Assembly (NCBI GenBank): GCA_945903545.1
Contig: CAMDOO010000002.1
Coordinates: forward strand, 1-64,000
Direction of reading: 5' to 3'
Source: Opitutus sp. GAS368
GTDB lineage: Bacteria; Verrucomicrobiota; Verrucomicrobiia; Opitutales; Opitutaceae
DNA length: 64,000 bases
The notes below the pieces were generated by a model that saw only the letters and a list, made by a program, of their open reading frames with translations, made no database searches and was not told the DNA's origin. Made by a program: the position numbers and the translations under genes. Below are positions 1 to 64,000 of this stretch, one piece after another; the stretch's first letter is position 1, and each line of letters begins with the position of its first letter.

Positions 1-436
1 GTCTTCCCTCCGCCGAGTTCAGCTGCCGTAGCCCAGGATCGACCTTGGCGCCTTTGCGTCTTGGCGTGACAAACTCCGAACCAAAAGAACCAGTCTCAGG
101 CTCTGTGTCTCTGTGGCAGAAAAATCCGGGGATGGAGTTCGTGGATCGAAATCTTAATCCGGTTTTATCCGCGCAATCCGTGGTTAAAAAACTTCCGGCG
201 CCCGAGTCCGCCGACTGTCCTCGGTCATCAGATTCCCGGCTCTGTGAGCCCGGCGTCTCCGAGGCAAAATCCGGTTCGGGATCGATCCGGTGACACCAGC
301 CCAAAATTCGGTTCGGTAACCATTTCAGGCTTCCTGCCGTCCCGGTTCGGATCAACAAATTGTTACCCATTCGCGCGGATCTTTCCGGGATCGCGCAGAT
401 CAAAGCCCCCGCCCCGCACCCGCTGACTTTATCCTC
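1..436. other. intergenic region, no gene seen
   Basis: I see no convincing gene here; the open frames have no recognisable protein character. The stretch holds an intergenic repeat at about 107-190 (listed separately) and must contain the promoter of the metalloprotease that starts at 437, but I cannot place -35/-10 boxes with confidence. Confidence 0.5.
107..190. repeat. dispersed intergenic repeat, copy 1
   Basis: The words CTCTGTGGCA, GGATCGAAATC and ATCCGGTTT-n-ATCCGCG occur in the same order here and again at about 63944-64000, at the other end of the window. The right part, read on the minus strand, is a TTTAACC(a/g)CGGATT-n-GCG string that also resembles the repeats at 41880-41920, 43882-43918 and 51749-51782. 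Non-coding; the function is unknown. Confidence 0.6.
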
Positions 437-2839
437 ATGAAGGAATCCCCTCCGCGCCGCCGCCCCCTCCTCACGCTTGGCGCCCTCCTGCTGACCGCGG
501 TGGTGGCCTACCGGTCGGTGCCCCCAGCGCAGGCACCCGCCCTGCCCGTCTCCCGGCGCCCCGCCGTCGCGGTGCCGGCCCCGGAGCCCTTGGCCGCGAA
601 CCCGGCCCAGACCGCTCCGGCCGCCGCGGACGTTCCCTTGGCCGCCGACCAGTTCCTGGCGTTTGTGCAGCCGGCCGATGCCGCCAGCCTCTCCGCCAGC
701 TTGCGCGCCCCGGCCGCGGATGTCCGGTACGTCCGGATCAACCGCGAGCTGATCGAGGGGAAGCAGTCGCCGTTCTGGCAGCCGCGCGACACCGGCCGGC
801 TGGAGCTGCCGCTGCCGGACGGCGGCACGGCGACCGTGGTCATCCAGGACAGCGAGAGCCTCGGCGCGCGGCGCTTCACGAGCGTCGGCAAAATCGAGGG
901 CCGGCCCGACAGCCGCGCGGTCTTCGCCTACAACGAGGGTTTCCTGAGCGCCCATCTCGAGGATCCGGCGCTCGGCGAGTACCAGCTGCGCGCCGCCACC
1001 GAAGAGCTGGAGCAATACTACAAGGTGGACCCAAGTCTCCTGAAACGGAACGCCAGCGATGAGGTCCGGCTCGTCCTGGATGCCGCGAGCGTCGCCGACC
1101 TCGCCCAGCGCAAGCTGGAGCGGGAGCAGTCCGCCGCGCGTCCGGATACCATGATGGATCCCGGTGCGGCCATCGAGGCCGCCAGCGCCGGGCGGAACGT
1201 GGAGGTTCACCTCCTGATGCTCTACACGCAGGGCGTCCGGTCCAACCTGTCCGGCGCGTTTCGCACCGCCGCCATCCAGAGCGATTTCGACAACGCGGTC
1301 GCCCTGCTGAACAGCGACCTCCAGGCGAGCCTCTGCCTGACCCGGGTGCGGCTGGTCCGGATCGCGCAGACCACATACGCCGACGACAATCTCAATTCCT
1401 CCGTCGCCGGCCTGGAGCAAAGCATGCTGATCCGGCTCGCGAGTTCGACGGATAGCATCATGGACGAGATCCACGCCCTCCGGGACCAAGTGGGCGCTGA
1501 CCTGGTGAGCCTCGTGCATCACCGCCCCGACCGCGACAGCGTGGGTCTCGCGTACCGTTTCCCCGTGGACGAGTTCGGCAGCGTGGACAATTCGTTCGGG
1601 GGGTTCTCCGTGGTGGATTTTTTCTACCTGACGGCCGGGCACACGTTCTCCCACGAGATCGGCCACAACCTGGGCAACACCCACAACCGCGAGGACTCCT
1701 CCGGCCAGGGGGCATTTTCCTACAGTTACGGCTACCGCTACACCGCGGCCAGTGGCGTCAAATACCGGGACATCATGTCCTACGACTCGGAGCCGGCGAG
1801 CTACACCTTCCTGCCCTACTTCTCGACGCCGCTGGTGACCCCCACGCAAACCCCCGGCCGGCCGATCGGGCTCGCCGCCGGCAGCAGCGGCGAGTCCGAC
1901 TGCGCGCGCTCGATCGACCAGGTGGCGTTTGAAGTGTCGGCCTTCCGCCTGCAGATGCAGGCCCCGGCGACCAACGGGACCCTCTACGCCGTTTCGACCC
2001 GGGCCTTCGTCGGGCCGGCAGCGGAGCAACAGCTGATCGGGGCCTTCATCATCTCCGGACCGACCGGCTCCACCAAGCGCATGCTGATCCGCGGCAACGG
2101 ACCCGCGTTGGCGGCCTCCGTGCCGAACTTCCTGCCCAATCCGAAGATCACCCTCTTCCGGGTTGACGTCTCCCCCAGCGTGGTGGTCGCCGTGAACGAC
2201 GACTGGAGCACCAACCCCAACGCAGGCGCCATCGCGACCGCCGGCGGGACCAGCGCCGCCGCGAACAGCCTCGATGCCGCCCTGCTCATCGACCTCGCTC
2301 CCGGCATCTACACGGCAAACGTCACCAGTTCGGACGGCCGCACCGGCGTGTCCCTCGTCGAGGCCTATGAGGTCACGACCGCCGGCACGAAGGTGACGGC
2401 CCTCTCGACGCGCGGCTATTCCTCCACGGATCAAATCATGATCGCCGGCTTCATCGTGAACGGCACCGCCGGCACCACCAAGCGCATCGTCATTCGCGGC
2501 CAGGGCCCAAGCCTCGCGCGTCAGGGCGTGGCCGGGGCGATGGACGATCCCGCCCTCGAGCTCTACAACAGCAGCGGCGACCGCATCATGCTGAACGACG
2601 ACTGGGCGCTCAGCCGGACCGCCGGCGACGATTTCCGCCCGCTCGCCGTCGTCTACCCCGAATTGCAGCTGGTGGCCGCGAACATGGCGCCGGCCAACCG
2701 GCGCGAGCCCTGCATCATGGTCGATCTGCCGCCCGGGCTCTACACCGCCTTCCTCAAGCCTTATCAAGATCTCACAGTCACTCCCCAACAGGTAGCCCAA
2801 CCGGGAATAGCCTTGGTAGAAGTGTACGAGATCCCATAG
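437..2839 (+). CDS. secreted reprolysin-like zinc metalloprotease with two C-terminal Opitutaceae-type domains
   Basis: Predicted secreted zinc endopeptidase of 800 residues. The N-terminus has basic residues followed by a hydrophobic stretch, as in a signal peptide. The zinc site HEIGHNLGNTH lies at about residues 406-416, and the Met-turn DIMSYD follows about 40 residues later, as in M12-type (reprolysin/metzincin) proteases; about 200 residues before the zinc site look like a propeptide. After the catalytic domain come two copies (roughly 515-660 and 660-800) of a domain beginning VSTRAF or LSTRGY, followed by GAFII/GFIV, an IRGxGP motif and a DDW motif. The same domain ends the giant delta-60 protein at 34030-39990. 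It is single-gene and convergent with the glycosyltransferase gene. The substrate is unknown. Protease call is firm; the role of the C-terminal domains (surface attachment or export) is inference. Confidence 0.85.
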   Translation: MKESPPRRRPLLTLGALLLTAVVAYRSVPPAQAPALPVSRRPAVAVPAPEPLAANPAQTAPAAADVPLAADQFLAFVQPADAASLSASLRAPAADVRYVRINRELIEGKQSPFWQPRDTGRLELPLPDGGTATVVIQDSESLGARRFTSVGKIEGRPDSRAVFAYNEGFLSAHLEDPALGEYQLRAATEELEQYYKVDPSLLKRNASDEVRLVLDAASVADLAQRKLEREQSAARPDTMMDPGAAIEAASAGRNVEVHLLMLYTQGVRSNLSGAFRTAAIQSDFDNAVALLNSDLQASLCLTRVRLVRIAQTTYADDNLNSSVAGLEQSMLIRLASSTDSIMDEIHALRDQVGADLVSLVHHRPDRDSVGLAYRFPVDEFGSVDNSFGGFSVVDFFYLTAGHTFSHEIGHNLGNTHNREDSSGQGAFSYSYGYRYTAASGVKYRDIMSYDSEPASYTFLPYFSTPLVTPTQTPGRPIGLAAGSSGESDCARSIDQVAFEVSAFRLQMQAPATNGTLYAVSTRAFVGPAAEQQLIGAFIISGPTGSTKRMLIRGNGPALAASVPNFLPNPKITLFRVDVSPSVVVAVNDDWSTNPNAGAIATAGGTSAAANSLDAALLIDLAPGIYTANVTSSDGRTGVSLVEAYEVTTAGTKVTALSTRGYSSTDQIMIAGFIVNGTAGTTKRIVIRGQGPSLARQGVAGAMDDPALELYNSSGDRIMLNDDWALSRTAGDDFRPLAVVYPELQLVAANMAPANRREPCIMVDLPPGLYTAFLKPYQDLTVTPQQVAQPGIALVEVYEIP

Positions 2840-2840
2840 G

Positions 2841-2863
2841 GGCCTGCGGGCGACGCCCGCCGG
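2841..2863. terminator. hairpin between convergent genes
   Basis: GCGGGC and GCCCGC form a short GC-rich stem between the stop codons of the metalloprotease (plus) and the glycosyltransferase (minus). There is no clear T-run on either side, so a bidirectional terminator is only probable. Confidence 0.4.
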
Positions 2864-2874
2864 CCAATCTCAGA

Positions 2875-3696
2875 TTAGGACCGAGGCACAGGCTGGGACG
2901 TGCCTCCATCCACCGGGAACCGCTTCAATCCCGTCCGCTGGGCGAGGACGGCGAGCACGAAGGCGGGATTGGTGCGGAGATAGCGCCCGGCCAGCCGGCG
3001 GGGCTCGGTCGCGAGGCGGAACAGCCATTCCAGGCCCGCGCCCCGCATCCAGCGCGGCGCCTGCGCCACTCGGCCGGAGTGAAAATCAAACGCGGCGCCC
3101 ACGCCGATCAGCACACCCGCCTCGAGCGTCCTCCATTGCTCCGCCATAAAGAGTTCCTGCTTGGGCGTGCCGAGGCCGACCCAGATCACATCCGGCCGCA
3201 CCCGGACGATGTCGGCGCGCCACGCCGCGAGTTCTTCCCCGGTCATCGCCCGATAAGGCGGGGTAAAGCAACCCGCGACCTGCAGGCCGGTGAATCGCCG
3301 CTGCAGCTTCGCCGCCAGTTCCTCCGCCACCCCGGGAGCGCCGCCAAAGAAGTAGTGGCTCAGACCGGAGGGCAGCCCGGCCTCGCACACCGCCAGCATC
3401 AGGTCGGGCCCGTAGACGCGCCCGACCCCCGCGGGACTCAGCCAGACCAGCGGCATGCCGTCGGGCGTCGTGAGCCACGAGCCGTTGAAGGCCCGGCGCA
3501 ACGCGGGGTCGTGCCCCGCCGCCACCACGCCGTGAGCGGTCGCGAGGCAGATGTAGCCGCGGCGCACTGTGCCCCGCACACCGAGAATCAGGTCGCGTGC
3601 CTGGGCCAGCGTGAGCTGCGACACCCCCACCCCGGCCACGTTGGTGCGCGGAAGGACGTCCGCCGGAAGGGAATCGCTCAAGGAAGGCGCGGCCAT
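2875..3696 (-). CDS. WecG/TagA/CpsF family glycosyltransferase
   Basis: Family GT26 enzyme, which transfers a sugar (in well-studied members a ManNAc-type residue) from a UDP-sugar to a lipid-linked intermediate in polysaccharide or teichoic-acid synthesis at the inner face of the membrane. Diagnostic features are the TPDGMP motif early in the domain, the FFGG segment, and the WVGLGTPKQE motif near residue 180; the length of about 273 residues is usual. ATG at 3696 was preferred to a GTG two codons upstream. It stands divergent from the ABC-F gene with only about 50 bp between. No other polysaccharide genes adjoin it, so the acceptor cannot be named. Confidence 0.88.
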   Translation of the reverse strand: MAAPSLSDSLPADVLPRTNVAGVGVSQLTLAQARDLILGVRGTVRRGYICLATAHGVVAAGHDPALRRAFNGSWLTTPDGMPLVWLSPAGVGRVYGPDLMLAVCEAGLPSGLSHYFFGGAPGVAEELAAKLQRRFTGLQVAGCFTPPYRAMTGEELAAWRADIVRVRPDVIWVGLGTPKQELFMAEQWRTLEAGVLIGVGAAFDFHSGRVAQAPRWMRGAGLEWLFRLATEPRRLAGRYLRTNPAFVLAVLAQRTGLKRFPVDGGTSQPVPRS

Positions 3697-3746
3697 GGAC
3701 ACCGACCTTGCGCTGGGGACTGTTCGTTGTCCACGCTGACCCTTCC

Positions 3747-5543
3747 ATGGCCCTCGTGAGTCTCCTTGATGTCAGCCTTAGCTTCGGCGGCGCCCCGCTG
3801 CTCGACCGCGTCAACCTCCAGATTGACCGCGGTGAGCGCGTCTGCCTCGTCGGCCGCAACGGCGCGGGCAAGTCCACGTTGATGAAGGTGATCAACGGGG
3901 AGCTGAAGCCCGACACCGGCCAGGTCTTCCGCCAGCCGGGGGCGCTTTTCTCGACCCTGCGGCAGGAAGTGCCCGCGGGCCTCGCCGGCACGGTGCGCAG
4001 CGTCGTCGAGGGCGAGGACGGCAGCTACGACGAGCACAACGACTGGGAACGGCATGACCGGGTCGAGCGGCTGCTCGAGAGCATGGGGCTGCCCGCCGAG
4101 GCCGAGTTCGCCTCCCTGTCCGCCGGGCAAAAGCGCCGCGTGCTGCTCGCGCAGGGCCTGGCCAGCGATCCGCAGCTCCTGCTGCTCGACGAGCCCACCA
4201 ACCATTTGGACCTCGAGTCCATCCTCTGGCTGGAGGAGTTCCTGCTCGAATGGGGCGGCGCGCTGCTGTTCGTGACCCACGACCGGGCGTTCCTCCGCAA
4301 GATTTCCTCCCGCATCGTCGAGGTGGACCGCGGCCGGCTGATCGGCTGGGCGTGCGACTACGACACCTTCCTCGTGCGCAAGGAGGCCGTGCTCGAGGCC
4401 GAGGAGGTCGAGCGGGCGCAGTTCGACAAGAAGCTGGCCCAGGAGGAGGTCTGGATCCGCCGCGGCGTGAAGGCGCAGCGCTCGCGGGCCAACAACCGCA
4501 TCCACGCCTTGGAAAAGATGCGCGCCGAGCGCGCCGCCCGGCGGGACCGCTCGGGCAAGGCGACCCTCACCGCACAGGAGGCGGACCGCAGCGGCTTCAA
4601 GGTCATCACCTGCGAGGACGCGGGCTTCCGCTATGGCGACCGCTGGATCGTCCGCGGCCTGACCACGCGGATCGAGCGCGGCGACAAGATCGGGATCGTC
4701 GGCCCCAACGGCGCGGGCAAGACCACCCTGCTCCGCCTGCTGCTCGGCCAGCTCAAGCCCCAGACGGGTAGCGTCGAGCAGGGCACCCAGCTCGAGATCG
4801 TGTATTTCGACCAGCTCCGCGCCCAGCTCGACGAGAACATGCGCGTGCAGGACGCCGTGGCCGACGGCAACTCGACGGTCACGATCAACGGCCGCAACCG
4901 CCACGTCATCTCCTACCTCGAGGATTTTCTCTTCGAACCGGGCCGGGCGCGCACCCCCGTGCGGGCGCTCTCGGGCGGCGAACGCAACCGGCTCCTCCTC
5001 GCGCGCCTCTTCACCAAGCCCGCCAACGTGCTGGTGCTCGACGAGCCGACCAACGACCTCGACGCTGAGACGCTCGAACTGCTCGAGGACCTCCTGGTCG
5101 AGTTCGGCGGCACCGTGCTGCTCGTCAGCCACGATCGCGCCTTCCTCAACGAGGTCTGCACCAGCCTGCTCGTGTTCGAGGGCGACGGCTGCGTGGCCGA
5201 CTACACGGGCGGCTACGACGACTGGCCGAAGGAACGCGCCGCCCGCGCCGCGGCGGAAACGGCGGCGGCCGCCGCCCTCAAATTGTCCGCCGAGAACAAG
5301 ACGGCCGCGGCTCCCGCTGCCAAGGCCCGGAAGCTCACCAACAAGGAACGCGCCGAGCTCGACGTCCTTCCCGCAAGGATCGAGGTGCTGGAAAAAGAGC
5401 AGGCCGCGCTGACCGCGCACCTCGCCGATCCGGCCTTCTTCCGCCAAGGCGGCCCGGCGGTGGGCCAGGCCACGGCCCGGCTGGAGGCAATCGAACGCCA
5501 GCTGGCGACCATCTACGAGCGTTGGACGGAACTGGGTGGGTAA
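3747..5543 (+). CDS. ABC-F family ATPase (Uup/EttA-like)
   Basis: Soluble protein with two ATP-binding cassettes and no membrane domain, the ABC-F type acting on ribosomes. Cassette 1 has Walker A GRNGAGKS at about residue 36, the signature LSAGQKRR and the Walker B/D-loop LLLDEPTNHLD. Cassette 2 has GPNGAGKT, LSGGERNR and LVLDEPTNDLD. A charged linker lies between the two, and a C-terminal coiled-coil-like tail of about 80 residues (EKEQAAL...) is typical of Uup. ATG 3747 begins just before the LLDVSLSFGG strand; an upstream in-frame start would add 13 uncharacteristic residues. Translation-factor or DNA-transposition roles known for Uup/EttA cannot be told apart from sequence alone. Confidence 0.88.
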   Translation: MALVSLLDVSLSFGGAPLLDRVNLQIDRGERVCLVGRNGAGKSTLMKVINGELKPDTGQVFRQPGALFSTLRQEVPAGLAGTVRSVVEGEDGSYDEHNDWERHDRVERLLESMGLPAEAEFASLSAGQKRRVLLAQGLASDPQLLLLDEPTNHLDLESILWLEEFLLEWGGALLFVTHDRAFLRKISSRIVEVDRGRLIGWACDYDTFLVRKEAVLEAEEVERAQFDKKLAQEEVWIRRGVKAQRSRANNRIHALEKMRAERAARRDRSGKATLTAQEADRSGFKVITCEDAGFRYGDRWIVRGLTTRIERGDKIGIVGPNGAGKTTLLRLLLGQLKPQTGSVEQGTQLEIVYFDQLRAQLDENMRVQDAVADGNSTVTINGRNRHVISYLEDFLFEPGRARTPVRALSGGERNRLLLARLFTKPANVLVLDEPTNDLDAETLELLEDLLVEFGGTVLLVSHDRAFLNEVCTSLLVFEGDGCVADYTGGYDDWPKERAARAAAETAAAAALKLSAENKTAAAPAAKARKLTNKERAELDVLPARIEVLEKEQAALTAHLADPAFFRQGGPAVGQATARLEAIERQLATIYERWTELGG

Positions 5544-5681
5544 GGCGAAACTTGAGCTTGGATGCCGGCCGGAGATCCCGGCCCACCCCTCACGGGTTAC
5601 ACGTACGACCGGGTAATTCGTGGTAAATTTACCCATGGCCTCCGGCTGGACGTCCGGCGCGATCATCGTATACTTCTCAAC

Positions 5682-6404
5682 ATGAGGATGCTGACAGCCA
5701 CGCTCCGGTTCGCCCTCGCCCTCACGGCCCTGGCCGTGATGGCCGTACCGGCCCGTGCCCAGCTCACGAGCATCACCGGGCTGTTCACGACGGGCGTCAA
5801 TGCCAGCAATGTCCTGCTCGGGAACAACGTGACCGACGCCCACTACGTCATCACCGCCAAACCCGCCGCTGCACCCGCGAACAATCTCGGCAGCTCGAGG
5901 ACCATCACCACGCCCACCGGGGGCTGGACGGCCAACACCTCCACCGCCCGGTGGGTCACGACTCCGGGCACCGCCTCGAATGGCGGCGGCTCCGGAGGCA
6001 CCAACGCCAACCGGGTCTTGGGCGATTTCGACTACACGCTCACCTTCACGATGCCCGCCGGAGCGCAGCTCACCACGGTCTCAATCACCGGCACGGCGGC
6101 CGCGGGCGACTCGGCAACGATCTATGTGAACGGGACCCTGGTCTCGGGTCAGTCCATCGCCGGATCCGCCTCGACCAGCAGCTTCACGCTCGATTCCACG
6201 AACTCGGCCTTCGGCTCGGGCAGCAACACCATCATGTTTCGCGTCAACAACGCGGTCAACAAGAGCTCGTCCGGCCTGTTTGTCGGCAGCATGAGCGGCT
6301 CGGTGATCGTGCCCGAGAATGCGGCGTACCTGCCGGCTGCCGGAGCAGTCGGGATCTACGGGCTGCTGGCCCTGCGCCGGCGCTGGCGGATGCGGAGAGA
6401 CTGA
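5682..6404 (+). CDS. secreted protein with PEP-CTERM-like C-terminus
   Basis: About 240 residues. A clear signal peptide (hydrophobic core ending PARA-Q, cleavage near residue 26) is followed by a Ser/Thr/Gly/Asn-rich, probably beta-rich body with no catalytic motif I recognise. The C-terminus has VPENAAY, a hydrophobic segment (GAVGIYGLLAL) and an arginine cluster RRRWRMRR, the layout of PEP-CTERM sorting signals handled by an exosortase/XrtA system. No exosortase gene is in this window. ATG 5682 was chosen because it gives the signal peptide directly; the longer frame adds 40 residues that break it. Confidence 0.7.
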   Translation: MRMLTATLRFALALTALAVMAVPARAQLTSITGLFTTGVNASNVLLGNNVTDAHYVITAKPAAAPANNLGSSRTITTPTGGWTANTSTARWVTTPGTASNGGGSGGTNANRVLGDFDYTLTFTMPAGAQLTTVSITGTAAAGDSATIYVNGTLVSGQSIAGSASTSSFTLDSTNSAFGSGSNTIMFRVNNAVNKSSSGLFVGSMSGSVIVPENAAYLPAAGAVGIYGLLALRRRWRMRRD

Positions 6405-6413
6405 CGGAGCGTG

Positions 6414-6475
6414 GGTAGGGCCCGCCGTCCCGGCGGGCCGAATTCCGAGGTCGGCTGGGGACAGCCGTCGCTACC
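6414..6475. repeat. nested palindromic intergenic repeat (GGTAG...CTACC)
   Basis: Outer arms GGTAG and CTACC enclose two hairpins: GGCCCGCC with GGCGGGCC at 6419-6439, and CGGCT with AGCCG around GGGGAC at 6452-6467. The second hairpin recurs at 43845-43866. It lies between the convergent PEP-CTERM-like gene and cysN and could also end transcription. Confidence 0.65.
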
Positions 6476-6492
6476 TCCACTGCCGCAGCACC

Positions 6493-7833
6493 TCAGATCA
6501 CGTAGTCGCCGCTCTCCGGCCGCACGAGCTGCTCCGAGGGGAGCAGCATGCCGGCTGCGACCGTGGCGTTCGTGCCCTGCTCGATCAGGATGAAGGAGCC
6601 CGTCAGCCGGTTGGTCGCGTAGCCGTCGTAAACGAGCGGCTTGGCGGTGCGGATGCGGATCTCGCCAATGTCATTCAGCACGAGCTCCGCCGGAGCCGGC
6701 TCGGGCACCAGCGTCGCCATGTTGATGCGGTGGTCGATCTCGGTGACCATCGCCTGCACGGTGTTCGAGGTGTGCTTGAGGAAGTATTTTTTCCCGCGCT
6801 GCAGCGGCCGCTGGTGCATCCAGCAGACCTGCGCGTGGAGGTCCATGCCGGTGCCGGGCAGCTGGTCGAGGCCGATGATCATGTTGCCGCGGCTGATATC
6901 GATGTCGTGCTCGAGCACGAGCGTCACGGACTGCGGGCAGAACGCCTCCGGCAGCGGGCCGTCGAGCGTCCAGATCTCCTTCACGGTGCTGGTCTGGCCG
7001 CCGGGCAGCGCCATGACCTTCTGGCCGACCCGCACGATGCCGCCGGCGATCTGGCCGCTGAAGCCGCGGAAATCGTGCAGCTGGCGGTCGGTCGGGTTGT
7101 TGGGGCGGTTGACCCACTGCACCGGAAAACGGAAGCCGTTCAGGTTGTAGTCGCTGCCGATGTGCACGGTCTCGAGGTGCCCGAGCAGCGTGGGCCCGAC
7201 ATACCAGGGCGTGTGGACCGAGGGATCGACGAGGTTGTCGCCGTTGAGCGCGCTCATCGGGATGAACTTCACGTCCTTGATGTCGAGGCGCGGCAGGAAC
7301 TCGTTGAACTGGTCGCAGATCTCGATGAAGCGCTCCTCGCTCCAGTCGACGAGGTCCATCTTGTTGACGGCGACGACAAGGTGCGGGATGCGGAGCAGCG
7401 ACGCGATGCAGGTGTGGCGGCGGCTCTGCTCGATCACGCCGAGGCGGGCGTCGATGAGCACGATGGACAGGTTGGCGGCCGAGGCGCCCGTGACCATGTT
7501 GCGCGTGTACTGCACGTGGCCCGGGGTGTCGGCGATGATGAACTTGCGGCGCGGCGTGGCGAAGTAGCGGTAAGCGACGTCGATCGTGATGCCCTGCTCG
7601 CGCTCGGCGCGGAGGCCGTCGGTGAGATTGGCGAGGTTGATCTGGCCGCCACCGGTGATGTCGGCCGAGCGCTCGAGCGCCTCGATCTGGTCCTCCATCA
7701 GCGACTTCGAGTCGTAGAGGAGGCGGCCGATGAGGGTGGACTTGCCGTCATCGACACTGCCGCAGGTGTTGAAGCGCAAAATATCCACCGGGTGCGAAAC
7801 CGGCGGGCGGGAGTGGGAAATCGTGGCGGACAT
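6493..7833 (-). CDS. cysN: sulfate adenylyltransferase large (GTPase) subunit
   Basis: GTPase subunit of ATP sulfurylase; GTP hydrolysis drives formation of adenosine phosphosulfate from sulfate and ATP by CysD. G-motifs are visible: GSVDDGKSTL, DTPGHVQY and NKMDLVDW. The 446 residues stop after the EF-Tu-like beta-barrel domains, so no fused APS kinase (CysC) is present. ATG 7833 gives the usual start about 18 residues before the FNTCGSVDDGKS motif; the longer open frame upstream overlaps cysD and is not coding. It is the last gene of cysI-cysH-cysD-cysN, 23 bp after cysD. Confidence 0.95.
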   Translation of the reverse strand: MSATISHSRPPVSHPVDILRFNTCGSVDDGKSTLIGRLLYDSKSLMEDQIEALERSADITGGGQINLANLTDGLRAEREQGITIDVAYRYFATPRRKFIIADTPGHVQYTRNMVTGASAANLSIVLIDARLGVIEQSRRHTCIASLLRIPHLVVAVNKMDLVDWSEERFIEICDQFNEFLPRLDIKDVKFIPMSALNGDNLVDPSVHTPWYVGPTLLGHLETVHIGSDYNLNGFRFPVQWVNRPNNPTDRQLHDFRGFSGQIAGGIVRVGQKVMALPGGQTSTVKEIWTLDGPLPEAFCPQSVTLVLEHDIDISRGNMIIGLDQLPGTGMDLHAQVCWMHQRPLQRGKKYFLKHTSNTVQAMVTEIDHRINMATLVPEPAPAELVLNDIGEIRIRTAKPLVYDGYATNRLTGSFILIEQGTNATVAAGMLLPSEQLVRPESGDYVI

Positions 7834-7856
7834 GAGGTTGTTGGATTCTCGCAGGC

Positions 7857-8795
7857 TCAGAAATATCCGGCTTTTTTTCTGTCTTCCATGGCCGCTTCGG
7901 AGGCCTTGTCGTCGGCGCGGGAGCCGCGCTCGGTGACGCGGGCGGCGGAGATCTCGGTGATGATGTCGTCGAAGGAATGCACCTTCGACTCGATCATGCC
8001 GGTGCTGATCATGTCGGCGATGGTGCGGACGCGGACGACCAGGCGCTTGACCGGCTCCTTCTCCGTCGGGCGGGCGCCGGCGTAGGGATCGGGCGTGGTG
8101 GCGCCGGTGTGGGCCGGCGGCACGGGCAGCCACTGGCCGCCGCGACGGAAGCAGTCGCGCTCGTGGCTGAAGTAGATCGTGGGGACCTCGAGCTGCTCCT
8201 TTTTGATGTACTCCCACACATCCATCTCGGTCCAATTGGAGAGCGGAAAGACGCGCATGTTCTCACCCTGGTTGAGGCGCGCGTTGTAGAGGTTCCAGAT
8301 CTCGGGCCGCTGGTTCTTGGGGTCCCACTGGCCGAAACTGTCGCGGAAGCTGAAGAAGCGTTCCTTCGCGCGGGCCTTCTCTTCGTCGCGCCGGGCGCCG
8401 CCGATGCAGCAGTCGAACTTGAACTCCTCGATCGCGCCGAGCAGGACCGGGGTCTGGAGCTGGTTGCGGCTCACGATGCCGGGCTTCGGCGTGGCGAAAC
8501 CCCGCGCGATGGCGTCGTCCACCGTGCGGATGATGAGTTTGGCGCCGAGCTGCTTGGCGCGCCGGTCGCGGAAATCGATCAGCTCGGGAAACTCGTGCCC
8601 GGTCTCGATGTTCAGGAACGGCATCGGAATTTCCGCGGGGCGGAACGCCTTCTCGGCAAGGCGGAGGAGGCAGATGGAGTCCTTGCCGCCGGAGAAGAGC
8701 AGCGCAGGCCGCTCAAACTCGCCCGCGACCTCGCGCATGACGTGAATGGCCTCGGACTCGAGGTGCTGGAGATGGTCGAGATGGTAGGAGGACAT
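7857..8795 (-). CDS. cysD: sulfate adenylyltransferase small subunit
   Basis: Catalytic subunit of the CysDN ATP sulfurylase; it makes APS from sulfate and ATP. The PP-loop SGGKDSICLLRL lies near residue 40, followed by NIETGHEFPE and the CCIGGARRDEEKARAKER segment; all are hallmark CysD sequences, and the length of 312 residues is normal. ATG 8795 (MSSYHLDHLQHLESEAIHV) is the conventional start. It is 26 bp from cysH and 23 bp from cysN, so the subunits are co-transcribed. Confidence 0.96.
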   Translation of the reverse strand: MSSYHLDHLQHLESEAIHVMREVAGEFERPALLFSGGKDSICLLRLAEKAFRPAEIPMPFLNIETGHEFPELIDFRDRRAKQLGAKLIIRTVDDAIARGFATPKPGIVSRNQLQTPVLLGAIEEFKFDCCIGGARRDEEKARAKERFFSFRDSFGQWDPKNQRPEIWNLYNARLNQGENMRVFPLSNWTEMDVWEYIKKEQLEVPTIYFSHERDCFRRGGQWLPVPPAHTGATTPDPYAGARPTEKEPVKRLVVRVRTIADMISTGMIESKVHSFDDIITEISAARVTERGSRADDKASEAAMEDRKKAGYF

Positions 8796-8821
8796 TCGTG
8801 GAAACTCGTGCAATTAGTGTG

Positions 8822-9493
8822 TCACTCCCTGGCCGCGGATGACGCGGCTTTGCCGCCCCAGGCGGCATGCAGGCCGCACTCGCGCTTCTCGTCGGCCTTG
8901 GCCGGGTCGAAGTAGTCCCACTCGTTGGGCAGGTGGTGCTCGGCGAGGTAGGCGTCGAGCTGGGCGTCGGTGTGGTAGAAAAACGGGCTGAGCTTGAGCG
9001 AGCCAAAGTTCGCGTCGTGCGAGACGATGTCGAGGCCGGCGCGGTTCGGGTTCTGCACCTTGCGGAGCGCGGTGATCCAGACAGTCGGCGCGAGCTCCTT
9101 CATGCCGCGCTGGAAGGGCTCGAGCTTCATCACGGCGCTGAACTGCTTGAGCGCCTCCTCCTGCTCGGTGGTCGGGATCGGGCCGTGGACGGCGTCGCGG
9201 TGGGCGGCGGTCATGCGCGGGAGGAAGGGTTTCAGGTTGAGCTTGAGGCGGGCGCGCAGTTCCTCGGCGTGTTTGTACGTCGCGGGGCGGTTGTAGCCGT
9301 GGTCGACCCAGAGAACGGGGATGTCCGGCTGCGTCTGGACGGCGACATGCAGGATGGCGGCCTCGTACGGGCGGAAGTTGGTCGAGACGATGGCGCGACC
9401 GCCCCCCGCCTGGGCGATGGCCCAGCGCGTGATCTCAAGCGGCGACTTGGCGCGGAGTTCGGCGTTCCAACGGGCGAGCTGTTCGACGTTCAT
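8822..9493 (-). CDS. cysH: phosphoadenylyl-sulfate (PAPS) reductase-type enzyme
   Basis: Cytoplasmic reductase giving sulfite from activated sulfate, using thioredoxin or glutaredoxin. The 223 residues include the nucleotide-binding STNFRPYEA region, WVDHGYN and the C-terminal catalytic ECGLH. The only cysteine in the protein is the one in ECGLH: the CC and CxxC pairs that hold the 4Fe-4S cluster of APS reductases are absent. By family knowledge that points to PAPS as substrate, although no APS kinase (CysC) is encoded beside it or fused to CysN. It sits between cysI and cysD in the operon. Confidence 0.88.
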   Translation of the reverse strand: MNVEQLARWNAELRAKSPLEITRWAIAQAGGGRAIVSTNFRPYEAAILHVAVQTQPDIPVLWVDHGYNRPATYKHAEELRARLKLNLKPFLPRMTAAHRDAVHGPIPTTEQEEALKQFSAVMKLEPFQRGMKELAPTVWITALRKVQNPNRAGLDIVSHDANFGSLKLSPFFYHTDAQLDAYLAEHHLPNEWDYFDPAKADEKRECGLHAAWGGKAASSAARE

Positions 9494-9535
9494 GGCAGGA
9501 GGAAGGATGAGCTAAGGCCAAGGACGCGCCGGAGT

Positions 9536-11227
9536 CTAGGCGGCGCCTTTGGTCGGGGAGGAGGCCGGCGGCAGGACGGCGCGATCCACGAACTCGCCAA
9601 AGCGCTCGCCGGGCAGCCGCTCCTGCTTCCAGCGGGCGAGCAGCGGGCGGAGCTCGGCGATGATGTCATCGAACTTCACGCTTTCGCGGTAGATCCGGTT
9701 GACCCGGGTCGAGGCGGCGGCGCCGCCGAGGTGGAGGTTGTACTTTCCCGGGGCGCGGCCCACGAGGCCGATCTCGGCCATGTAGGGACGGGCGCAGCCG
9801 TTGGGGCAGCCGGTCATGCGGACAACGATGTCCTCGTCGCCCAGGCCGAGCTCGGCAAACAACGCCTCAAACTGGTCCAGCAGTTGCGGAAAGACCCGCT
9901 CGCTCTCGGCCAGCGCGAGGCCGCAGGTGGGCATCGAGACGCAGGCCATGGAGTTGAGGCGCACCTGCGCGACCTGGCGGTCCACGGGGACGCCGTGATC
10001 CGCGAGCCGGCGATTGATGGCCTCGCGCTGCTCCTCCGGGATCCCGGCGAGGATCAGGTTCTGGGTCGTGGTGAGGCGGACCTCGGGGCGGAACTCGGCC
10101 ACGATGTCCCGCAGCGCGGTCTTCAGGCGGCGCTCCGGGGTGTCCTTGATGCGGCCAGTCTCGACATACATGCCGAGGAACCAGCGGCCGTCGGACTGGC
10201 GATGCCAGCCGAAGAGGTCGCCCTGCTTGGTGAAGACCGTGGCGCGGGCCGGCTCGAGCTTGAAGCCGGCGCGCTGCTCCACCTCGGCGCGGAACCAATC
10301 CGGGCCCTTGTCGGCGAGCACGTACTTGAGGCGGGCATGCTTGCGATTGGTGCGGTCGCCGTGGTCGCGAAAGGCAATCATCACGGCCTTGGCGGTCGCC
10401 ACGACGCGGGCCGCCGGGATGAAGCCGAGGACATCCGCCGCGCGCGGGAAAGTTGCCTCGTTGCCATGGCTCATGCCGAGTCCGCCGCCGCAGAGGACAT
10501 TGTAGCCGAGCAGCCGGGCGGGGTTGGCGGGATCGGCGACAGCGGAAAAGCCGAGGCAGTTCGCAAAGATGTCGGTGTCGTTCAGCGGCGGGATCGCGAA
10601 GGCGACCTTGAACTTCCGGGGCAGGTAGGACCGGCCGTAAAGCGGGTCCTCGAAGGCGAGCTTCTGCTCCGGCGCGAGCTTGAGGGGGCCGCCATTCACC
10701 CAGATCTCATGATAGGCCTTGGTCTGTGGCAGCAGGGCGTCGGACACCCGGCGGGCGTCGGCCTGGACCAGGTCGGCCAGCGGGCTGGTCGAGGGCGTGG
10801 ACGGCGCGAGGACGTTGCGGTTAACATCGCCGCAGGCCGCGATGGTGCTGCAGAGCGCCTCATTGAGGCCCTTCATGAGCGGTCCGAGGCCGGACTTCAC
10901 CACCCCGTGCCACTGGAAAGTCTGCCGGGACGTGATGCGCAGGGTCTGGTTGGCGTGGAGGTCCGCCAGCCGGTCAAACGCCAGATACTGTTCGGCCGGG
11001 ATGATGCCGCCGGTGATCCGGGCCCGGATCATCATGATGTACTTCTTGCCAGTCTTCCGGAGGTCCCGATCGTCCTGCTGATAAATGCCGTGGAACTTGA
11101 TGAACTTCTCGTCGTCGGCCGAGAAACGGTCAGCCTCCGGCGCGGCCATGGTCTCGCCAATGGTCCCGCCCAAGGTCGGGTCGGCCAGTTTCAGAAGTTC
11201 TTCCTTGGTCAGGACGTCGGTCGGCAT
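9536..11227 (-). CDS. cysI: assimilatory sulfite reductase, haemoprotein subunit
   Basis: Sirohaem/4Fe-4S enzyme reducing sulfite to sulfide with six electrons. Two cysteine motifs bind the coupled cluster and sirohaem: CVSMPTC near residue 427 and TGCPNGC near residue 470. The two ferredoxin-like halves and the SRQTFQWH segment are recognisable, and 563 residues is normal length. No flavoprotein subunit (CysJ) is in the window, so the electron donor may be encoded elsewhere or be ferredoxin. It is first in the operon, with cysH 42 bp downstream, and is divergent from the sirohaem gene cobA. Confidence 0.93.
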   Translation of the reverse strand: MPTDVLTKEELLKLADPTLGGTIGETMAAPEADRFSADDEKFIKFHGIYQQDDRDLRKTGKKYIMMIRARITGGIIPAEQYLAFDRLADLHANQTLRITSRQTFQWHGVVKSGLGPLMKGLNEALCSTIAACGDVNRNVLAPSTPSTSPLADLVQADARRVSDALLPQTKAYHEIWVNGGPLKLAPEQKLAFEDPLYGRSYLPRKFKVAFAIPPLNDTDIFANCLGFSAVADPANPARLLGYNVLCGGGLGMSHGNEATFPRAADVLGFIPAARVVATAKAVMIAFRDHGDRTNRKHARLKYVLADKGPDWFRAEVEQRAGFKLEPARATVFTKQGDLFGWHRQSDGRWFLGMYVETGRIKDTPERRLKTALRDIVAEFRPEVRLTTTQNLILAGIPEEQREAINRRLADHGVPVDRQVAQVRLNSMACVSMPTCGLALAESERVFPQLLDQFEALFAELGLGDEDIVVRMTGCPNGCARPYMAEIGLVGRAPGKYNLHLGGAAASTRVNRIYRESVKFDDIIAELRPLLARWKQERLPGERFGEFVDRAVLPPASSPTKGAA

Positions 11228-11279
11228 AGTGCAGGTACGGAGGGTTAACTGAACATTGACTCAGGGTGCGGTCAAACTA

Positions 11280-11292
11280 AGATTAGTAATCT
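11280..11292. promoter_or_regulatory. 13-bp perfect palindrome between cysI and cobA
   Basis: AGATTA-G-TAATCT is a perfect dyad in the 77-bp divergent space, 12 bp before the cobA start and about 53 bp before cysI. Its position fits an operator for a shared sulfur regulator, but the regulator is not known and such short AT-rich dyads can arise by chance. Confidence 0.4.
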
Positions 11293-11304
11293 GGTAATGA
11301 TTAA

Positions 11305-12066
11305 ATGGCAAATGCAGGCATAGTTTCATTAGTTGGCTCAGGCCCGGGAGATCCGGAGCTAATTACCATCCGCGGAATGGACCGTTTGCGTCGCGCGGAC
11401 GTGGTGGTTTGTGATGATTTGGCAGGCAAGGACTTACTCAGCCACTGCCGGCCGGATTGCCTGATTTTACCTGTCGGCAAACGCGGGGGCAACCGCTCCA
11501 CCGCCCAGGCCGAGATCATCAGCCTGTTGGTCGACCACGGGAAAGCCGGGCGCCGGGTGGTGCGCCTCAAGGGCGGCGATCCGTTCATTTTTGGCCGGGG
11601 AGGCGAGGAGGTGGCAGCGCTGGCCGAGGCCGGTATCGCGTGGGAAGTCGTGCCCGGCGTCACTTCGGCCGCCGCCGCCGGTGCCGCGGCGGGAGTTCCC
11701 CTCACCCATCGCGGCTTGGCCTCGGCGGTTGTTTTCCTGGCCGGACACGAGGACCCCTCGAAGTTGGGTCCCTTGATCGACTGGGCCGCCTACGCCCGGC
11801 TGCAGGCCACCCTGTGCATCTACATGGGTGCGCGCCGGCTTGGTTTCATTGCCAACGAACTGCTGCGGGCCGGCATGGCCGCGGACACCCCGGTGGCCCT
11901 GGTCAGCCACGCCAGCCGGCCCGACGAGCACATCCTGTTCTCCAACCTGCAGGCCTTGGCCGGCTCAGAGCCCGATGAAACGCTCTCTCCCGCGGTCGCC
12001 ATCATCGGCGCGGTCGCCGGCGAACCCGCACGGATCCGTGCCGTGGTCGAATCGATCCCGCGCTGA
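11305..12066 (+). CDS. cobA: uroporphyrinogen-III C-methyltransferase
   Basis: SAM-dependent methylase converting uroporphyrinogen III to precorrin-2, the first step toward sirohaem, the cofactor of CysI. The N-terminal VSLVGSGPGDPELITIRG motif, the VVRLKGGDPFIFGRGGEE motif and the PGVTSA motif are all present; 253 residues is the length of the stand-alone methylase, without the CysG dehydrogenase/ferrochelatase half. Divergence from cysI with a shared 77-bp control region supports a sirohaem role over a cobalamin role. Confidence 0.94.
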   Translation: MANAGIVSLVGSGPGDPELITIRGMDRLRRADVVVCDDLAGKDLLSHCRPDCLILPVGKRGGNRSTAQAEIISLLVDHGKAGRRVVRLKGGDPFIFGRGGEEVAALAEAGIAWEVVPGVTSAAAAGAAAGVPLTHRGLASAVVFLAGHEDPSKLGPLIDWAAYARLQATLCIYMGARRLGFIANELLRAGMAADTPVALVSHASRPDEHILFSNLQALAGSEPDETLSPAVAIIGAVAGEPARIRAVVESIPR

Positions 12067-12190
12067 AAAGCGGCCCGGAAACGAGGCGACGCACGGGCGC
12101 TGGTTTGCCGTCATGCCGTCCGCCGCCGAGTCAGTCGGCTCGCGGCGCGACTAGAGCGGCGGCAAATATCCTGGATCCGGAGACAGCATC

Positions 12191-13012
12191 TCACGCTCCC
12201 GAGGATTTGCCGACGCCGGCCACCTCGGCGGCGGAATCCCGGTCGAGGTAAAGGGTCGCTGCCGCATGCTGGCGCAGCAACGACGCGGGGCACGCCGTGC
12301 TCACCGGACCCTGGAGGGTCGCTTTCACGGCGGCGGCCTTGCGCGGTCCCGGCACCTGCACGCTCAAATGCCGGGCGGCGCGGAAAACCGGCAGGGTGAG
12401 TGAAAGGGCGCAACGAGGCACCTTGTCGAAAGACGGAAAGCAGCCATCGTTCACCTGCTGCCGGCGGCAGACGTCGTCGAGTTCCACCCGCTTGATCAAC
12501 ACCGGATCGTTGAAATCCGCCACCGGCGGATCGTTGAAAGCGAGGTGCCCGTTCTCGCCGATGCCGAGGCAGATCAAATCAATCGGCGCTTCCTGCAACC
12601 GGGCGGTGTAATCGGCGCAGACCTCTGACAAATCCGCCCGCTCGGCGGCAATCGGATAAAACTTTCCAATCCCGACGCGCGACAGCAGACGCTCCTGCAG
12701 ATACGCGCGGAAACTCCGGGGATGCGTGGCCGCCAGACCGACATAGTCATCCAAGTGGAACGCCGTCACGCGTTCCCACGCAATCGAGCCGGCCACGGCC
12801 GGTTCGACCAGCGCGGCCAGAAACTCATCCTGCGAGGGGGCGCAGGCAAATATCACGCGCGCGTAACCTTGCCCCTCGATGATCTGGCGCAGCGTTTGCC
12901 CCGCATTGCGCGCGGCCTGGAGACCGAGCTGGCGGCGATCCGCGTGAACTTCAACCGCCAGGCGATCAGCGCGAAGGCGGATGGGCCAGGATGCGGTCAT
13001 GAGAGCGGGCAC
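12191..13012 (-). CDS. nagB: glucosamine-6-phosphate deaminase family protein
   Basis: NagB/SugAR isomerase family: glucosamine 6-phosphate to fructose 6-phosphate plus ammonia. The family signature LGIGENGHLAFNDPP lies near residue 150, with FHLDDYVGL upstream (the active-site Asp-Asp region) and 273 residues in all. The catalytic Glu of the E. coli FNEP motif is Asp here, and the Asp of NDGH is Asn as in many Gram-positive NagB proteins; this does not by itself suggest loss of function. It lies downstream of the sugar isomerase gene on the same strand but behind a strong terminator, so it is probably transcribed on its own. Confidence 0.85.
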   Translation of the reverse strand: MPALMTASWPIRLRADRLAVEVHADRRQLGLQAARNAGQTLRQIIEGQGYARVIFACAPSQDEFLAALVEPAVAGSIAWERVTAFHLDDYVGLAATHPRSFRAYLQERLLSRVGIGKFYPIAAERADLSEVCADYTARLQEAPIDLICLGIGENGHLAFNDPPVADFNDPVLIKRVELDDVCRRQQVNDGCFPSFDKVPRCALSLTLPVFRAARHLSVQVPGPRKAAAVKATLQGPVSTACPASLLRQHAAATLYLDRDSAAEVAGVGKSSGA

Positions 13013-13094
13013 GGCAAAGTGTTGGGGAACTCATCCAGAGTGATCCGAGCGTTACCGAGGCTCACGCCGAGAATGATCGCGCTCAAGCCATGGC

Positions 13095-13134
13095 AAAAAA
13101 GCGCCGGCCTGGCTTTTGCCAGGACCGGCGCTTT
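13095..13134 (-). terminator. rho-independent terminator of the sugar-isomerase operon
   Basis: On the minus strand, AAAGCGCCGG plus CCTGGC pairs with GCCAGG plus CCGGCGCTTT around an AAAA loop, with a one-base bulge, and ends in a run of six T. It lies 70 bp after the stop of the gene at 13204-14547. Confidence 0.88.
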
Positions 13135-13203
13135 GCAGGATTGCGGTCTGCCGCGGCGGCCATCCGGGTTGATGCCGAAGGCCGCCGTGGAATTTGCCCT
13201 TCT

Positions 13204-14547
13204 TTAGGTGGCCAGCGCGTTCCGGCAGTACGCGATGCTCTTCGCGATCTCGGTCATGCGGTCGGAACCCGCGGGAACCTGGTACTCGAATTCGATGGTG
13301 GCCTGGATCAGCCATTTGTTGTCACGAATCGCGCGGAGCACCTCGACGATGGGGGTTTCGCCCTCGCCAAAGGGTTTGTTCGCACCGCCATTTGCGGCGG
13401 TCATCTTGTCCTTGACGTGAATGTGAGTCACGCGATCGGGATACTTCTTGATAAAGTCGAGAGGCGACTTGAACTGATCCCCGCCCACGTTTCCTCCCAC
13501 GAAGTGTCCGATATCGAGGTTGGACCCGTTATACTTGGATTGCTCGAACGCGGTCAGCAACTCCGGCACGTTGGCCGGATCCGTGTGGTTGTGATAACCC
13601 ACCTGCATGCGGTGGCGGTCGGCCATGGCGCCGACGCGCTTGGTCACCTCGTTGCCGGGCATTTCCAGCGAGATGGCACGGGCGCCGCAGGTGCGGGCCA
13701 GGGTAAATGCGAAGTCGAGCTCGTCATCGGTGTACGTGGGAACGCCGTCGAACTTCATGATCTCGATGTACACCCCGGCGTCCTCATAGATCCTGCGGAA
13801 CTCGCGCGCCTTGTCCATCGAGGCGGACGCCCGCCACTTGGCGAGTTCGCTCGGAGCGGCATTCGCCGCCGGGGCAGCGCCCCCCCGCCCACCGCCGGCC
13901 GCTGGTGCGGCACCGCCGCGACCCCCGCGCGGAGCGCCATTCTGCTGCTGGAAGGCCAGCAGCTGGTCCGGGTTCAATTTTTCGGGCGAGGACTGGATCT
14001 TGACCATCGCATCGGCCCGGCCCTGAGCCAGCAGCAGTTCAGCGTCACCCAAGGCTTTCGCCTTCGCGGCGATTTCGGGCGAATTCCGCGGAGAGCGGAG
14101 GCTAGCGGCGGCCAGATCGGTTTGCGCGGCAGCCACTGCGGTTTGGAGCGCAGCCAAGTTGGCGGTTGCGGCCGCGATGGCCGCATTCTGCTGGGCAGTC
14201 GCGCCGGCAATGCCGCCACGAGCGCCGCCACCACCGCGACCACCACCGCCCGGTGCACCCATGAAAGCTTCAACCCCTGCGGAACGCAGTTCCAGCGCGC
14301 TGACGTTGAGTTCAAGCGTACGGGCGAGGGTGTCGAGGGCGGTGGGAGCCAAGTTGCCGTAATTGTACGGGGCGTTCATGCCGATATTCACGCCGTTGAC
14401 CCGGGAATTAGGCTTGGCGCCGGGGGCTCCTGCGGTGGGGGCATTACTCGCGGCGCCACGCAAAGAAGGGAGGCTGCTGAGTAAGCCAGCGGTCGGCAAA
14501 GCTAGCAGTGCCAGCTTGGAGAATTCACGTCGTGTTTGGGGAGTCAT
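13204..14547 (-). CDS. secreted sugar phosphate isomerase/epimerase-like TIM-barrel protein
   Basis: 447 residues. The N-terminus RREFSKLALLALPTAG fits a Tat signal peptide with an RR motif. The C-terminal half (from about residue 215) reads as an AP-endonuclease-2/xylose-isomerase-like TIM barrel: GVYIEIMKFDG, LEMPGNEV, VGYHNHTDP, LDIGHFVGGN and THIHVKDK hold the usual metal-binding His/Asp/Glu residues. Inserted after the first strands are about 110 residues of Gly/Arg-rich (GGGGRGGGGARGG) and Ala-rich helical sequence, which is unlike ordinary members. It follows the PVC cytochrome and DUF3299 genes with gaps of 77 and 49 bp, so probably one operon. The sugar substrate is unknown. Confidence 0.8.
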   Translation of the reverse strand: MTPQTRREFSKLALLALPTAGLLSSLPSLRGAASNAPTAGAPGAKPNSRVNGVNIGMNAPYNYGNLAPTALDTLARTLELNVSALELRSAGVEAFMGAPGGGGRGGGGARGGIAGATAQQNAAIAAATANLAALQTAVAAAQTDLAAASLRSPRNSPEIAAKAKALGDAELLLAQGRADAMVKIQSSPEKLNPDQLLAFQQQNGAPRGGRGGAAPAAGGGRGGAAPAANAAPSELAKWRASASMDKAREFRRIYEDAGVYIEIMKFDGVPTYTDDELDFAFTLARTCGARAISLEMPGNEVTKRVGAMADRHRMQVGYHNHTDPANVPELLTAFEQSKYNGSNLDIGHFVGGNVGGDQFKSPLDFIKKYPDRVTHIHVKDKMTAANGGANKPFGEGETPIVEVLRAIRDNKWLIQATIEFEYQVPAGSDRMTEIAKSIAYCRNALAT

Positions 14548-14595
14548 GATGGGGAGGATTGGGATTGGGTTGGTGCGGAAGTCTGAAAGTTGAGG

Positions 14596-15201
14596 TCAGG
14601 GGTTTGTCACCCGCTCGAAATCGAGTTCGTAGATGCCGGCGAAGGAGCTGTCGTGATAGACTTCGCCCACGTGCAATTTGCCGAAAAAGACCAGGGGGAC
14701 ATCCATCGCCGGCTTCACTTTGGCGGATATGGGTCCTGGCTTAACCACCACCCACTCCGTGGGGGAGGGAGTAGCACCGTAGCAGCACGTCTGGACGCTC
14801 CGCATGATGAGAAACTCTTTCACAGAGCCGTCCTTTCCCATCGCCATCGGCATCATGTAACCCTCCAGCCGGACGGAACGCCCATCGAGTTCCCGGATGT
14901 TTTCCGGAATTCCGTCCTTCCTGCCAGGCACGGGTTGCACCGGCTCAAAGGAGGCAGCCCCGGGCGTCTGGTATTCGTAGGCGGTGAGATAGTTGAAATT
15001 AACCTTCCAGTAACCGTCAGCACCTTTCGCGGGTGGGACGATGGCGTCCGGATCGGTGAGGCTGGCGACAGCCTCTGGCTGGACCGCTCGGGGCGGGTTC
15101 CTCAGTCCTGGCAGGGCCGCCACCGCCAGCGCGCCCGCCACCAGGATGACCGACCAGATCACCCACCGTCCGGTGTTTTTTATCCGGTTCTTTGCGTGCA
15201 T
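14596..15201 (-). CDS. DUF3299 family membrane-anchored or secreted protein
   Basis: 201 residues. One hydrophobic segment near the N-terminus (WVIWSVILVAGALAVAAL) acts as signal anchor or signal peptide. The remainder resembles DUF3299: LDGRSVRLEGYMMPM, SVKEFLIMRSVQTCCYG and VFFGKLHVGEVY. The double cysteine TCCYG is conserved in that family and might bind metal or copper, but no function is established. The gene sits between the cytochrome-type dehydrogenase and the TIM-barrel gene and probably shares their transcript. Confidence 0.75.
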   Translation of the reverse strand: MHAKNRIKNTGRWVIWSVILVAGALAVAALPGLRNPPRAVQPEAVASLTDPDAIVPPAKGADGYWKVNFNYLTAYEYQTPGAASFEPVQPVPGRKDGIPENIRELDGRSVRLEGYMMPMAMGKDGSVKEFLIMRSVQTCCYGATPSPTEWVVVKPGPISAKVKPAMDVPLVFFGKLHVGEVYHDSSFAGIYELDFERVTNP

Positions 15202-15277
15202 GCGGTCGGTTGGATTCGGAACGGCCCGGCAGGTTCATCCCGAAGGCCGGCTGGCGGCCTCCGGGACGCAGCAGATT

Positions 15278-18160
15278 TCAGGGAGCGCCGCGGGCGCCCG
15301 CGCGCGGCTGGGCGCCGAGCTGGCGGATGAGCTGGTCGACCGAGGCGTTGTTGTAATTGTCCTGCTTGTCCGCGACCGCGCTCCGGGCCTCCGCGACGGT
15401 TGCCGGTGAAACCGGGCTGGCCGTGTGGCCGAAAGAGCGCCGGAGATAGGTGAGCGCAGCCGCGACGGCCTCGTCATTCAGGAGAACCCGCATCGCCGGC
15501 ATCGTGAGCATTTGGATGGGAGGCGTCGTGGTCAGATCGGATTTCCCCGCCAGTACGATTCGCGCCGCGACGCGATCGTCGCCCAGCAAGAGGCTGGAAT
15601 TGACCAGGGAGGGGGCGATACCGGCGAGTCCCTGGGCGTTCGGCTGGTGGCACGAAGCGCAGAGGGTGTCGAACTGGACCTTGCCCTTGTCGAACAGGGC
15701 CTGCTCCGTGGCGTTCAACGGGATTACCGCGGCGACCTCGAGGCCGGGTTTCCCGGTCCAGCGCAGGCCTTGGAGCAGGGTGACCGCGCGGGCCGAGTCA
15801 GGACCGCTGTTCCGGCCAGCCAGCGCCGTGAGAGCCTTGGGTTCGGCGGGCAGGGTCACGCCCGCGCCACCGGCGCCGCCGCGACCGCCACCACCACCAC
15901 GACCGCCGCCGGCGCCAGCGCCGCCAGCAGCGCCTCGACCGGCACCGCGACCTCCGGCGGCAGGAGCCGCCGCCGCATCCTCAGGATTCGGTGCGCCGGC
16001 CCGGGCAACCGCAGGAGTCGCAACCGTTGGGGCGGGGGCGGTAGCTGCAGCGGGTGCGGGCGCGGCGCCACCGGCCGGACCTCCGCGGCCCCCACCAGCC
16101 CGTCCACCGCCAGCGGCCCCACCACGACCACCGCCAGCGGCAGCGCCGCCGCCCACGAGGGTCTGGAGACTGTCGAGAACCGCCGTGCGCGCCCAAGCGG
16201 GGGCGCTGTCAGCAAGTGCGCCTTCCAAGAGTGTATCGATCCGCGCCGCTTCGTTCGAGCGCAGGACCGCGCCGGAGGCCTGAAGGACGAAGGCCGAAGG
16301 CGGCAAGGCCGCATTCCGCGCCTCGCCGATCAGCGCGAGGACAAATTTATCGTCCCGGCCCGCCAGGCTGCTGATCACCGCGTCCGCCAGATATGGCTGG
16401 GTCGGATTCGCCAGGACCAGCTGGCGCAGCACGGCATCGGCGGCCGGCGTCTTCGCTTCGCCGAGGGACAAGGCCAGCTGCAAACGGACACTGGGATCAG
16501 AGGAGTTCGCCAACGCCAGCACCCGGTCGAGGACCGCGCTGTTCGTGGAGGTGACAGCGGGAGCCGCGGCAAAGAGCTTCTCGGAAACACGCAGCGCCGT
16601 CACGACCACCCGGGGATCGGAGTCGGCTAGGGCCTTGATCGCCGTCGGAGCGTCCAGCGAGTTCAGGCCATCGAGCGTCCACAGGGCGTGGATTTTGCCA
16701 AGGGGGTTGGCCGCGGTGCCGGCAAAGTTCCGCAGCGCGGGCGCGATTGCGGCGTTACGCTTTTCCACCAGCAGCCGCTGCGCCGTATCCCGCGTCCAAC
16801 CATTGGCATCGCCCAAGGCGGTGACCAGCTGGGCCGGCGTCGACCGCGAGAGGTCCGGCATCACCGGTTGCGCCGGGGCGGTGGTGGGCACGACCCGGAA
16901 GATGCGGCCGACATGGATCGGCGCATCCAGTTTCCGGTCGAGGATCTGTTTCCGCAGATAGGTCGTGACGTAATTCTTATGCTGAATGATGCCGTGGTAC
17001 ATATCGATGATGTAGAGGGCGCCATCCGGTCCATTATACATGGTGACGGGGCGGAACCGTTCATCGGTCGACGTCAGGAACTCACTTCCCTCCGGGTAGG
17101 CATTGCGGGCGGTGAGCACGCCGTTGACTTCCTCCATCTTGATCCGCTTCACGAGATTCGCCGTGGGCTCGGCGATGAACACGTCGTTGCTGAACTCCTT
17201 GGGAAACTGCGTCCCCCGGTACACCATGGTGCCGGTGGCAGAGGTGACACTGCTGTAGGTGCCGTCGGGATTGAGGCCTTGATAGCCACGGTTGATGCCC
17301 GGTTGCGGGCGGGAGGGGTAGATCGTCAGCGGGCTGGTTTGGGGAGCGATGTTGGTGCCAGCGGCTTGGAAGCCGGGATTCCGCCGCAGGTAGGCGGAGG
17401 GCAGGAGGTCAACGCGGAGCGGATCGCTGTTGCTGTTGTAATACAAACGGCCGACGTCGTCCTGCGTGATCCCCCATTGGCCGCGCGTGATCGTTTCGTC
17501 GCTGGTGAATTTCCCGTTACCCTCATACCGGTACCGGAACGTGTGGTTGGCGCTATAAATCCAGTTGTCGAGTCCCCACATCAGGCCGTTGGCGTTGTGC
17601 TCCGGACCGCTCAGGTTGCCGTAATTGGTCGCGATCTCCGTCTTTTGGTCGGCCACCCCGTCGCCGTTGGTGTCCTTGTAATACCACAGGTTGGTCGGAG
17701 CAGCGACCAAGAGGCCGCCATCGACGAGTGAGATCGCCCGCGGCGAATCAAGCTTGTCGAGGAAGACGGTGCGCTTGTCGTAGCGGCCGTCCTTGTTGGT
17801 GTCCTCGAGGACGACGATGTCGCCGATGAGGTCGTTCTCACCCGTGCCGTCGACGTCCATCATGTAGGCGCGCATTTCCACGACCCACAGTTTTCCGTCG
17901 GGCGCGAACTGCATCGCGACGGGTTCCTGGACCAAGGGTTCGATTGCGACGACTTCAACCCGGAAACCGGGTGCGACCTTGAAGGTCTTCATTTCCTCCT
18001 CGACCGTGCGAAAAGGCGCGGGCGGGGTGATTCTGGCAATGGCGGGATCGACGTCAGCCTTGGCGGCATCGGTACCGCGGTCGCCCTGCTGGGCAGGCAG
18101 CCGCGAAGCGGATCCAACAGCTAAACAGGCGACGATGAGGGCGAGATGGTGCTTAAGCAT
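15278..18160 (-). CDS. PVC-type haem-binding CxxCH membrane-bound dehydrogenase with HEAT-like repeats
   Basis: 960 residues, periplasmic after a signal peptide (HHLALIVACLAVGSASRLPAQ region). The N-terminal half is a beta-propeller of the sugar/sorbosone-dehydrogenase type found in Planctomycetes and Verrucomicrobia (FRVEVVAIEPLVQEPVAMQF, GLDNWIYSANHTFRY, IIDMYHGIIQHKNY). Next come alpha-helical HEAT-like repeats (residues about 470-640), a Gly/Arg/Ala-rich linker of roughly 110 residues, and a C-terminal cytochrome c domain with CASCH binding covalent haem. Such proteins are inferred to oxidise sugars or polyol derivatives; none of that is shown here. ATG 18160 places the signal peptide first. 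A palindrome 184-198 bp upstream resembles those before the TonB and LacI genes. Confidence 0.85.
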   Translation of the reverse strand: MLKHHLALIVACLAVGSASRLPAQQGDRGTDAAKADVDPAIARITPPAPFRTVEEEMKTFKVAPGFRVEVVAIEPLVQEPVAMQFAPDGKLWVVEMRAYMMDVDGTGENDLIGDIVVLEDTNKDGRYDKRTVFLDKLDSPRAISLVDGGLLVAAPTNLWYYKDTNGDGVADQKTEIATNYGNLSGPEHNANGLMWGLDNWIYSANHTFRYRYEGNGKFTSDETITRGQWGITQDDVGRLYYNSNSDPLRVDLLPSAYLRRNPGFQAAGTNIAPQTSPLTIYPSRPQPGINRGYQGLNPDGTYSSVTSATGTMVYRGTQFPKEFSNDVFIAEPTANLVKRIKMEEVNGVLTARNAYPEGSEFLTSTDERFRPVTMYNGPDGALYIIDMYHGIIQHKNYVTTYLRKQILDRKLDAPIHVGRIFRVVPTTAPAQPVMPDLSRSTPAQLVTALGDANGWTRDTAQRLLVEKRNAAIAPALRNFAGTAANPLGKIHALWTLDGLNSLDAPTAIKALADSDPRVVVTALRVSEKLFAAAPAVTSTNSAVLDRVLALANSSDPSVRLQLALSLGEAKTPAADAVLRQLVLANPTQPYLADAVISSLAGRDDKFVLALIGEARNAALPPSAFVLQASGAVLRSNEAARIDTLLEGALADSAPAWARTAVLDSLQTLVGGGAAAGGGRGGAAGGGRAGGGRGGPAGGAAPAPAAATAPAPTVATPAVARAGAPNPEDAAAAPAAGGRGAGRGAAGGAGAGGGRGGGGGRGGAGGAGVTLPAEPKALTALAGRNSGPDSARAVTLLQGLRWTGKPGLEVAAVIPLNATEQALFDKGKVQFDTLCASCHQPNAQGLAGIAPSLVNSSLLLGDDRVAARIVLAGKSDLTTTPPIQMLTMPAMRVLLNDEAVAAALTYLRRSFGHTASPVSPATVAEARSAVADKQDNYNNASVDQLIRQLGAQPRAGARGAP

Positions 18161-18343
18161 GGGAATCTTCGGTGTTCTGGATGAAAATATTTGGGTAGCA
18201 GGCCTCCCCGCGTTCACGAGGGTACCGCCGAGGAAAGGTCAAAACGAAGGACGGGGTAAAGTGGGGAGAGATGGCGCTGACCGCAGGTCGACGCATCGCT
18301 GGGACAACATTGGGCTAAGTCGCGGTTCGGCAAGCGCGGCGGC

Positions 18344-18358
18344 AGTATACCGTACACT
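18344..18358. promoter_or_regulatory. LacI-type operator candidate, copy 1
   Basis: AGTATAC-C-GTACACT is a 7-1-7 palindrome with one arm mismatch, 184 bp upstream of the PVC cytochrome start. Thirteen of its 15 bases equal those of 22605-22619, which lies 158 bp upstream of the TonB receptor start. An odd-centred TAC-n-GTA core occurs in all three copies. Confidence 0.6.
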
Positions 18359-18587
18359 AGATTCTCGTTTTAACCGGTCCGGCCGGGGCGAACAAGCAAC
18401 TCCGAGGACAGGCTATTTTCCCTTAAACCATTGATGCAGCATCCTCTTGCGATCATGAAAAACGCGGGCTAACAGGTGAAGCGGATGGGAGGACAGGGAT
18501 AGCGGCCGAAAGGAATTTAATCCCCCCGGCCGCCACCGTTCCGGTATAACAAAACCGGTCAGTTACCCCCTGACTTAGTCCGTTTCG

Positions 18588-18617
18588 ACCGCGCAAGGTC
18601 GGATGACCTTGCGCGGT
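18588..18617 (-). terminator. 13-bp perfect hairpin behind the TonB receptor gene
   Basis: ACCGCGCAAGGTC and GACCTTGCGCGGT form a perfect 13-bp stem with a four-base loop, 45 bp past the stop codon of the receptor gene. The minus-strand exit lacks a long T-run, so termination is probable, not certain. Confidence 0.65.
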
Positions 18618-18661
18618 AGTTGTCGAGGCGGCCCAAGGAGGGCCGCCATGGGAATCTTGAA

Positions 18662-21600
18662 CTAGCGCCCGCGGGCGCCGCCGCCAAAGGTATAGGTGGC
18701 GGTCAGGCGGAAGTTCATCGGGTCGTTGACCACCGTGGGGTTGCCGGCAACCAAGGTGACCCGGTCGGGCTTGGTCAGGTCCCCCTGGGGTTGGCGGGTA
18801 ACCGCGCCATAGAGGATGGGACTGACCGCAATGTTGTTGACGCGCAGAGCCAGCGCCAGCGTCCGGTTGTTTTGCATCTGGAACGTGTAGGAGAAGTTGG
18901 CCTGCGTCCGCATGGCACCCGACCGCCAGATCAGATCGGTGGTGTTCACCGCCGGATCGTCGATGGCCACCTGGCCAAGCACGGGGTCATTCGCGAGCAC
19001 GGTCCAGCCGCCCTTGTTTCCGATCGAGGTGGCGCCCTGCCACTGGACGCCGAAACCGGCCTGCAGGCCGCGGAGTTTGCCGGACTGGACCCGGTAATCG
19101 GCGAAGAAGTTGGCGTTGGGCGTGGTCCGGGTGCGCGTGGCATTGGTCGCAAGCTGGGTGTATTGGATCCACAGATTGTTGTAGGCGTTGACCGCGGCGG
19201 TCGTGTCCAGGCCGACCGCCTTGCCTGGCAGGGGGGTGTTGATCGCGAGCCCCGGAGCGGCGGCCACGGGCTGCCCGTTGCTCTGCGGCTTTTGGGTGGT
19301 GTCCAGACTTCCGCCCGCGTCCTCCAGCAGCGCCCTGAATTCGGCAACGCGGTCCGGGGTACTCATGTATTTATAGGTGAGCGGGTTGGCGGTGCTCTGC
19401 TCCGAGAAGTTGCTGCCGGCGCCGGCATTGAGGGTCAGACGCAGGCCGCTGACGACCTGGGCGCTGAGCTCGGCTTGCCACCCATAGTTGCCGGTGTTGC
19501 TGGTGTCGCCGTTCGCATTCAGCGGGGCGATCCCCAGCTGATTGATGCCGGTGGAAGCTCCGGAGGCGAGATCGGTATCGTCCCAACGGTTGGCGTTGAT
19601 CAGGTTGTTGATCTGGGTGATCACGCCGTTGCCGCTGGGATCGTTGAAGCGGGTCGAGGTGTAGTAGTTGTATTTACCCGAGAGCTTTCCTCCGAGGAAG
19701 TTGAACCTGGCACCGAAGTCGGTGCTTTCGGCCACGGTCGTGGGCAGCAGTCCGCCGAAGAGATCCACATTCGGGGTCGTGGAGTTGGCGCTGCTCGGGG
19801 AGGTGGGAAGGAGCGCGGTCGAGCGATTGATGTAGGGAGCAAACCAAGGCGTCACATTGTACGTCACACCGTAGGTCTTCGTGGATCCGTACTCCTTGAT
19901 CTTCGGCGGGCTGAAGTCATCACGGAAGATGTCGTTCGCATAACGCGGATCCATCACGACAAACGAACCGTTGAGATTCCCGCCGTCCTTGCCGCCCGGC
20001 AGCGTGGTGGTCGGACGGGTCGGGGCCAGACGGGCGCTGCCCACCTGAACTCCGCTCGTATTGCGCGTGCGGTAAGTCATGGCGAAGTAATTTTGGGCCG
20101 TGCCTTGGAAGACCGGCTTGAAATATCTCGTGACTCCGTTCCAGCGGCCTTCCGGCACCACCAACCCGCCCGGGCGGCTGATGGTGTCGATGCTTGGGAA
20201 ATATTGGGCGGGCACGACATGGCGCGTGACATTGGAATTATAATCCCGGCGATATCCACCGACGAAGACGACTTTGTCGTCCAACCACTTGGCGGTGGTC
20301 TGCAGCGCCAGGTTCCGGGACTGGAAGGTGGAGTTGACCGCCGAGGCGTTGCCGATCGGGGTGTTGCCGACGGCGTAAATCCAGCGGGTGGTCACGTCCG
20401 ACCTTGTGACCGTGGGGGTAAACGCATTGGCATCACCCTCCGTGCCCGTACCCGACCATTGCGAGTTGATCAACGTGAGTGCCGTGGGGGTCCGGGGCTC
20501 ACGGTAACCCTTGTCGTATGAGTCATAGACCGCCATCCGGACCGGAGCGTTGGCGACAGCCGCACGAATATCGGTCAAGAGCGAGCTCAGGGCGGGATCA
20601 TTCGGGGCGCTGGCGATGACCAGACGACGGAGGCCCTGATCGACATAACGCGCGTTCACATTGCCGTTCAGGTTGAAGTTGTAGTTTCCCCATTTTCCGG
20701 CCTTCAGCACGTAGCCGAGATTGGCCCGCAACCCTTGGTCCACGGTGATGCTGGACTGGCTGCCGATGCCGTCGGTACCGGAGCTGCCGAACATCTCGAG
20801 GAAATGAGGATTCGGGCTGCCGTCCGGCAGCAGCTGATTGAGATCCAACCGGACGGTGTTGACGTTCCGCCCCATGATTCGTCCATCCCGCTGGACGCGG
20901 TTCCAGTCACCTTCCAGGCCAAGCGCGAAGTTGTTTCCCACGCGCTGGGTGAAGCTGAACTGCAAGTCCCGCGAGCGGGCTTCCGTCGCCGGCCCCTCCC
21001 AGTTAAGATTTTCCCGGATGCCAAGCTGGCGGAACTTGGAGTTGGCGGCGACCCGGGCATACATGTCCAAGGGAAGTCCCTCCAGGTTGAGCCAGGAACG
21101 GTTGCTCACCCCGAAGCCCACGTCCCGGTTGCCGGTAACCCCGAAGCTGGTGGTGGTCTGCGGCCGGGTGCCCTGGACAAAGAACTGTCCGTTCGGGGCG
21201 GTCGACGACCACAGCGGGGTGCGGCTGGTGGCGTTGGCGCGGCGGCTCACGAGCGTGCCACGCGTGTTGACGATGGTGTTCGTGGAGAGATCCCAGTGAT
21301 AGGCGTTGGCATTGTTGCCGTTGCCGCCGAAGCGCTCCACGCCATTGCCCTCACCGCCAAAGGTGAGCGGAGTGGTGGTGCCAATGATCTGGCCGTAGGA
21401 CTTGCTCAAGCCGCCGGTGTTGGTCTGGGTGCCCGGGATCATGCTCGAATCGATCAGGCCCCGCGACACCGTCCTTCCATCCCAGCCCGACATGTTTTCG
21501 TTGGGCAGCTGGGGGCTGTTGATGTTCGTCTTGTCATAGGATGCCTCGATGCGGAGGTCCGCGGTGTTGCTCAGGCGGAAGCTCGAAGTGATCGTCAGTC

Positions 21601-22447
21601 CGCGTCGCTGGTCCTCGAAGTGGTCCTTGAAGCCGTGGGCATCATAATCCACGGCATTGATCCGGACGCCGATGCGTTCGGTGATGGGACGGTTATAGTC
21701 GATGGTGACCCGACGGTAGTCCCACTGGCCGATTTCGACGGCCACGGAGGTCCTGGGTGCGTCCAAGCGGGCGCGCTTTGTCTGCACGCTGCTCACGCCG
21801 CCGAGGCCGCCGACCCCACCGCCGAAATTGCCGGCGGCGCCGCCACTCCCGAAAAGGATGCCGTTGGCCCCCTGGCCGAAGTCGAACGTCTCGGTCGAAT
21901 AGGAGTCCTGCACGCCCGCGGCGCTGTTCTGGAAGAAATTCCGCTGGGTGCCGGTCGAGGCGGAGCTGACGGAGCCGGTGTCCGAGCTCAGCAAGGTGGT
22001 TTGGCCACGCTGCTGGAAGCTGGCGAAAGTACCGACGGAGCTACCGAGGGTGTTGCCCGCGTTGAACGTCTGGCCCGGTGCCCAGGTGGCCGCTTCTTCC
22101 AGGTTGGTGATGCCCAAGGCATCGATGAAGGCCCGGTTGATGACCGAGTACTGCGCCGGCATGTCCTTCATATCGATTACCATGCGTCCGCCGGTTCCGA
22201 CGGACTGGGTGCTGAAGCTGTCGTCCACGGCTTCCGAGACTTCGAACGGGTTGAGCCGGATGGTTTCGAGTTCGGCGGCGGCGGAAGCTGAAGGTGCCGC
22301 GGCGGATTGCCCGGACAGGGCCGCCGGCAGCGCGAGGCCGGCAAGAAGGAGGAGGCTGCGAGCGAGAGCGCGCTGGCCCTGGCGGACGGAGGAGCGCGGG
22401 TCGAACTGACGCTGACCGCGCGAACGATCGATGGGGAGTGTACTCAT
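18662..22447 (-). CDS. TonB-dependent outer-membrane receptor
   Basis: 1261 residues. A signal peptide (LLLLAGLALPAALSGQ) is followed by IRLNPFEVSEAVDDSF, the typical mature N-terminus of Opitutaceae receptors, then a plug domain (MPAQYSVINRAFIDALG, ATWAPGQTF) and a long series of beta-strand-like segments ending FRLTATYTFGGGARGR. Such receptors take up large nutrients across the outer membrane with TonB energy; in this clade many serve carbohydrates. The substrate cannot be named. Its upstream palindrome at 22605-22619 and the adjacent LacI gene suggest sugar-responsive control together with the cytochrome operon. Confidence 0.9.
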   Translation of the reverse strand: MSTLPIDRSRGQRQFDPRSSVRQGQRALARSLLLLAGLALPAALSGQSAAAPSASAAAELETIRLNPFEVSEAVDDSFSTQSVGTGGRMVIDMKDMPAQYSVINRAFIDALGITNLEEAATWAPGQTFNAGNTLGSSVGTFASFQQRGQTTLLSSDTGSVSSASTGTQRNFFQNSAAGVQDSYSTETFDFGQGANGILFGSGGAAGNFGGGVGGLGGVSSVQTKRARLDAPRTSVAVEIGQWDYRRVTIDYNRPITERIGVRINAVDYDAHGFKDHFEDQRRGLTITSSFRLSNTADLRIEASYDKTNINSPQLPNENMSGWDGRTVSRGLIDSSMIPGTQTNTGGLSKSYGQIIGTTTPLTFGGEGNGVERFGGNGNNANAYHWDLSTNTIVNTRGTLVSRRANATSRTPLWSSTAPNGQFFVQGTRPQTTTSFGVTGNRDVGFGVSNRSWLNLEGLPLDMYARVAANSKFRQLGIRENLNWEGPATEARSRDLQFSFTQRVGNNFALGLEGDWNRVQRDGRIMGRNVNTVRLDLNQLLPDGSPNPHFLEMFGSSGTDGIGSQSSITVDQGLRANLGYVLKAGKWGNYNFNLNGNVNARYVDQGLRRLVIASAPNDPALSSLLTDIRAAVANAPVRMAVYDSYDKGYREPRTPTALTLINSQWSGTGTEGDANAFTPTVTRSDVTTRWIYAVGNTPIGNASAVNSTFQSRNLALQTTAKWLDDKVVFVGGYRRDYNSNVTRHVVPAQYFPSIDTISRPGGLVVPEGRWNGVTRYFKPVFQGTAQNYFAMTYRTRNTSGVQVGSARLAPTRPTTTLPGGKDGGNLNGSFVVMDPRYANDIFRDDFSPPKIKEYGSTKTYGVTYNVTPWFAPYINRSTALLPTSPSSANSTTPNVDLFGGLLPTTVAESTDFGARFNFLGGKLSGKYNYYTSTRFNDPSGNGVITQINNLINANRWDDTDLASGASTGINQLGIAPLNANGDTSNTGNYGWQAELSAQVVSGLRLTLNAGAGSNFSEQSTANPLTYKYMSTPDRVAEFRALLEDAGGSLDTTQKPQSNGQPVAAAPGLAINTPLPGKAVGLDTTAAVNAYNNLWIQYTQLATNATRTRTTPNANFFADYRVQSGKLRGLQAGFGVQWQGATSIGNKGGWTVLANDPVLGQVAIDDPAVNTTDLIWRSGAMRTQANFSYTFQMQNNRTLALALRVNNIAVSPILYGAVTRQPQGDLTKPDRVTLVAGNPTVVNDPMNFRLTATYTFGGGARGR

Positions 22448-22604
22448 TGGGGGTGCTCAGGTCCACCGCCTAGGTAAGGGCGATGCACGGGTTAAGTTCA
22501 GGGGCGCCCGACGCGGATTGCTTGCTTGGGGGACACAATCCAGCCCTTCGCTCTGAAGCACCGCCAGCAAACGCCGGGAGTCACTCCATGACAACGGGCA
22601 CGCA

Positions 22605-22619
22605 GGTATACAGTACACT
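22605..22619. promoter_or_regulatory. LacI-type operator candidate, copy 2
   Basis: GGTATAC-A-GTACACT, the same arms as the site at 18344-18358, lies 158 bp before the TonB receptor start and just past the end of the LacI gene. The near-identity and similar spacing from two start codons argue for a shared operator. Confidence 0.62.
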
Positions 22620-22649
22620 AAATATCGTCACCTAACCCGGATTCGCAAT

Positions 22650-22667
22650 GGCCCCGCTAGCGGGGCC
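22650..22667 (-). terminator. palindrome over the LacI stop codon
   Basis: GGCCCCGCTAGCGGGGCC is a perfect 18-bp palindrome whose centre contains the TAG stop codon of the LacI gene. No T-run follows on the minus strand; a terminator or stabilising hairpin is likely but unproven. Confidence 0.5.
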
Positions 22668-23703
22668 GGCTCATCCATTCCCCATCGACCATGATGTTCA
22701 GGGCCCGCTGGGGAATGCCTCGTTCTCCGCGTGAAATCATGCCCGCCAGCGTCTCGATTGCGACGGCGCCGATCTCCTCGGGCCGCTGGTCCATGCCCCG
22801 GCTCGCCTGGTCGTCGGGCCCATCCATCGTAGCCACCACGGGCCGTTGGCGGGCGGGAACGCTGCGCAGGGCCCGATTGAGCAGTTCGCCGTCGATCGCC
22901 TCGACCACAATGACGTCGGGACGCTGGGCCTGCAGCCAGTCCGCGAGGTGCGGATCGGTGATCCGCGGGCCGGTCGCCACGCCGATGAAGGGCGGCACGG
23001 GTTCGGTGCCGCCGCATTCGTTCTGCCAGTAAATGGCTCCCGCCCAACGGTGCCGCACGCGCTCGTCCCAATCCCGCGAGATCGCGAGGCCGATGCGCTT
23101 GAACCCCGACTGGGCCAACTTCTGGCAGGCCCGGATCATGTTGTCATAGTGATTCGGAACCACCGTGTGCACGCGGGGGGCGATCACCGAGCACGTGACC
23201 GACACCACGGAGAACTGCTTCCAGTCGAGCAAGGTGGTCAGGTCGCATTGTCCGGGCATGGGCAGGAGCACGAGGCCCTCCACCCCACGGGTCCTGACCA
23301 TGTCCTGCAGCCGGGTGCTCGACGCGTTGGCGGGGATTTCAAGCCGGTCGTAGGCGAAGCCGAGGGACTCGGCCCGCTGCTTCAGCCCCGTGTGCACCCG
23401 CTCGGCGAACACATGCCGGTGCGCCGTCCCCGTGGTGTTGGTGATGAAGAGCCCGCAGATGTTCGCCTGGGCCCGCGTGGGCGCACGCATCCGCAGGTGC
23501 TGCATCAGCTTCGAGATGGTGGGATCGGGCTGATAGCCGCGCTGCTTGGCCAGTTTTTGCAGCCGCTTCCGGGTGGGCAACGAGATCTGGGACCGGTTGC
23601 GGAGCGCCAGGGAAAAGGTCATCGGGCTGACACCAGCTTCGGCCGCCAGGCTGCGCAGGGTGGGATGATTCTTCGGCCGATTGCTGCCCTTGGGATTCTT
23701 CAT
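22657..23703 (-). CDS. LacI-family transcriptional regulator
   Basis: 348 residues. An N-terminal helix-turn-helix (TLRSLAAEAGVSPMTFSLALRNRSQISLPTR, here abridged in pieces: TLRSLAAEAGVS, then RNRSQISLPTRKR) and hinge helix precede a periplasmic-binding-like effector domain (GLVLLP, VVEAID, GMDQRPEEIG). These proteins bind palindromic operators and release or tighten on sugar or sugar phosphate. The gene is divergent from the chimeric kinase gene. A palindrome TGTTTAC-T-GTAAACC lies 6-20 bp ahead of its start codon, suggesting autoregulation, and related palindromes precede the TonB and cytochrome genes. The effector is unknown; the KdgK-like remnant next door hints at a uronate/KDG pathway. 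Confidence 0.9.
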   Translation of the reverse strand: MKNPKGSNRPKNHPTLRSLAAEAGVSPMTFSLALRNRSQISLPTRKRLQKLAKQRGYQPDPTISKLMQHLRMRAPTRAQANICGLFITNTTGTAHRHVFAERVHTGLKQRAESLGFAYDRLEIPANASSTRLQDMVRTRGVEGLVLLPMPGQCDLTTLLDWKQFSVVSVTCSVIAPRVHTVVPNHYDNMIRACQKLAQSGFKRIGLAISRDWDERVRHRWAGAIYWQNECGGTEPVPPFIGVATGPRITDPHLADWLQAQRPDVIVVEAIDGELLNRALRSVPARQRPVVATMDGPDDQASRGMDQRPEEIGAVAIETLAGMISRGERGIPQRALNIMVDGEWMSRPR

Positions 23704-23708
23704 CGTCC

Positions 23709-23723
23709 TGTTTACTGTAAACC
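23709..23723. promoter_or_regulatory. LacI-type operator candidate, copy 3
   Basis: GTTTAC-T-GTAAAC is a perfect 6-1-6 palindrome immediately upstream of the LacI start, in the control region shared with the divergent kinase chimera. It has the same TAC-n-GTA core as the other two sites. Confidence 0.58.
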
Positions 23724-23872
23724 AACGGGGGCTTTTTCGGCAACACCCAAATCACCTCAACCTGCGTTTCGCGTCCGTCGTGTTCCTGCGATGGGCGGCG
23801 AAACGGGAGCAGTCTCCGTTTTTGCGAAGCACGGGCCGGCTGGCTGCCCGGCCCATCAACCACCCTATACCC

Positions 23873-25278
23873 ATGAACGGAGACTTGGACGTCCTCACCT
23901 TCGGCGAGGCCATGGTCATGCTTATCGCCGAGCCGCCGGGCGAATTGGCCGGGGTCGTTTCCGCTCGGAAGCACGTCGCCCGCCTCAACATGGCGCATGC
24001 GAACCACGACTGGACCCGGACGATGATCCGGCGGATCCGCGCCGGGTCCCAGCGGGTCGGCCGCGAGATCGCCATCATGATGGAAATCAAGGGACCGGAA
24101 ATCCGCACCGGTGACGTGACCGCGCCGATCGAGCTCAAGGAGGGGGAGATCTTCGACTTTACCGTCAAGCCCGGCGGCCAGCGGGAGAACGCCGAGGAAG
24201 TGCGTTCCGTCGATGTCAACTACCGGGACCTGGTCAACGACATCAAGGTCGGGGACATCGGCCTGGTCGACTGCGGGCTCATGCGTTTCGAGGTGGTGGA
24301 GAAGCAGGCGGCCCACATCCGCGGCAAGGTGCTCATCCCCGGGCAGCTCGCCTCGCGCCGGCACATCAACTTGCCTGGGATCAAGATCAACCTGCCGGCC
24401 TTCACGGAGAAGGACCGTGCCGACACGCTCGTCGGCGTGGCGGAGGGCATTGACACCGTGGCCCTGTCGTTCGTGCGCGAGGCCGGCGACATCGAGGCGC
24501 TGCGCGAATTCCTCCGCAGCCAAGGTTCGCGGGCCCGGATCATCGCCAAGATCGAGGACCAGTCGGCGATCGAGATCTCGACGGGATCATCCAGGCCTGC
24601 GATGCGCTGATGGTCGCGCGCGGCGACCTGGGCATCGAGTGCCCGCTGGAGGAGCTGCCGGTCATCCAGCGCCGGGCCGTCAAGACCTGCTTCCACCATG
24701 GCCGCCCAGTGATCATCGCCACGCACATGCTCGAGTCGATGATCGGCTCCCCGATGCCAACCCGCGCCGAGATCACCGATGTGGCCAACGCCGTCTACGA
24801 GCGGGCCGACTGCTTCATGCTCTCCGGTGAAACCGCGGTCGGACGCTATCCGTTCGAGGGTGTGGCTGTGCTCGACAAGATCACCCGGCGGATCGAGCGG
24901 GAGACTCCCGCCGACTTTGTCCCGCCCGCGCACTTGCAGGGCGACAAGCTCAGGCTCCTGCAGTCGGCCGTGCAGTTCGCCAATCAGCTCCAGGGCAGCG
25001 CGCTGCTCACCTTCACCCGCCAGGGATTCATGGCCACCAACCTGGCGGCCATGCGCCCGGCCTTCGCGCCGATCTTTGCCTTCACCCACTCGGTCGAGAC
25101 CCTCCGCCAGCTCCGGCTGCTCCGCGCCACCGAGCCCTTCCTGATCTCGCTCGCCTCCGAGCCCAACGAGACGATCGAGCGCGCGATCGCGATCCTGCGC
25201 CGGGATGGCCGCATCCAGCCGGGGGACAGGATGGTGATTCGAACCCCGACTCGAAGTTACACAAGTAACTACGGATAA
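23873..25278 (+). pseudogene. chimeric, frameshifted pyruvate kinase with a KdgK-like N-terminus
   Basis: The first 25-30 codons (MNGDLDVLTFGEAMVMLIAE) match the start of PfkB-family 2-keto-3-deoxygluconate kinases. From about codon 36 the sequence is pyruvate kinase: VARLNMAHANHDW, MMEIKGPEIRTGD, LPGIKINLPAFTEKD, VALSFVREA, then after a frameshift MVARGDLGIE, ATHMLESMI and CFMLSGETAVGRYP. The pyruvate kinase N-terminal strand (usually a TKI...TLGPA-like segment) is missing. At about 24571 one base has gone: adding one A restores ENLDGIIQACDALMVARGD across the break. The 3' end is also altered: GDRMVI runs into RTPTRSYTSNYG and stops, short of the usual C-terminus, exactly at a tRNA-like direct repeat. 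Probably a deletion product that no longer makes an active enzyme; assembly error is the main alternative. Confidence 0.82.
25236..25248. repeat. direct repeat matching tRNA-Glu T-loop, left copy
   Basis: GATTCGAACCCCG here is identical to bases 29180-29192 inside the tRNA-Glu gene, in the same orientation, and the match extends to 15 of 16 bases. It marks the point where the pyruvate kinase reading frame departs from its family. The match does not run on through the rest of the tRNA 3' end. Confidence 0.6.
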
Positions 25279-25681
25279 GTGCACATGAAAAAATGAAGGG
25301 CCGCCATCTTCCTCACTGGCTTCCCAGAATTCCGGCCAACCGCGTCCAGAACTGGCGGAAATTGACTCCGCTTGGCCGACTCTTCCCGGGCGCATGCAGG
25401 CCACCGATTTGACGCTGATTCGTTCCCCTCAGCTCAGCGTAGATCGATAATCTACGGCGTTCGCCGTCTCGGAAAATCGTCGATAGCTAATCCAGGCGCC
25501 GAGCAAGCTGGGCTCGCGGAGCCCGGTCTTTTACGCGGCCAGTCTCGATCCATCGATGGCTCCGGTCAGAGATGGGCAACCAGCGTGAGCACCATCAACC
25601 AATCGCCCGGACCAACTCTGAGGGTGGCTCGAAAAACCGGATCCGATCACTCAGGTAGACCGAGTCCGGCTCACCGGTGGA
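25279..25681. other. intergenic stretch without a recognisable gene
   Basis: About 400 bp following the broken pyruvate kinase. I see a small hairpin (CGTAGAT...ATCTACG near 25439-25457) but no protein-like frame with a family I know. The base composition is intermediate between the GC-rich flank and the AT-rich small genes that follow. Confidence 0.45.
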
Positions 25682-25780
25682 TCATTCGTCTAATTTCTTG
25701 AAGCCCAGTAAGGCCGCGTAGAAAGCAATTCCGAAAAGCACCATAATCAGTGCTGCAAAATAGGGTATTAGGTCACTCAT
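25682..25780 (-). CDS. 32-residue single-span membrane miniprotein
   Basis: The frame encodes a 32-residue peptide with one hydrophobic helix (PYFAALIMVLFGIAFYAALL) and a charged GFKKLDE tail. Its ATG overlaps the stop of the upstream 61-residue gene in an ATGAGTGA arrangement, a typical sign of translational coupling. Both genes are much richer in A+T than everything around them, which suggests acquisition from another genome. I do not recognise the family; tiny subunits of membrane complexes are a possible comparison, but no partner is present. Confidence 0.6.
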   Translation of the reverse strand: MSDLIPYFAALIMVLFGIAFYAALLGFKKLDE

Positions 25781-25958
25781 TTTTGGTGCTGCCGATTAGT
25801 TTCAAATAGATTCCAAAACCGAGAATTGAAGGAACCCAGAGTCCAACAAAGATCCCTTCTTGTTTCTGCCCTAGGAAAAACATTGTTTCCGAGAAGATGA
25901 GTGAAAGAAAAGCGGCGACGAACAATAGTTTGTCAGTAAACGAGAATTTTTTAAACAT
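25773..25958 (-). CDS. 61-residue two-span membrane protein
   Basis: Two hydrophobic segments (LLFVAAFLSLIFSETMFFLG and IFVGLWVPSILGFGIYLKLI) with a lysine-rich MFKKFSFTDK start indicate a small integral membrane protein. It overlaps the following 32-residue gene by 8 bp. AT-rich codons contrast with the neighbours. No promoter is clear upstream. Function unknown; coding is supported by the membrane-protein pattern and the overlap. Confidence 0.62.
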   Translation of the reverse strand: MFKKFSFTDKLLFVAAFLSLIFSETMFFLGQKQEGIFVGLWVPSILGFGIYLKLIGSTKNE

Positions 25959-26019
25959 TGGGGAAATTTTCCAGTAAGGGATTGGAGGTTTTCGTGGTTT
26001 TAGCGAATCTCGCTTTTGA

Positions 26020-26538
26020 GATACTTTCTGGTGTCCATGGTTACAAAATGCCAGATACTCCCTCTGGCAAATCTATTGTTCCCTTTGGGCCACCCTCGCG
26101 CGCTGCACCGGTCTGGTCTCCGCGGTCTCCGCCAAGAAGGTCGTAGAAATTGCCATCGGCTCGCCCGATGACAACACGCTTGTCGCCGACGTGAAGGCCG
26201 CTGGGCTCGTTGAAACCTTGAGCGGCCCCGGCCCTTTCGTAATTTTCGCGCCGACCAACGCCGCTTTCGCCAAACTGCCCGCCGGCACGGCGGAGTCGCT
26301 TTTGCTGCCTGAGAACAAGGCCAAGCTCGTCGCGATTCTCACCTGCCACGGCGTTCCGGCCAAATTCATGGCCGCCGAGGTCAAGTCGGGCGAGGTGCCG
26401 AAGATCAACGGCAAGGTTATCGCCACCGGTCTGGTCGGCCGTAACGGAGTCGTCCACGTCGTCGACGCCGTGATCCTCCCGCCAACCGCGGGCCGCGGTT
26501 CCAGTTGGCAATTTCAAGCTATTCACCCGGGGCGGTGA
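26020..26538 (+). pseudogene. degraded fasciclin-domain protein gene
   Basis: From about 26128 the frame reads as a small secreted fasciclin (FAS1) protein: VVEIAIGSPDDNTLVADVKAAGL..., GPGPFVIFAPTNAAFAKLPAGT, LLLPENKAKLVAILT and NGVVHVVDAVIL. No ATG lies in frame between the stop at 26017 and this domain; the hydrophobic stretch before it looks like the tail of a signal peptide without its start. The usual TYHVVPGK is CHGVPAK, and about 15-20 residues seem missing between INGKVI and ATGLVGRNGV. A GTG at 26191 could start a shorter product. Best read as a decaying gene. Confidence 0.68.
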
Positions 26539-26666
26539 AGTGGTCTGGCGGCAGCGTCGTCGGATTACTTTACTGTCCCGGGTTTTTTCTTAGAAGAACC
26601 CTTACCAGTTCCACCTTCATTCCGAATAAAACGTCTTCTGCTCCTGATCGCCTTAGTTTACCCGCC

Positions 26667-27170
26667 ATGGCCACTGAACAAGCGTTTCCGCCTTCACCGA
26701 TTGGTGCTGCGGAGTTAAAGACATTACCTAGCGGCTTGCTCCTCAAAGCTTCTGCGACGGGAAACTACTTCGAACAGTCGAACCGGCTCTTCGGCCCACT
26801 GTTCAGCTATATTTCCTCGCACGAGATCGCCATGACGACACCGGTGGAGGTGAAGATTGAGGGCGCGGCGATGTTTTTCTGGGTGGCAAAGAGCCAGCGG
26901 GCGAAAGTAGCCGGGAGCACGGGCGCGGTCGAAGTAGTTGAGATTCCGGAGCGCTGGGTGGCCAGTCTCGGCGCTCGCGGCAGCTATTCGGTGCAAAATT
27001 TCTCGAAGACGCGCGATCAACTTCTTGACTGGCTGGGCCGGCGAAAGGATGTCGAAGCGGCGGCCGCTCCCTACCCCGTTTATTGGAACGGGCCGTTCAC
27101 GCCCGGTTTCCTCAAGCGTTTTGAGGTTCACGTCCCCGTGCGGTCGGTGGGGCGAGTGCAGACTCATTAA
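26667..27170 (+). CDS. SOUL haem-binding family protein
   Basis: 167 residues with the SOUL/HBP pattern: an early LPSGLLLKASATGNYFEQ strand, RLFGPLFSYISSHEIAMTTPVE (the family's conserved I-x-MTxPV motif) and the C-terminal PVYWNGPFTPGFLKRFEVHVP segment (family N-x-P-x-P/T-x-x-R-x-x-E/V pattern). Family members bind haem or related tetrapyrroles; no signal peptide is evident, so cytoplasmic. ATG 26667 follows TTTACCCGCC and removes an unlikely 54-residue extension. It is followed by the DUF2071 and SDR genes on the same strand. Confidence 0.85.
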   Translation: MATEQAFPPSPIGAAELKTLPSGLLLKASATGNYFEQSNRLFGPLFSYISSHEIAMTTPVEVKIEGAAMFFWVAKSQRAKVAGSTGAVEVVEIPERWVASLGARGSYSVQNFSKTRDQLLDWLGRRKDVEAAAAPYPVYWNGPFTPGFLKRFEVHVPVRSVGRVQTH

Positions 27171-27208
27171 GCACCGGGCATGTTCAGTCGCGCCCAGCTC
27201 CTGGCGGT

Positions 27209-28009
27209 ATGACGCGGTCGACCGAGATGTTTTCTCCGCCGGCTCCGCCGGCCGAAGGGCCTCCGACCCTCGCGCGGCGTTGCGACTTGAGACAGCGTCC
27301 CGCCGGCCGGATGGTCGGGCGGCAGCGATGGAATCAACTGCTTTTTGCGCACTGGAAGATCGATCCGGCGGTGTTGCAGGCGACTCTGCCGCGTGGCCTT
27401 TACGTCGATACGTTTGCCGGTGCGGCGTATCTCGGAATTGTACCATTTGCGATGGAGCGGGTTCGTCCCGCGTGGCTTCCGCCCTTGCCGTGGGTGTCGT
27501 GGTTTCTCGAGCTCAACGTTCGCACTTATGTCCATGATGCGAACGGACGGCCCGGCGTCTGGTTCTACTCGCTTGATTGCAACCAACCCCTCGCGGTCGC
27601 AATCGCGCGGCGCTTTTTCCATCTTCCATATTGCCACGCGCGCATGACGGCGTCGTTCAACGACGGCACGATTCACTACGAGTGCCAGCGCCGCGACGAA
27701 ACCGCCCGGCCGTGTCGCTATGTTTGGACTCCGGGCTCAAAGGCTGCGTCCGTCGCACCGGGCTCGCTCGAATTTTTTCTGGTTGAGCGATATCTGCTTT
27801 TTGCTGCTGACCCCGCGGGACGACTCTATTCCGGACGCGTGCATCATGCTGCTTATCGCATCAATTCTCCGCGCGTCTCGGCGTTTTCGATCGAGCCGGC
27901 GCGCTTGGCCGGATTCCATTTGGAAGGTGAGCCGGCGTCCGTGCTGGCCGCGCTGCCGGTCGACGTTGCCATCTTTCCTCTCGTCCCCGCCACTCAATCT
28001 TCCCCATGA
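27209..28009 (+). CDS. DUF2071/YqjF family protein
   Basis: 266 residues with the YqjF-like sequence RQRWNQLLFAHWKIDPAVLQATLPRGLYVDTFAGAAYLGIVPF (given in part), LNVRTYVHDANGRPGVWFYSLD and the LVERYLLF segment. The family has an acetoacetate-decarboxylase-like fold but no established activity. The stop codon overlaps the start of the next gene as ATGA, so the SDR gene is translationally coupled. SOUL-DUF2071-SDR looks like one transcript. Confidence 0.85.
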   Translation: MTRSTEMFSPPAPPAEGPPTLARRCDLRQRPAGRMVGRQRWNQLLFAHWKIDPAVLQATLPRGLYVDTFAGAAYLGIVPFAMERVRPAWLPPLPWVSWFLELNVRTYVHDANGRPGVWFYSLDCNQPLAVAIARRFFHLPYCHARMTASFNDGTIHYECQRRDETARPCRYVWTPGSKAASVAPGSLEFFLVERYLLFAADPAGRLYSGRVHHAAYRINSPRVSAFSIEPARLAGFHLEGEPASVLAALPVDVAIFPLVPATQSSP

Positions 28010-28875
28010 ACACACCGATCGATCCTCCTGTCTGGCTCATCACGGGGTGCTCGACCGGGCTCGGTCGCGCACTCGCCACGCGGGTGCTGGCGCGGGGCCA
28101 TCGCCTGATTGCGACGGCCCGTCAGCCTGACACGCTCGCCGAACTGGTCGCCGCCGATCCGAGCCGGTGTCGGGCGCTCGCGCTCGACGTTGCGGACGCG
28201 ACCCAAGTCGCGCCGCTAGTCGCGCAGGCGGCGGCGGTCTTTGGCCGCCTGGACGTAGTGGTGAACAACGCCGGCTACGGCTTGGTCGGGGCCGTCGAGG
28301 AATACGAAGAGGCGCAAATCGCGCGCAATTTTGAGACGAACTTTTTCGGCGCGCTGCGGGTGATTCGCGCCGCTCTACCGATCTTGCGCGCCCAGCGGAG
28401 CGGACATTTCGTGAACATCAGTGCTGCGGCCGTCATCGCCAACTACGCCGGCTTTTCAATCTACGGCGCGACCAAGTGGGCACTCGAAGGCGTTTCGGAA
28501 TCACTCGCCGCAGAAGTCCGCCCGTTGGGACTGAAGGTGACGATCGTGCAACCCGGTCCCTTCCGGACGGATTTTATTGCGCGGTCGCTCGAGCGCGCTA
28601 ACGGGTCAATTCACGACTACGACCTGTCGAGCGGGAAGTTCCGGCGCTTCCTCGAAACGATGAACGGCCGTCAACCGGGCGATCCCGCGAAGGCCGCCGA
28701 CGCCATAATGGACGCCGTGGCAGCAGAAAATCCGCCACTGCGCCTCGTGCTCGGCAAATACGCCATCGACAAAACCCGCCGGAAGCTTGCGTCGGCAGCC
28801 CGGGAGCTCGAAGCGAGCAGCGCCGCTGGTCTGGCGACGGATTTCACCCCCAACGCACCTACGCCAGTTTCCTGA
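28006..28875 (+). CDS. short-chain dehydrogenase/reductase
   Basis: NAD(P)-dependent oxidoreductase of the classical SDR type, 289 residues. The cofactor loop TGCSTGLG lies near residue 15, the NNAG motif near 88, and the active site Ser plus YGATK (Tyr-x-x-x-Lys) near 155-159. The basic residue after the second strand (TARQP) suggests NADP(H). It starts inside the stop of the DUF2071 gene. Substrate unknown. Confidence 0.9.
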   Translation: MNTPIDPPVWLITGCSTGLGRALATRVLARGHRLIATARQPDTLAELVAADPSRCRALALDVADATQVAPLVAQAAAVFGRLDVVVNNAGYGLVGAVEEYEEAQIARNFETNFFGALRVIRAALPILRAQRSGHFVNISAAAVIANYAGFSIYGATKWALEGVSESLAAEVRPLGLKVTIVQPGPFRTDFIARSLERANGSIHDYDLSSGKFRRFLETMNGRQPGDPAKAADAIMDAVAAENPPLRLVLGKYAIDKTRRKLASAARELEASSAAGLATDFTPNAPTPVS

Positions 28876-29163
28876 ACGCGGCAGGCGTTTCCAAGGGGGC
28901 CCGGATGAAAATGGCCCGCCATTCCGAATTGCGGCAGACGAACCATGATACCGACCCCAGCAGCGTGCCGCAGCTCGCCGGCATGGAGAAGCTGTCGGGT
29001 TATCTACCTGCACTAGGAGCCTCACTAAATTCCGGAAAAAGGGGTCAAAAGGAGGGCAAGCCTGTCCAAGCGGACCCGGTCAAAACGCCTGCCGAAATCG
29101 TCGCAATCGACGATGGCAGAGCACTTTTGACCAATCTTGTCCCGACATGGAAATACACCGCGC
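28876..29163. other. non-coding end of the accessory segment
   Basis: No protein family is recognisable in any frame. The sequence separates the SDR gene from the tRNA-Glu 3' end and may include the element boundary proposed at 29180-29192. Confidence 0.4.
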
Positions 29164-29240
29164 TGGCGTCCCCACGGGGATTCGAACCCCGGTTATCTCC
29201 GTGAAAGGGAGACGTCCTAACCGGGCTAGACGATGGGGAC
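29164..29240 (-). tRNA. tRNA-Glu (anticodon UUC)
   Basis: On the minus strand the gene begins GTCCCCATCGTCTAG, has the anticodon loop CTTTCAC (UUC), a T-arm CGGGGTTCGAATCCCCG, acceptor TGGGGAC, discriminator G and an encoded CCA. All stems pair. It lies between the accessory segment and purC. Confidence 0.96.
29180..29192. repeat. direct repeat in tRNA-Glu T-loop, right copy
   Basis: GATTCGAACCCCG of the tRNA T-arm equals 25236-25248. Together the two copies bracket 3.9 kb with the AT-rich small genes, the fasciclin pseudogene and the SOUL-DUF2071-SDR set. Confidence 0.6.
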
Positions 29241-29378
29241 TAACCGCGGAGCTGCGCAACGTAGGGGGGCGTTTCCCTCGCGCAAGGCGATTTTTCCGGG
29301 CTTTCCGCGGGTTGGGACGCCTTCTTTCGCACCGTCGCGCAAAATCTTTGACGCCATCCGGTACGCTTCGCTTGCCTC

Positions 29379-30296
29379 ATGCGGATGACCCACGCCGAAA
29401 TCTCCGCCGCGCTCCCCACCTCCGCCGTCACCGAGATCGAGGGCCTGCCCTTCAAGCACCTCGCCTCGGGCAAGGTCCGTGAGATCTACGACCTCGGCGA
29501 CGCCCTCCTGCTCGTCGCGACCGACCGCCTTTCCGCGTTCGATGTCATCCTGCCCGATGGCATCCCCGGCAAGGGCGCCATCCTCACCCAGATCAGCAAC
29601 TGGTGGTTCGCCCAGACCACCCACCTCATCCCCGGCCACCTGCTGCCCGACCAGGCCGGCGAGTTCGCCCGCCGGGGCATCACCAATCGCGATCTCCAGC
29701 TCCGCAGCATGGTCGTGCGCAAGCTCAAGCCCCTCACCATCGAGTGCGTCGTCCGCGGCTACCTCGTCGGCAGCGGCTGGTCGTCCTACCAGAAGACCGG
29801 CGACGTCTGCGGTATCAAGCTGCCCGCCGGCCTCCGCCAGGCCGACCGCCTCCCCGAGGCCATCTTCACGCCCACCACCAAGGCCCCCAAGGGCCAGCAC
29901 GACGAGCCGATCAACGACGCCCAGGGCGCGGCCGCCGTCGGCGCCGAGCTCTACGCCAAGGTCAAGGCCACCAGCCTCGCTCTCTACCAGCTCGGCCACG
30001 ACCGGGCGCGCAAGGCGGGGATGATCCTCGCCGACACCAAGTTCGAGTTCGGCACCGACGCCGCGGGCAACCTCATCCTGATCGACGAGGTGCTCACGCC
30101 GGATTCCTCGCGCTACTGGCCGGCCGACAGCTATGCGCCGGGCATGTCGCCCCCGAGCTACGACAAGCAGTTCGTCCGCGACCACCTGCTCGCCATCAAG
30201 TGGGACCAGAAACCGCCGGCGCCGCGCCTGCCCGCCGAGGTCATCAGTCGCACGAAGGACAAGTATCTGGCGGCGCTGAAAAACCTCCTCGCCTGA
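29379..30296 (+). CDS. purC: phosphoribosylaminoimidazole-succinocarboxamide synthase
   Basis: SAICAR synthetase of purine biosynthesis: joins aspartate to CAIR with ATP in the cytoplasm. Motifs SGKVREIYDLGD, VATDRLSAFDVILP, VRGYLVGSGWSSY and the C-terminal LIDEVLTPDSSRYWP are all diagnostic, and 305 residues is the length of the larger eukaryote-like/bacterial form. A second ATG two codons on is an alternative start. It is a lone purine gene here, after tRNA-Glu. Confidence 0.96.
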   Translation: MRMTHAEISAALPTSAVTEIEGLPFKHLASGKVREIYDLGDALLLVATDRLSAFDVILPDGIPGKGAILTQISNWWFAQTTHLIPGHLLPDQAGEFARRGITNRDLQLRSMVVRKLKPLTIECVVRGYLVGSGWSSYQKTGDVCGIKLPAGLRQADRLPEAIFTPTTKAPKGQHDEPINDAQGAAAVGAELYAKVKATSLALYQLGHDRARKAGMILADTKFEFGTDAAGNLILIDEVLTPDSSRYWPADSYAPGMSPPSYDKQFVRDHLLAIKWDQKPPAPRLPAEVISRTKDKYLAALKNLLA

Positions 30297-30315
30297 CCCG
30301 GCGGGCAGGTTTTTC

Positions 30316-30381
30316 GGAGATGGGAGATCGGAGATAGGAGTTAGGGATCGGAGATGCCCCCATCTTCGATCTCCCATCTCC
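30316..30381. repeat. 15-bp inverted repeat of GGAGAT type between convergent genes
   Basis: GGAGATGGGAGATCG at 30316-30330 pairs perfectly with CGATCTCCCATCTCC at 30367-30381. The space between also consists of GGAGAT/GGATCGGAGAT units. Related GATCTCAGATTT strings occur at 31923-31959 and 33600-33635. It lies between the ends of purC and cinA and may end transcription of both. Confidence 0.65.
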
Positions 30382-30399
30382 CGCGGCGCGCGCGCTGCG

Positions 30400-31722
30400 T
30401 CACTGCAGGGCGCCAAACTTGCTCGAGGACGCGGTCGAGCCGCTGCGCGCGCGGAGCAGCTCGCGGCGGAGCCAGTCGAGCGCGGCGTTCACGGACCGGT
30501 TTTTCACGGTGCCGCGCGGGCCGGGGTAACTCAGCTGGCGCGACCAGGTGCCCTGCGGCGTATGGAGCGCAAGGTGGATCGCCCCGATGGGATTGCCGCC
30601 CGCGCCGCCGGTCGAGCCGGCAAACCCGGTGATCGCCAGGCCGTAATCCGCCTGCAGCGACTCCGCCACGCCCGTCGCCATGGCGACCGAGCACTCCGCG
30701 CTGGCCGCGCCGTGCTGCAGCATCAGGCACTCGGGCACGCCGAGGAGCAGCATCTTGGAATCCTGCGAACAGCAAACCACGCCGCCGGCGAAGAACTTGC
30801 AGGCGCCGCAGAGATCGGAAAATGCGTGCGCCAGCAGCCCGCCCGTGGCGGCCTCGGCGACCGCGAGGGTCTTTTCGCTCTCCCGGAGCAGGTCGGCACA
30901 CACCCGGCCCAGAGAATCATGGCCGAGGCAGATGAAGTCCTCCCCGAGCAGCTTGGCACAGGTGCCGGCGATCTCCTCCAGCCGGACCAGGTCCAGCGCC
31001 CCGCTGGGCGAACTCAGGCGGCAATCGACATGCCCCTGGTGGGCGCAGAACGCGACCGAGAGGGCCTCGCCGAAAGGCTGCAGCACCGGCTGGAGCTTCA
31101 GCTCCAGCGCGGACTCGCCGATCCCGGCCGTGCGGATCTGCACGTAGGCCTCGCGCTGCCGCAGGAACCCGAGCCGCTCGAGGCGCGGGATCACCTGCTC
31201 GGTGAACATCGGCTGCAGCTCGTTGGGCGGACCGGGGAGCAGGCACACCACTTTGCCGTCACGCTCGAACCAAAGTCCAGGAGCCGTCCCATTGGCGTTC
31301 GGCAGCACCTCGCCGTCCTCGAACCGGTAGGCCTGCCGGAGATTGTTCTCTGCCACGCGGCGGCCGATCTGCGCGAACCGCGCCGTGATCGCGTCCCGGA
31401 TCGACTCGTCGAACACGAGCTTCTGCCCCAGCACCGCGGCCACGGCCTCGCGCGTGCGGTCATCCACCGTCGGCCCAAGCCCGCCGGTCACGAGTACCAC
31501 GTCGGACTCGGCCAGGCTGCGCCGGACCTCCTGCTCGATCGTGGCAGCCTCGTCGGTCACCGTGACGTTGCGCTGCAACAGCACGCCGCGCCGGCCGAGC
31601 TGCGACCCAACGAACGAGAGGTGCCCGTTGGCGGTGAGCCCGAGCAGAAGCTCGTCCCCGAGGGTGAGGAGCTCATAGCGGGCAGGACGGGAACTGGATT
31701 CGGCGGGACGGGAGGAAACCAT
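30400..31722 (-). CDS. cinA: CinA family protein / NMN amidohydrolase
   Basis: N-terminal MoaB/MogA-like domain (YELLTLGDELLLG, VVLVTGGLGPTVDDRTREAVA, LLPGPPNELQPMF) plus a C-terminal CinA/PncC nicotinamide-nucleotide deamidase domain (LAVAEAATGGLLAHAFSD, YGLAITGFAGSTGG). The full-length bifunctional type, 440 residues, acts in pyridine nucleotide salvage. ATG 31722 begins close to the first beta strand; the longer frame adds 14 residues. The usual ESCTGG at the PncC active site reads EAATGG here, losing the Ser/Cys pair, so deamidase activity may be impaired. Confidence 0.88.
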   Translation of the reverse strand: MVSSRPAESSSRPARYELLTLGDELLLGLTANGHLSFVGSQLGRRGVLLQRNVTVTDEAATIEQEVRRSLAESDVVLVTGGLGPTVDDRTREAVAAVLGQKLVFDESIRDAITARFAQIGRRVAENNLRQAYRFEDGEVLPNANGTAPGLWFERDGKVVCLLPGPPNELQPMFTEQVIPRLERLGFLRQREAYVQIRTAGIGESALELKLQPVLQPFGEALSVAFCAHQGHVDCRLSSPSGALDLVRLEEIAGTCAKLLGEDFICLGHDSLGRVCADLLRESEKTLAVAEAATGGLLAHAFSDLCGACKFFAGGVVCCSQDSKMLLLGVPECLMLQHGAASAECSVAMATGVAESLQADYGLAITGFAGSTGGAGGNPIGAIHLALHTPQGTWSRQLSYPGPRGTVKNRSVNAALDWLRRELLRARSGSTASSSKFGALQ

Positions 31723-31827
31723 ACTTGCGAGCGGGAGATTAGGTGGATTCCGGGAAAATGCCAATCTTCCGCAAGGCTGGATGCGCTTTACCTCGGCCGG
31801 GCGTGGATTCCGGCCGGATTCTGCGAT

Positions 31828-31886
31828 TAGGGCGGGCCCGCCAGATCGAGGCTTGTTCCTGGCGGGCCGCGACCGCCCCGCCCTAC
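31828..31886. repeat. nested GGGCGG intergenic palindrome
   Basis: TTAGGGCGGGCCCGCCAG is mirrored by CTGGCGGGCC and the later CCGCCCCGCCCTA. Same TAGGG...CCCTA plan as the repeats at 6414, 40784 and 43773. Confidence 0.6.
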
Positions 31887-31922
31887 GCGGATCAGGACAC
31901 TGCTCCGGAGCGACGATCTCTG

Positions 31923-31959
31923 ATTTCCGATCTCAGATTTGAAATTTGAGATCGGAAAT
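31923..31959. repeat. 13-bp perfect hairpin upstream of uvrC
   Basis: ATTTCCGATCTCA and TGAGATCGGAAAT enclose an 11-base loop, itself the palindrome-like GATTTGAAATT. It sits in the 345-bp gap between cinA and uvrC, which holds no gene, and belongs to the GATCTCAGATTT-type family of this window. Confidence 0.65.
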
Positions 31960-32067
31960 TCGCCGGCCGGCCTCGGAGCGTAGGGCCGGACCGCCGTGCC
32001 GGGGAGCCGGTTTCCATGGCAGAGATCGCATTTGGCATTCCCGCCGGCGGGGCTTTCCTGAACCAAT

Positions 32068-33567
32068 ATGGCCCAAGCCCCCCATCTCAAGGCCAAGGTG
32101 CGCCAGTTGCCGGACCGGCCGGGCGTGTACCTGATGAAGGACCGGCTGGGGCGCATCATCTACGTCGGCAAGGCCCGCAGCCTGAAGAAGCGCGTCTCCA
32201 CCTATTTCCAGGCCGGCCGCCAAGCCCAGGAAACCCGGCCAAAGATCCGGGCGCTGCTGGGCCTGATCGAGGATTTTGACATCGTCGAGGTGAAGTCCGA
32301 GCCCGAGGCCCTGCTGCTCGAGGGCAAGCTGATCAAGCAGTGGCGGCCGCGCTACAACACCGACTTCACCGACGACAAGCGCTTCCTCCTCGTGCGGCTG
32401 GACCCCGGGGAGGAGATGCCGCGCTTCCGCCTGACCCGGGTGAAGCGCGACGAGCGCTCCCGCTACTTCGGGCCCTTCGCCCACAGCGGACCGCTCCGCC
32501 GCACGCTGCAGCAGATGCGGCGCCGCTTCGGCATTTTGCTGGCCGACGCCACCCCGCGGCAGCTGCCCGACGGCACCTGGCAGCTCTACGACGACATCCG
32601 CGAGGAGATCTATGAGCACCCGGCCATCGTGACCAAGGAGGCCTACCGGGCACGCGTCGACGCCGCCTGCGAATTCCTCGACGGGCGTTCCCGCGAGTGG
32701 CTGGCCAGCCTGCGCGAGGAGATGGCGGTGGCCGCCGGGCGCCGGGCCTTCGAGGAGGCGGCCACGCTGCGCGACGTGGTCTTTGCGCTCGAGCAGACCC
32801 TGAAGAAGACCCGCAACTTCACCCGCACCGACCCCACGCGGCCGGATGGCAGCGGCGGGGCGCTGCATGAATTGCAGCAGGCCCTCGGGCTGCCGCATCC
32901 GCCGCGGACGATGGAGTGCTTCGACATCTCGCACATCTCGGGCACGTTCGTGGTCGCCTCGATGGTGCGGTTCACCGACGGCCGGCCCGACAAGGCGCAG
33001 TACCGCCGTTTCCAGATCCGCAGCTTCATGGGCAACGACGATTTCCGCGCGATGGAGGAGGTCGTCGGCCGCCGCTACCGCCGGCTCCAGGAGGAGGGAA
33101 AACAATTTCCCGACCTCGTCGTGATCGATGGCGGACGCGGCCAGATCGGCGCGGCGCTCAAGGCCTTCCTCGTCCTCGAGTGCGAGCCCCCGGCGCTCAT
33201 CGGCCTGGCCAAGAAGGAGGAGACGATCTTCTTCCCCGACGCCCGGGAGCCGCTGCGGCTCGCCCTCACGCATCCCGGGCTGCAGCTGCTGCAGCGCCTG
33301 CGCGACGAGGCCCACCGCTTCGCGAACACCTACAACGCGGATCTCCGCTCGAAGAAGATCCGCGAGAGCATCCTCGAGGACATCCCCGGCCTCGGCCCGG
33401 CCCGCCGCGCCGCGCTACTCGCCCATTTCGGCGGCCTCAACCACCTGCGCGCCGCCTCGGCGGAGCAGATCGCCGAGGTCAAGGGCGTCGGCCCGCGCCT
33501 CGCCGCGGAGATCGCGGCTTTCCTGACGCGCGAAGATCCGGGCCCTGCCGGCACCGGTGAGTCTTAG
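32068..33567 (+). CDS. uvrC: UvrABC excinuclease subunit C
   Basis: Nucleotide excision repair nuclease that makes both incisions around a lesion. GIY-YIG domain at about residues 14-95 (PGVYLMKDRLGRIIYVGKA), a UVR-like segment near 225-260, the UvrC homology/RNase-H-like domain (FDISHISGTFVVASMV, VIDGGRGQI) and tandem helix-hairpin-helix motifs at the end (IPGLGPARR, VKGVGPRLA). The 499 residues are shorter than the roughly 600 of E. coli, mainly in the middle, and the four-cysteine cluster motif reported there is absent. Confidence 0.94.
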   Translation: MAQAPHLKAKVRQLPDRPGVYLMKDRLGRIIYVGKARSLKKRVSTYFQAGRQAQETRPKIRALLGLIEDFDIVEVKSEPEALLLEGKLIKQWRPRYNTDFTDDKRFLLVRLDPGEEMPRFRLTRVKRDERSRYFGPFAHSGPLRRTLQQMRRRFGILLADATPRQLPDGTWQLYDDIREEIYEHPAIVTKEAYRARVDAACEFLDGRSREWLASLREEMAVAAGRRAFEEAATLRDVVFALEQTLKKTRNFTRTDPTRPDGSGGALHELQQALGLPHPPRTMECFDISHISGTFVVASMVRFTDGRPDKAQYRRFQIRSFMGNDDFRAMEEVVGRRYRRLQEEGKQFPDLVVIDGGRGQIGAALKAFLVLECEPPALIGLAKKEETIFFPDAREPLRLALTHPGLQLLQRLRDEAHRFANTYNADLRSKKIRESILEDIPGLGPARRAALLAHFGGLNHLRAASAEQIAEVKGVGPRLAAEIAAFLTREDPGPAGTGES

Positions 33568-33970
33568 CCTGCGACGGGTGTCGGGGCGGGGCACCGGAGA
33601 TTTCAAATTTCAAATCTTAGATCTGAAATTCCAATCGTTCCTGCGCCCGGGCCCTCCGAACCAAATTCCCATTCCCAACTGCCAACTACTCCGGCATCCT
33701 GCCAACCCATGGCTCGGGCGGTCGTATCCCGACTTCAGTTTGACCTAGGCCCATCACCGATAAAAGAGGCGGTGGGTGCTCCAACCGTTGACCAAGGACC
33801 AGCGCCACGTCGCGGGCAACGCGTTGGAGTGTTCAGTCAGATGCAAGGGAGTTGGACTCCAGGAGCGGTAGCACCTGAGAAACTGCGCCAGGCGTTTCAC
33901 CTCATTTGGCACGCTGGTCTTCACCGTGCTTTGGTTGGCCCTGCACGGCTCGCGGCCCATGCCGGCCGAC
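33568..33970. other. intergenic region, no gene seen
   Basis: About 400 bp behind uvrC. It starts with a GATTTCAAATTTCAAATCTTAG-like string (cut here to its theme: alternating GATTTC and AAATCT units), the same type as the hairpin at 31923-31959. The rest contains minus-strand open frames of low credibility and nothing I can assign. Confidence 0.45.
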
Positions 33971-34033
33971 CCAAAATGGCGCCGCCATTTTGGCTCCTGA
34001 CCGCGCGGAGGGCGAAGCCCGAAGCGCGGTCAG
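33971..34033 (-). terminator. two successive hairpins behind the delta-60 gene
   Basis: CTGACCGCGC at 33997-34006 pairs with GCGCGGTCAG at 34024-34033, overlapping the stop codon, and is followed on the minus strand by CCAAAATGGC / GCCATTTTGG at 33971-33993, a 10-bp stem with a three-base loop. The double hairpin fits a terminator of the 6-kb gene, though a T-run is only the TTTT inside the second stem. Confidence 0.65.
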
Positions 34034-37000
34034 GGCAGCAGGTAGATCTCGACCATGCCGACGCCGGTGGTCGCCGTGTCGGCGCTGCTGACCTGCATAG
34101 TGTAGACGCCGGGCGGGAGCGTGATCACGGTAGCGGCATCGAGGCTGCCGCTGTCGTACGCCGTTAGACCCACGGCCGCGGTCGCGGCAGTAACCTCCGC
34201 GGCCGTGGCGCCAGGGAACGAGGCGTTGATGGTCACGGGGGTCTGCCAGTTGTTGTTCTGGGCGATCAGCACGTTCGCGCTGTTGTAGATATTCAGGAGG
34301 GGGTTCCCGAGGACCCCGCCGACCCCGGCCTTGGCCAGGTTCGGGCCCACGCCGCGGACAATCAGGCGCACGGGCTGGTTGCCGGCGATCGCGAGGCCAC
34401 CGACGACAACGTTGCCGGTGTTGTCGATGAAACCGCGGGTCGACATCGCCCGCAGGCGCGGGGCGTTCGCGGCCGCGCTGTCGGCGGCGTCGTAAACCTC
34501 GAGCAGCGTGGTGCCCTCACGCGGGCTGGAGCCGCGCAGCACCTGCGTCGTATAGGCGCCGGGGGCGAGCGTCACCGCCATCGCGGCATCCGTGCTGTTC
34601 GCCGGCAGCGGGAATTCGCCGAGGCGCGCGAACAGGGCGGCCAGGTCGCTGGAGCCGCCCCAGGAACGGCCCTCACTCAGCAGCTGGCTGCCGTTGAAGA
34701 GGCGCAGCACGGGGGCCGTCAGCGGGTTGAGCACGCCGTAGTTCGAGAGCGTCGGGCCGACCCCGCGCAGCAGCACGCTCTTGGCGGAGCTGCCGTCGAT
34801 GATAAAGCCGCTGATCAGCGGGCTGTCGGTGGTGACCAGGCCGCGCGTGGAAAGGGCGACAATCCGGCCGGCCCCCGAGGTCGAGCCCGCCGTGGCGGCA
34901 ACCGAGAGGGTCAGCGTCGACTTGGACGTCCCCGTCCCGTTCGTGGCGCGCAGGACGACACTGAAGGTGCCGGACTGGGTCGGCGTGCCTGTGATGAGGC
35001 CGCTCGACGCGTTGATGGACAGGCCCGCCGGGAGGCCGGTGGCGCTGAAGGTCGTAGCCGGGCGGACAGTGCCGATCGCGTAGTTGAAGGCATCGCCGAG
35101 GGCGCCACCCGCCGCGAGGGCGCTGGTGATGAGCGGGCGGGGCAGGAATTCCCAAGCCTCGGAGACGAGGCCCTCGGACGAGTTCTGGGATGCCGGGGTG
35201 CGGCCGCTGGCGCGGATAAAGAAGGCCGCCGTCGAGGGCAGGCTCTGGCCCGACAGTCGCCAGGTGGCGGTCGTGCCCACGCGGGCGCCGTTGGCCAGCG
35301 GGAACCAGCGCCGGTTGTCGAGGGAGTACTCGAAGCTGGCGCTCGAGATCTCCGGGCCGGCGCCGCTGCGGGTCCAGGAAATGATCGCGAGGTCCTCGTC
35401 CACCGTGAGGGAAGACGAGTAGGTCGAGGCCGCGGCGAGGCGGGCAAGTGCGTTGCGGGACTGGCCGCCGATCTGGCTGAAGGAGCCACCGGCCATGACG
35501 CGGCCATCCTGCTGCACCGAGAGGGCGCGCACGGCCCCGTTGGCGGAGGGATTGAAGGCGGCGTCCGCCGTGCCGTCGGCATTGAGCAGGGCGATCCGGT
35601 TGCGGGTCGCGCCGCCGATCGCAGTGAAAAGGCCGCCGACCACCACCTGGCCGTTCATCTGCGGGGCGAGGCTGAGGACGTCGCCATTGGCGCCGGGATT
35701 GAAGCTGTCCACGGTGCCATCCGTCGCGATCCGGGCGATCCGGCCGCGGGCCGCGCCGCCGATCGTGGTGAAGGCGCCACCCACCAGGGCGCTGCCATCG
35801 GCCTGCAGCATGAGGGCGTTCACGCCGCCGTTCGGGTTGGGCGCGTACGAGCCGTCGACGCTGCCGTCGGCGTTGAGCCGGGCGAGGTTCGCGCGGGCGA
35901 CGCCGCCCACCGTGGCGAAGGTGCCGCCGAGCAGGATCCTGCCGTCGCCCTGCAGGGTGACGGCGTTCACCTGACCGTCGGTGTCGGCGAGGAAGGCGGT
36001 GTCGAGGCTGCCGTTGAGATTGAAACGGGCGACGCCGCGGCGCGTGCCGCCGGTCACCGTGGTGAAGGCGCCGCCGAGGATCACCTTGCCATCGGGCTGG
36101 GTGGCGATCGCATACACCGGGGCGTTGGGGCTGGGCCGGAAGGAGCCGCTGGCCGTGCCGTCCACGTTCAAGACCGCGAAATTATTGGTGGAGAATCCGC
36201 CCACCTTGGTGAACGCGCCGCCGATCATGATGGCGTCGCCGGGCTGCAGGTTGGTGAAGTCGCCCTCGATCATGACCTGGCCGTTGCTGGCCAGGGTGAG
36301 GTTGTTCACGGTGCCGAGGACGTTGGTGTTGAAACCCAGGTCAACGGTCCCGTCGGCATTGAGCCGGGCCAGGCGGTTGCGGGTGACGCCGCCGATCCGG
36401 CTGAAGGTGCCGGCGATGATGATCCGGCCGTCGGGCTGCACCGCGAGGCTGTTGACCTGGCTGTCGGGGTCCGGAATGAACGCCGTGTCCAGCGAGCCGT
36501 CGGTGTTCAGGCGGGCGACGCGCAGGCGCGGGGTGGCGTTGATGGTCAGGAAATCCCCGCCGACGAGGATCTTGCCGTCAGGCTGTTTCGCCAGGGCGTA
36601 AATGGTGGCGCCCTCGGCCGTGTCGTTCTTGTTCGCGTCCCAGGGGGCGTCGACGGTCCCATCGGCATTGAACCGGGCCAGACCCCGGCGAACCGTCAGC
36701 GTGGGGTCGACGTTCCCCTTCACGTTGGCGAAGGTGCCGCCGATCACGAATTTGCCATCGGACTGGAGCACGAGGGCGCTGACCGTGCCATCGGCCCCCG
36801 GCGAGAACGGCTTGTCGATCGTGTAGTCCGCATTCAGCCGGGCGATGTGGTTGCGCACCGTGCCACCGGGCGAGGCCGGCAAGATCGGATCGGGATTCAG
36901 GAGGCTGAAATTGCCGAAGATGAGCAGCTTTCCGTCCGAGAGGATTTCCAGACCAAGCACCGCGCCATCCGCCCGGAGGTTCGGGAAGCTTTGGTCCAGG

Positions 37001-39990
37001 GACCCGTCCGCGTTGAGGATGGCCAGGCCGCTGCGGCCGACACCGGCGATGGCGGAGAAGGCGCCGCCGACAAACATCCGGCCGTCGGGCAGCAACTTCA
37101 TGAAATTCACCTGGAGGTCCGGGCTGGGGCGGAACGCGACGTCGTGCGTGCCGTCGGCATTGATCCGGATCAGGTTGGAGCCACCGCCCGCCGCGAGGTT
37201 GGTGAAGGCGCCACCGATGAGGATCTTGCCGTTGCTCTGCCGGGTCGCGGCGTAAATCGGGCCGCTGAGGCGCACGGTGTCGCCCGGGGTGATGGCCGGA
37301 TCGATGGTCCCGTCGGAATTCAGCAGGGCAAAGCCGGAGATCTGGGAGATCTGCGGGGTAATGCCCGGACGGATGGAGATGGCATTGACCGGACCGTCGG
37401 GGTCGGGGCGGAAGATCGAGTCGGCAATGCCGTCGGACCGGAGCCGCGCAAGGTACTTGCTGTTGCCGCCGGCGATGTTGGTGAAGTTGCCGCCGATGAC
37501 GATGCCGCCGTCGGGCTGGTGGGCGATGGTGTTGATCTGCACCTGGGATGCCCCGCCGATCGCGGAGTCGAACGCGGCATCGATGGTGCCGTCGGTGTTC
37601 GCCCGGGCGAGGTGCAGCCGGGAAACGACCGCGCCGCCGTTCGGCTGGAGACGGGTGAAGCCACCGCTGAAGACCGCCTTGCCGTCCGCCTGCAGGGCGA
37701 TCGTGTTGATCTGGGTCCCGAGCTGCCCGAGCGGGTTCGGGTCGTAGCTGGTGTCCACCGAGCCGTCCGTGTTCAACCGGGCGAGGTTGATGCGGTTGGA
37801 GATGGTGGTGGACGTGGTGGTGACGCCATTGACCGTGGTCGTGCCCCCGCCGATTTTGGTGAACGAACCACCGACGATGATCTTGCCGTCGGCCTGGAGC
37901 ACCATCGTCCCGACCTGGGAATTGATGTTCGGGTCGTACGCCGTGTCGACCGAGCCATCCGTATTGAAGCGCGCGATGCGGTTGCGGATCGTCAGGAACG
38001 CGTCGAGCGGGCCGTGCACCGTGGTGAAGGTGCCACCGATCACCACTTTTCCGTCCGCCTGGATCACGAAGGCATTGACCTGGGTGGACGGGCTGATCTC
38101 GAAGGTGGAATCGACCTCGCCGTTGCTCTTGACTAGGGCGATGAAGTTACGGGGCACATCGGCCCGGATGTCGTTGAAGTTCAGGCCGGTGAAGGCGCCG
38201 GCCATCATGATCCGGGAATCGGCCAGGACCTGGAACTGCTGCACGGGGCCGTTCGTATTGGAATCGAAACCGGAGTCGACGTTCCCGTCGGGGTTCAGGC
38301 GGGCGACGAAGTTGCGGACGATGTTGGTGTTGCCGTCGGCATTGGTCTGCAGCCGCACGAAGAAGCCGCCGATGAGGATCTTGCCGTCGGACTGCACGTA
38401 AATCGCCACCACGCCCGCGTTGGGATTCGGGTAGAAGGCGGTGTCGAGGCTGCCGTCCGCATTCAGGCGGGCGAGGCTGGAGCGGCTGACCCCGTTGACA
38501 TTGAAGAAGGTGCCGCCGACGAGGATCTTGCCATCGGACTGCACGGCCACGGCGTTGACGAGGCCGTCAATGGTGGGGGCAAAGGAGGTGTCCACCGAGG
38601 CATCCGCATTGATCCGGGCGAGGAAGTTGCGGGTCAGGCCGCCGATGCTCGTGAAATTGCCGCCGAGGATCATCTTGCCATCGGACTGGGTCGCCATCGT
38701 GGTGACGCGCCCGGCGGTGTTCGGGTCGAAGTCGGTGTCGGTCGAGCCGTTCGGGTTGATGCGTGCCAGGTTGTTGCGGATCACCGCGGTGGCGGACACC
38801 CCGTTGTTGCGGACTTGGCTGAAATTGCCGCCGAGGATGATCCGGCCGTCCGTCTGGATCTCCAGGCTGAAGACGGTGGAATTCGGGCCGGGCACGAAAT
38901 CGCGGTCGGCGCTGCCATCGGCGTTGAGCCGGGCGATGCCGGGCGAGTTGTGGGCGGCGTCGGTGGTGGGTTGGACGCCGCTGAAATTGCCGGCGATCAC
39001 GATCTTGCCGTCCGGCTGGCGCCGGATGGCGTTCACTTCGCCGAAGGCGCGGGGGTAGAAGGTCGTGTCCACGGTGCCGTCGATATTCAGGCGGACGCAG
39101 AAGCCGTACCCCGTGGCCACGGCGCCGCCGGTCGGGATCAGGCTGGAGAAATTGCCGCCGATGATGACCTTGCCATCGGACTGGATGAGGAGCGCCTGGA
39201 TACGCCCGTCGGGGGCCGGGTCAAATGAGGGGTCGATCGTGCCGTCGGCATAGAGTCGGGCAAGATTGGTGCGGGTCGTGGCCGTGGCCGCGCCGTTCGG
39301 CTGGAAGGTGGAAAAGCTGCCGCCGACCAGGATCGAGCCGTTGGCCTGGACCGCCAGGACGCGGACCGCCTGGTTGGCATTCGGGTTGAAGGCCGGGTCG
39401 AGCGTGCCGTTGGCGTTCAGGCGGGCGAGCCGGCCCCGGGAGGTGGCGGTGGCCGCGCCGTTCGGCTGGAGGGAGGTGAAGAAACCGCCGATCAGGAGGC
39501 GGCCGTCGGACTGCTGGGCGAGGGCATTGACCGACGCGTTGGCGTTCGGGTTGAAGGTCAGGTCGAGCGTGCCGTCGGCGTTAAAGCGTGCGACGTTGTT
39601 CCGCGCGACACCCGCCGCCTGGGTGAAGGCGCCACCGACCACAATCTTGCCATCCGCCTGGAGCAAAACCGCAAAAGCCTGCCCATTCAGGCCGGGATCC
39701 GCGAAGGTGGTGTCGACCGAGCCGTCGAGGTTCAAGCGGGCCAGCCCGCCGCGGCTGACCGAGGCGGCCGCGCCCGGGGTTCGCACTGTGGTGAAGGTGC
39801 CGGCAATGAGCAGCTTGCCATCAGGCTGCAGCGCCTGCGCATAGACGATCCCGTTGGGGGCCGGGTCAAAACCATCGGCCGCGGAGCCGGTGATCACTTG
39901 GGCGGACAGAGGGGAACACCAGATGCTGCAGGCAACAAGCGCTACGGCGAGGAATCCGGGGATGCGTCGGAAAAAGGCGGGGAATAGCAT
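34030..39990 (-). CDS. giant secreted delta-60-repeat beta-propeller-like protein
   Basis: 1986 residues. A signal peptide (FLAVALVACSIWCSPLSAQ) is followed by about 27 tandem units of roughly 50-60 residues with the theme QxDGKILIGGxFTxxxG...ARLNxDGSxDxxF (delta-60 repeats), filling about residues 30-1470. Then come a short tail, an Ig-like putative He_PIG domain (YAIGTVRPATTFSATGLPAG) and two copies of the domain LSTRG...SGFII...RGVGP that also ends the metalloprotease at 437-2839. Family members are large exported repeat proteins, thought to be adhesive or surface structures; no enzyme motif is seen. ATG 39990 gives the signal peptide directly. Unit 15/16 is irregular, with one strand pair shortened. 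Confidence 0.88.
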   Translation of the reverse strand: MLFPAFFRRIPGFLAVALVACSIWCSPLSAQVITGSAADGFDPAPNGIVYAQALQPDGKLLIAGTFTTVRTPGAAASVSRGGLARLNLDGSVDTTFADPGLNGQAFAVLLQADGKIVVGGAFTQAAGVARNNVARFNADGTLDLTFNPNANASVNALAQQSDGRLLIGGFFTSLQPNGAATATSRGRLARLNANGTLDPAFNPNANQAVRVLAVQANGSILVGGSFSTFQPNGAATATTRTNLARLYADGTIDPSFDPAPDGRIQALLIQSDGKVIIGGNFSSLIPTGGAVATGYGFCVRLNIDGTVDTTFYPRAFGEVNAIRRQPDGKIVIAGNFSGVQPTTDAAHNSPGIARLNADGSADRDFVPGPNSTVFSLEIQTDGRIILGGNFSQVRNNGVSATAVIRNNLARINPNGSTDTDFDPNTAGRVTTMATQSDGKMILGGNFTSIGGLTRNFLARINADASVDTSFAPTIDGLVNAVAVQSDGKILVGGTFFNVNGVSRSSLARLNADGSLDTAFYPNPNAGVVAIYVQSDGKILIGGFFVRLQTNADGNTNIVRNFVARLNPDGNVDSGFDSNTNGPVQQFQVLADSRIMMAGAFTGLNFNDIRADVPRNFIALVKSNGEVDSTFEISPSTQVNAFVIQADGKVVIGGTFTTVHGPLDAFLTIRNRIARFNTDGSVDTAYDPNINSQVGTMVLQADGKIIVGGSFTKIGGGTTTVNGVTTTSTTISNRINLARLNTDGSVDTSYDPNPLGQLGTQINTIALQADGKAVFSGGFTRLQPNGGAVVSRLHLARANTDGTIDAAFDSAIGGASQVQINTIAHQPDGGIVIGGNFTNIAGGNSKYLARLRSDGIADSIFRPDPDGPVNAISIRPGITPQISQISGFALLNSDGTIDPAITPGDTVRLSGPIYAATRQSNGKILIGGAFTNLAAGGGSNLIRINADGTHDVAFRPSPDLQVNFMKLLPDGRMFVGGAFSAIAGVGRSGLAILNADGSLDQSFPNLRADGAVLGLEILSDGKLLIFGNFSLLNPDPILPASPGGTVRNHIARLNADYTIDKPFSPGADGTVSALVLQSDGKFVIGGTFANVKGNVDPTLTVRRGLARFNADGTVDAPWDANKNDTAEGATIYALAKQPDGKILVGGDFLTINATPRLRVARLNTDGSLDTAFIPDPDSQVNSLAVQPDGRIIIAGTFSRIGGVTRNRLARLNADGTVDLGFNTNVLGTVNNLTLASNGQVMIEGDFTNLQPGDAIMIGGAFTKVGGFSTNNFAVLNVDGTASGSFRPSPNAPVYAIATQPDGKVILGGAFTTVTGGTRRGVARFNLNGSLDTAFLADTDGQVNAVTLQGDGRILLGGTFATVGGVARANLARLNADGSVDGSYAPNPNGGVNALMLQADGSALVGGAFTTIGGAARGRIARIATDGTVDSFNPGANGDVLSLAPQMNGQVVVGGLFTAIGGATRNRIALLNADGTADAAFNPSANGAVRALSVQQDGRVMAGGSFSQIGGQSRNALARLAAASTYSSSLTVDEDLAIISWTRSGAGPEISSASFEYSLDNRRWFPLANGARVGTTATWRLSGQSLPSTAAFFIRASGRTPASQNSSEGLVSEAWEFLPRPLITSALAAGGALGDAFNYAIGTVRPATTFSATGLPAGLSINASSGLITGTPTQSGTFSVVLRATNGTGTSKSTLTLSVAATAGSTSGAGRIVALSTRGLVTTDSPLISGFIIDGSSAKSVLLRGVGPTLSNYGVLNPLTAPVLRLFNGSQLLSEGRSWGGSSDLAALFARLGEFPLPANSTDAAMAVTLAPGAYTTQVLRGSSPREGTTLLEVYDAADSAAANAPRLRAMSTRGFIDNTGNVVVGGLAIAGNQPVRLIVRGVGPNLAKAGVGGVLGNPLLNIYNSANVLIAQNNNWQTPVTINASFPGATAAEVTAATAAVGLTAYDSGSLDAATVITLPPGVYTMQVSSADTATTGVGMVEIYLLP

Positions 39991-40198
39991 GACAAAGGCA
40001 GAGAGCTCGGGAGCGTTATTGGGGGCCAAGCCGGGCGCAAGCCACTATCCCGGACTTTTTCCGGGCCAGAAAGGCCTCCGCACGCAGGGCAACTATTGTC
40101 TTTCGCCGGGCCGCGATGTTCCGGGAATTTCCGGCCAAAACCCTCCTCTCATCCCTGCGCTTGAAAAGGCCCCTTTCCTGTCAAACCTTAGCCTACCC

Positions 40199-40702
40199 AT
40201 GAAAACCCTGCTGCTCCTCGCTTCCTTCCTCGGCCTCGCCGTCCTCGCCCAAGCCGAACCGGCCAAGGTCGGCGACAAGGCCCCCTCCGTCATCGGCGTC
40301 GCCGAGACCGGCGCCAAGCTCGACTTCAACGAAGTCTACAAGAAGCAGACCTACACCCTGGTCTATTTCTACCCCAAGGCCTTCACCAAGGGCTGCACCG
40401 ACCAGGGCTGCTCACTCCGCGACGGCTACGAGGAACTGACCAAGAAGGGCGTGGCCGTCATCGGCGTCAGCATCGACACGGTCGAGGACCAGAAGCGCTT
40501 CAAGGAAGAGCACAAGCTGCCCTTCACCCTGATCTCCGACATGGACAAGGCCGTCACCAACGCGTTCGGCGTGCCGAATTCGCGCGTCGCCCAGCGCTCC
40601 GCCTACCTCATCAAGGACGGCAAGGTCGTCTACGCCGACTACAAGGGCACGACCACCGAGCAGGCCGCGGTGATCCTCAAGTTCATCGCCGAGCAGAAGT
40701 AA
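40199..40702 (+). CDS. periplasmic peroxiredoxin (Bcp/PrxQ-like)
   Basis: 167 residues. A signal peptide MKTLLLLASFLGLAVLAQA precedes an AhpC/TSA thioredoxin fold: VGDKAPSVIG, YFYPKAFTKGCTDQGCSLRDGYEEL with the peroxidatic cysteine in KGCTDQGC and a second cysteine four residues on, and VIGVSIDTVEDQKRF. It reduces peroxides outside the cytoplasm with thiol reductants; the DsbD homologue at 51887-53995 could supply electrons (inference). A strong terminator follows directly. Confidence 0.9.
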   Translation: MKTLLLLASFLGLAVLAQAEPAKVGDKAPSVIGVAETGAKLDFNEVYKKQTYTLVYFYPKAFTKGCTDQGCSLRDGYEELTKKGVAVIGVSIDTVEDQKRFKEEHKLPFTLISDMDKAVTNAFGVPNSRVAQRSAYLIKDGKVVYADYKGTTTEQAAVILKFIAEQK

Positions 40703-40723
40703 GCCGGCTTTTTCCGCCTCTCC

Positions 40724-40758
40724 GCCGCCCGTGCGCCTTGCGCCGGGCGGCTTTTTTT
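40724..40758 (+). terminator. rho-independent terminator of the peroxiredoxin gene
   Basis: GCCGCCCG pairs with CGGGCGGC and is followed by seven T, beginning 22 bp after the stop codon. Confidence 0.9.
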
Positions 40759-40783
40759 GGGCGGAAGGGCAGGCCGATATGGC

Positions 40784-40858
40784 GAGGTAGGGCTGGGTCG
40801 ACGCCCCCCGGGATAGAATTAATCATCTCGGTCGCCTCGTCGAGGCAACCCTACCTCG
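40784..40858. repeat. CGAGGTAGGG...CCCTACCTCG intergenic palindrome
   Basis: Perfect 10-bp outer arms enclose inner complementary strings (GGGTCGACGCC against the GGTCGCCTCGTCGAGGC side). The GGTTGCCTCGACGAG string recurs at 44796-44810. It lies between the peroxiredoxin terminator and the end of the kinase-like gene. Confidence 0.68.
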
Positions 40859-40864
40859 AAATGC

Positions 40865-41794
40865 TCACAACTCGTCATCCCGCGAACCCGGCAGCGCCGA
40901 GGCGGCGGGGTCGGAACGCACGCGCTCCAGCCAGTCGGTGATGAGTTTCTCCCCCGCCCCGCCGTCCTCGGGCCAGCGCGCCGCCACCAGGTCGATCACG
41001 TGCAGGCCGCCGTCGGACCCGCGGACGAAGTTCCGCGCATGCAGGTCGGCCACGAGATACGGCCGGCCCTCATGGAAAAACAGCCGCGGATGGTCGCGGT
41101 TCGCCCGCAGGAAGCGCGAGGGGATCTCGATCAGCCCCGCCGGCAACCGGGTCGACATGTCTTCACCCTGCGTCAGCGGCTCCCCGACCACCTGCTTCGC
41201 CACCACGATGCCCTCGGGCGTGACCGCGATGACCTCCGTCGCCATCCCGCCCAGCGCCTGGATCAGGACGATTTTTTCCAGCAGCTCGCGGTAGTCGCCC
41301 CAGCGGGCCTCGGCGCGGAGGGTCGTCTCGTCGCCGCGGCCGAACTCGAACGCGCTGCCGATCAGCCCCTCGCTCGGGCGGTAGAACTTGTAGACCGAGC
41401 CGTCGGCCTCGGCCGCAAACGCCCAGGCCTCCACCCCGCCGCCGATGCGCCGCAGCCGCGGGTTGGCCTCCTCCAGCGGATTCTCGGCGCCGGCCGGAAA
41501 GCCGAAATCCTCCAACCGCCGCAGCGGCAAAACTTCGCGCCAGGCCCGGATCGCCTCACCCAGCGCCGCCCACTCCCCCCCCGCTCCCTCGAGCAGGCTT
41601 ATTTCGTCTTCCGCGATGACGACGAGATCCCGGCCCGGATGCGCTCCAACACCACATTCGGCTGCCGTCGCGCAGAGGCGATCGAGCGTTTCCAGTCGTC
41701 GGCGGTGATCGTGTTGAATTGCGTCCCGCTCGCCGGGCGCCGGGAGGCGGCCGCCGCGGATGCAGGTCGGCTGGGGGAAGAAGTGGTCTTGCAT
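40865..41794 (-). CDS. protein-kinase-like fold protein
   Basis: About 309 residues from ATG 41794. The centre and C-terminus look like a kinase/phosphotransferase fold: GGVEAWAFAAEADGSVYKFYRP (ATP-site Lys), GIVVAKQVVGEPL (hinge-like), YLVADLHARNFV (catalytic-loop His-x-x-Asn) and LHVIDLVAARWP (metal-binding Asp). This resembles atypical serine/threonine or polyvalent-protein kinases; substrate unknown. The first 60 residues are less convincing, and another frame over 41600-41740 (TITADDWKRSIASARRQPN) reads more protein-like, so a pair of compensating indels or a different start is possible. It is third in a probable operon after the nucleotidyltransferase and PIG-L genes. Confidence 0.65.
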   Translation of the reverse strand: MQDHFFPQPTCIRGGRLPAPGERDAIQHDHRRRLETLDRLCATAAECGVGAHPGRDLVVIAEDEISLLEGAGGEWAALGEAIRAWREVLPLRRLEDFGFPAGAENPLEEANPRLRRIGGGVEAWAFAAEADGSVYKFYRPSEGLIGSAFEFGRGDETTLRAEARWGDYRELLEKIVLIQALGGMATEVIAVTPEGIVVAKQVVGEPLTQGEDMSTRLPAGLIEIPSRFLRANRDHPRLFFHEGRPYLVADLHARNFVRGSDGGLHVIDLVAARWPEDGGAGEKLITDWLERVRSDPAASALPGSRDDEL

Positions 41795-41879
41795 GGGTCG
41801 CCCATGCGCGGAACGTCGGCCGCGGCTTTGCGAAACGCAAAGCAGATTTGCCGACATGTTATTCGCAACGCGAATCAGG

Positions 41880-41920
41880 AGGTTTTTAACCGCGGATTCC
41901 GCGGATTTGCGCGGATTCCA
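41880..41920. repeat. TTTAACCGCGGATT-type dispersed repeat
   Basis: TTTAACCGCGGATTCCGCGG followed by ATTTGCGCGGATT is a short near-tandem string of CGGATT units. Minus-strand matches to TTTAACCGC occur at 43882-43918, 51749-51782 and near 155-190. Non-coding, between PIG-L and the kinase-like gene. Confidence 0.6.
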
Positions 41921-41969
41921 ATCCAGAATCCATCTCCGGGCGAGGGCACCCGGATTCCGCCCGTTCAGA

Positions 41970-42824
41970 TCAGGCGGGCGGGCTGTATTTTTTCAGCCGC
42001 CCCACGATGTCCGTCCGCAGCCGGTCGACGTACGACAGCGTGAAATTCACCACGTCGAGTTTCTCGTCCCGCACCAGCGGGGTGAGATCCATTGCCCAAG
42101 TGACAGCCTTGGCCGTGTCCACCGCGTGGCTGGTGTGGAAGGTCGCGTTTGCCGCCCGCCGCCCGAGCGCAGCCTCGTCATAGCGCTTGCCGCCCTCGAT
42201 CTGGGAGGCGAACACGCGCAGCAGCCGCACCGCCAGCTCCGGATCGCGGCCGGCGTCGAGCGCCACCTTGTCGTGGTCGACCAGCCAGTCGAGCCCGCGC
42301 CAGACTTCGCAGCCGAGCACGCGCACCGGGCGTTTCTCGCGCGGCAATGCCCGCAGCGCCACCAAGCAGCGATGGAAGACCGCCACGTGGGTGTCGTGCT
42401 TGTCGGCTGGGTTGTGCAGGTAAACCACCCGCGGGCTGGTGGCCCGGAAAATTGCCCCCAGGTCCTGGGTCACGCCGACCCGGCCCGTCTTCACGTCCGC
42501 ACTCGGGTGCGCCAGCTGCACCTGGATCGCGTAGCCCCCGAGCCGGGCCGCCTCGCGCTGCTCGTCGCGGCGCACTTCCCGCATGTGCGCATCGGTGAGC
42601 GCGGCGAACCGGCCGGTCCGCGCCGAACCGGCCCCGTCGGTCACCACCACCCCGCCGAACGCGAGTCCGCCGCCGACGCGGCACTCGTCGATGGCCGACT
42701 GCGCCATGATCTCGATGTCATCCTGGTGCGCGCCGACGCAGAGATGCGTCACCCGCGCCAGCGCCGCCGCCGGTTCGCCGCCCGCGGGCACGAACACATC
42801 GGCGTCAGGACGGGAGAATTTCAT
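41970..42824 (-). CDS. PIG-L/LmbE family deacetylase
   Basis: 284 residues. The zinc-site motif near the N-terminus is VGAHQDDIEIM, a variant of the family's AHPDDxE with Gln for Pro, and HxxH-like NPADKHDTHVAVFH supplies further ligands. PIG-L enzymes remove acetyl groups from N-acetylglucosamine conjugates. ATG 42824 (MKFSRPDADVF) was preferred to a 51-residue extension into the spacer. It lies 56 bp behind the nucleotidyltransferase gene, with the kinase-like gene next on the same strand; the set suggests processing of an amino-sugar compound, which is inference. Confidence 0.88.
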   Translation of the reverse strand: MKFSRPDADVFVPAGGEPAAALARVTHLCVGAHQDDIEIMAQSAIDECRVGGGLAFGGVVVTDGAGSARTGRFAALTDAHMREVRRDEQREAARLGGYAIQVQLAHPSADVKTGRVGVTQDLGAIFRATSPRVVYLHNPADKHDTHVAVFHRCLVALRALPREKRPVRVLGCEVWRGLDWLVDHDKVALDAGRDPELAVRLLRVFASQIEGGKRYDEAALGRRAANATFHTSHAVDTAKAVTWAMDLTPLVRDEKLDVVNFTLSYVDRLRTDIVGRLKKYSPPA

Positions 42825-42880
42825 GGGGTCCGGGATTGAAGGGGTCTGATGGAATTTCACGAAGCCAAAGCGTAACGCGC

Positions 42881-43765
42881 TCAGAACAACTTCACCGGAT
42901 ATTTTCCCGCGGCCACCAGCGCGAGCAGCGCCGCCTCGACGCGCGGCTTGTCCGCCCGGTTCGTCACGCCGAACCACGAATCACCCGTGGGCAGCACGTC
43001 GACGGTCGCCGCGCCCTGCCCGATCATCGTCGAGACCGCGGCCGGGAGGTAGAACTCGGACTTCGGCTCGGAGCCGTGCGCCGCGAGGAATTCCTGCAGC
43101 TGCTGCTCAAGCGCGGGAAAGATCGCCGGCGTGAATCCGAAGCAGTTCATCGAGACCGTCTCGTCGCCCCGCAGCCCGGCGGCGGCGAGGGCCGCGCCGT
43201 CGATCCCATGGCGCTCCTCGATCGCGACAAGTTTCCCGTCCGGGCCCACCCGGCAGAGCCCGCGCGACACCGTGCCGTGCTCGGAGAGCGTGCGGTCGAG
43301 GCGGTAACCCACCATCGCGAAACGGTGCGGGCCGCCAGCCGGGCCCACCGGCCGGGCGAGGAACTGCGCCAGCTGCCGGAACGCCTCGCCCCCGAAGAAA
43401 TCATCCGCGCCGACCACGGCGAACGGCCCTTGGATCGCCTCCCGCGCACACCACACCGCGTGCCCCGTGCCCCAGGGTTTCTCGCGTCCCGCCGGCGGCA
43501 GGAATCCGCCGGGCAGCGCGTCGGGCGCCTGAAAGACGTAATCGACCTGCGCCTTGCCCGCGTAGCGCGCGCCCACCTGCTCGCGGAACACCGGCTCGAA
43601 GTCGCGCCGGATCACGAAGACCACCCGGCCGAACCCGGCCCGCAGCGCGTCGAAGACCGCGTAGTCGAGGATCGTCTCGCCCGACGGGCCGACGGGGTCG
43701 ATCTGCTTCAGCCCCCCGTAGCGGGAGCCCATGCCGGCCGCAAGGACGAGGAGGGTGGGTGTCAT
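42881..43765 (-). CDS. sugar nucleotidyltransferase family protein
   Basis: 294 residues. N-terminal LVLAAGMGSRYGGLKQIDPVGP is the nucleotide-binding loop of NTP-transferase enzymes, with GTGHAVWCA and VVGADDFFGG as the nucleotide and metal sites. These join NTP to a sugar phosphate; the exact sugar cannot be told. It is first in a minus-strand operon with PIG-L and the kinase-like gene. A nested palindrome lies just upstream of its start. Confidence 0.85.
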   Translation of the reverse strand: MTPTLLVLAAGMGSRYGGLKQIDPVGPSGETILDYAVFDALRAGFGRVVFVIRRDFEPVFREQVGARYAGKAQVDYVFQAPDALPGGFLPPAGREKPWGTGHAVWCAREAIQGPFAVVGADDFFGGEAFRQLAQFLARPVGPAGGPHRFAMVGYRLDRTLSEHGTVSRGLCRVGPDGKLVAIEERHGIDGAALAAAGLRGDETVSMNCFGFTPAIFPALEQQLQEFLAAHGSEPKSEFYLPAAVSTMIGQGAATVDVLPTGDSWFGVTNRADKPRVEAALLALVAAGKYPVKLF

Positions 43766-43772
43766 GGACGCA

Positions 43773-43871
43773 GGTAGGGGCGCGTGTCCTCACGCGCCCT
43801 GGATTCAATCCCACCGCGAAAGCCGGCTGCTGCCACCGAACCCAGGGCGGCTGGGGACAGCCGCCCCTGCC
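43773..43871. repeat. double-hairpin intergenic repeat (AGGTAGGGG...CCCCTGCC)
   Basis: GGGCGCGTG/CACGCGCCC at 43778-43799 and GGGCGGCT/AGCCGCCC around GGGGAC at 43845-43866 are perfect hairpins inside imperfect outer arms. The second hairpin core GGCTGGGGACAGCC is identical to that at 6453-6466. Confidence 0.68.
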
Positions 43872-43881
43872 CGACCGGATT

Positions 43882-43918
43882 CACTGCGCAAATCTTCGCG
43901 ATCTTCGCGGTTAAACGA
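43882..43918. repeat. TTTAACCGCGAAG-type dispersed repeat
   Basis: On the minus strand CGTTTAACCGCGAAGATCGC is followed by GAAGATTTGCGCAG; same plan as the 41880-41920 string. It lies next to the end of yebC. Confidence 0.55.
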
Positions 43919-43932
43919 CATGCGCATGGGCC

Positions 43933-44664
43933 TCACTTCAGCGCCGCCCAGACGCGCTGGACGTCTTCGTGGTCGTCAAGGTCATGGAGGAACTCGCCGA
44001 CCTCGGCGCGCGCCGCGTCGTCCAGGGTCGGGTACATCTTGGCGACATAGCCGAGCTCGCTGGTGACCACGGTCCAGCCGTGCTCCCGGAGCCAGGTGGA
44101 CACCGCGTGCACCGCGGTGCGCTCGGTGACAAAGCGGGCGCCGCAATGGTCCGCGGGAATGTCGTCGTTCTGGGCGTGCGTGAGCACCTCGAAGTCGTTC
44201 GCGCCGGCCTCGATCGCCGCGGCCTCGAGGTCGGTCTTCAGGTCGGCATGGTGCGCCTCGACGAGGCCCACGTGGTCGAAGAGAAACTTGTTGCTGCCCG
44301 CGATGCCCAGCACGCCCTTCTTGAAAAGGAGCCGCATCTCGGGAGCGGTGCGCTGGTGGTTATCGGTGTAGATCTCCACGATCACCGGCACCTTGTGCGG
44401 CGCGTAACCCTCGAAGACCACGTGCTCGAGCGCCATCGCGTCGCCGCCGGTGCCGGCGCCCTTCTTGATCGCGCGCTCGATGACGTCGCGGGTCACGCTG
44501 GCCTTGCGGGCCTTCTCCACCGCGGCGAAGAGCCGGGCGTTGCCGGCCGGGTCACCGCCGCCGAGCTTGGCGGCCACGGTGATTTCTTTCGTCAGCTTGC
44601 CGACGATCTTGCCCTTCCGTTCGTTGACGATCGCGCGCTTTGCGTGGAGCCATTGACGTCCCAT
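43933..44664 (-). CDS. YebC/PmpR-type DNA-binding regulator
   Basis: 243 residues of the YebC/TACO1 family: MGRQWLHAKRAIVNERKGKI (the family usually begins MAGHSKWANIKHRK), KLTKEITVAAKLGGGDPAGNARLF, and VIERAIKKGAGTGG. Members bind DNA as regulators or assist translation of proline-rich stretches. It is monocistronic here. The MGRQW start is a known variant group (YeeN-like) of the family. Confidence 0.92.
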   Translation of the reverse strand: MGRQWLHAKRAIVNERKGKIVGKLTKEITVAAKLGGGDPAGNARLFAAVEKARKASVTRDVIERAIKKGAGTGGDAMALEHVVFEGYAPHKVPVIVEIYTDNHQRTAPEMRLLFKKGVLGIAGSNKFLFDHVGLVEAHHADLKTDLEAAAIEAGANDFEVLTHAQNDDIPADHCGARFVTERTAVHAVSTWLREHGWTVVTSELGYVAKMYPTLDDAARAEVGEFLHDLDDHEDVQRVWAALK

Positions 44665-44787
44665 AGAAACGGCACCCTAGCCGGCCCGATCCGCCGCGCG
44701 CAAGCCGAAGCATTGCGGGGCCATGTCCTCATGCAAAAATCCTGGGGCCCCGGCAGGGCGCGGACTCCGTTCCGCGCCGTGATGGTT

Positions 44788-44900
44788 AGAGGCAGGGTTG
44801 CCTCGACGAGCCCTTCGACTCTGCTCAGGGCCTTGAGCCTGTCGAAACGGGCGACCGCGATGATCGATCCCGGCCGGGTCGTCGACCCAGCCCTGCCTTC
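44788..44900. repeat. long AGGCAGGG...CCCTGCCT palindromic repeat
   Basis: Outer AGGCAGGGTTG / (CAG)CCCTGCCT arms enclose CCCTTCGAC...GTCGAAACGGG, GGTCGTCGACC and CGACCGCGATGATCG. The last string recurs at 54147-54160. This fills most of the gap between the yebC start and the lipoprotein gene. Confidence 0.65.
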
Positions 44901-44950
44901 GTCTCCGGCGCACGCGGAGTTGCCGCCCTGCCGGACCCGGGACCGCGCAC

Positions 44951-45382
44951 CTACCGGCCCTGCGGCCGGTTGACCAGGGCCGTGCCGTAGGCGTGAATGC
45001 CATCGACATCGAAGGAAAGCCGCGCCGGCGGCGGCTCACCCTGCGGCAGGACGTACTGGCTCTCGTTGGTCACGCCCCGCTCCGGCGAGGCGTTCGCAAT
45101 GATGTTCAGCGCCATGGCGATGGTGTACTGCTTGCTCGCGCCGCCACTCTCATCCACCTCGAGCACGACTTTCGTGGGCAGGATGCTGCTGGGCTGGCCG
45201 TTGACCTTGACGCGGGCGCCCCGCACGAAGCTGGATTCCACCCGGACGAAAACGGTGTTGCCCGAACCGGAGACCACCGGACCCGGCGAGTTCCCGGAGG
45301 CGGCAAGGCAACCGCCGCCGAATAAAACCAGCAAGGCGCACGCCGCGGTCAAAACACGAGTCAGGGGTTGGGGCAGGTCCAC
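44951..45382 (-). CDS. small putative lipoprotein, paralogue A
   Basis: 143 residues. The N-terminal LLVLFGGGC fits a lipobox with Cys at about residue 25, so a lipid-anchored envelope protein. The rest is a small beta-rich domain: VNGQPSSILPTKVVLEVDES, QYTIAMALNIIANAS, TALVNRPQG. The arrangement parallels the next gene. GTG is used as start at 45382; a later start would cut the signal peptide. Function unknown. Confidence 0.7.
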   Translation of the reverse strand: MDLPQPLTRVLTAACALLVLFGGGCLAASGNSPGPVVSGSGNTVFVRVESSFVRGARVKVNGQPSSILPTKVVLEVDESGGASKQYTIAMALNIIANASPERGVTNESQYVLPQGEPPPARLSFDVDGIHAYGTALVNRPQGR

Positions 45383-45482
45383 GGGGGTGTTTCTAGTGAT
45401 TGCGAGGGCGGAAACAAGGGTTCGCTCCGGGTCGGGCCCGCCGCTTGGGGAACATGACCGCGTGGCGCATCCCGGGGCCGGC

Positions 45483-45869
45483 TCAGCGCTGCCGCTCGAT
45501 GAGGGCGGTGCCGATGGCCACGGGCCCCGTGCGTTCGTAGTAGATCCGCATGGGAATGTCCTGACCCTGCTCGATCACATATTGCCCGAGATCCCCGCCG
45601 AGGATGTTCGTCGAGAGCGCCACCACATAGCGGCGCACCGCCTTCCCGGCGTCGTCGACCTCGACCATGACATAACCCGGGAACATGGACACCTGGGTGC
45701 CATCCAGCTTGATCGCGCCCCCCACGACCACGCCCTCGATGCGGATGTACGACCGAAAGCGCTCGCCCTTGGTCTCCGGGACGGTGGCCGAGCCCGACGC
45801 GGGCGTCTTGCAGCCACCCAAGACAAGCAACCAGACGACTGCACTGAGAGTGAGGACGGACGCACGCAC
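45483..45869 (-). CDS. small putative lipoprotein, paralogue B
   Basis: 128 residues with LLVLGGC lipobox (Cys near residue 20). The body LDGTQVSMFPGYVMVEVDDA, RRYVVALSTNILGGD and GTALIERQR lines up with the product of 44951-45382 over its whole length, so the two genes are tandem duplicates that have diverged. No family I recognise. Start GTG at 45869 is uncertain by a few codons. Confidence 0.7.
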   Translation of the reverse strand: MRASVLTLSAVVWLLVLGGCKTPASGSATVPETKGERFRSYIRIEGVVVGGAIKLDGTQVSMFPGYVMVEVDDAGKAVRRYVVALSTNILGGDLGQYVIEQGQDIPMRIYYERTGPVAIGTALIERQR

Positions 45870-45952
45870 GTCTTTCTCATACCCATACCGCCGTAGGCTT
45901 CAAAGCTTCACTGGTAACAATCGATCCGGGTCGGCGGCCGGACTGCAGCAGC

Positions 45953-45980
45953 AAAAAGCCGCGCCCCGAAAGGCGCGGCT
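45953..45980 (-). terminator. rho-independent terminator of the Spy-like gene
   Basis: On the minus strand AGCCGCGCC / GGCGCGGCT with a six-base loop runs into TTTTT, 26 bp past the stop at 46006. Confidence 0.88.
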
Positions 45981-46005
45981 GGAATGTCATCGCGTGGGCG
46001 GACCG

Positions 46006-46539
46006 TCAGTTCCCGTTGGCGCCACCACCGCCAGCGCCGCCGCCGCCGCGGGCGCCACGCCCACCGCCACCACCACCCTGGCCACGGCCGCCGCCGCCAC
46101 CAGGTCCGCCCTGGCCGCCGCGATTGCCGCGCCCGCCGGCCGCCGGCATGGCATCAAATTCCTTCTGCTGGTCCGACGAAAGGATGGCGCGGAGCGAAGC
46201 CCGGCCGGCCGTCTGGATTTCCTGGACCTTCGCCATGCGGGCTTCCGGCGTGAGCTTGGTGTCGTCGCGCACCGCCTGCAGCTTGGCGGCTTCCTCGTTG
46301 TAGACGGCGAGGACCTTGGCCTTCTGCTCCGCGGTCAGCGTCACCGCGGCATCCAGCCGCTGCACCTGCGCGTCGGGCGCGGCGGCCGTGCCCGGGGCCA
46401 TGCCCCGGCCGCGACCGCGGGCGCCCTTTTCCGCGCCGGCCTTGGAATCATCGGTGGTGGTCTGGGCGGCGGCGGAAGCCACCGCGAGGGTCAGGCAGCC
46501 GAGGGCTGCGAGGAGGGACAGAACGGACTTTGTTTTCAT
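46006..46539 (-). CDS. Spy/CpxP-like periplasmic protein with Gly-rich tail
   Basis: 177 residues. Signal peptide (SVLSLLAALGCLTLAVASAAAQ), then an acidic/basic helical part with the LTAEQKAKVLAVYNEEA and LTPEARMAKVQEI repeats typical of Spy/CpxP and related LTxxQ proteins, which act as periplasmic chaperones or metal binders. The last 45 residues are nearly all Gly with Arg (GRGNRGGQGGPGGGGGRGQ), a tail not usual in the family but like the inserts in the 13204 and 15278 gene products. Confidence 0.75.
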   Translation of the reverse strand: MKTKSVLSLLAALGCLTLAVASAAAQTTTDDSKAGAEKGARGRGRGMAPGTAAAPDAQVQRLDAAVTLTAEQKAKVLAVYNEEAAKLQAVRDDTKLTPEARMAKVQEIQTAGRASLRAILSSDQQKEFDAMPAAGGRGNRGGQGGPGGGGGRGQGGGGGGRGARGGGGAGGGGANGN

Positions 46540-46709
46540 GGTTGGGATTTTGAGGGTTCAACGAAGTGCCAACAGGCCTGTCGCAACCGATGACGATTCC
46601 CCCCCTTCCCCGGGTTACGTCCCGAGTATTATCCGGCGTGGCGATCCTGTCATGAACCCGCCGCCATCTGGCCCAGTTACAGGGCAGCGGATTCGTTTAC
46701 TCGAACAGT

Positions 46710-46768
46710 CTGTAGCCGGGGTCGGTGACCCCGGTTCCGATCCGCCGGCCTCACCGAGGCCAGCTACA
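46710..46768. repeat. TGTAGCCGGGG...AGCTACA intergenic palindrome
   Basis: Outer TGTAGC/GCTACA arms enclose hairpins CCGGGGTC/GACCCCGG and GGCCTC/GAGGCC. It stands between the divergent... in fact upstream of the Spy-like gene and downstream of the membrane spermidine-synthase-like gene, 30 bp past its stop. Confidence 0.65.
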
Positions 46769-46797
46769 AATGATCGCAGCTGGCCAAGCCGGAACGC

Positions 46798-49218
46798 TTA
46801 CAGCCCCAGCTTGGCCCGCAACTCCGCCAGCGTCTCCGGCTGGCCGACAAACAGCTCCGGCGCCCAGCGGCGCTGCGCGAGCATCGGGCCGTACATCGCC
46901 TTGCCGAGGTGGGAATTCAGCTGCAGGCCCGCGAGGTACTGCAGGCGCAGGTTGCGATCGAGGTTGATCTGGGAGCCCTGCAGCCACGCCTTCAGCTCGG
47001 GCGCACGGCCGGCGTAGGTATGGATCAGGTCGGCGGCCGTGCCCATGCTGGACTCGTCGAGCGAGGTCTTGACCTTGGCGTAATCCGGCCGGTCAAGGCG
47101 GGCCTGGATCTGGTCGACATCGAGCTTCATCGGCCCGACCTGGCCGAGCATCACGACATCGTAGCCGTAGCCGTTCTCGTCGTTGCCCCAGATCGTGCCC
47201 TCCGGGAAGACCTCGAAGAACGTGGCGATCTCGGTGCGGACCACCGCCTCGTCGCTCTCGTAGAACGGGACCCACTGCGTGACCAAGCCGCCTGGCTTGA
47301 GGCGCTGCTTCACGAGCTCGAAGTACTCCTTGGTGTAAAGCGTCGCCGCGCCCTTCACCCACGGGTGGATCGGGTCGGAGGTGATGATGTCGAACTTCTC
47401 CTGGGTCGTCAGGATGTAGTGCCGCGCGTCGTCGTAGATGATCTCCACCCGCGGGTCATTCACCACGTCGTAGTTCTGGTCCTTGAAGTATGGCGCGATG
47501 TGCTTGGGGATCAACGGCTCGATCTCGCAGATCACGATCCGCTTCACCGACGGGTACTGCGTGAACGAACCCGCCGTCACGCCCGCCCCGCAACCGACGA
47601 TCAGGATGGATTCGGGGTTCGGGTGGAACAGCGCCGGCACGTGCCCGAGCATCCGCTGCAGGCGCATGTCCGACACCAGCGTGGACGCCTCCGTCTTGCC
47701 TGCGACGTGGAAGCTGCGGACGCCGTCCGACCACTGCGTGACCGAGACGGTGGAGTTCAGGCCCTCGCCCACGTACAGCGGCTGGGAGGAGTAATTGGTG
47801 TACGGCAGCTCGCGGCCGTAGGCGACGAGTTGCCAGGGCAGGACGGGCACGCCGCGGATCAGGAAGATGACGGCGATCGCGCCGACGGCGGCGAGGCCCG
47901 GCAGCCAGGCTCCGCCGGCAGCTTCCCCGCGCCGGCCGGCGAACATCACCAGCAGCGCGGACCCGAGCGTCAGTGCCATGAGGAACTGCTGGGTGTGCTG
48001 CGTGCCGATCCACGGGATCGTGATCAGGCTCGCACCGAGCGAACCGCCGATCGCACCGAGGGTATTGGCCGCGTAGGTCATGCCGACGAGCCGGCCGGAG
48101 TCGCGGCCCGGCTCGACCACCGCGGCGAGGGCGAGCGGGAAGCTCGCGCCCCAGAGGCAGGCGGCGGGCAGGATCGCCCAGGCGCAGCGCACGATGTCGA
48201 GTTGCAGCAGGTACTCGGGCTTCTGCGCGAGTCCCTGGTTGATCGGCCACCACGGCAGCGAGTCCGCCAGCACGTAGGCCGCCCACGCGATCGAGGCCGC
48301 CTGCAGCAGCTGGCAGACCCCGAGCGCCAGCCACGGGCGCCGGCCGTCGCGCGCCATGAGCGAGCCCACGGCACTGCCGAGGCCGAGGCCGGTGAGGAAA
48401 ACCGCGAGGATGATCGAGAACGTGTAGACCGTGCCGCCGAGCATCAGCGCGAGCAGGCGGGCCCAGACGACCTCGGCGCTGAGCGCGCAGTAGCCGGAGA
48501 TCGCGATGGTGAGGAAGACGGCCTTGGTGCTGGCCGGGAGCGGCGCCATGTCCTTTTCCGAGGCGGCCGGCGGCGCCCGGTGCGGCGCAAAGCCGGCGAG
48601 CACGTAGGCGATCGCGGCGACCACAAAGTTGATCGCGACCGCGAAGTACGTCGCGTAGGGCATGTCGTGCAGGCGGAGGAGATAGAGGCCGGCCACGAGG
48701 CAGCCGAGGACCGCGCCCGCCGTGTTGCCGCCGTAGAAGAAGCCGAGCCAGGAGACCCCGCGCGGCGTGTTCTCGATCCAGCGCGCGATCACGGGCAGCG
48801 TCGCCCCCATCATGAACGTCGGGGGCAGCAGGCAGCAGGCCGCCGCCACGGCGCGGAGCGTGACGTCGAGGGAGCCCTGGCCGCCGATCGACGCATAAAT
48901 GCTGCCGACATAGGGCAGGCCGAAGAGCACCAGCAGGCCGCACACGCCGATGCCCAGCTCCAGCAGCGCGTAGACCCGGAGCGGATGCCGCTCCGGCGAG
49001 ACCAGCCGGGGCCAGCTCAGGCTGCCCGCGCACATGCCGCCCATGAAGGTCGCCAGCAGCACGCCCATCGACACGGCATTGGAGCCGATCACGAGCTGCA
49101 GGAGCTGGAACCAGACCACCTCATAGATCAGCGCGGCGCAGCCGCTGCCCACGAAGAGCACGACCAGCAGCGGGAGGAAACGGGAGGCGGAGTTGTCGGA
49201 GGAGGCAGCGGAGGACAT
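46798..49218 (-). CDS. polytopic membrane protein fused to a spermidine-synthase-like domain (A)
   Basis: 806 residues. The N-terminal two thirds hold many transmembrane helices (FLPLLVVLFVGSGCAALIYEVVWFQ onward, given in part) in a transporter-like layout. The C-terminal third is a SAM-binding Rossmann fold of spermidine-synthase type: ILIVGCGAGVTAG, RIVICEIEPLIPK, VEIIYDDARHYI, FDIITSDPIHPW and LKPGGLVTQWVP. Such fusions are common in Verrucomicrobia and Planctomycetes with no proven reaction; polyamine production is not established. ATG 49218 is followed directly by the first membrane helix region. Confidence 0.85.
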   Translation of the reverse strand: MSSAASSDNSASRFLPLLVVLFVGSGCAALIYEVVWFQLLQLVIGSNAVSMGVLLATFMGGMCAGSLSWPRLVSPERHPLRVYALLELGIGVCGLLVLFGLPYVGSIYASIGGQGSLDVTLRAVAAACCLLPPTFMMGATLPVIARWIENTPRGVSWLGFFYGGNTAGAVLGCLVAGLYLLRLHDMPYATYFAVAINFVVAAIAYVLAGFAPHRAPPAASEKDMAPLPASTKAVFLTIAISGYCALSAEVVWARLLALMLGGTVYTFSIILAVFLTGLGLGSAVGSLMARDGRRPWLALGVCQLLQAASIAWAAYVLADSLPWWPINQGLAQKPEYLLQLDIVRCAWAILPAACLWGASFPLALAAVVEPGRDSGRLVGMTYAANTLGAIGGSLGASLITIPWIGTQHTQQFLMALTLGSALLVMFAGRRGEAAGGAWLPGLAAVGAIAVIFLIRGVPVLPWQLVAYGRELPYTNYSSQPLYVGEGLNSTVSVTQWSDGVRSFHVAGKTEASTLVSDMRLQRMLGHVPALFHPNPESILIVGCGAGVTAGSFTQYPSVKRIVICEIEPLIPKHIAPYFKDQNYDVVNDPRVEIIYDDARHYILTTQEKFDIITSDPIHPWVKGAATLYTKEYFELVKQRLKPGGLVTQWVPFYESDEAVVRTEIATFFEVFPEGTIWGNDENGYGYDVVMLGQVGPMKLDVDQIQARLDRPDYAKVKTSLDESSMGTAADLIHTYAGRAPELKAWLQGSQINLDRNLRLQYLAGLQLNSHLGKAMYGPMLAQRRWAPELFVGQPETLAELRAKLGL

Positions 49219-49472
49219 GGTGCAGGGAAAGGGCCGTGGTAACAGGGATTCGCGGACCGGGAGTGTTATTCCCGGGTCCGGAACGACGCACCCCAGCGGG
49301 CAAAGGTTGCCCGGGCAACGCCGAATTACGGGCGGACGCTGAAGTGAGGGCGAAAGAGGAAAGTGAGTAAAAAGGGGAAAGTGAAGGTGGTCCGGAACCG
49401 AATCGACCCGTCCGCCACCCTCCCTTCCCACCCCCAGTCACTTTCCTCTTTCACTTTCACTTCTCCGGTTCG

Positions 49473-50078
49473 TCAGGGCCGCTCCAGCTCGAAGCGCTCC
49501 GTGGTGCGGGCGTACGAGTTGCCGCCGAGGCGGCCGATCAGATCCAGCTTGGCGGGGTCAGGCCGGCCCGCGGCATCCAGCACGTCGTTGCGCACGTGCG
49601 CGTTCAGAATCCGGCCGAAGACGACATTTGCCGCGAGCGGCCCCTCGCCGATCAGGACGATCGAGTGCACCGTGCATTCAAACGCCACCGGGGCGGCAGC
49701 CACCCGCGGCGGACGCACCCGGGTTGACGGCGCGGCTTCGATGCCGAAGGCCGCGAACTCGCTCTCGCCATGGGGCAGCTCGGCCGAGCTGGCGTTCATC
49801 TTCTCGCCCAAGTCGAACGAAACGAGATTGACCACAAACTCCGGCACCTCGCGAAGGTTGCGGAGCGTGTCCTTCGGCGTCCCATCCCGCTTGTTCACCG
49901 GCACGAACATCAGGGTCGGCGGGTTGGCCGTGATGCCTTGAAAAAACGAAAACGGCGCGAGATTCGTCCGCCCGTCGGCGGAGATCGTGGCCACCCACGC
50001 GATCGGACGCGGCAGGATCGTGCCGATCATCCAGCGGTAGGCCTCGCGCGGCGCCAGGGCGGAAAAGTCCAGTTCCAT
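49473..50078 (-). CDS. flavin reductase family (FMN-binding split barrel) protein
   Basis: 201 residues: YRWMIGTILPRPIAWVATIS, TNLAPFSFFQGITANPPTLMF and VVNLVSFDLGEKMNASSAE fit the flavin-reductase-like FMN-binding split barrel used by NAD(P)H:flavin oxidoreductases and relatives. No partner monooxygenase is adjacent. ATG 50078 starts MELDFSALAPREAY, the family's usual beginning. It is divergent from the DUF6807 gene, with two matching palindromes between. Confidence 0.85.
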   Translation of the reverse strand: MELDFSALAPREAYRWMIGTILPRPIAWVATISADGRTNLAPFSFFQGITANPPTLMFVPVNKRDGTPKDTLRNLREVPEFVVNLVSFDLGEKMNASSAELPHGESEFAAFGIEAAPSTRVRPPRVAAAPVAFECTVHSIVLIGEGPLAANVVFGRILNAHVRNDVLDAAGRPDPAKLDLIGRLGGNSYARTTERFELERP

Positions 50079-50166
50079 GGCCCCGATCACGCACCGAACC
50101 ACTCCGCCCGCCAATCCCTTTCCCACCCGGGACCCGCCACCCCGGTCCGCAAACGCACCCCCGCCC

Positions 50167-50187
50167 ATGTCATCTATTAGTTGACAT
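50167..50187. promoter_or_regulatory. 21-bp palindromic operator candidate, copy 1
   Basis: ATGTCA-n9-TGACAT, with spacer TCTATTAGT. It differs in one base from 50255-50275, and both lie in the same orientation in the divergent control region. Confidence 0.6.
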
Positions 50188-50254
50188 CCCCATGGGCCCG
50201 GAACCGCGTTCCTAGAGTGAAAACGCCCCCCCCCGCGCCTCCAACTCCAGGCCA

Positions 50255-50275
50255 ATGTCATCTATTAGTTTACAT
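50255..50275. promoter_or_regulatory. 21-bp palindromic operator candidate, copy 2
   Basis: ATGTCA-n9-TTACAT with the identical spacer TCTATTAGT; centre to centre 88 bp from copy 1, about 8 turns of helix. AT-rich islands in otherwise very GC-rich sequence. Confidence 0.6.
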
Positions 50276-50358
50276 TCCCCGGGGGGCGGCACGCTGGGGC
50301 GGGCGGGGGAAATCCGATGGTTGCCGGCACGGGAAAGTCCGGCCAATTCAAGGCTGCG

Positions 50359-51630
50359 ATGTTTTCCGCCTTTCGCATCTCCGCCTGCCTGGCGGGCCTG
50401 GCGTCCGTCTTGGGCGCGGCGGCCCCTTTCCAGGTCACGATCGGTCCCGCCCCGGTCGAGCGCGCCGCCCAGGTCGTCTCGCTCACCCTGCCCCGTGAAC
50501 TCGCGGCCGGCGCCACGCTCCGCGACGAGCGCGGCCAAATCGTGCCGCTGCAGGCCGAGTCCGACCTCACCGCCCGCTTCATCGTCGCCCGCCAGGCCGC
50601 GGGCCAGACCCTGAAGTTCACCCTCGAGCCCGGCCGCCAGCCCGACCAGGGCAACGTGCAGGTCGTGGAGGAACCCTCCCCGCCGCGTCCCGGCAACACC
50701 CCCGGCATCGCTTCCGCCACCTCCCCGTCGCGCATCCAGGAAAAGACCGGCCGGCTCCGCGTCTCCGTCGGCGGTCGCCCGATCCTCTACTACCAGATGG
50801 ATCGCGATGCGGTGCCGCGGGAGGACATTGACCCGACCCTGCGCCGGGCGGGCTATCTGCACCCGGTGCTGACGCCAGGAGGCTTTGCCGTCACAGAAGG
50901 TTTCCCGCCAGACAGCGTCCCCACCCAGCCTGTATCCCCCGGCATCGCCGCTTCAGGGCCAATTATCCAGCGTTCGCAGGTCCGCCGTTCAGCGTCCCGT
51001 GACACTGATAACGCTGAAGCCCCGCTGGAATTCGGCGGCGTCGACAACATCTGGAGTGGACCGGTGCATGGCGGCTTCGCCAGTTGGCAGCGTTGGACTG
51101 AAGACATAGGACCTGGCTCCGCCGCACTGGTGAACGAGTCGTGGGAGTTGACTGCTTACGCGGTCCCGAAAACGACCGGCGAAATCAATCTCTTCGATAT
51201 TGTCATCACCCAAACCAACGCAACGAACGTGCCCGTGAAATACGATGAGTGGGGCCTAAACGTGGCTGGCTCCGCCGCGTGGCGCAAAGCCGACTCCCCT
51301 GCTCAAGCGGTCGGCCATATTTTTCCGGCCGAAATTGGGGCCGGGAAAATGCCCCATTGGGTCGGATTGACCGGTAATGGTAAAGACCGTCCCGCCAGCC
51401 TTGCAGTGCTTTTGCCCACTGCCGGTTTCTGGGCTTTCGGTGGCGGTCCGACTGCGATCACCGCCCTTGCCCAAGGTGAGTTGTTTCAACTCGCCCCCGG
51501 TGCCCGCAGCGTGCTGCGCCATCGTTTCGTCGTCTTCGATGGCCCGCCCGAGAACACCCTGCTCGAGGCCCTCTGGAACGGCTACACCGTGCCGGCGGTC
51601 GTGACGATCTCCGCGACCGATGGCCGATGA
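50359..51630 (+). CDS. DUF6807 (PmoA-like) family protein, mosaic
   Basis: 423 residues. Signal peptide (ISACLAGLASVLGAAAP) and a beta-rich N-terminal part, then VGGRPILYYQMDR, YLHPVLTPGGFAVTEGFPPD and later VWSGPVHGGF-like IWSGPVHGGF, LVNESWELTAYA, HWVGLTGNG and GYTVP match DUF6807. The family's usual His-rich HxHHGIW segment after FPPD is absent; the residues from about 195 to 230 (SVPTQPVSPGIAASGP...) do not look like it. From about 50900 to 51480 the codons are clearly less GC-rich than before and after, as if the middle had another origin. Function unknown; related genes often go with sugar dehydrogenases. Confidence 0.72.
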   Translation: MFSAFRISACLAGLASVLGAAAPFQVTIGPAPVERAAQVVSLTLPRELAAGATLRDERGQIVPLQAESDLTARFIVARQAAGQTLKFTLEPGRQPDQGNVQVVEEPSPPRPGNTPGIASATSPSRIQEKTGRLRVSVGGRPILYYQMDRDAVPREDIDPTLRRAGYLHPVLTPGGFAVTEGFPPDSVPTQPVSPGIAASGPIIQRSQVRRSASRDTDNAEAPLEFGGVDNIWSGPVHGGFASWQRWTEDIGPGSAALVNESWELTAYAVPKTTGEINLFDIVITQTNATNVPVKYDEWGLNVAGSAAWRKADSPAQAVGHIFPAEIGAGKMPHWVGLTGNGKDRPASLAVLLPTAGFWAFGGGPTAITALAQGELFQLAPGARSVLRHRFVVFDGPPENTLLEALWNGYTVPAVVTISATDGR

Positions 51631-51677
51631 TCGTTTCCCGGTAGGGCGTGTCACTCCGTGACCGCCGCACCGATCAC

Positions 51678-51738
51678 CGGGTGAGGGCACCCGGACTACA
51701 AATCGAGCTCCGGATGCAGACCGGGTGCCCTCACCCGG
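51678..51738. repeat. CCGGGTGAGGGCACCCGG...inverted intergenic repeat
   Basis: CCGGGTGAGGGCACCCGG at 51678-51694 is the mirror of CCGGGTGCCCTCACCCGG at 51721-51738, and each arm is itself nearly palindromic. A close relative is at 54210-54270 and a single arm (CGGGCGAGGGCACCCGG) at 41938-41954. Confidence 0.7.
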
Positions 51739-51748
51739 GGGGATCGGC

Positions 51749-51782
51749 ATCTGCGTCAATCTGCGCAATCTGCGGTTAAAAT
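51749..51782. repeat. TTTTAACCGCAGATT-type dispersed repeat
   Basis: On the minus strand TTTTAACCGCAGATTGCGCA is followed by GATTGACGCAGATGCC, the same series as at 41880 and 43882. Confidence 0.55.
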
Positions 51783-51886
51783 CTCCGCCCTGCTTCGTCC
51801 CGCCCTCGCGGGACTACACAGGGCCCGTCCTGACGCCAGGCGTCAGGCGGGAAATAACCCTCCCCGCGGTTGCCTCTGACCTGTCC

Positions 51887-53995
51887 ATGCCCTTCGTTCG
51901 GTTCATGCCTTTCCGCCTTGGCCGCCTGATTCTCGCCCTCGTGGCGGCGCTCTGCCTGCCGGTGGCGCTGTCCGCGCAGGTCAAGGCCACGCTCGTCGCC
52001 GCCGAGACCTCGGTCCAGCCCGGCCGCCCAATCACCGTTGCGCTCCGCCTTGAGCACCAGGAGGGCTGGCACACCTACTGGAGTTTTCCGGGCATCGGCA
52101 CGCCGACGTCCCTCAAGTGGGACCTTCCCGCCGGCTGGACCGCCGGCGAGATCCAGTGGCCCGCGCCGAAAGTGATCAAGGACCAGACCGGCACGATCAC
52201 CGGCAACGGCTACGACGGCGACCTGCTGCTCGCAGTCGTCCTGACCCCGCCCGCCGACCTCGCGCCCGGCGCGATGGTCCGGCTCGCCGCCGCCGCCGAC
52301 TGGCTGATGTGCGCCGACACGTGCATCCCCGGGAAAGCGACGTTGTCGCTTTCCCTCGCCGTCGCTCGCGCGCCGGTGGCTGACCCGCTCTGGGGGCCGA
52401 AGATTTCCGCGGCGCTGGCAGCGCTGCCTCGGGCGGTATCCGGCTGGAACCTCACGGCCGCCCGCAGCGCGAAAAATATCCTGCTCACCGTCACGCCGGC
52501 CGCCGGCACCGCCACGGCCGGGCTCGGACTCAATGCGAGCGACCTGCGCTTTTTCGCTGACAACGCCCTGACGGACTATGCCGCCGCGCAACGGGCCCGC
52601 TCCGACGGCGCCGGCGGTTTCACCGTGCGCATCGCCGTTTCGCCCGACACCCCCGCCGAGCTCACGCGCCTGACCGGCGTGCTCGTCGCCAGCGGTTCAT
52701 GGATCGCCGGCGCCGCCGTGCCCGGGCTGCGCGTCGACCTCCCTTTTGCCAGCGTCACCAACGGCACCGCGCCCTTCGACACCGACCCGGTCACCCAAGG
52801 TCTTGGCGCGACGATCGCCCTCGCGCTGATCGGCGGCCTGATCCTGAACCTCATGCCCTGCGTCTTCCCCGTGCTTGGGATGAAGATCCTCGGATTCGTC
52901 AACCAGTCCGGCCACTCGCGCGGCAAGGTCGCCGCGCACGGGATCGTCTTCACGCTCGGCGTGCTGCTCTCGTTCTGGACCCTCGCCGGCATCCTCGCGG
53001 CCCTGCGCGCCGGCGGCGCCGAGCTCGGCTGGGGCTTCCAGCTCCAGTCATCCGCGTTCGTCTTCACGCTCACCGCCGTGATGCTGGTCTTCGCGCTCAA
53101 CCTCAGCGGCGTGTTTGAGTTCGGCCTGCGCGCTACTTCCGTCGGCGGCCACCTCCAAACCAAGTCCGGGCTCGCCGGTACCTTCTTTACCGGCGTGCTC
53201 GCCACCGTCGTCGCCACGCCCTGCTCGGCCCCGTTCCTCGCCCCGGCCCTCGGGGCCGCGCTCGCCCTGCCCGTGGTGCAATCGTTCACGGTCTTCACCG
53301 CCATCGGCGTCGGCCTCTCCACCCCGTACCTGCTGCTCTCGGTGTTTCCGCGCGCCGTGAAGATCCTCCCCCGCCCCGGCGCTTGGATGGAGACCTTCAA
53401 GCAGTTCATGGCCTTCCCCCTCTACGCGACGGTCGTGTACCTGCTCTGGGTCCTCGCCGGCCAGGTCGACGAATCCGCCCTGCTTACCGCCGGGCTCGGC
53501 CTCGTGCTGGTCGCGATGGCCGCCTGGGCGTACGGACGATGGACCACCGCCCCCGGCGCCTCGGCCGGCCGCCGCCGCTTCGGCCTCGCCGCCGGCGCGC
53601 TGCTCCTCGCCGCCGGCGCCGGCCTCGGCTGGCCGCAGGCGGATCGTTCCGACGCCATTGTTTGGGAAAAGTGGAGCCCCGAGGCCGTCGCCAAGCTCCG
53701 CGCCGAAGGTCGGATCGTGTATGTCGACTTCACGGCCCGCTGGTGCGCCACCTGCCAGGCCAACAAGCGGCTCGTGTTCCACTCCGACGCCGTGCTGAAG
53801 ACCTTCGCCGCGAAAAAAATCGCCACCCTGCGGGCCGACTGGACCAACCAGGACCCGCAGATCACCGCCGAGCTCGCCGCCTACGGCCGCTCCGCCGTGC
53901 CCTTCAACCAGGTCTGGCTGCCGGGCAAGAATGAGCCGGTGATCCTGCCCGAGCTGCTCTCGTCCGAGATCGTATTGTCGGCGGTGGGGAAGTAA
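51887..53995 (+). CDS. dsbD: DsbD-type thiol:disulfide interchange protein
   Basis: 702 residues. Signal peptide (LILALVAALCLPVALSAQ), an N-terminal DsbD-alpha-like domain (EHQEGWHTYWSFPGIGTP, CADTCIPGKATLSL with a Cys-x3-Cys pair), a central eight-span CcdA/DsbD membrane domain (LNLMPCVFPVLGMKILG and VVATPCSAPFLAPALGAAL, each with the conserved membrane Cys) and a C-terminal thioredoxin domain with WCATCQ. It carries electrons from cytoplasmic thioredoxin to the periplasm, for instance to peroxiredoxins or cytochrome maturation. ATG 51887 was chosen; a second ATG six codons later is possible. Confidence 0.92.
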   Translation: MPFVRFMPFRLGRLILALVAALCLPVALSAQVKATLVAAETSVQPGRPITVALRLEHQEGWHTYWSFPGIGTPTSLKWDLPAGWTAGEIQWPAPKVIKDQTGTITGNGYDGDLLLAVVLTPPADLAPGAMVRLAAAADWLMCADTCIPGKATLSLSLAVARAPVADPLWGPKISAALAALPRAVSGWNLTAARSAKNILLTVTPAAGTATAGLGLNASDLRFFADNALTDYAAAQRARSDGAGGFTVRIAVSPDTPAELTRLTGVLVASGSWIAGAAVPGLRVDLPFASVTNGTAPFDTDPVTQGLGATIALALIGGLILNLMPCVFPVLGMKILGFVNQSGHSRGKVAAHGIVFTLGVLLSFWTLAGILAALRAGGAELGWGFQLQSSAFVFTLTAVMLVFALNLSGVFEFGLRATSVGGHLQTKSGLAGTFFTGVLATVVATPCSAPFLAPALGAALALPVVQSFTVFTAIGVGLSTPYLLLSVFPRAVKILPRPGAWMETFKQFMAFPLYATVVYLLWVLAGQVDESALLTAGLGLVLVAMAAWAYGRWTTAPGASAGRRRFGLAAGALLLAAGAGLGWPQADRSDAIVWEKWSPEAVAKLRAEGRIVYVDFTARWCATCQANKRLVFHSDAVLKTFAAKKIATLRADWTNQDPQITAELAAYGRSAVPFNQVWLPGKNEPVILPELLSSEIVLSAVGK

Positions 53996-54456
53996 TCCCG
54001 GATTGGTGGCACGCGGAGGGCGCAGGGACCGCAGAGTCCGGAGGGCGGACGCCAGATGTCAGACCTGCCAGCGAACCTGATTGGCAGGGTTGGGCCGCCC
54101 GTTCGACAAGCTCAGGGCCCAGAGCCTGCCGCGGGGCCGGCCCGACCGCGATGATCGGTGATTGGTTGGCCGCAACAAGGCGCAGAAGGCGCAAAAACGG
54201 TCATCGTTTCCGGGTGAGGGCACCCGGACTACAGGATGAGATCTGATGGAGTCGGGGTGCCCTCACCCCGAGATCGTGATCCATCCGTTTTTGCGCCTTT
54301 TGCGCCTTTTTGCGGCTACCCGGCTTCGAGGATCGGAACCCCTCACCCTTCCGGTCTCTGCGGTCCCGGCGACCTCTGCGTGTCAAACAGTCATCTCCGT
54401 CGGGTTTGAATCGATCCATCGCGGCGGACATGGCATGTCCGCCCTTCGAGCCGGCG
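53996..54456. repeat. 460-bp intergenic region built of nested inverted repeats
   Basis: No gene. GGCCGCAACAAGGCGC, then AGAAGGCGCAAAAACGG (about 54168-54200), is mirrored by CCGTTTTTGCGCC, TTTTGCGCCTTTTTGCGGC (about 54286-54316). Inside this lies CCGGGTGAGGGCACCCGG against CGGGGTGCCCTCACCCCG at 54210-54270, the same element as at 51678. The outer GCGCAAAAA/TTTTTGCGC arms recur at 63796-63905. Upstream, CCGTTCGACAAGCTCAGG and GACCGCGATGATCG recall the repeat at 44788. Confidence 0.65.
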
Positions 54457-57400
54457 TCAGCGCCCCAGCAGACCCGAGGCTGTGATCCCCGCCTCGGCGA
54501 TCATGCGCCAGAGCTGGCTGGAGTCGGGCTTCGCCGCGGTGCCGCCGATCGTGAAGGATTTCGCCATCGGGTAATAGCCATTGGCGTCGGCCGTCGGGTT
54601 GAGCATGCCCGCGCGGTTGAGCAGCTGCGCCAGCGTGTCCTTGGCCGAGAGCTGCACCTGCACCGCGAGCGGCTGCAGGTCGATCGCCACGCCGGGGCGA
54701 TAGCTGATCTGTCCCTTGCCCGTCAGGTGCATGATCGGCGAGACCAGCTCGAGCGCGGAGAGCTGCAGGTTCAGGTCGGCGCCGCGCTCCACCTTCATCG
54801 AGAACTTGTCGAAGCGCAGCTCGTTCAGGGCCGTGGCCAGTTCCGCGGCCGCAAGGGCGTTGTCCGAGCCGCGCACCGCCCCAAAGATGGCGAGGGCCGT
54901 GGAGAGCGCGTTCACCGTCTCGCCCTTCTTGCCCAGCGCCCGCAGCGTGCCGGCCGTCCCCGAGGCGTCGAACTGGCCCGTGAGATTCTCCAGCAGCCCG
55001 TCGGGCTGCGCCGCGGACGCGACAATGCGGCCCGTGAGATTCACCTTGGTCTCGAGTGCGGGCCGCTCGCCGGGATTCGCCTGGCGCAGGATCTCGCCCA
55101 CATCGAGACCGCTGACATCGAGCGTGCCGCCGAGCACGTAGGGCCGCGCCTGCCGGGCCACGTAGTCGAGGTTGCCCGAGAGCTTGAAGGGATTGTTGTT
55201 GCGGAAGCTGCCCTCGAGGCCGCTGACCGCGATGCGGTTGTCGGTGACCACCAGCGTGCCGCGGATCGCGCTGAGCACGTAGGTGCCGGACTGCACATTC
55301 TTCAGGTCGGCCTCGATCCGGCCGGACATACCGCTCCAGAAAGGGCCCGAGGCCGTGACCACCGGACGTGACGCCGGCGTCGCGGGCGCCGCGGCACCGG
55401 TCGACGGGATCAGGCCCGCCAGCATCTGGAGGTCGTCGACGTTGGCCTGCGAGGAGGACAGGCGGCCGTTGAAGGTGTAGCCGCCGGCAGGCTGCGTGAA
55501 GGCGCCTTCGAACAGGACGTCGGATTTGCGGGTGCCGGCGGTCAGCGTGAGCGGCAGCTTGATTGTGCCGCTGCCGTCGGGCCTCAGCAGCAGGCTGAAA
55601 TTCGAGTCGAGGTTCAGCGGGGCGGTCGGCGCCTGCCGGCTGGTGAGATTGCGCGTGGTCAGCACGGCCGAGACTTGTCCGGCCCCATCCATGCTGGCGT
55701 CGAACGTGGCCGACACGGTGCCGCGCGTGAATCCGCCCGCGGCGAGCACGGGCTGGCGCGAGAGCGCACCGGCGTCGGGAATTTCCAGGCCTCCCTTGGC
55801 GGCGCCGACCAGCTTGTCGCCGGGCTTGAAGGAGCCGGCGGCGTTGAAGCGCAACAGCGCGGTCTCGCCCTGGCGCGCCTCGAGCCGGCGGACGTTGTAG
55901 GTGATCACCTCCGCCTTCCGGGTCGCGGTGAAGTCGGCGGTCAGGTCGAGGTTCTGCACCAGCGGCTGGCCGGCCCAGCTGACCGTCGCGCCGCGCAGGC
56001 CGAGCGGCGCGATGGCCGCGACCGTGATGTCGTCCACCGTGCGGACCGTGAGCTCGATCGCGCCGCCGGAGACCATGCCGGCCAGCTTCGCGCGCTTCTC
56101 AAACGGCTCGATCCAGACGAGCGGCAGCTCACCGAGGCGGGCCCGGACGGCGACCGCGGCCGGGTTGGCGGCGGCGAAGGTCGAAGTGGCCAGGTTGACG
56201 CGGAACGCCTGCGCCGCCTCGACCGAGGCGAGCAGGCCGCCGGCATCCTGGTTGACCGTGATGCTGTAGCGCGCGACCTGCAGGTCGTCGCCGGCCAACC
56301 GGCCCTGGGCCGCGGCGGTGAAGCGGACGGCCGTGGGCAGCTCCGGCACTTGCTGGCGGAAGCCCTCCGCGAGCCGCCCCGTGAGGTCGGTGGTGAAGTC
56401 CACGACCGGCGCCTTGGGAAAGCCGGTGACCTGGGTCGAGATGGAGCCCGCGATGTTGTCCCCCGCCGGCAGCGAGACCTTCAGCTCGGTGAGGGTCGCC
56501 GTCATGCGGGTCGCCGTGTACTCGATGTCGGGACGGACGGAGATCGTCGCCTGCTCAATCAGGAGACGACCGGCTTGGCGCACGGAAAGGCCCTGCACGA
56601 GTACCGGCTCCACCGCGCGGGCGCGCACGCGGTTGCCGTCGGTCCCCGCCTCGATCGCGACCACGAGGCTGAGGTCGCCGGTGTCGAGGGTGTAGTCCGC
56701 CACCCACGGCTGCAGCCATGCCACCGGGAGCCGCTGGACCGAGACCCGGGCGAGCTCGGCGGCGGGATTGGCAAAGGTGAGCTGCTGGTCGGCCAACCGC
56801 ACCGAGATGCGCTGGCGCGCGGCGATGTCGGCCAGGCGGCGGCCGGTCGCGTCGTTCAAGTTGAGTTCAAGGCGCTCCAGCACGGCGGTGCCATCGGCCA
56901 CGCGGAGATCGAAGGCTGCGTGGGAACGCACCGCGCTGAGCGCGCGCAACCCGGGCGACAACCGCCCGAGGTCGGAGGCCTGCACGTCGAGTTCACCGCT
57001 CGCGCTCGTCGCTCCGGCCGCGGGCTCGAAACTGAACTTTCCCTCGCCCGCCACGGCCAGCGTGGGCAGGCCGAGGCCGGAAAGGAGGGCCGCAAATTGC
57101 TCGCTGCGCGCCGCGACCTTCCAGGTGCCGGCGAGCCGGCGGTTCGCCCTGAGGAATTCCGCGCGGCCCTCGACCACGGTCTCGACCTGGTCGCCGCGCT
57201 CGAGACCCGCGATGATCTCGTAGCTCTCATCCCCCGCGGCACCGGCCGGGGCGGCCTTCGCCTTCAGGCTGATCCGGTCGGCCGGCAATCCGGGTCCCTC
57301 GAAGGCGGCCAACGCGTCGGTCTCGATCGCCGTGATCCGACCGCTGGCGGCAACCGTGAGGGCGGCCGAGCCGCTGGCATGAATGGCCTGCACCGGAGCC

Positions 57401-58086
57401 GCCGCGCGGGCGTCCGTGACATCCACCTTCCAGTCGAGCTTGCCGCGGCGTCCGCGACCGAGGTCGGCCAGGGTCACGCTCGCGGTCGCGGTGCGCTGCT
57501 CAGGCAGGAGGACGCGCGCATTGGCCGTGAGTTTGGCAACGGAGACCTCGGCGGGCAGCTCCAGCCCGGCGAGCAACCCGTTGAAATCGGACGGACGCGC
57601 GGCCGGGGCGGGAGCGGCGGGGCTCGCCGGCGCCTTGGCCGGGATCGTCGGGGCTTGGCTCGTCGGGGTACTCTGCGGGTTGAGCGTGACCGGAGTGATC
57701 GTGTCGGATGCCCCGGCGACCGCGGCCGGGCCAGGGGAAGCCGCGGGAGCGGCGTCCATCAGGTCGATCACGGCGTTGCGCAGATTCACCGTGCCGAGGT
57801 CGAGCCGGCGGCTGGTGATGACGGCCCAAACCGAAAGCGTGGCGTCGGCCGAGTCGGCGGAGATGGTGGCGCCGGGCACCGTGACCTTGAGCCCGGTGAG
57901 CCTGGCCTGGTCCAGGCCGGCGGCGACCGACGCGACCTCGATCTTCAGGTCGGGCTGGCCAGCGACCGCGCGGCGAAAGGCCCACGTCTGGAAGCCCGAG
58001 GAAAAAGCCAAACCGACCAAGGCACCCACTCCCAGCAGCAGCAGCACGGCGAGAAGGGCGAAGATCTTGAAGGCTTTGGATTTCAT
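54457..58086 (-). CDS. large AsmA-like envelope protein
   Basis: 1209 residues. One N-terminal membrane anchor (IFALLAVLLLLGVGALVGLAF) is followed by a long beta-strand-rich periplasmic chain with the repeated AsmA/DUF748-like theme (LTGLKVTVPGATISADSADATLSV; LDVSGLDVGEILRQANPG; LNLQLSALELVSPIMHLTGKGQI near the end). Members are thought to form rod-like bridges that move lipids to the outer membrane. A Pro/Ala-rich stretch lies near residues 135-175. ATG 58086 places the anchor at residues 5-28. The gene stands alone. Confidence 0.78.
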   Translation of the reverse strand: MKSKAFKIFALLAVLLLLGVGALVGLAFSSGFQTWAFRRAVAGQPDLKIEVASVAAGLDQARLTGLKVTVPGATISADSADATLSVWAVITSRRLDLGTVNLRNAVIDLMDAAPAASPGPAAVAGASDTITPVTLNPQSTPTSQAPTIPAKAPASPAAPAPAARPSDFNGLLAGLELPAEVSVAKLTANARVLLPEQRTATASVTLADLGRGRRGKLDWKVDVTDARAAAPVQAIHASGSAALTVAASGRITAIETDALAAFEGPGLPADRISLKAKAAPAGAAGDESYEIIAGLERGDQVETVVEGRAEFLRANRRLAGTWKVAARSEQFAALLSGLGLPTLAVAGEGKFSFEPAAGATSASGELDVQASDLGRLSPGLRALSAVRSHAAFDLRVADGTAVLERLELNLNDATGRRLADIAARQRISVRLADQQLTFANPAAELARVSVQRLPVAWLQPWVADYTLDTGDLSLVVAIEAGTDGNRVRARAVEPVLVQGLSVRQAGRLLIEQATISVRPDIEYTATRMTATLTELKVSLPAGDNIAGSISTQVTGFPKAPVVDFTTDLTGRLAEGFRQQVPELPTAVRFTAAAQGRLAGDDLQVARYSITVNQDAGGLLASVEAAQAFRVNLATSTFAAANPAAVAVRARLGELPLVWIEPFEKRAKLAGMVSGGAIELTVRTVDDITVAAIAPLGLRGATVSWAGQPLVQNLDLTADFTATRKAEVITYNVRRLEARQGETALLRFNAAGSFKPGDKLVGAAKGGLEIPDAGALSRQPVLAAGGFTRGTVSATFDASMDGAGQVSAVLTTRNLTSRQAPTAPLNLDSNFSLLLRPDGSGTIKLPLTLTAGTRKSDVLFEGAFTQPAGGYTFNGRLSSSQANVDDLQMLAGLIPSTGAAAPATPASRPVVTASGPFWSGMSGRIEADLKNVQSGTYVLSAIRGTLVVTDNRIAVSGLEGSFRNNNPFKLSGNLDYVARQARPYVLGGTLDVSGLDVGEILRQANPGERPALETKVNLTGRIVASAAQPDGLLENLTGQFDASGTAGTLRALGKKGETVNALSTALAIFGAVRGSDNALAAAELATALNELRFDKFSMKVERGADLNLQLSALELVSPIMHLTGKGQISYRPGVAIDLQPLAVQVQLSAKDTLAQLLNRAGMLNPTADANGYYPMAKSFTIGGTAAKPDSSQLWRMIAEAGITASGLLGR

Positions 58087-58129
58087 GCAGGCAGCGAGGT
58101 TAACCGTTTCCGTCAAACCCGGGGCAAGT

Positions 58130-58400
58130 CAAACATCCGGGCTGGCGAAGGACGATCCTCGACCGACTCCCGTCACACGGGAAAGTGCCGTCGTCCGGCG
58201 ATGGCGAGGCACGGTTGCCATCCAAGCCGTGAAGCGAACCCGAGCTTGGCTCGGCCCTCGCACGGTTGATGCGGGGGAACGTCGGATGCGCTCCGGGGCC
58301 CACCATGAGGACATTTGTCCCAGCGCCCACCCGCCCTCTTACGGAGACGGCGGTGAGCTTACTCGAGTCGTTAACGGACCCAAATTCGCAGAGCTCCCTC
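58130..58400 (-). pseudogene. possible remnant of the Opitutaceae-type C-terminal domain
   Basis: In the otherwise empty 380-bp gap the minus strand reads SSKLTAVSVRGRVGAGTNVLMVG, split here as KLTAVSVRGRVG and AGTNVLMVG. This resembles the opening of the LSTRG...GFII domain of the metalloprotease and delta-60 proteins, but the GFII and RGxGP parts do not follow in any frame. Likely a fragment left by deletion; chance similarity is possible. Confidence 0.35.
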
Positions 58401-58469
58401 AAGCCGATGCCCGTGCCAGCCGCGGAGGCCAGGTGCATCGCGGGGATTCCCCAGAACGCCCCGCCGTGC

Positions 58470-59048
58470 CTATTGCGCTCCCGACACTCTCGCTTTGGCC
58501 GCGGCCACCTTCTTGGCGACTGCAACCACGTCGGCGGCGACTTTGGCCGCCGACGCGACGTTTGCGGCGGCGACGGCGGCAGCGGCTGTCACGATACGCG
58601 CAGCCGCATCCTCGGAAGTTTTTTTGGCAACGGCAGCGGCGGCGGCAGCTTTGGCGAGTCTGGATTCGGCGACTTCAATGCTTACCCCGCTTGTTGCGGC
58701 TTCGATGTCGGCGAGGGACTTATTTACGGCGCTGTCGTTGTTTTTGTCGGCGGCGGCGGCGGCGGCTTCAGCGGCGGCGGCTATTTCGGCGGCTGCTGCG
58801 GCTGCTGCGGCGGCGGCGGCGGCTTCAGCGGCGGCGGCGACAACATCGGCCGCAACTCTTATGGAGCTCGCAACGACTTCGGCCGCAACTTTGGCCGCGG
58901 CTTCGACCACGTCAGCGGCAATTTGCGCTTCGGATGAGAGAGTGAGCCAACGGGCAAAATTTGCCTGGAGTTGGCCATAATCGATCCTCGTCCCCTTCTG
59001 GGTCGAGAATCTCAGATTCCCCGCCAAAGCATCATCGTTCGGCTTCAT
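58470..59048 (-). CDS. alanine-rich helical protein
   Basis: 192 residues from ATG 59048. A short polar N-terminus (MKPNDDALAGNLRFSTQKG) is followed by about 150 residues in which Ala makes up more than half, with Val, Glu, Lys and Asp regularly spaced (AAADVVEAAAKVAAEVVASS; AKKTSEDAAARIVTAAAAV). That pattern suits a long amphipathic or coiled helix. No signal peptide. The opposite strand is also open and Ala-rich, but it lacks the charged-residue periodicity. No family recognised; LEA-like or histone-H1-like roles are only comparisons. Confidence 0.55.
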   Translation of the reverse strand: MKPNDDALAGNLRFSTQKGTRIDYGQLQANFARWLTLSSEAQIAADVVEAAAKVAAEVVASSIRVAADVVAAAAEAAAAAAAAAAAAEIAAAAEAAAAAADKNNDSAVNKSLADIEAATSGVSIEVAESRLAKAAAAAAVAKKTSEDAAARIVTAAAAVAAANVASAAKVAADVVAVAKKVAAAKARVSGAQ

Positions 59049-59253
59049 AGGTCGCAATTCGTGCCGACTAAAGAGCACAGCAAAGCCCGGCTTAATTCAA
59101 TCAATTTGCGATCCTAACTCAGGCCGGGCTTGCCCTCTGCCTCGTGGCGGCGGTGGCGGAAGTTGAAACCAAATTGCCCGCAATCTTGAGACCCGCGATT
59201 TCCGGGAGTGGCCCACAAGGACTCACGGGGTGGCTCAATTTGGCGAGGTCACG

Positions 59254-61527
59254 TCACTTTAGGATCTCGAACACGCTCGCATGGTCGTCGGTCCAAATGA
59301 CCTCAGGCTGGTCCTGATTGGCGGCAATGTCCGCGGCTTCGATTAGCCGCGGGTTAGTCAGCAAACCTCGATTGCTCGACACCAGCACCCAGGTTGACCG
59401 ATAGAGCCACCAATCCTTCGGGTCGCCGTCCAAGATCGTAACTACCCCGAGTCCAAATTCGTGGGCCAAGCCTTCCACCACGGGGCGGAGGTTCAGATAG
59501 CGGTTGGATATATGGACGGCTATCACCCCATTCGGAGCGAGTTGCTGCAAATAGATCTCAAATGCCTCACGGGTGAGGAGGTGGACGGGAATCGCGTCGC
59601 TGCTGAAGGCGTCGAGCGCCAGCAGGTCAAAGCGCTGCGCGTCGCCTGCGGCCAGCTCGCGCTCCATCGAAAGGCGGGCGTCACCCAGAACGATCTCGAT
59701 CTTCGCCGCCGTCCGCGTCGCATAACTAAAAACCGAGGTGGCAAGTCTCACGACCTCCGGGTTGATCTCATAGAAACGGACCTTGTCCCCCAAGCGGCCG
59801 AAGGCGGTTAGAGTACCGGCGCCCAACCCGACAAATCCAAGGCGACGGCTCCGATTGGCCGGCAGCAGGCCGATCGCCCGCCCCACGCCGCTGTTTTCTC
59901 CGTAATAGGTGGTTTTCCTCGTGGACTGGGCCGGACCCGTAAACTGGAGACCGTGGTTGGTGACGCCATTCACGAGCAGCTTAAAGTGACCCGTCTCGTC
60001 CTCGGGGTTGTAGTCGTAGATCTTGAGCACCCCATAGAAATTGCGTGACGACTGGATCGACGTCCTGCGATCCCGATCGGTCATCTGCCACACGAGGACC
60101 GCGCCCAAGCCGAGCGCGAGGACACTGAGGTAGCCGCCCATGACCATCGACCAGCGCCAACGGAAGCGACGTTCCCTGAAGCTGAAAAACGCCCCGACCA
60201 GCACCACGACGAGCAAGACGGCCGGCAACCAGAAATTTCCGAGGTAGACCTTGGCCTCATTCCAGAACCCGAGACCGTGCCCTTGGCTGGAGCGCAACCC
60301 AGGCACAACGAGGCAAAGCGAGAGCGTCGCCAGCGCCGCCGCAAGCATTGCCCCAATGCTTTTATCGCGGACCGCGAGGCTCACGAGCAGGACCGAGACA
60401 AGCCACCAGCCGATCTGGATTTCACGGTAGTCGCTGAACACCGCCGGGGCCACGACGGCCACGAGGAAACTTCCGAGCGCGCCTCCAGCAGCAATATAAA
60501 GATAGTAAGCCGTGAGATGCCGCGGGCCGGGTCGAAGCCGAAAGAGTTCTCCGTGACAGACCATACAAGCGATAAACAGCGACCCGCCATAGCCGGCCAC
60601 CTGCTGCCCAATTGGCGCGTTCACACCGGCAATCAGCAACTCAGCGACAACCCCGGCAGACAACGTGGCCAAACCGAAGTACGGCACCCGTCCGTACCAG
60701 CGCTCGTGATCGAAGCTCACAATGAAGCTCATCAGGTAAAGAGCCAAAGGAAGGACCCAGAGAAATGGGATAACCGCCACCTCTTGCGTCAGTTTGTTCG
60801 TCGTCGCCACCAGCAGAATCGACGCGATGGCAGGGAGCAGGATCCAAAGGAGCTTGGACGACCACCGGACTGGTCGTTCGGACGCCGTGGGAGGCTCGGC
60901 CGACGCAACGACCGGAATGTGAGATGGCACGGTCGCCGGTCTCGCGCCGAGGCGCAGGATTTTCAGGGCGCACCACGAACAGGCCAAAGCAAACATCGCC
61001 AGGCCCACCGTCCAAAGCAGGGCCATCGTCTTCCGGGTAAAGTTCGGCTCAAAATAGATGGGGAAGGACACCAGCGCGAGTAGCGACCCGACATTGGAGA
61101 GGGCATACAGGCGGTAAGGCGACACCCCCGGTCGCAGCCGACCAAACCAGCTCTGCAGAAGCGGTCCCGTTGCCGACAGGACCAAGTAGGGCAGGCCCAC
61201 GCTGACCGAGAGCAATAATAACACCCGGAAGGTCGGATTGCCGTCCAAGTGCTGCTTCCAACTCTCGGAAGGAGTGATCGGCATTAAACCCAGAGCCACG
61301 ACCAGCAGTACCATGTGCAGCAGCGCCTGAGTTTTGGGCTTCAGGCGGGTCGTGGAAAAATGGGCGTAGGCGTACCCGACCAGCAGCTGGGTTTGAAAAA
61401 ACAGCAGGCAGGTCGTCCAGACATTCGGGCTACCGCCAAACCACGGCAGAATATATTTCCCGATCAATGGCTGGACCTGAAAGAGGAGGAACGCTCCCGA
61501 GAAAGTCGTCAGGACAAACGGAAGCAC
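59254..61527 (-). CDS. polytopic membrane protein fused to a spermidine-synthase-like domain (B)
   Basis: About 757 residues from a GTG at 61527, which gives LPFVLTTFSGAFLLFQVQPL, the common start of this family. At least ten membrane helices (ILPWFGGSPNVWTTCLLFFQ, LLHMVLLVVALGLMPI, and others) precede a C-terminal SAM fold: LGFVGLGAGTLTAFG, VRFYEINPEV, VLGDARLSME, FDLLALDAFSSDAIPVHLL. It differs clearly from the gene at 46798-49218 in the N-terminal segment (FLLFQVQPLIGKYILPW), so the two are separate subfamilies, not recent duplicates. Reaction unknown. The longer frame upstream runs through tRNA-like and tmRNA sequence and is not coding. Confidence 0.82.
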   Translation of the reverse strand: MLPFVLTTFSGAFLLFQVQPLIGKYILPWFGGSPNVWTTCLLFFQTQLLVGYAYAHFSTTRLKPKTQALLHMVLLVVALGLMPITPSESWKQHLDGNPTFRVLLLLSVSVGLPYLVLSATGPLLQSWFGRLRPGVSPYRLYALSNVGSLLALVSFPIYFEPNFTRKTMALLWTVGLAMFALACSWCALKILRLGARPATVPSHIPVVASAEPPTASERPVRWSSKLLWILLPAIASILLVATTNKLTQEVAVIPFLWVLPLALYLMSFIVSFDHERWYGRVPYFGLATLSAGVVAELLIAGVNAPIGQQVAGYGGSLFIACMVCHGELFRLRPGPRHLTAYYLYIAAGGALGSFLVAVVAPAVFSDYREIQIGWWLVSVLLVSLAVRDKSIGAMLAAALATLSLCLVVPGLRSSQGHGLGFWNEAKVYLGNFWLPAVLLVVVLVGAFFSFRERRFRWRWSMVMGGYLSVLALGLGAVLVWQMTDRDRRTSIQSSRNFYGVLKIYDYNPEDETGHFKLLVNGVTNHGLQFTGPAQSTRKTTYYGENSGVGRAIGLLPANRSRRLGFVGLGAGTLTAFGRLGDKVRFYEINPEVVRLATSVFSYATRTAAKIEIVLGDARLSMERELAAGDAQRFDLLALDAFSSDAIPVHLLTREAFEIYLQQLAPNGVIAVHISNRYLNLRPVVEGLAHEFGLGVVTILDGDPKDWWLYRSTWVLVSSNRGLLTNPRLIEAADIAANQDQPEVIWTDDHASVFEILK

Positions 61528-61700
61528 GGGGTATTCGATGAGGTTGGGGGCACGGAACTGGCGGGCACTTGAACTGCCGGCGCAACCAAAAGCCGAGGCC
61601 CAAAGGGACCATCGACCTGGCGCTCGCCTCCGAGGCAAGGCAAGGCGGGCGTCCCCAAGAAATCTTTTAAGACTCAGGCGGACTCTGGTTCCGGTGTGAG

Positions 61701-61727
61701 GCGTCTGCCACTTCGCCACCCGCCCGC
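61701..61727 (-). pseudogene. tRNA-Leu-like 5' fragment
   Basis: On the minus strand GCGGGCGGGTGGCGAAGTGG and CAGACGC match the acceptor and D-arm of tRNA-Leu. No anticodon arm or proper T-arm follows, so this can only be a remnant or a chance match. It lies 75 bp downstream of the tmRNA 3' end. Confidence 0.35.
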
Positions 61728-61802
61728 GATCTCGTTCCCAGTCGCAAGCCGGGAGCGTTGAGCAACCCCATCGGCGCGAACGGGCGCGCTGGGGCCTGAA
61801 AA

Positions 61803-62160
61803 TGGTGGAGGTGGCGGGAGTTGAACCCGCGTGCCCCTGACCTTCGCACACCGCGTCTACCGATTATAGCGTGAGATTAATCTCGCCGGGGTTACGCGTT
61901 CACGCGCGCTTAAGCCCCAGCCAACCCCCGGAGGAAGATACGGCGCGCAAACCGCGGGTCGCTCCGCGCGCTATGCCTGCTGTCGACGTTCGCTCCGCCT
62001 AGCAGGTGTTGGCGGGCAAACGTGGCTGGATTAATTAAGCAGCCAGGGGCATTTCTTCGAATGTGCCTCTTAGTTTTTTTGCGGGGGTATTAACGAGAGA
62101 CCCAACACTCTCGAACGGCAGCGGCGCACTCCAACCAAGGGTCGAATCCAGAACACCCCC
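61803..62160 (-). ncRNA. ssrA: transfer-messenger RNA (tmRNA)
   Basis: The 3' end has a tRNA-like T-arm GCGGGTTCAACTCCCGC, acceptor CACCTCC and an encoded ACCA; the 5' end GGGGGTG pairs with the acceptor and is followed by TTCTGGATTCGACCC, the universal tmRNA start. The tag frame (62035-62082) begins at resume codon GCA and encodes AKKLRGTFEEMPLAA before TAA. It frees stalled ribosomes together with SmpB and marks the product for proteolysis. Confidence 0.96.
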
Positions 62161-62480
62161 AAATTTGAGAGCGGAGGACGGATGACTGAGGGCGGACTCC
62201 GATCCTTTTCAGGGCCGTCATCTGCCGTCTGTCGTCTGCCTTCCGGATATTAGTGCAAACCAATCAAGGAACGGACCGGGACCATGCGCGGCGCGGACCG
62301 GAATGCAAGCCGGGCGATCCGGCGGCACCACGCCCCACCCGTGAGACCGAGGGGGCCGCGGGAGGTCAACGCCCCATCCCGCTGACGTTCGCACCGCTTG
62401 CCTTGCCCCGGGCGCACGCCTTGAATCATGCGGTCGGATTTCCACCGCATATTTTCTGCCGTCGCGCCTCCCACTTACTG
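62161..62480. other. divergent control region of tmRNA and hpf, no gene seen
   Basis: 320 bp between the tmRNA 5' end and the hpf start. The short frames found here have no family character. Promoters for both must lie here; I cannot place them. Confidence 0.45.
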
Positions 62481-62870
62481 ATGAACCACCAACCCACCCC
62501 GGAAATGCTCGCCGCCAAGCTTCTGATTCGCGGCATCCACCTTGATCTGACGGACGCGCTCCGTCTCGCCGCCACGGAAAAGGCCGCCCGCCTGCTCCGC
62601 CATAACTCCGAGATCATTCGCATCCGCCTCGACCTCGAGCTCGACCGCACCCACGGCGTCGGCGACAAGTTCATCGCCAAGGGCCACATCGAGATCGGCG
62701 GCCCCGACCTCATCGCCAGCGAGACCAGCGAGGACTGCTACAAGTCGCTCGACCTGCTGATGGACAAACTCGACGGCCTCCTGCGCCGCCGCCACGGCCT
62801 GAAGAAGGACCACCGCAACCACCCGCCCGGCGTGGAACTGGACGCCAGTCTGCCGAAGGTGGAGGGCTGA
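62481..62870 (+). CDS. hpf: ribosome hibernation-promoting factor / RaiA
   Basis: 129 residues of the S30AE family, which binds the 30S subunit and idles ribosomes in stationary phase. LLIRGIHLDLTDALRLAATEKAARLLRH is the classical beta-alpha start (given in part by LLIRGIHLDLT), followed by IRIRLDLELDR and the second helix DCYKSLDLLMDKLDGLLRR. It is the short form without the dimerising C-terminal domain. ATG 62481 begins near the first strand; a longer frame upstream is not family-like. Confidence 0.9.
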   Translation: MNHQPTPEMLAAKLLIRGIHLDLTDALRLAATEKAARLLRHNSEIIRIRLDLELDRTHGVGDKFIAKGHIEIGGPDLIASETSEDCYKSLDLLMDKLDGLLRRRHGLKKDHRNHPPGVELDASLPKVEG

Positions 62871-62910
62871 TTCGCCCTCCGCCGGGAAAGTTACAGGGCC
62901 GACCGGCCGG

Positions 62911-63651
<741 letters not shown>

Positions 63652-63795
63652 GACGCGGGAGTCAGCCGATCCGCCGGTCTCCGGTCAATGCGGGGCTCCT
63701 TGGAACAGCCCGATCTTGATTGGACGGGTTTCCCAAACCGGTTTGGCCACAGAGGAACAGAGCTCACAGGCGGCGACCAACTCCAAGCCGATTTG

Positions 63796-63905
63796 GCCGC
63801 AAAAAGGCGCAAAAATTCTCCGGCTCCGGTTACGTCATCATCGCGCTTATAAGCGCGCGGAAGACTCCCTTCGCAGCCCCGGAAACTTTTGCGCCTTTTT
63901 GCGGC
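63796..63905. repeat. GCCGCAAAAAGGCGC...inverted repeat
   Basis: GCCGCAAAAAGGCGCAAAA at 63796-63814 pairs perfectly over 19 bp with TTTTGCGCCTTTTTGCGGC at 63887-63905. The same arms flank the repeat block at 54168-54316. It is in the 350-bp intergenic end of the window. Confidence 0.7.
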
Positions 63906-63943
63906 TAACCTTCCGGAGTTTGGTTGCGGCTCCGCCGCGTGGT

Positions 63944-64000
63944 GCCTCTGTGGCAAAAACCTGCCGGGGGATCGAAATCCGCCATCCGGTTTGATCCGCG
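63944..64000. repeat. dispersed intergenic repeat, copy 2
   Basis: CCTCTGTGGCAAAAAC, GGATCGAAATC and ATCCGGTTTGATCCGCG repeat the order of words at 107-172. The copy is cut by the window end. Confidence 0.6.

Follow-up and report, generated by a model that had tools for sequence, protein, structure and literature searches.

Two 21-bp palindromes in the gap between a flavin reductase-like gene and a DUF6807 gene are probably, with a likelihood of about two in three, one inserted copy of a REP-like interspersed repeat which is accompanied by a dedicated helix-turn-helix (HTH) protein instead of a transposase. Each version of the repeat appears, from the sequences compared, to be tied to its own small HTH gene that seems to read it. 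The pair lies in a stretch of 64,000 nucleotides, here called the window, and the respective features are collected in Table 1. The initial annotation had described two 21-bp palindromes 88 bp apart, the second with one mismatch and both with an identical spacer, between flavin reductase and DUF6807 genes. This description was exact: the palindrome centres are 88 bp apart, the spacer TCTATTAGT is common to both copies, and the Pfam matches of the flanking genes agree with the names given to them. The nine central positions are no free spacer, belonging in most of the listed copies to the palindrome itself, with the form ATGTCATCTA-T-TAGATGACAT. For the 64-kb window alone two matches with up to two mismatches are unremarkable (100 shuffles yielded a mean of 0.72, and two matches were reached in 19 of them).

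Table 1. Coordinates of the palindrome pair and of the adjoining genes in the window
Feature	Position	Strand	Details
Palindrome copy 1	50167-50187	.	ATGTCATCTATTAGTTGACAT; half-sites ATGTCATCTA and ATGTCAACTA; 0 mismatches to ATGTCA-N9-TGACAT
Palindrome copy 2	50255-50275	.	ATGTCATCTATTAGTTTACAT; half-sites ATGTCATCTA and ATGTAAACTA; 1 mismatch to ATGTCA-N9-TGACAT
Stretch of about 130 bp with both palindromes, missing from the orthologous gap in sister species G001	50157-50285	.	exact ends uncertain
Flavin reductase-like gene, neighbour outside the repeat	49473-50078	-	Pfam PF01613, E 6.4e-21
DUF6807 gene, neighbour outside the repeat	50317-51630	+	Pfam PF14100, E 2.3e-22; alternative start 50359

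Further elements were seen beside these two genes. Just 3' of the DUF6807 gene, at 51636-51700, two stretches of 28-31 bases with about thirty matches in G001 (90-100% identity) look like GTAG-type REPs, and a purine-rich inverted repeat adjoining the flavin reductase gene (49338-49467) has matches on several contigs of G001 and of the second sister species G002.

The repeat nature of the palindrome is apparent from the whole genome, which comprises 3.08 Mb in 122 contigs. The motif ATGTCA-N9-TGACAT, for which the initial annotation had proposed a genome search, has 43 sites if at most one mismatch is allowed; its reversed control has none. A refined 21-mer, WTGTCAWCTRWYAGWTGACAW, gave 49 sites with up to three mismatches (reversed control 0), and a looser core, TCANNYANTRNNTGA, gave 67 sites versus 2 and made visible further palindrome families with the same centre, the GTTTCATCTATTAGATGAAAC and TTTTCACGTAATACGTGAAAA types. 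Thirty-four stretches (537 kb) around palindrome sites were read and 40 adjoining proteins scanned with Pfam. Among them were RNase PH, NfeD, a SpoU methylase, photolyase, an M16 peptidase, glycosyltransferases, the isocitrate/isopropylmalate dehydrogenase family, and others. A carbohydrate or flavin pathway regulon was dropped as a candidate because these 40 proteins have no common theme. As judged by a simple home-made gene caller on loci picked for holding sites, the 33 palindrome clusters are located within genes (12), in divergent gaps (11), in tandem gaps (6), in convergent gaps (2), and at contig ends (2), both convergent-gap clusters sitting at an HTH locus whose gene the simple caller missed. 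The divergent gaps hold 11 of the 19 intergenic clusters and 31% of the intergenic bases (binomial p = 0.013), and the repeat is linked to promoters to some degree. The initial annotation had named as contrary to its own reading a high-copy intergenic repeat without relation to promoters; the high copy number stands, with about 50 interspersed copies, and the lack of relation to promoters does not, given this share of divergent gaps.

In G001 the stretch with the window pair is absent: the BLAST matches to one G001 contig (C298) break off at about 50156 of the window and begin again at about 50286, and on the G001 side the two matches abut; in a second comparison the gaps are placed less neatly. 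The pair is also absent from G002, and ten orthologous loci fetched for it contain no palindrome of its kind. Both sister species retain the flavin reductase-DUF6807 gene pair. This bears on the proposal of the initial annotation that the palindromes are dedicated to the control of a divergent promoter. A private operator pair for these two genes would account for the position in a divergent gap and for the spacing of 88 bp. It is largely refuted, and hardly tenable, in view of some 50 copies beside unrelated genes and within genes, of the two sister species which keep the gene pair without palindromes, and of the region 50060-50340, in which no sigma-70-like promoter was seen.

Copies of the repeat were also gained or lost elsewhere, including within genes. 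In the Met-tRNA formyltransferase a palindrome pair codes for about 25 extra residues which are absent from relatives with solved structures. The sites in HI0933-like, TPR, and 3-beta-HSD-like genes are empty in both sister species; for the HI0933-like flavoprotein, alignment to solved relatives shows a net gap at the palindrome in one of them (4cnj) and not in another (2i0z). Eight sites of the genome could be resolved in G001, namely the window pair and seven of eight others compared; five of these are empty and three carry a palindrome, two of them a palindrome of the G001 type.

The key finding was the linkage of the palindromes to a small HTH gene. The initial annotation had proposed to look for regulator genes near other copies, and one stands between palindromes of the window's family. 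On contig C71, outside the window, three palindromes bracket an open frame of 141-147 amino acids with a helix-turn-helix, located at 10212-10637 of locus L025, two of the three being located upstream (positions 9913 and 9968 of the same locus). A second HTH gene, on contig C1, has a GTTTCA-type palindrome on both sides. Only these two HTH genes were found in the genome, each bracketed by its own, different palindrome family. Palindromes of the TTTTCACGTAATACGTGAAAA type, which dominates in G001, occur in the genome as pairs at a distance of about 54 bp, the spacer being conserved in part (L071:4014, L072:1070-1138, L074:3847-3914, and L050:6895-6963); these pairs look like relics, since the search of the genome yielded no HTH gene of the corresponding type.

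The same linkage is seen in relatives. An HTH gene was detected in 17 of 57 related genomes, with 28 matches in all, and a manual count of the listing gave a nearby palindrome at 25 of these 28 loci, the sequence of the palindrome varying by locus. In GTDB, the best 80 of 106 HTH relatives all carry Verrucomicrobia titles, for the most part those of Opitutaceae or Opitutia. With a palindrome defined by at least 9 of 10 arm pairs, an A+T centre, and a location within 450 bp of the HTH gene, 59 of these best 80 of 106 loci have palindromes, 51 upstream, 52 downstream, and 44 on both sides, and 21 have none under this rule. Near the same best 80 of 106 loci 130 palindromes were counted in 76.5 kb (1.70 per kb) versus 2 in 211 kb (0.0095 per kb) at distances above 1 kb, which is an approximately 180-fold higher density. 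Taking the sum of two patterns, at least 10 palindromes are present in 16 of the 17 relatives with the HTH gene versus 1 of 40 without it, or 1 of 20 when only genomes of the same family are considered (with HTH again 16 of 17), a comparison which is partly circular because the second pattern was drawn up after the HTH loci had been seen. Genome G018 has 16+1 palindromes and no HTH gene was found there; G034 has the gene and no palindromes by the two patterns, its HTH gene being flanked by a palindrome variant of its own. In G005 a single contig of 5,957,605 bases (C1, locus L093) contains an HTH gene and 42 palindromes of one pattern. A phage origin of the HTH gene was rejected, as in viral_contigs a peptide pattern matched 24 stretches, none of which encodes an HTH relative.

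The HTH proteins have a size of about 120-170 amino acids and appear to be Cro-like or lambda-repressor-like. Curated families match them weakly, namely YdaS, HTH_3, HigA, and phage repressors; Pfam applied to 26 members yielded a weak YdaS match in 22 and HTH_3 in 8. An AlphaFold model of moderate confidence (pLDDT 72.7, pTM 0.55) suggests five helices, among them 57-69, 73-83, 87-94, and 103-117, with 87-94 as the predicted recognition helix. Among the structures re-examined by VIA-align against this moderately confident model, Z values reached 7.3, with 6.5 for lambda CI and 5.2 for YdaS, and no match rose clearly above common HTH folds. A Foldseek search with the model gave no match at E <= 0.001, and a PDB profile search with the protein no chain below E 0.3.

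Residues of the predicted recognition helix appear to track bases of the palindrome half-site. At 66 HTH loci, arginine or lysine at residue 87 (the first of the three) goes with G3 of the half-site in 60 of 60 cases and proline or alanine with T3 in 6 of 6. Arginine or lysine at residue 89 (the second) goes with C7 in 52 of 57 cases and other residues in 0 of 9, and glutamine or threonine at residue 91 (the third) with A5 in 9 of 9, versus 4 of 57 for other residues. These three residues open the helix 87-94 of the moderately confident AlphaFold model. The table behind these counts was built from alignment columns and has 66 distinct rows. A palindrome with 9 or more of the 10 arm pairs was required, and rows whose cores were identical were left out; two misread frames (L157 and L176) were removed by hand. 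The C71 protein is absent from it because its palindromes fail the 9-of-10 rule, and its recognition helix PRQQINAF agrees with the residue-base rule at positions 3 and 7. An earlier table, in which the helix was misread in several rows, gave Fisher p values of 2.3e-5, 9e-5, and 5.5e-5 with relatedness ignored, and a Mantel test on 68 rows, L157 and L176 included, gave r = 0.27 with p about 0.001. On a quick tree the residue states changed only 2, 5, and 3 times for the three links, numbers with which no sign test could reach 0.05, and the covariation is therefore suggestive and no proof. If it holds, the sequence of the palindrome would follow the specificity of the resident HTH protein.

The spacing of paired palindromes was examined in 73 pairs, 15 of them from the genome itself and the rest from relatives; every palindrome in this list has 8 or more of the 10 arm pairs. 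The spacings cluster at 42-48, 53-59, 65-67, 79-81, 87-89, and 96-101 bp, and none of the 73 falls at 49-52, 60-64, 68-72, 74-78, or 82-86 bp. The clusters are about 10-11 bp apart. For the full list Rayleigh power reached 14.7 with a period of 10.5 bp and 18.2 with one of 11 bp, and was also raised at 8.5-9 bp (11.4 and 9.9). With the pairs collapsed to 47 values the power at 10.5 and 11 bp was 7.9 and 10.2; for the pairs of the genome alone it was weak (3.4 at 10.5 bp). Six more pairs of the genome outside the list have spacings of 44, 54, 55, 58, 65, and 102 bp. Where the core is asymmetric, 16 pairs are inverted versus 3 direct. The suggestion of the initial annotation that two dimers might act together on helically phased sites is thus a fair reading, the 88 bp of the window pair falling in the 87-89 bp cluster. 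A protein dimer would most likely sit on each 21-bp palindrome, and at helical spacings both dimers of a pair would point to the same side of the DNA and, so placed, may bridge or loop it; at its own bracketed locus the HTH protein would then be expected to regulate its own gene.

A different explanation is that the HTH protein is a host factor, a global regulator or chromosome organiser, and that the palindromes are its maintained, useful docking sites. This overlaps with the REP-like reading. Several observations would suit it: the preference for divergent gaps, the helical phasing of the pairs, half-sites which change symmetrically and in concert with the HTH protein, and palindrome positions which are often the same in the genome and in G001. 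From 21 palindrome clusters of G001, judged for orthology only against the stretches around palindromes of the genome, 8 align on a palindrome there and 2 share an unaligned gap with one; for 1 the genome has an empty site, and 10 are beyond judgement. At the common places the two species mostly have different palindrome families. Of the two HTH loci of G001, the one on contig C89 is orthologous to the HTH gene on C1 and has changed palindromes on both sides. That 10 of the 21 cluster positions are common also counts against a purely selfish, freely moving repeat. The docking-site explanation is nevertheless considered unlikely, since the HTH gene is patchy (17 of 57 relatives), several palindrome families coexist in one genome, copies lie inside genes, one sister species or both lack the palindrome at several sites including that of the window pair, and the HTH locus on G001 contig C342 corresponds in the genome to a place that has only one palindrome and lacks an HTH gene. 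There one long palindrome (L067:4132-4160) stands against a palindrome, an HTH gene, and a palindrome in G001 (L105:1312-1944), which in the sequence comparison reads as the gain or loss of a whole HTH unit.

In the preferred reading of a REP-like repeat with a dedicated HTH protein, elements away from the HTH locus would be gained and lost between species, mainly in intergenic regions and in some cases in frame inside genes. A tentative extension, which we hold possible, is that these are transposase-free palindromic elements in which the recognition helix sets dozens of sites and a genome-wide population follows its change, often at inherited positions, the protein driving spread or upkeep of the copies. 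It might protect or bridge the palindromes, for instance, or template them.

The arms tend to remain self-complementary within each copy beyond the 21 bp, as the first eight outer positions of the 49 sites contain 184 pairs versus 155.2 +/- 7.9 when the arms are dealt anew, a value reached in 0 of 2000 shuffles. Such pairing would be expected of a hairpin acting at the RNA level as a terminator or transcript stabiliser. This explanation is very improbable: the two strands read alike, divergent gaps are favoured, no terminator-like site was found at the window copy, an Rfam search over 8 palindrome loci gave no family except one tRNA, and helical spacing and covariation with the HTH protein would be left unexplained.

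The closest known systems are REPs and REPINs with RAYT transposases (REPtrons). Like the present repeat, these are short palindromes with tens of copies, which often stand as inverted pairs, lie for the most part between genes and also in frame within them, are patchy among relatives, and flank the gene of a dedicated protein. A high-copy, mostly extragenic palindrome, as in the GTAG/CGTC definition of REPs, is found here with 49 copies and 12 of 33 clusters in genes. In contrast to REPtrons the gene between the palindromes codes for an apparently Cro-like HTH protein and no Y1 transposase, and unlike REPs and REPINs the repeat has few convergent gaps and a palindrome sequence that appears to follow the HTH recognition helix. 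According to PMC3733652, REPs lie mainly between unidirectional and convergent genes, unlike the 11 divergent, 6 tandem, and 2 convergent gaps among the 19 intergenic clusters here. The same paper also describes Rickettsia palindromic elements and intragenic REPs of Opitutus terrae, which add about 20-30 residues in frame to housekeeping proteins; the formyltransferase insert and the sites absent from sister genes are similar to these. The main text of PMC3733652 mentions no HTH partner and does not use the terms helix-turn-helix, repressor, transcriptional regulator, or DNA-binding. Overlap of the present repeat with one of the O. terrae REP families is possible.

Movement of classic REPs by a RAYT (Y1) transposase would explain the size, the copy number, the excess of inverted pairs, and the insertions in genes, as in known REPs including, according to PMC3733652, those of O. 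terrae. It is quite improbable as an explanation here, given that no GTAG or CGTC tag is conserved at the palindrome feet (CGTC is seen in the flanks only within the arm variant ACGTCA, which most copies lack) and that the stretches fetched around the three Y1_Tnp loci of the genome lack the TGTCA-type palindrome. No transposase was identified for the copies of the present repeat. Two of these Y1 (RAYT-like) genes, at C18:30093-30341 (L061) and C46:2107-2355 (L062), are flanked by a GTAG-type REP of the form TGTAGGAGC...GCTCCTACA, a repeat system distinct from the present one. The third, at C44:2043-2372 (L060), has GGGGTTGGGCCGTACATTGTCAC-form repeats nearby, and a similar stretch occurs in L034 near 1560.

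XRE/Cro-type repressors such as lambda CI, the C proteins of restriction-modification systems, and YdaS share with the HTH protein paired palindromes of a size suited to dimers, a candidate operator upstream of the own gene (51 of 80 GTDB loci, best 80 of 106), and, as far as the moderately confident model goes, a similar predicted fold, and differ in that the sites are here dozens of interspersed repeats which are also located downstream of the HTH gene and inside unrelated genes. The chromosome-organising proteins Noc, SlmA, and MatP are each DNA-binding proteins with their own set of palindromic sites, numbering in the tens per genome. The present repeat resembles these site systems in this respect and is distinguished by its patchiness, by several families per genome, and by insertions in genes.

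Literature searches found no paper on such repeats in Opitutaceae, and a pairing of palindrome and HTH protein was not found described. If the reading is correct, REP-like repeats would gain a kind which has a DNA-binding reader and no transposase, and the spread of such repeats and their use by the host would become testable. The approximately 66 HTH proteins, each adjoining its presumed target, would in that case form a natural set for studying residue-base recognition from genomes.
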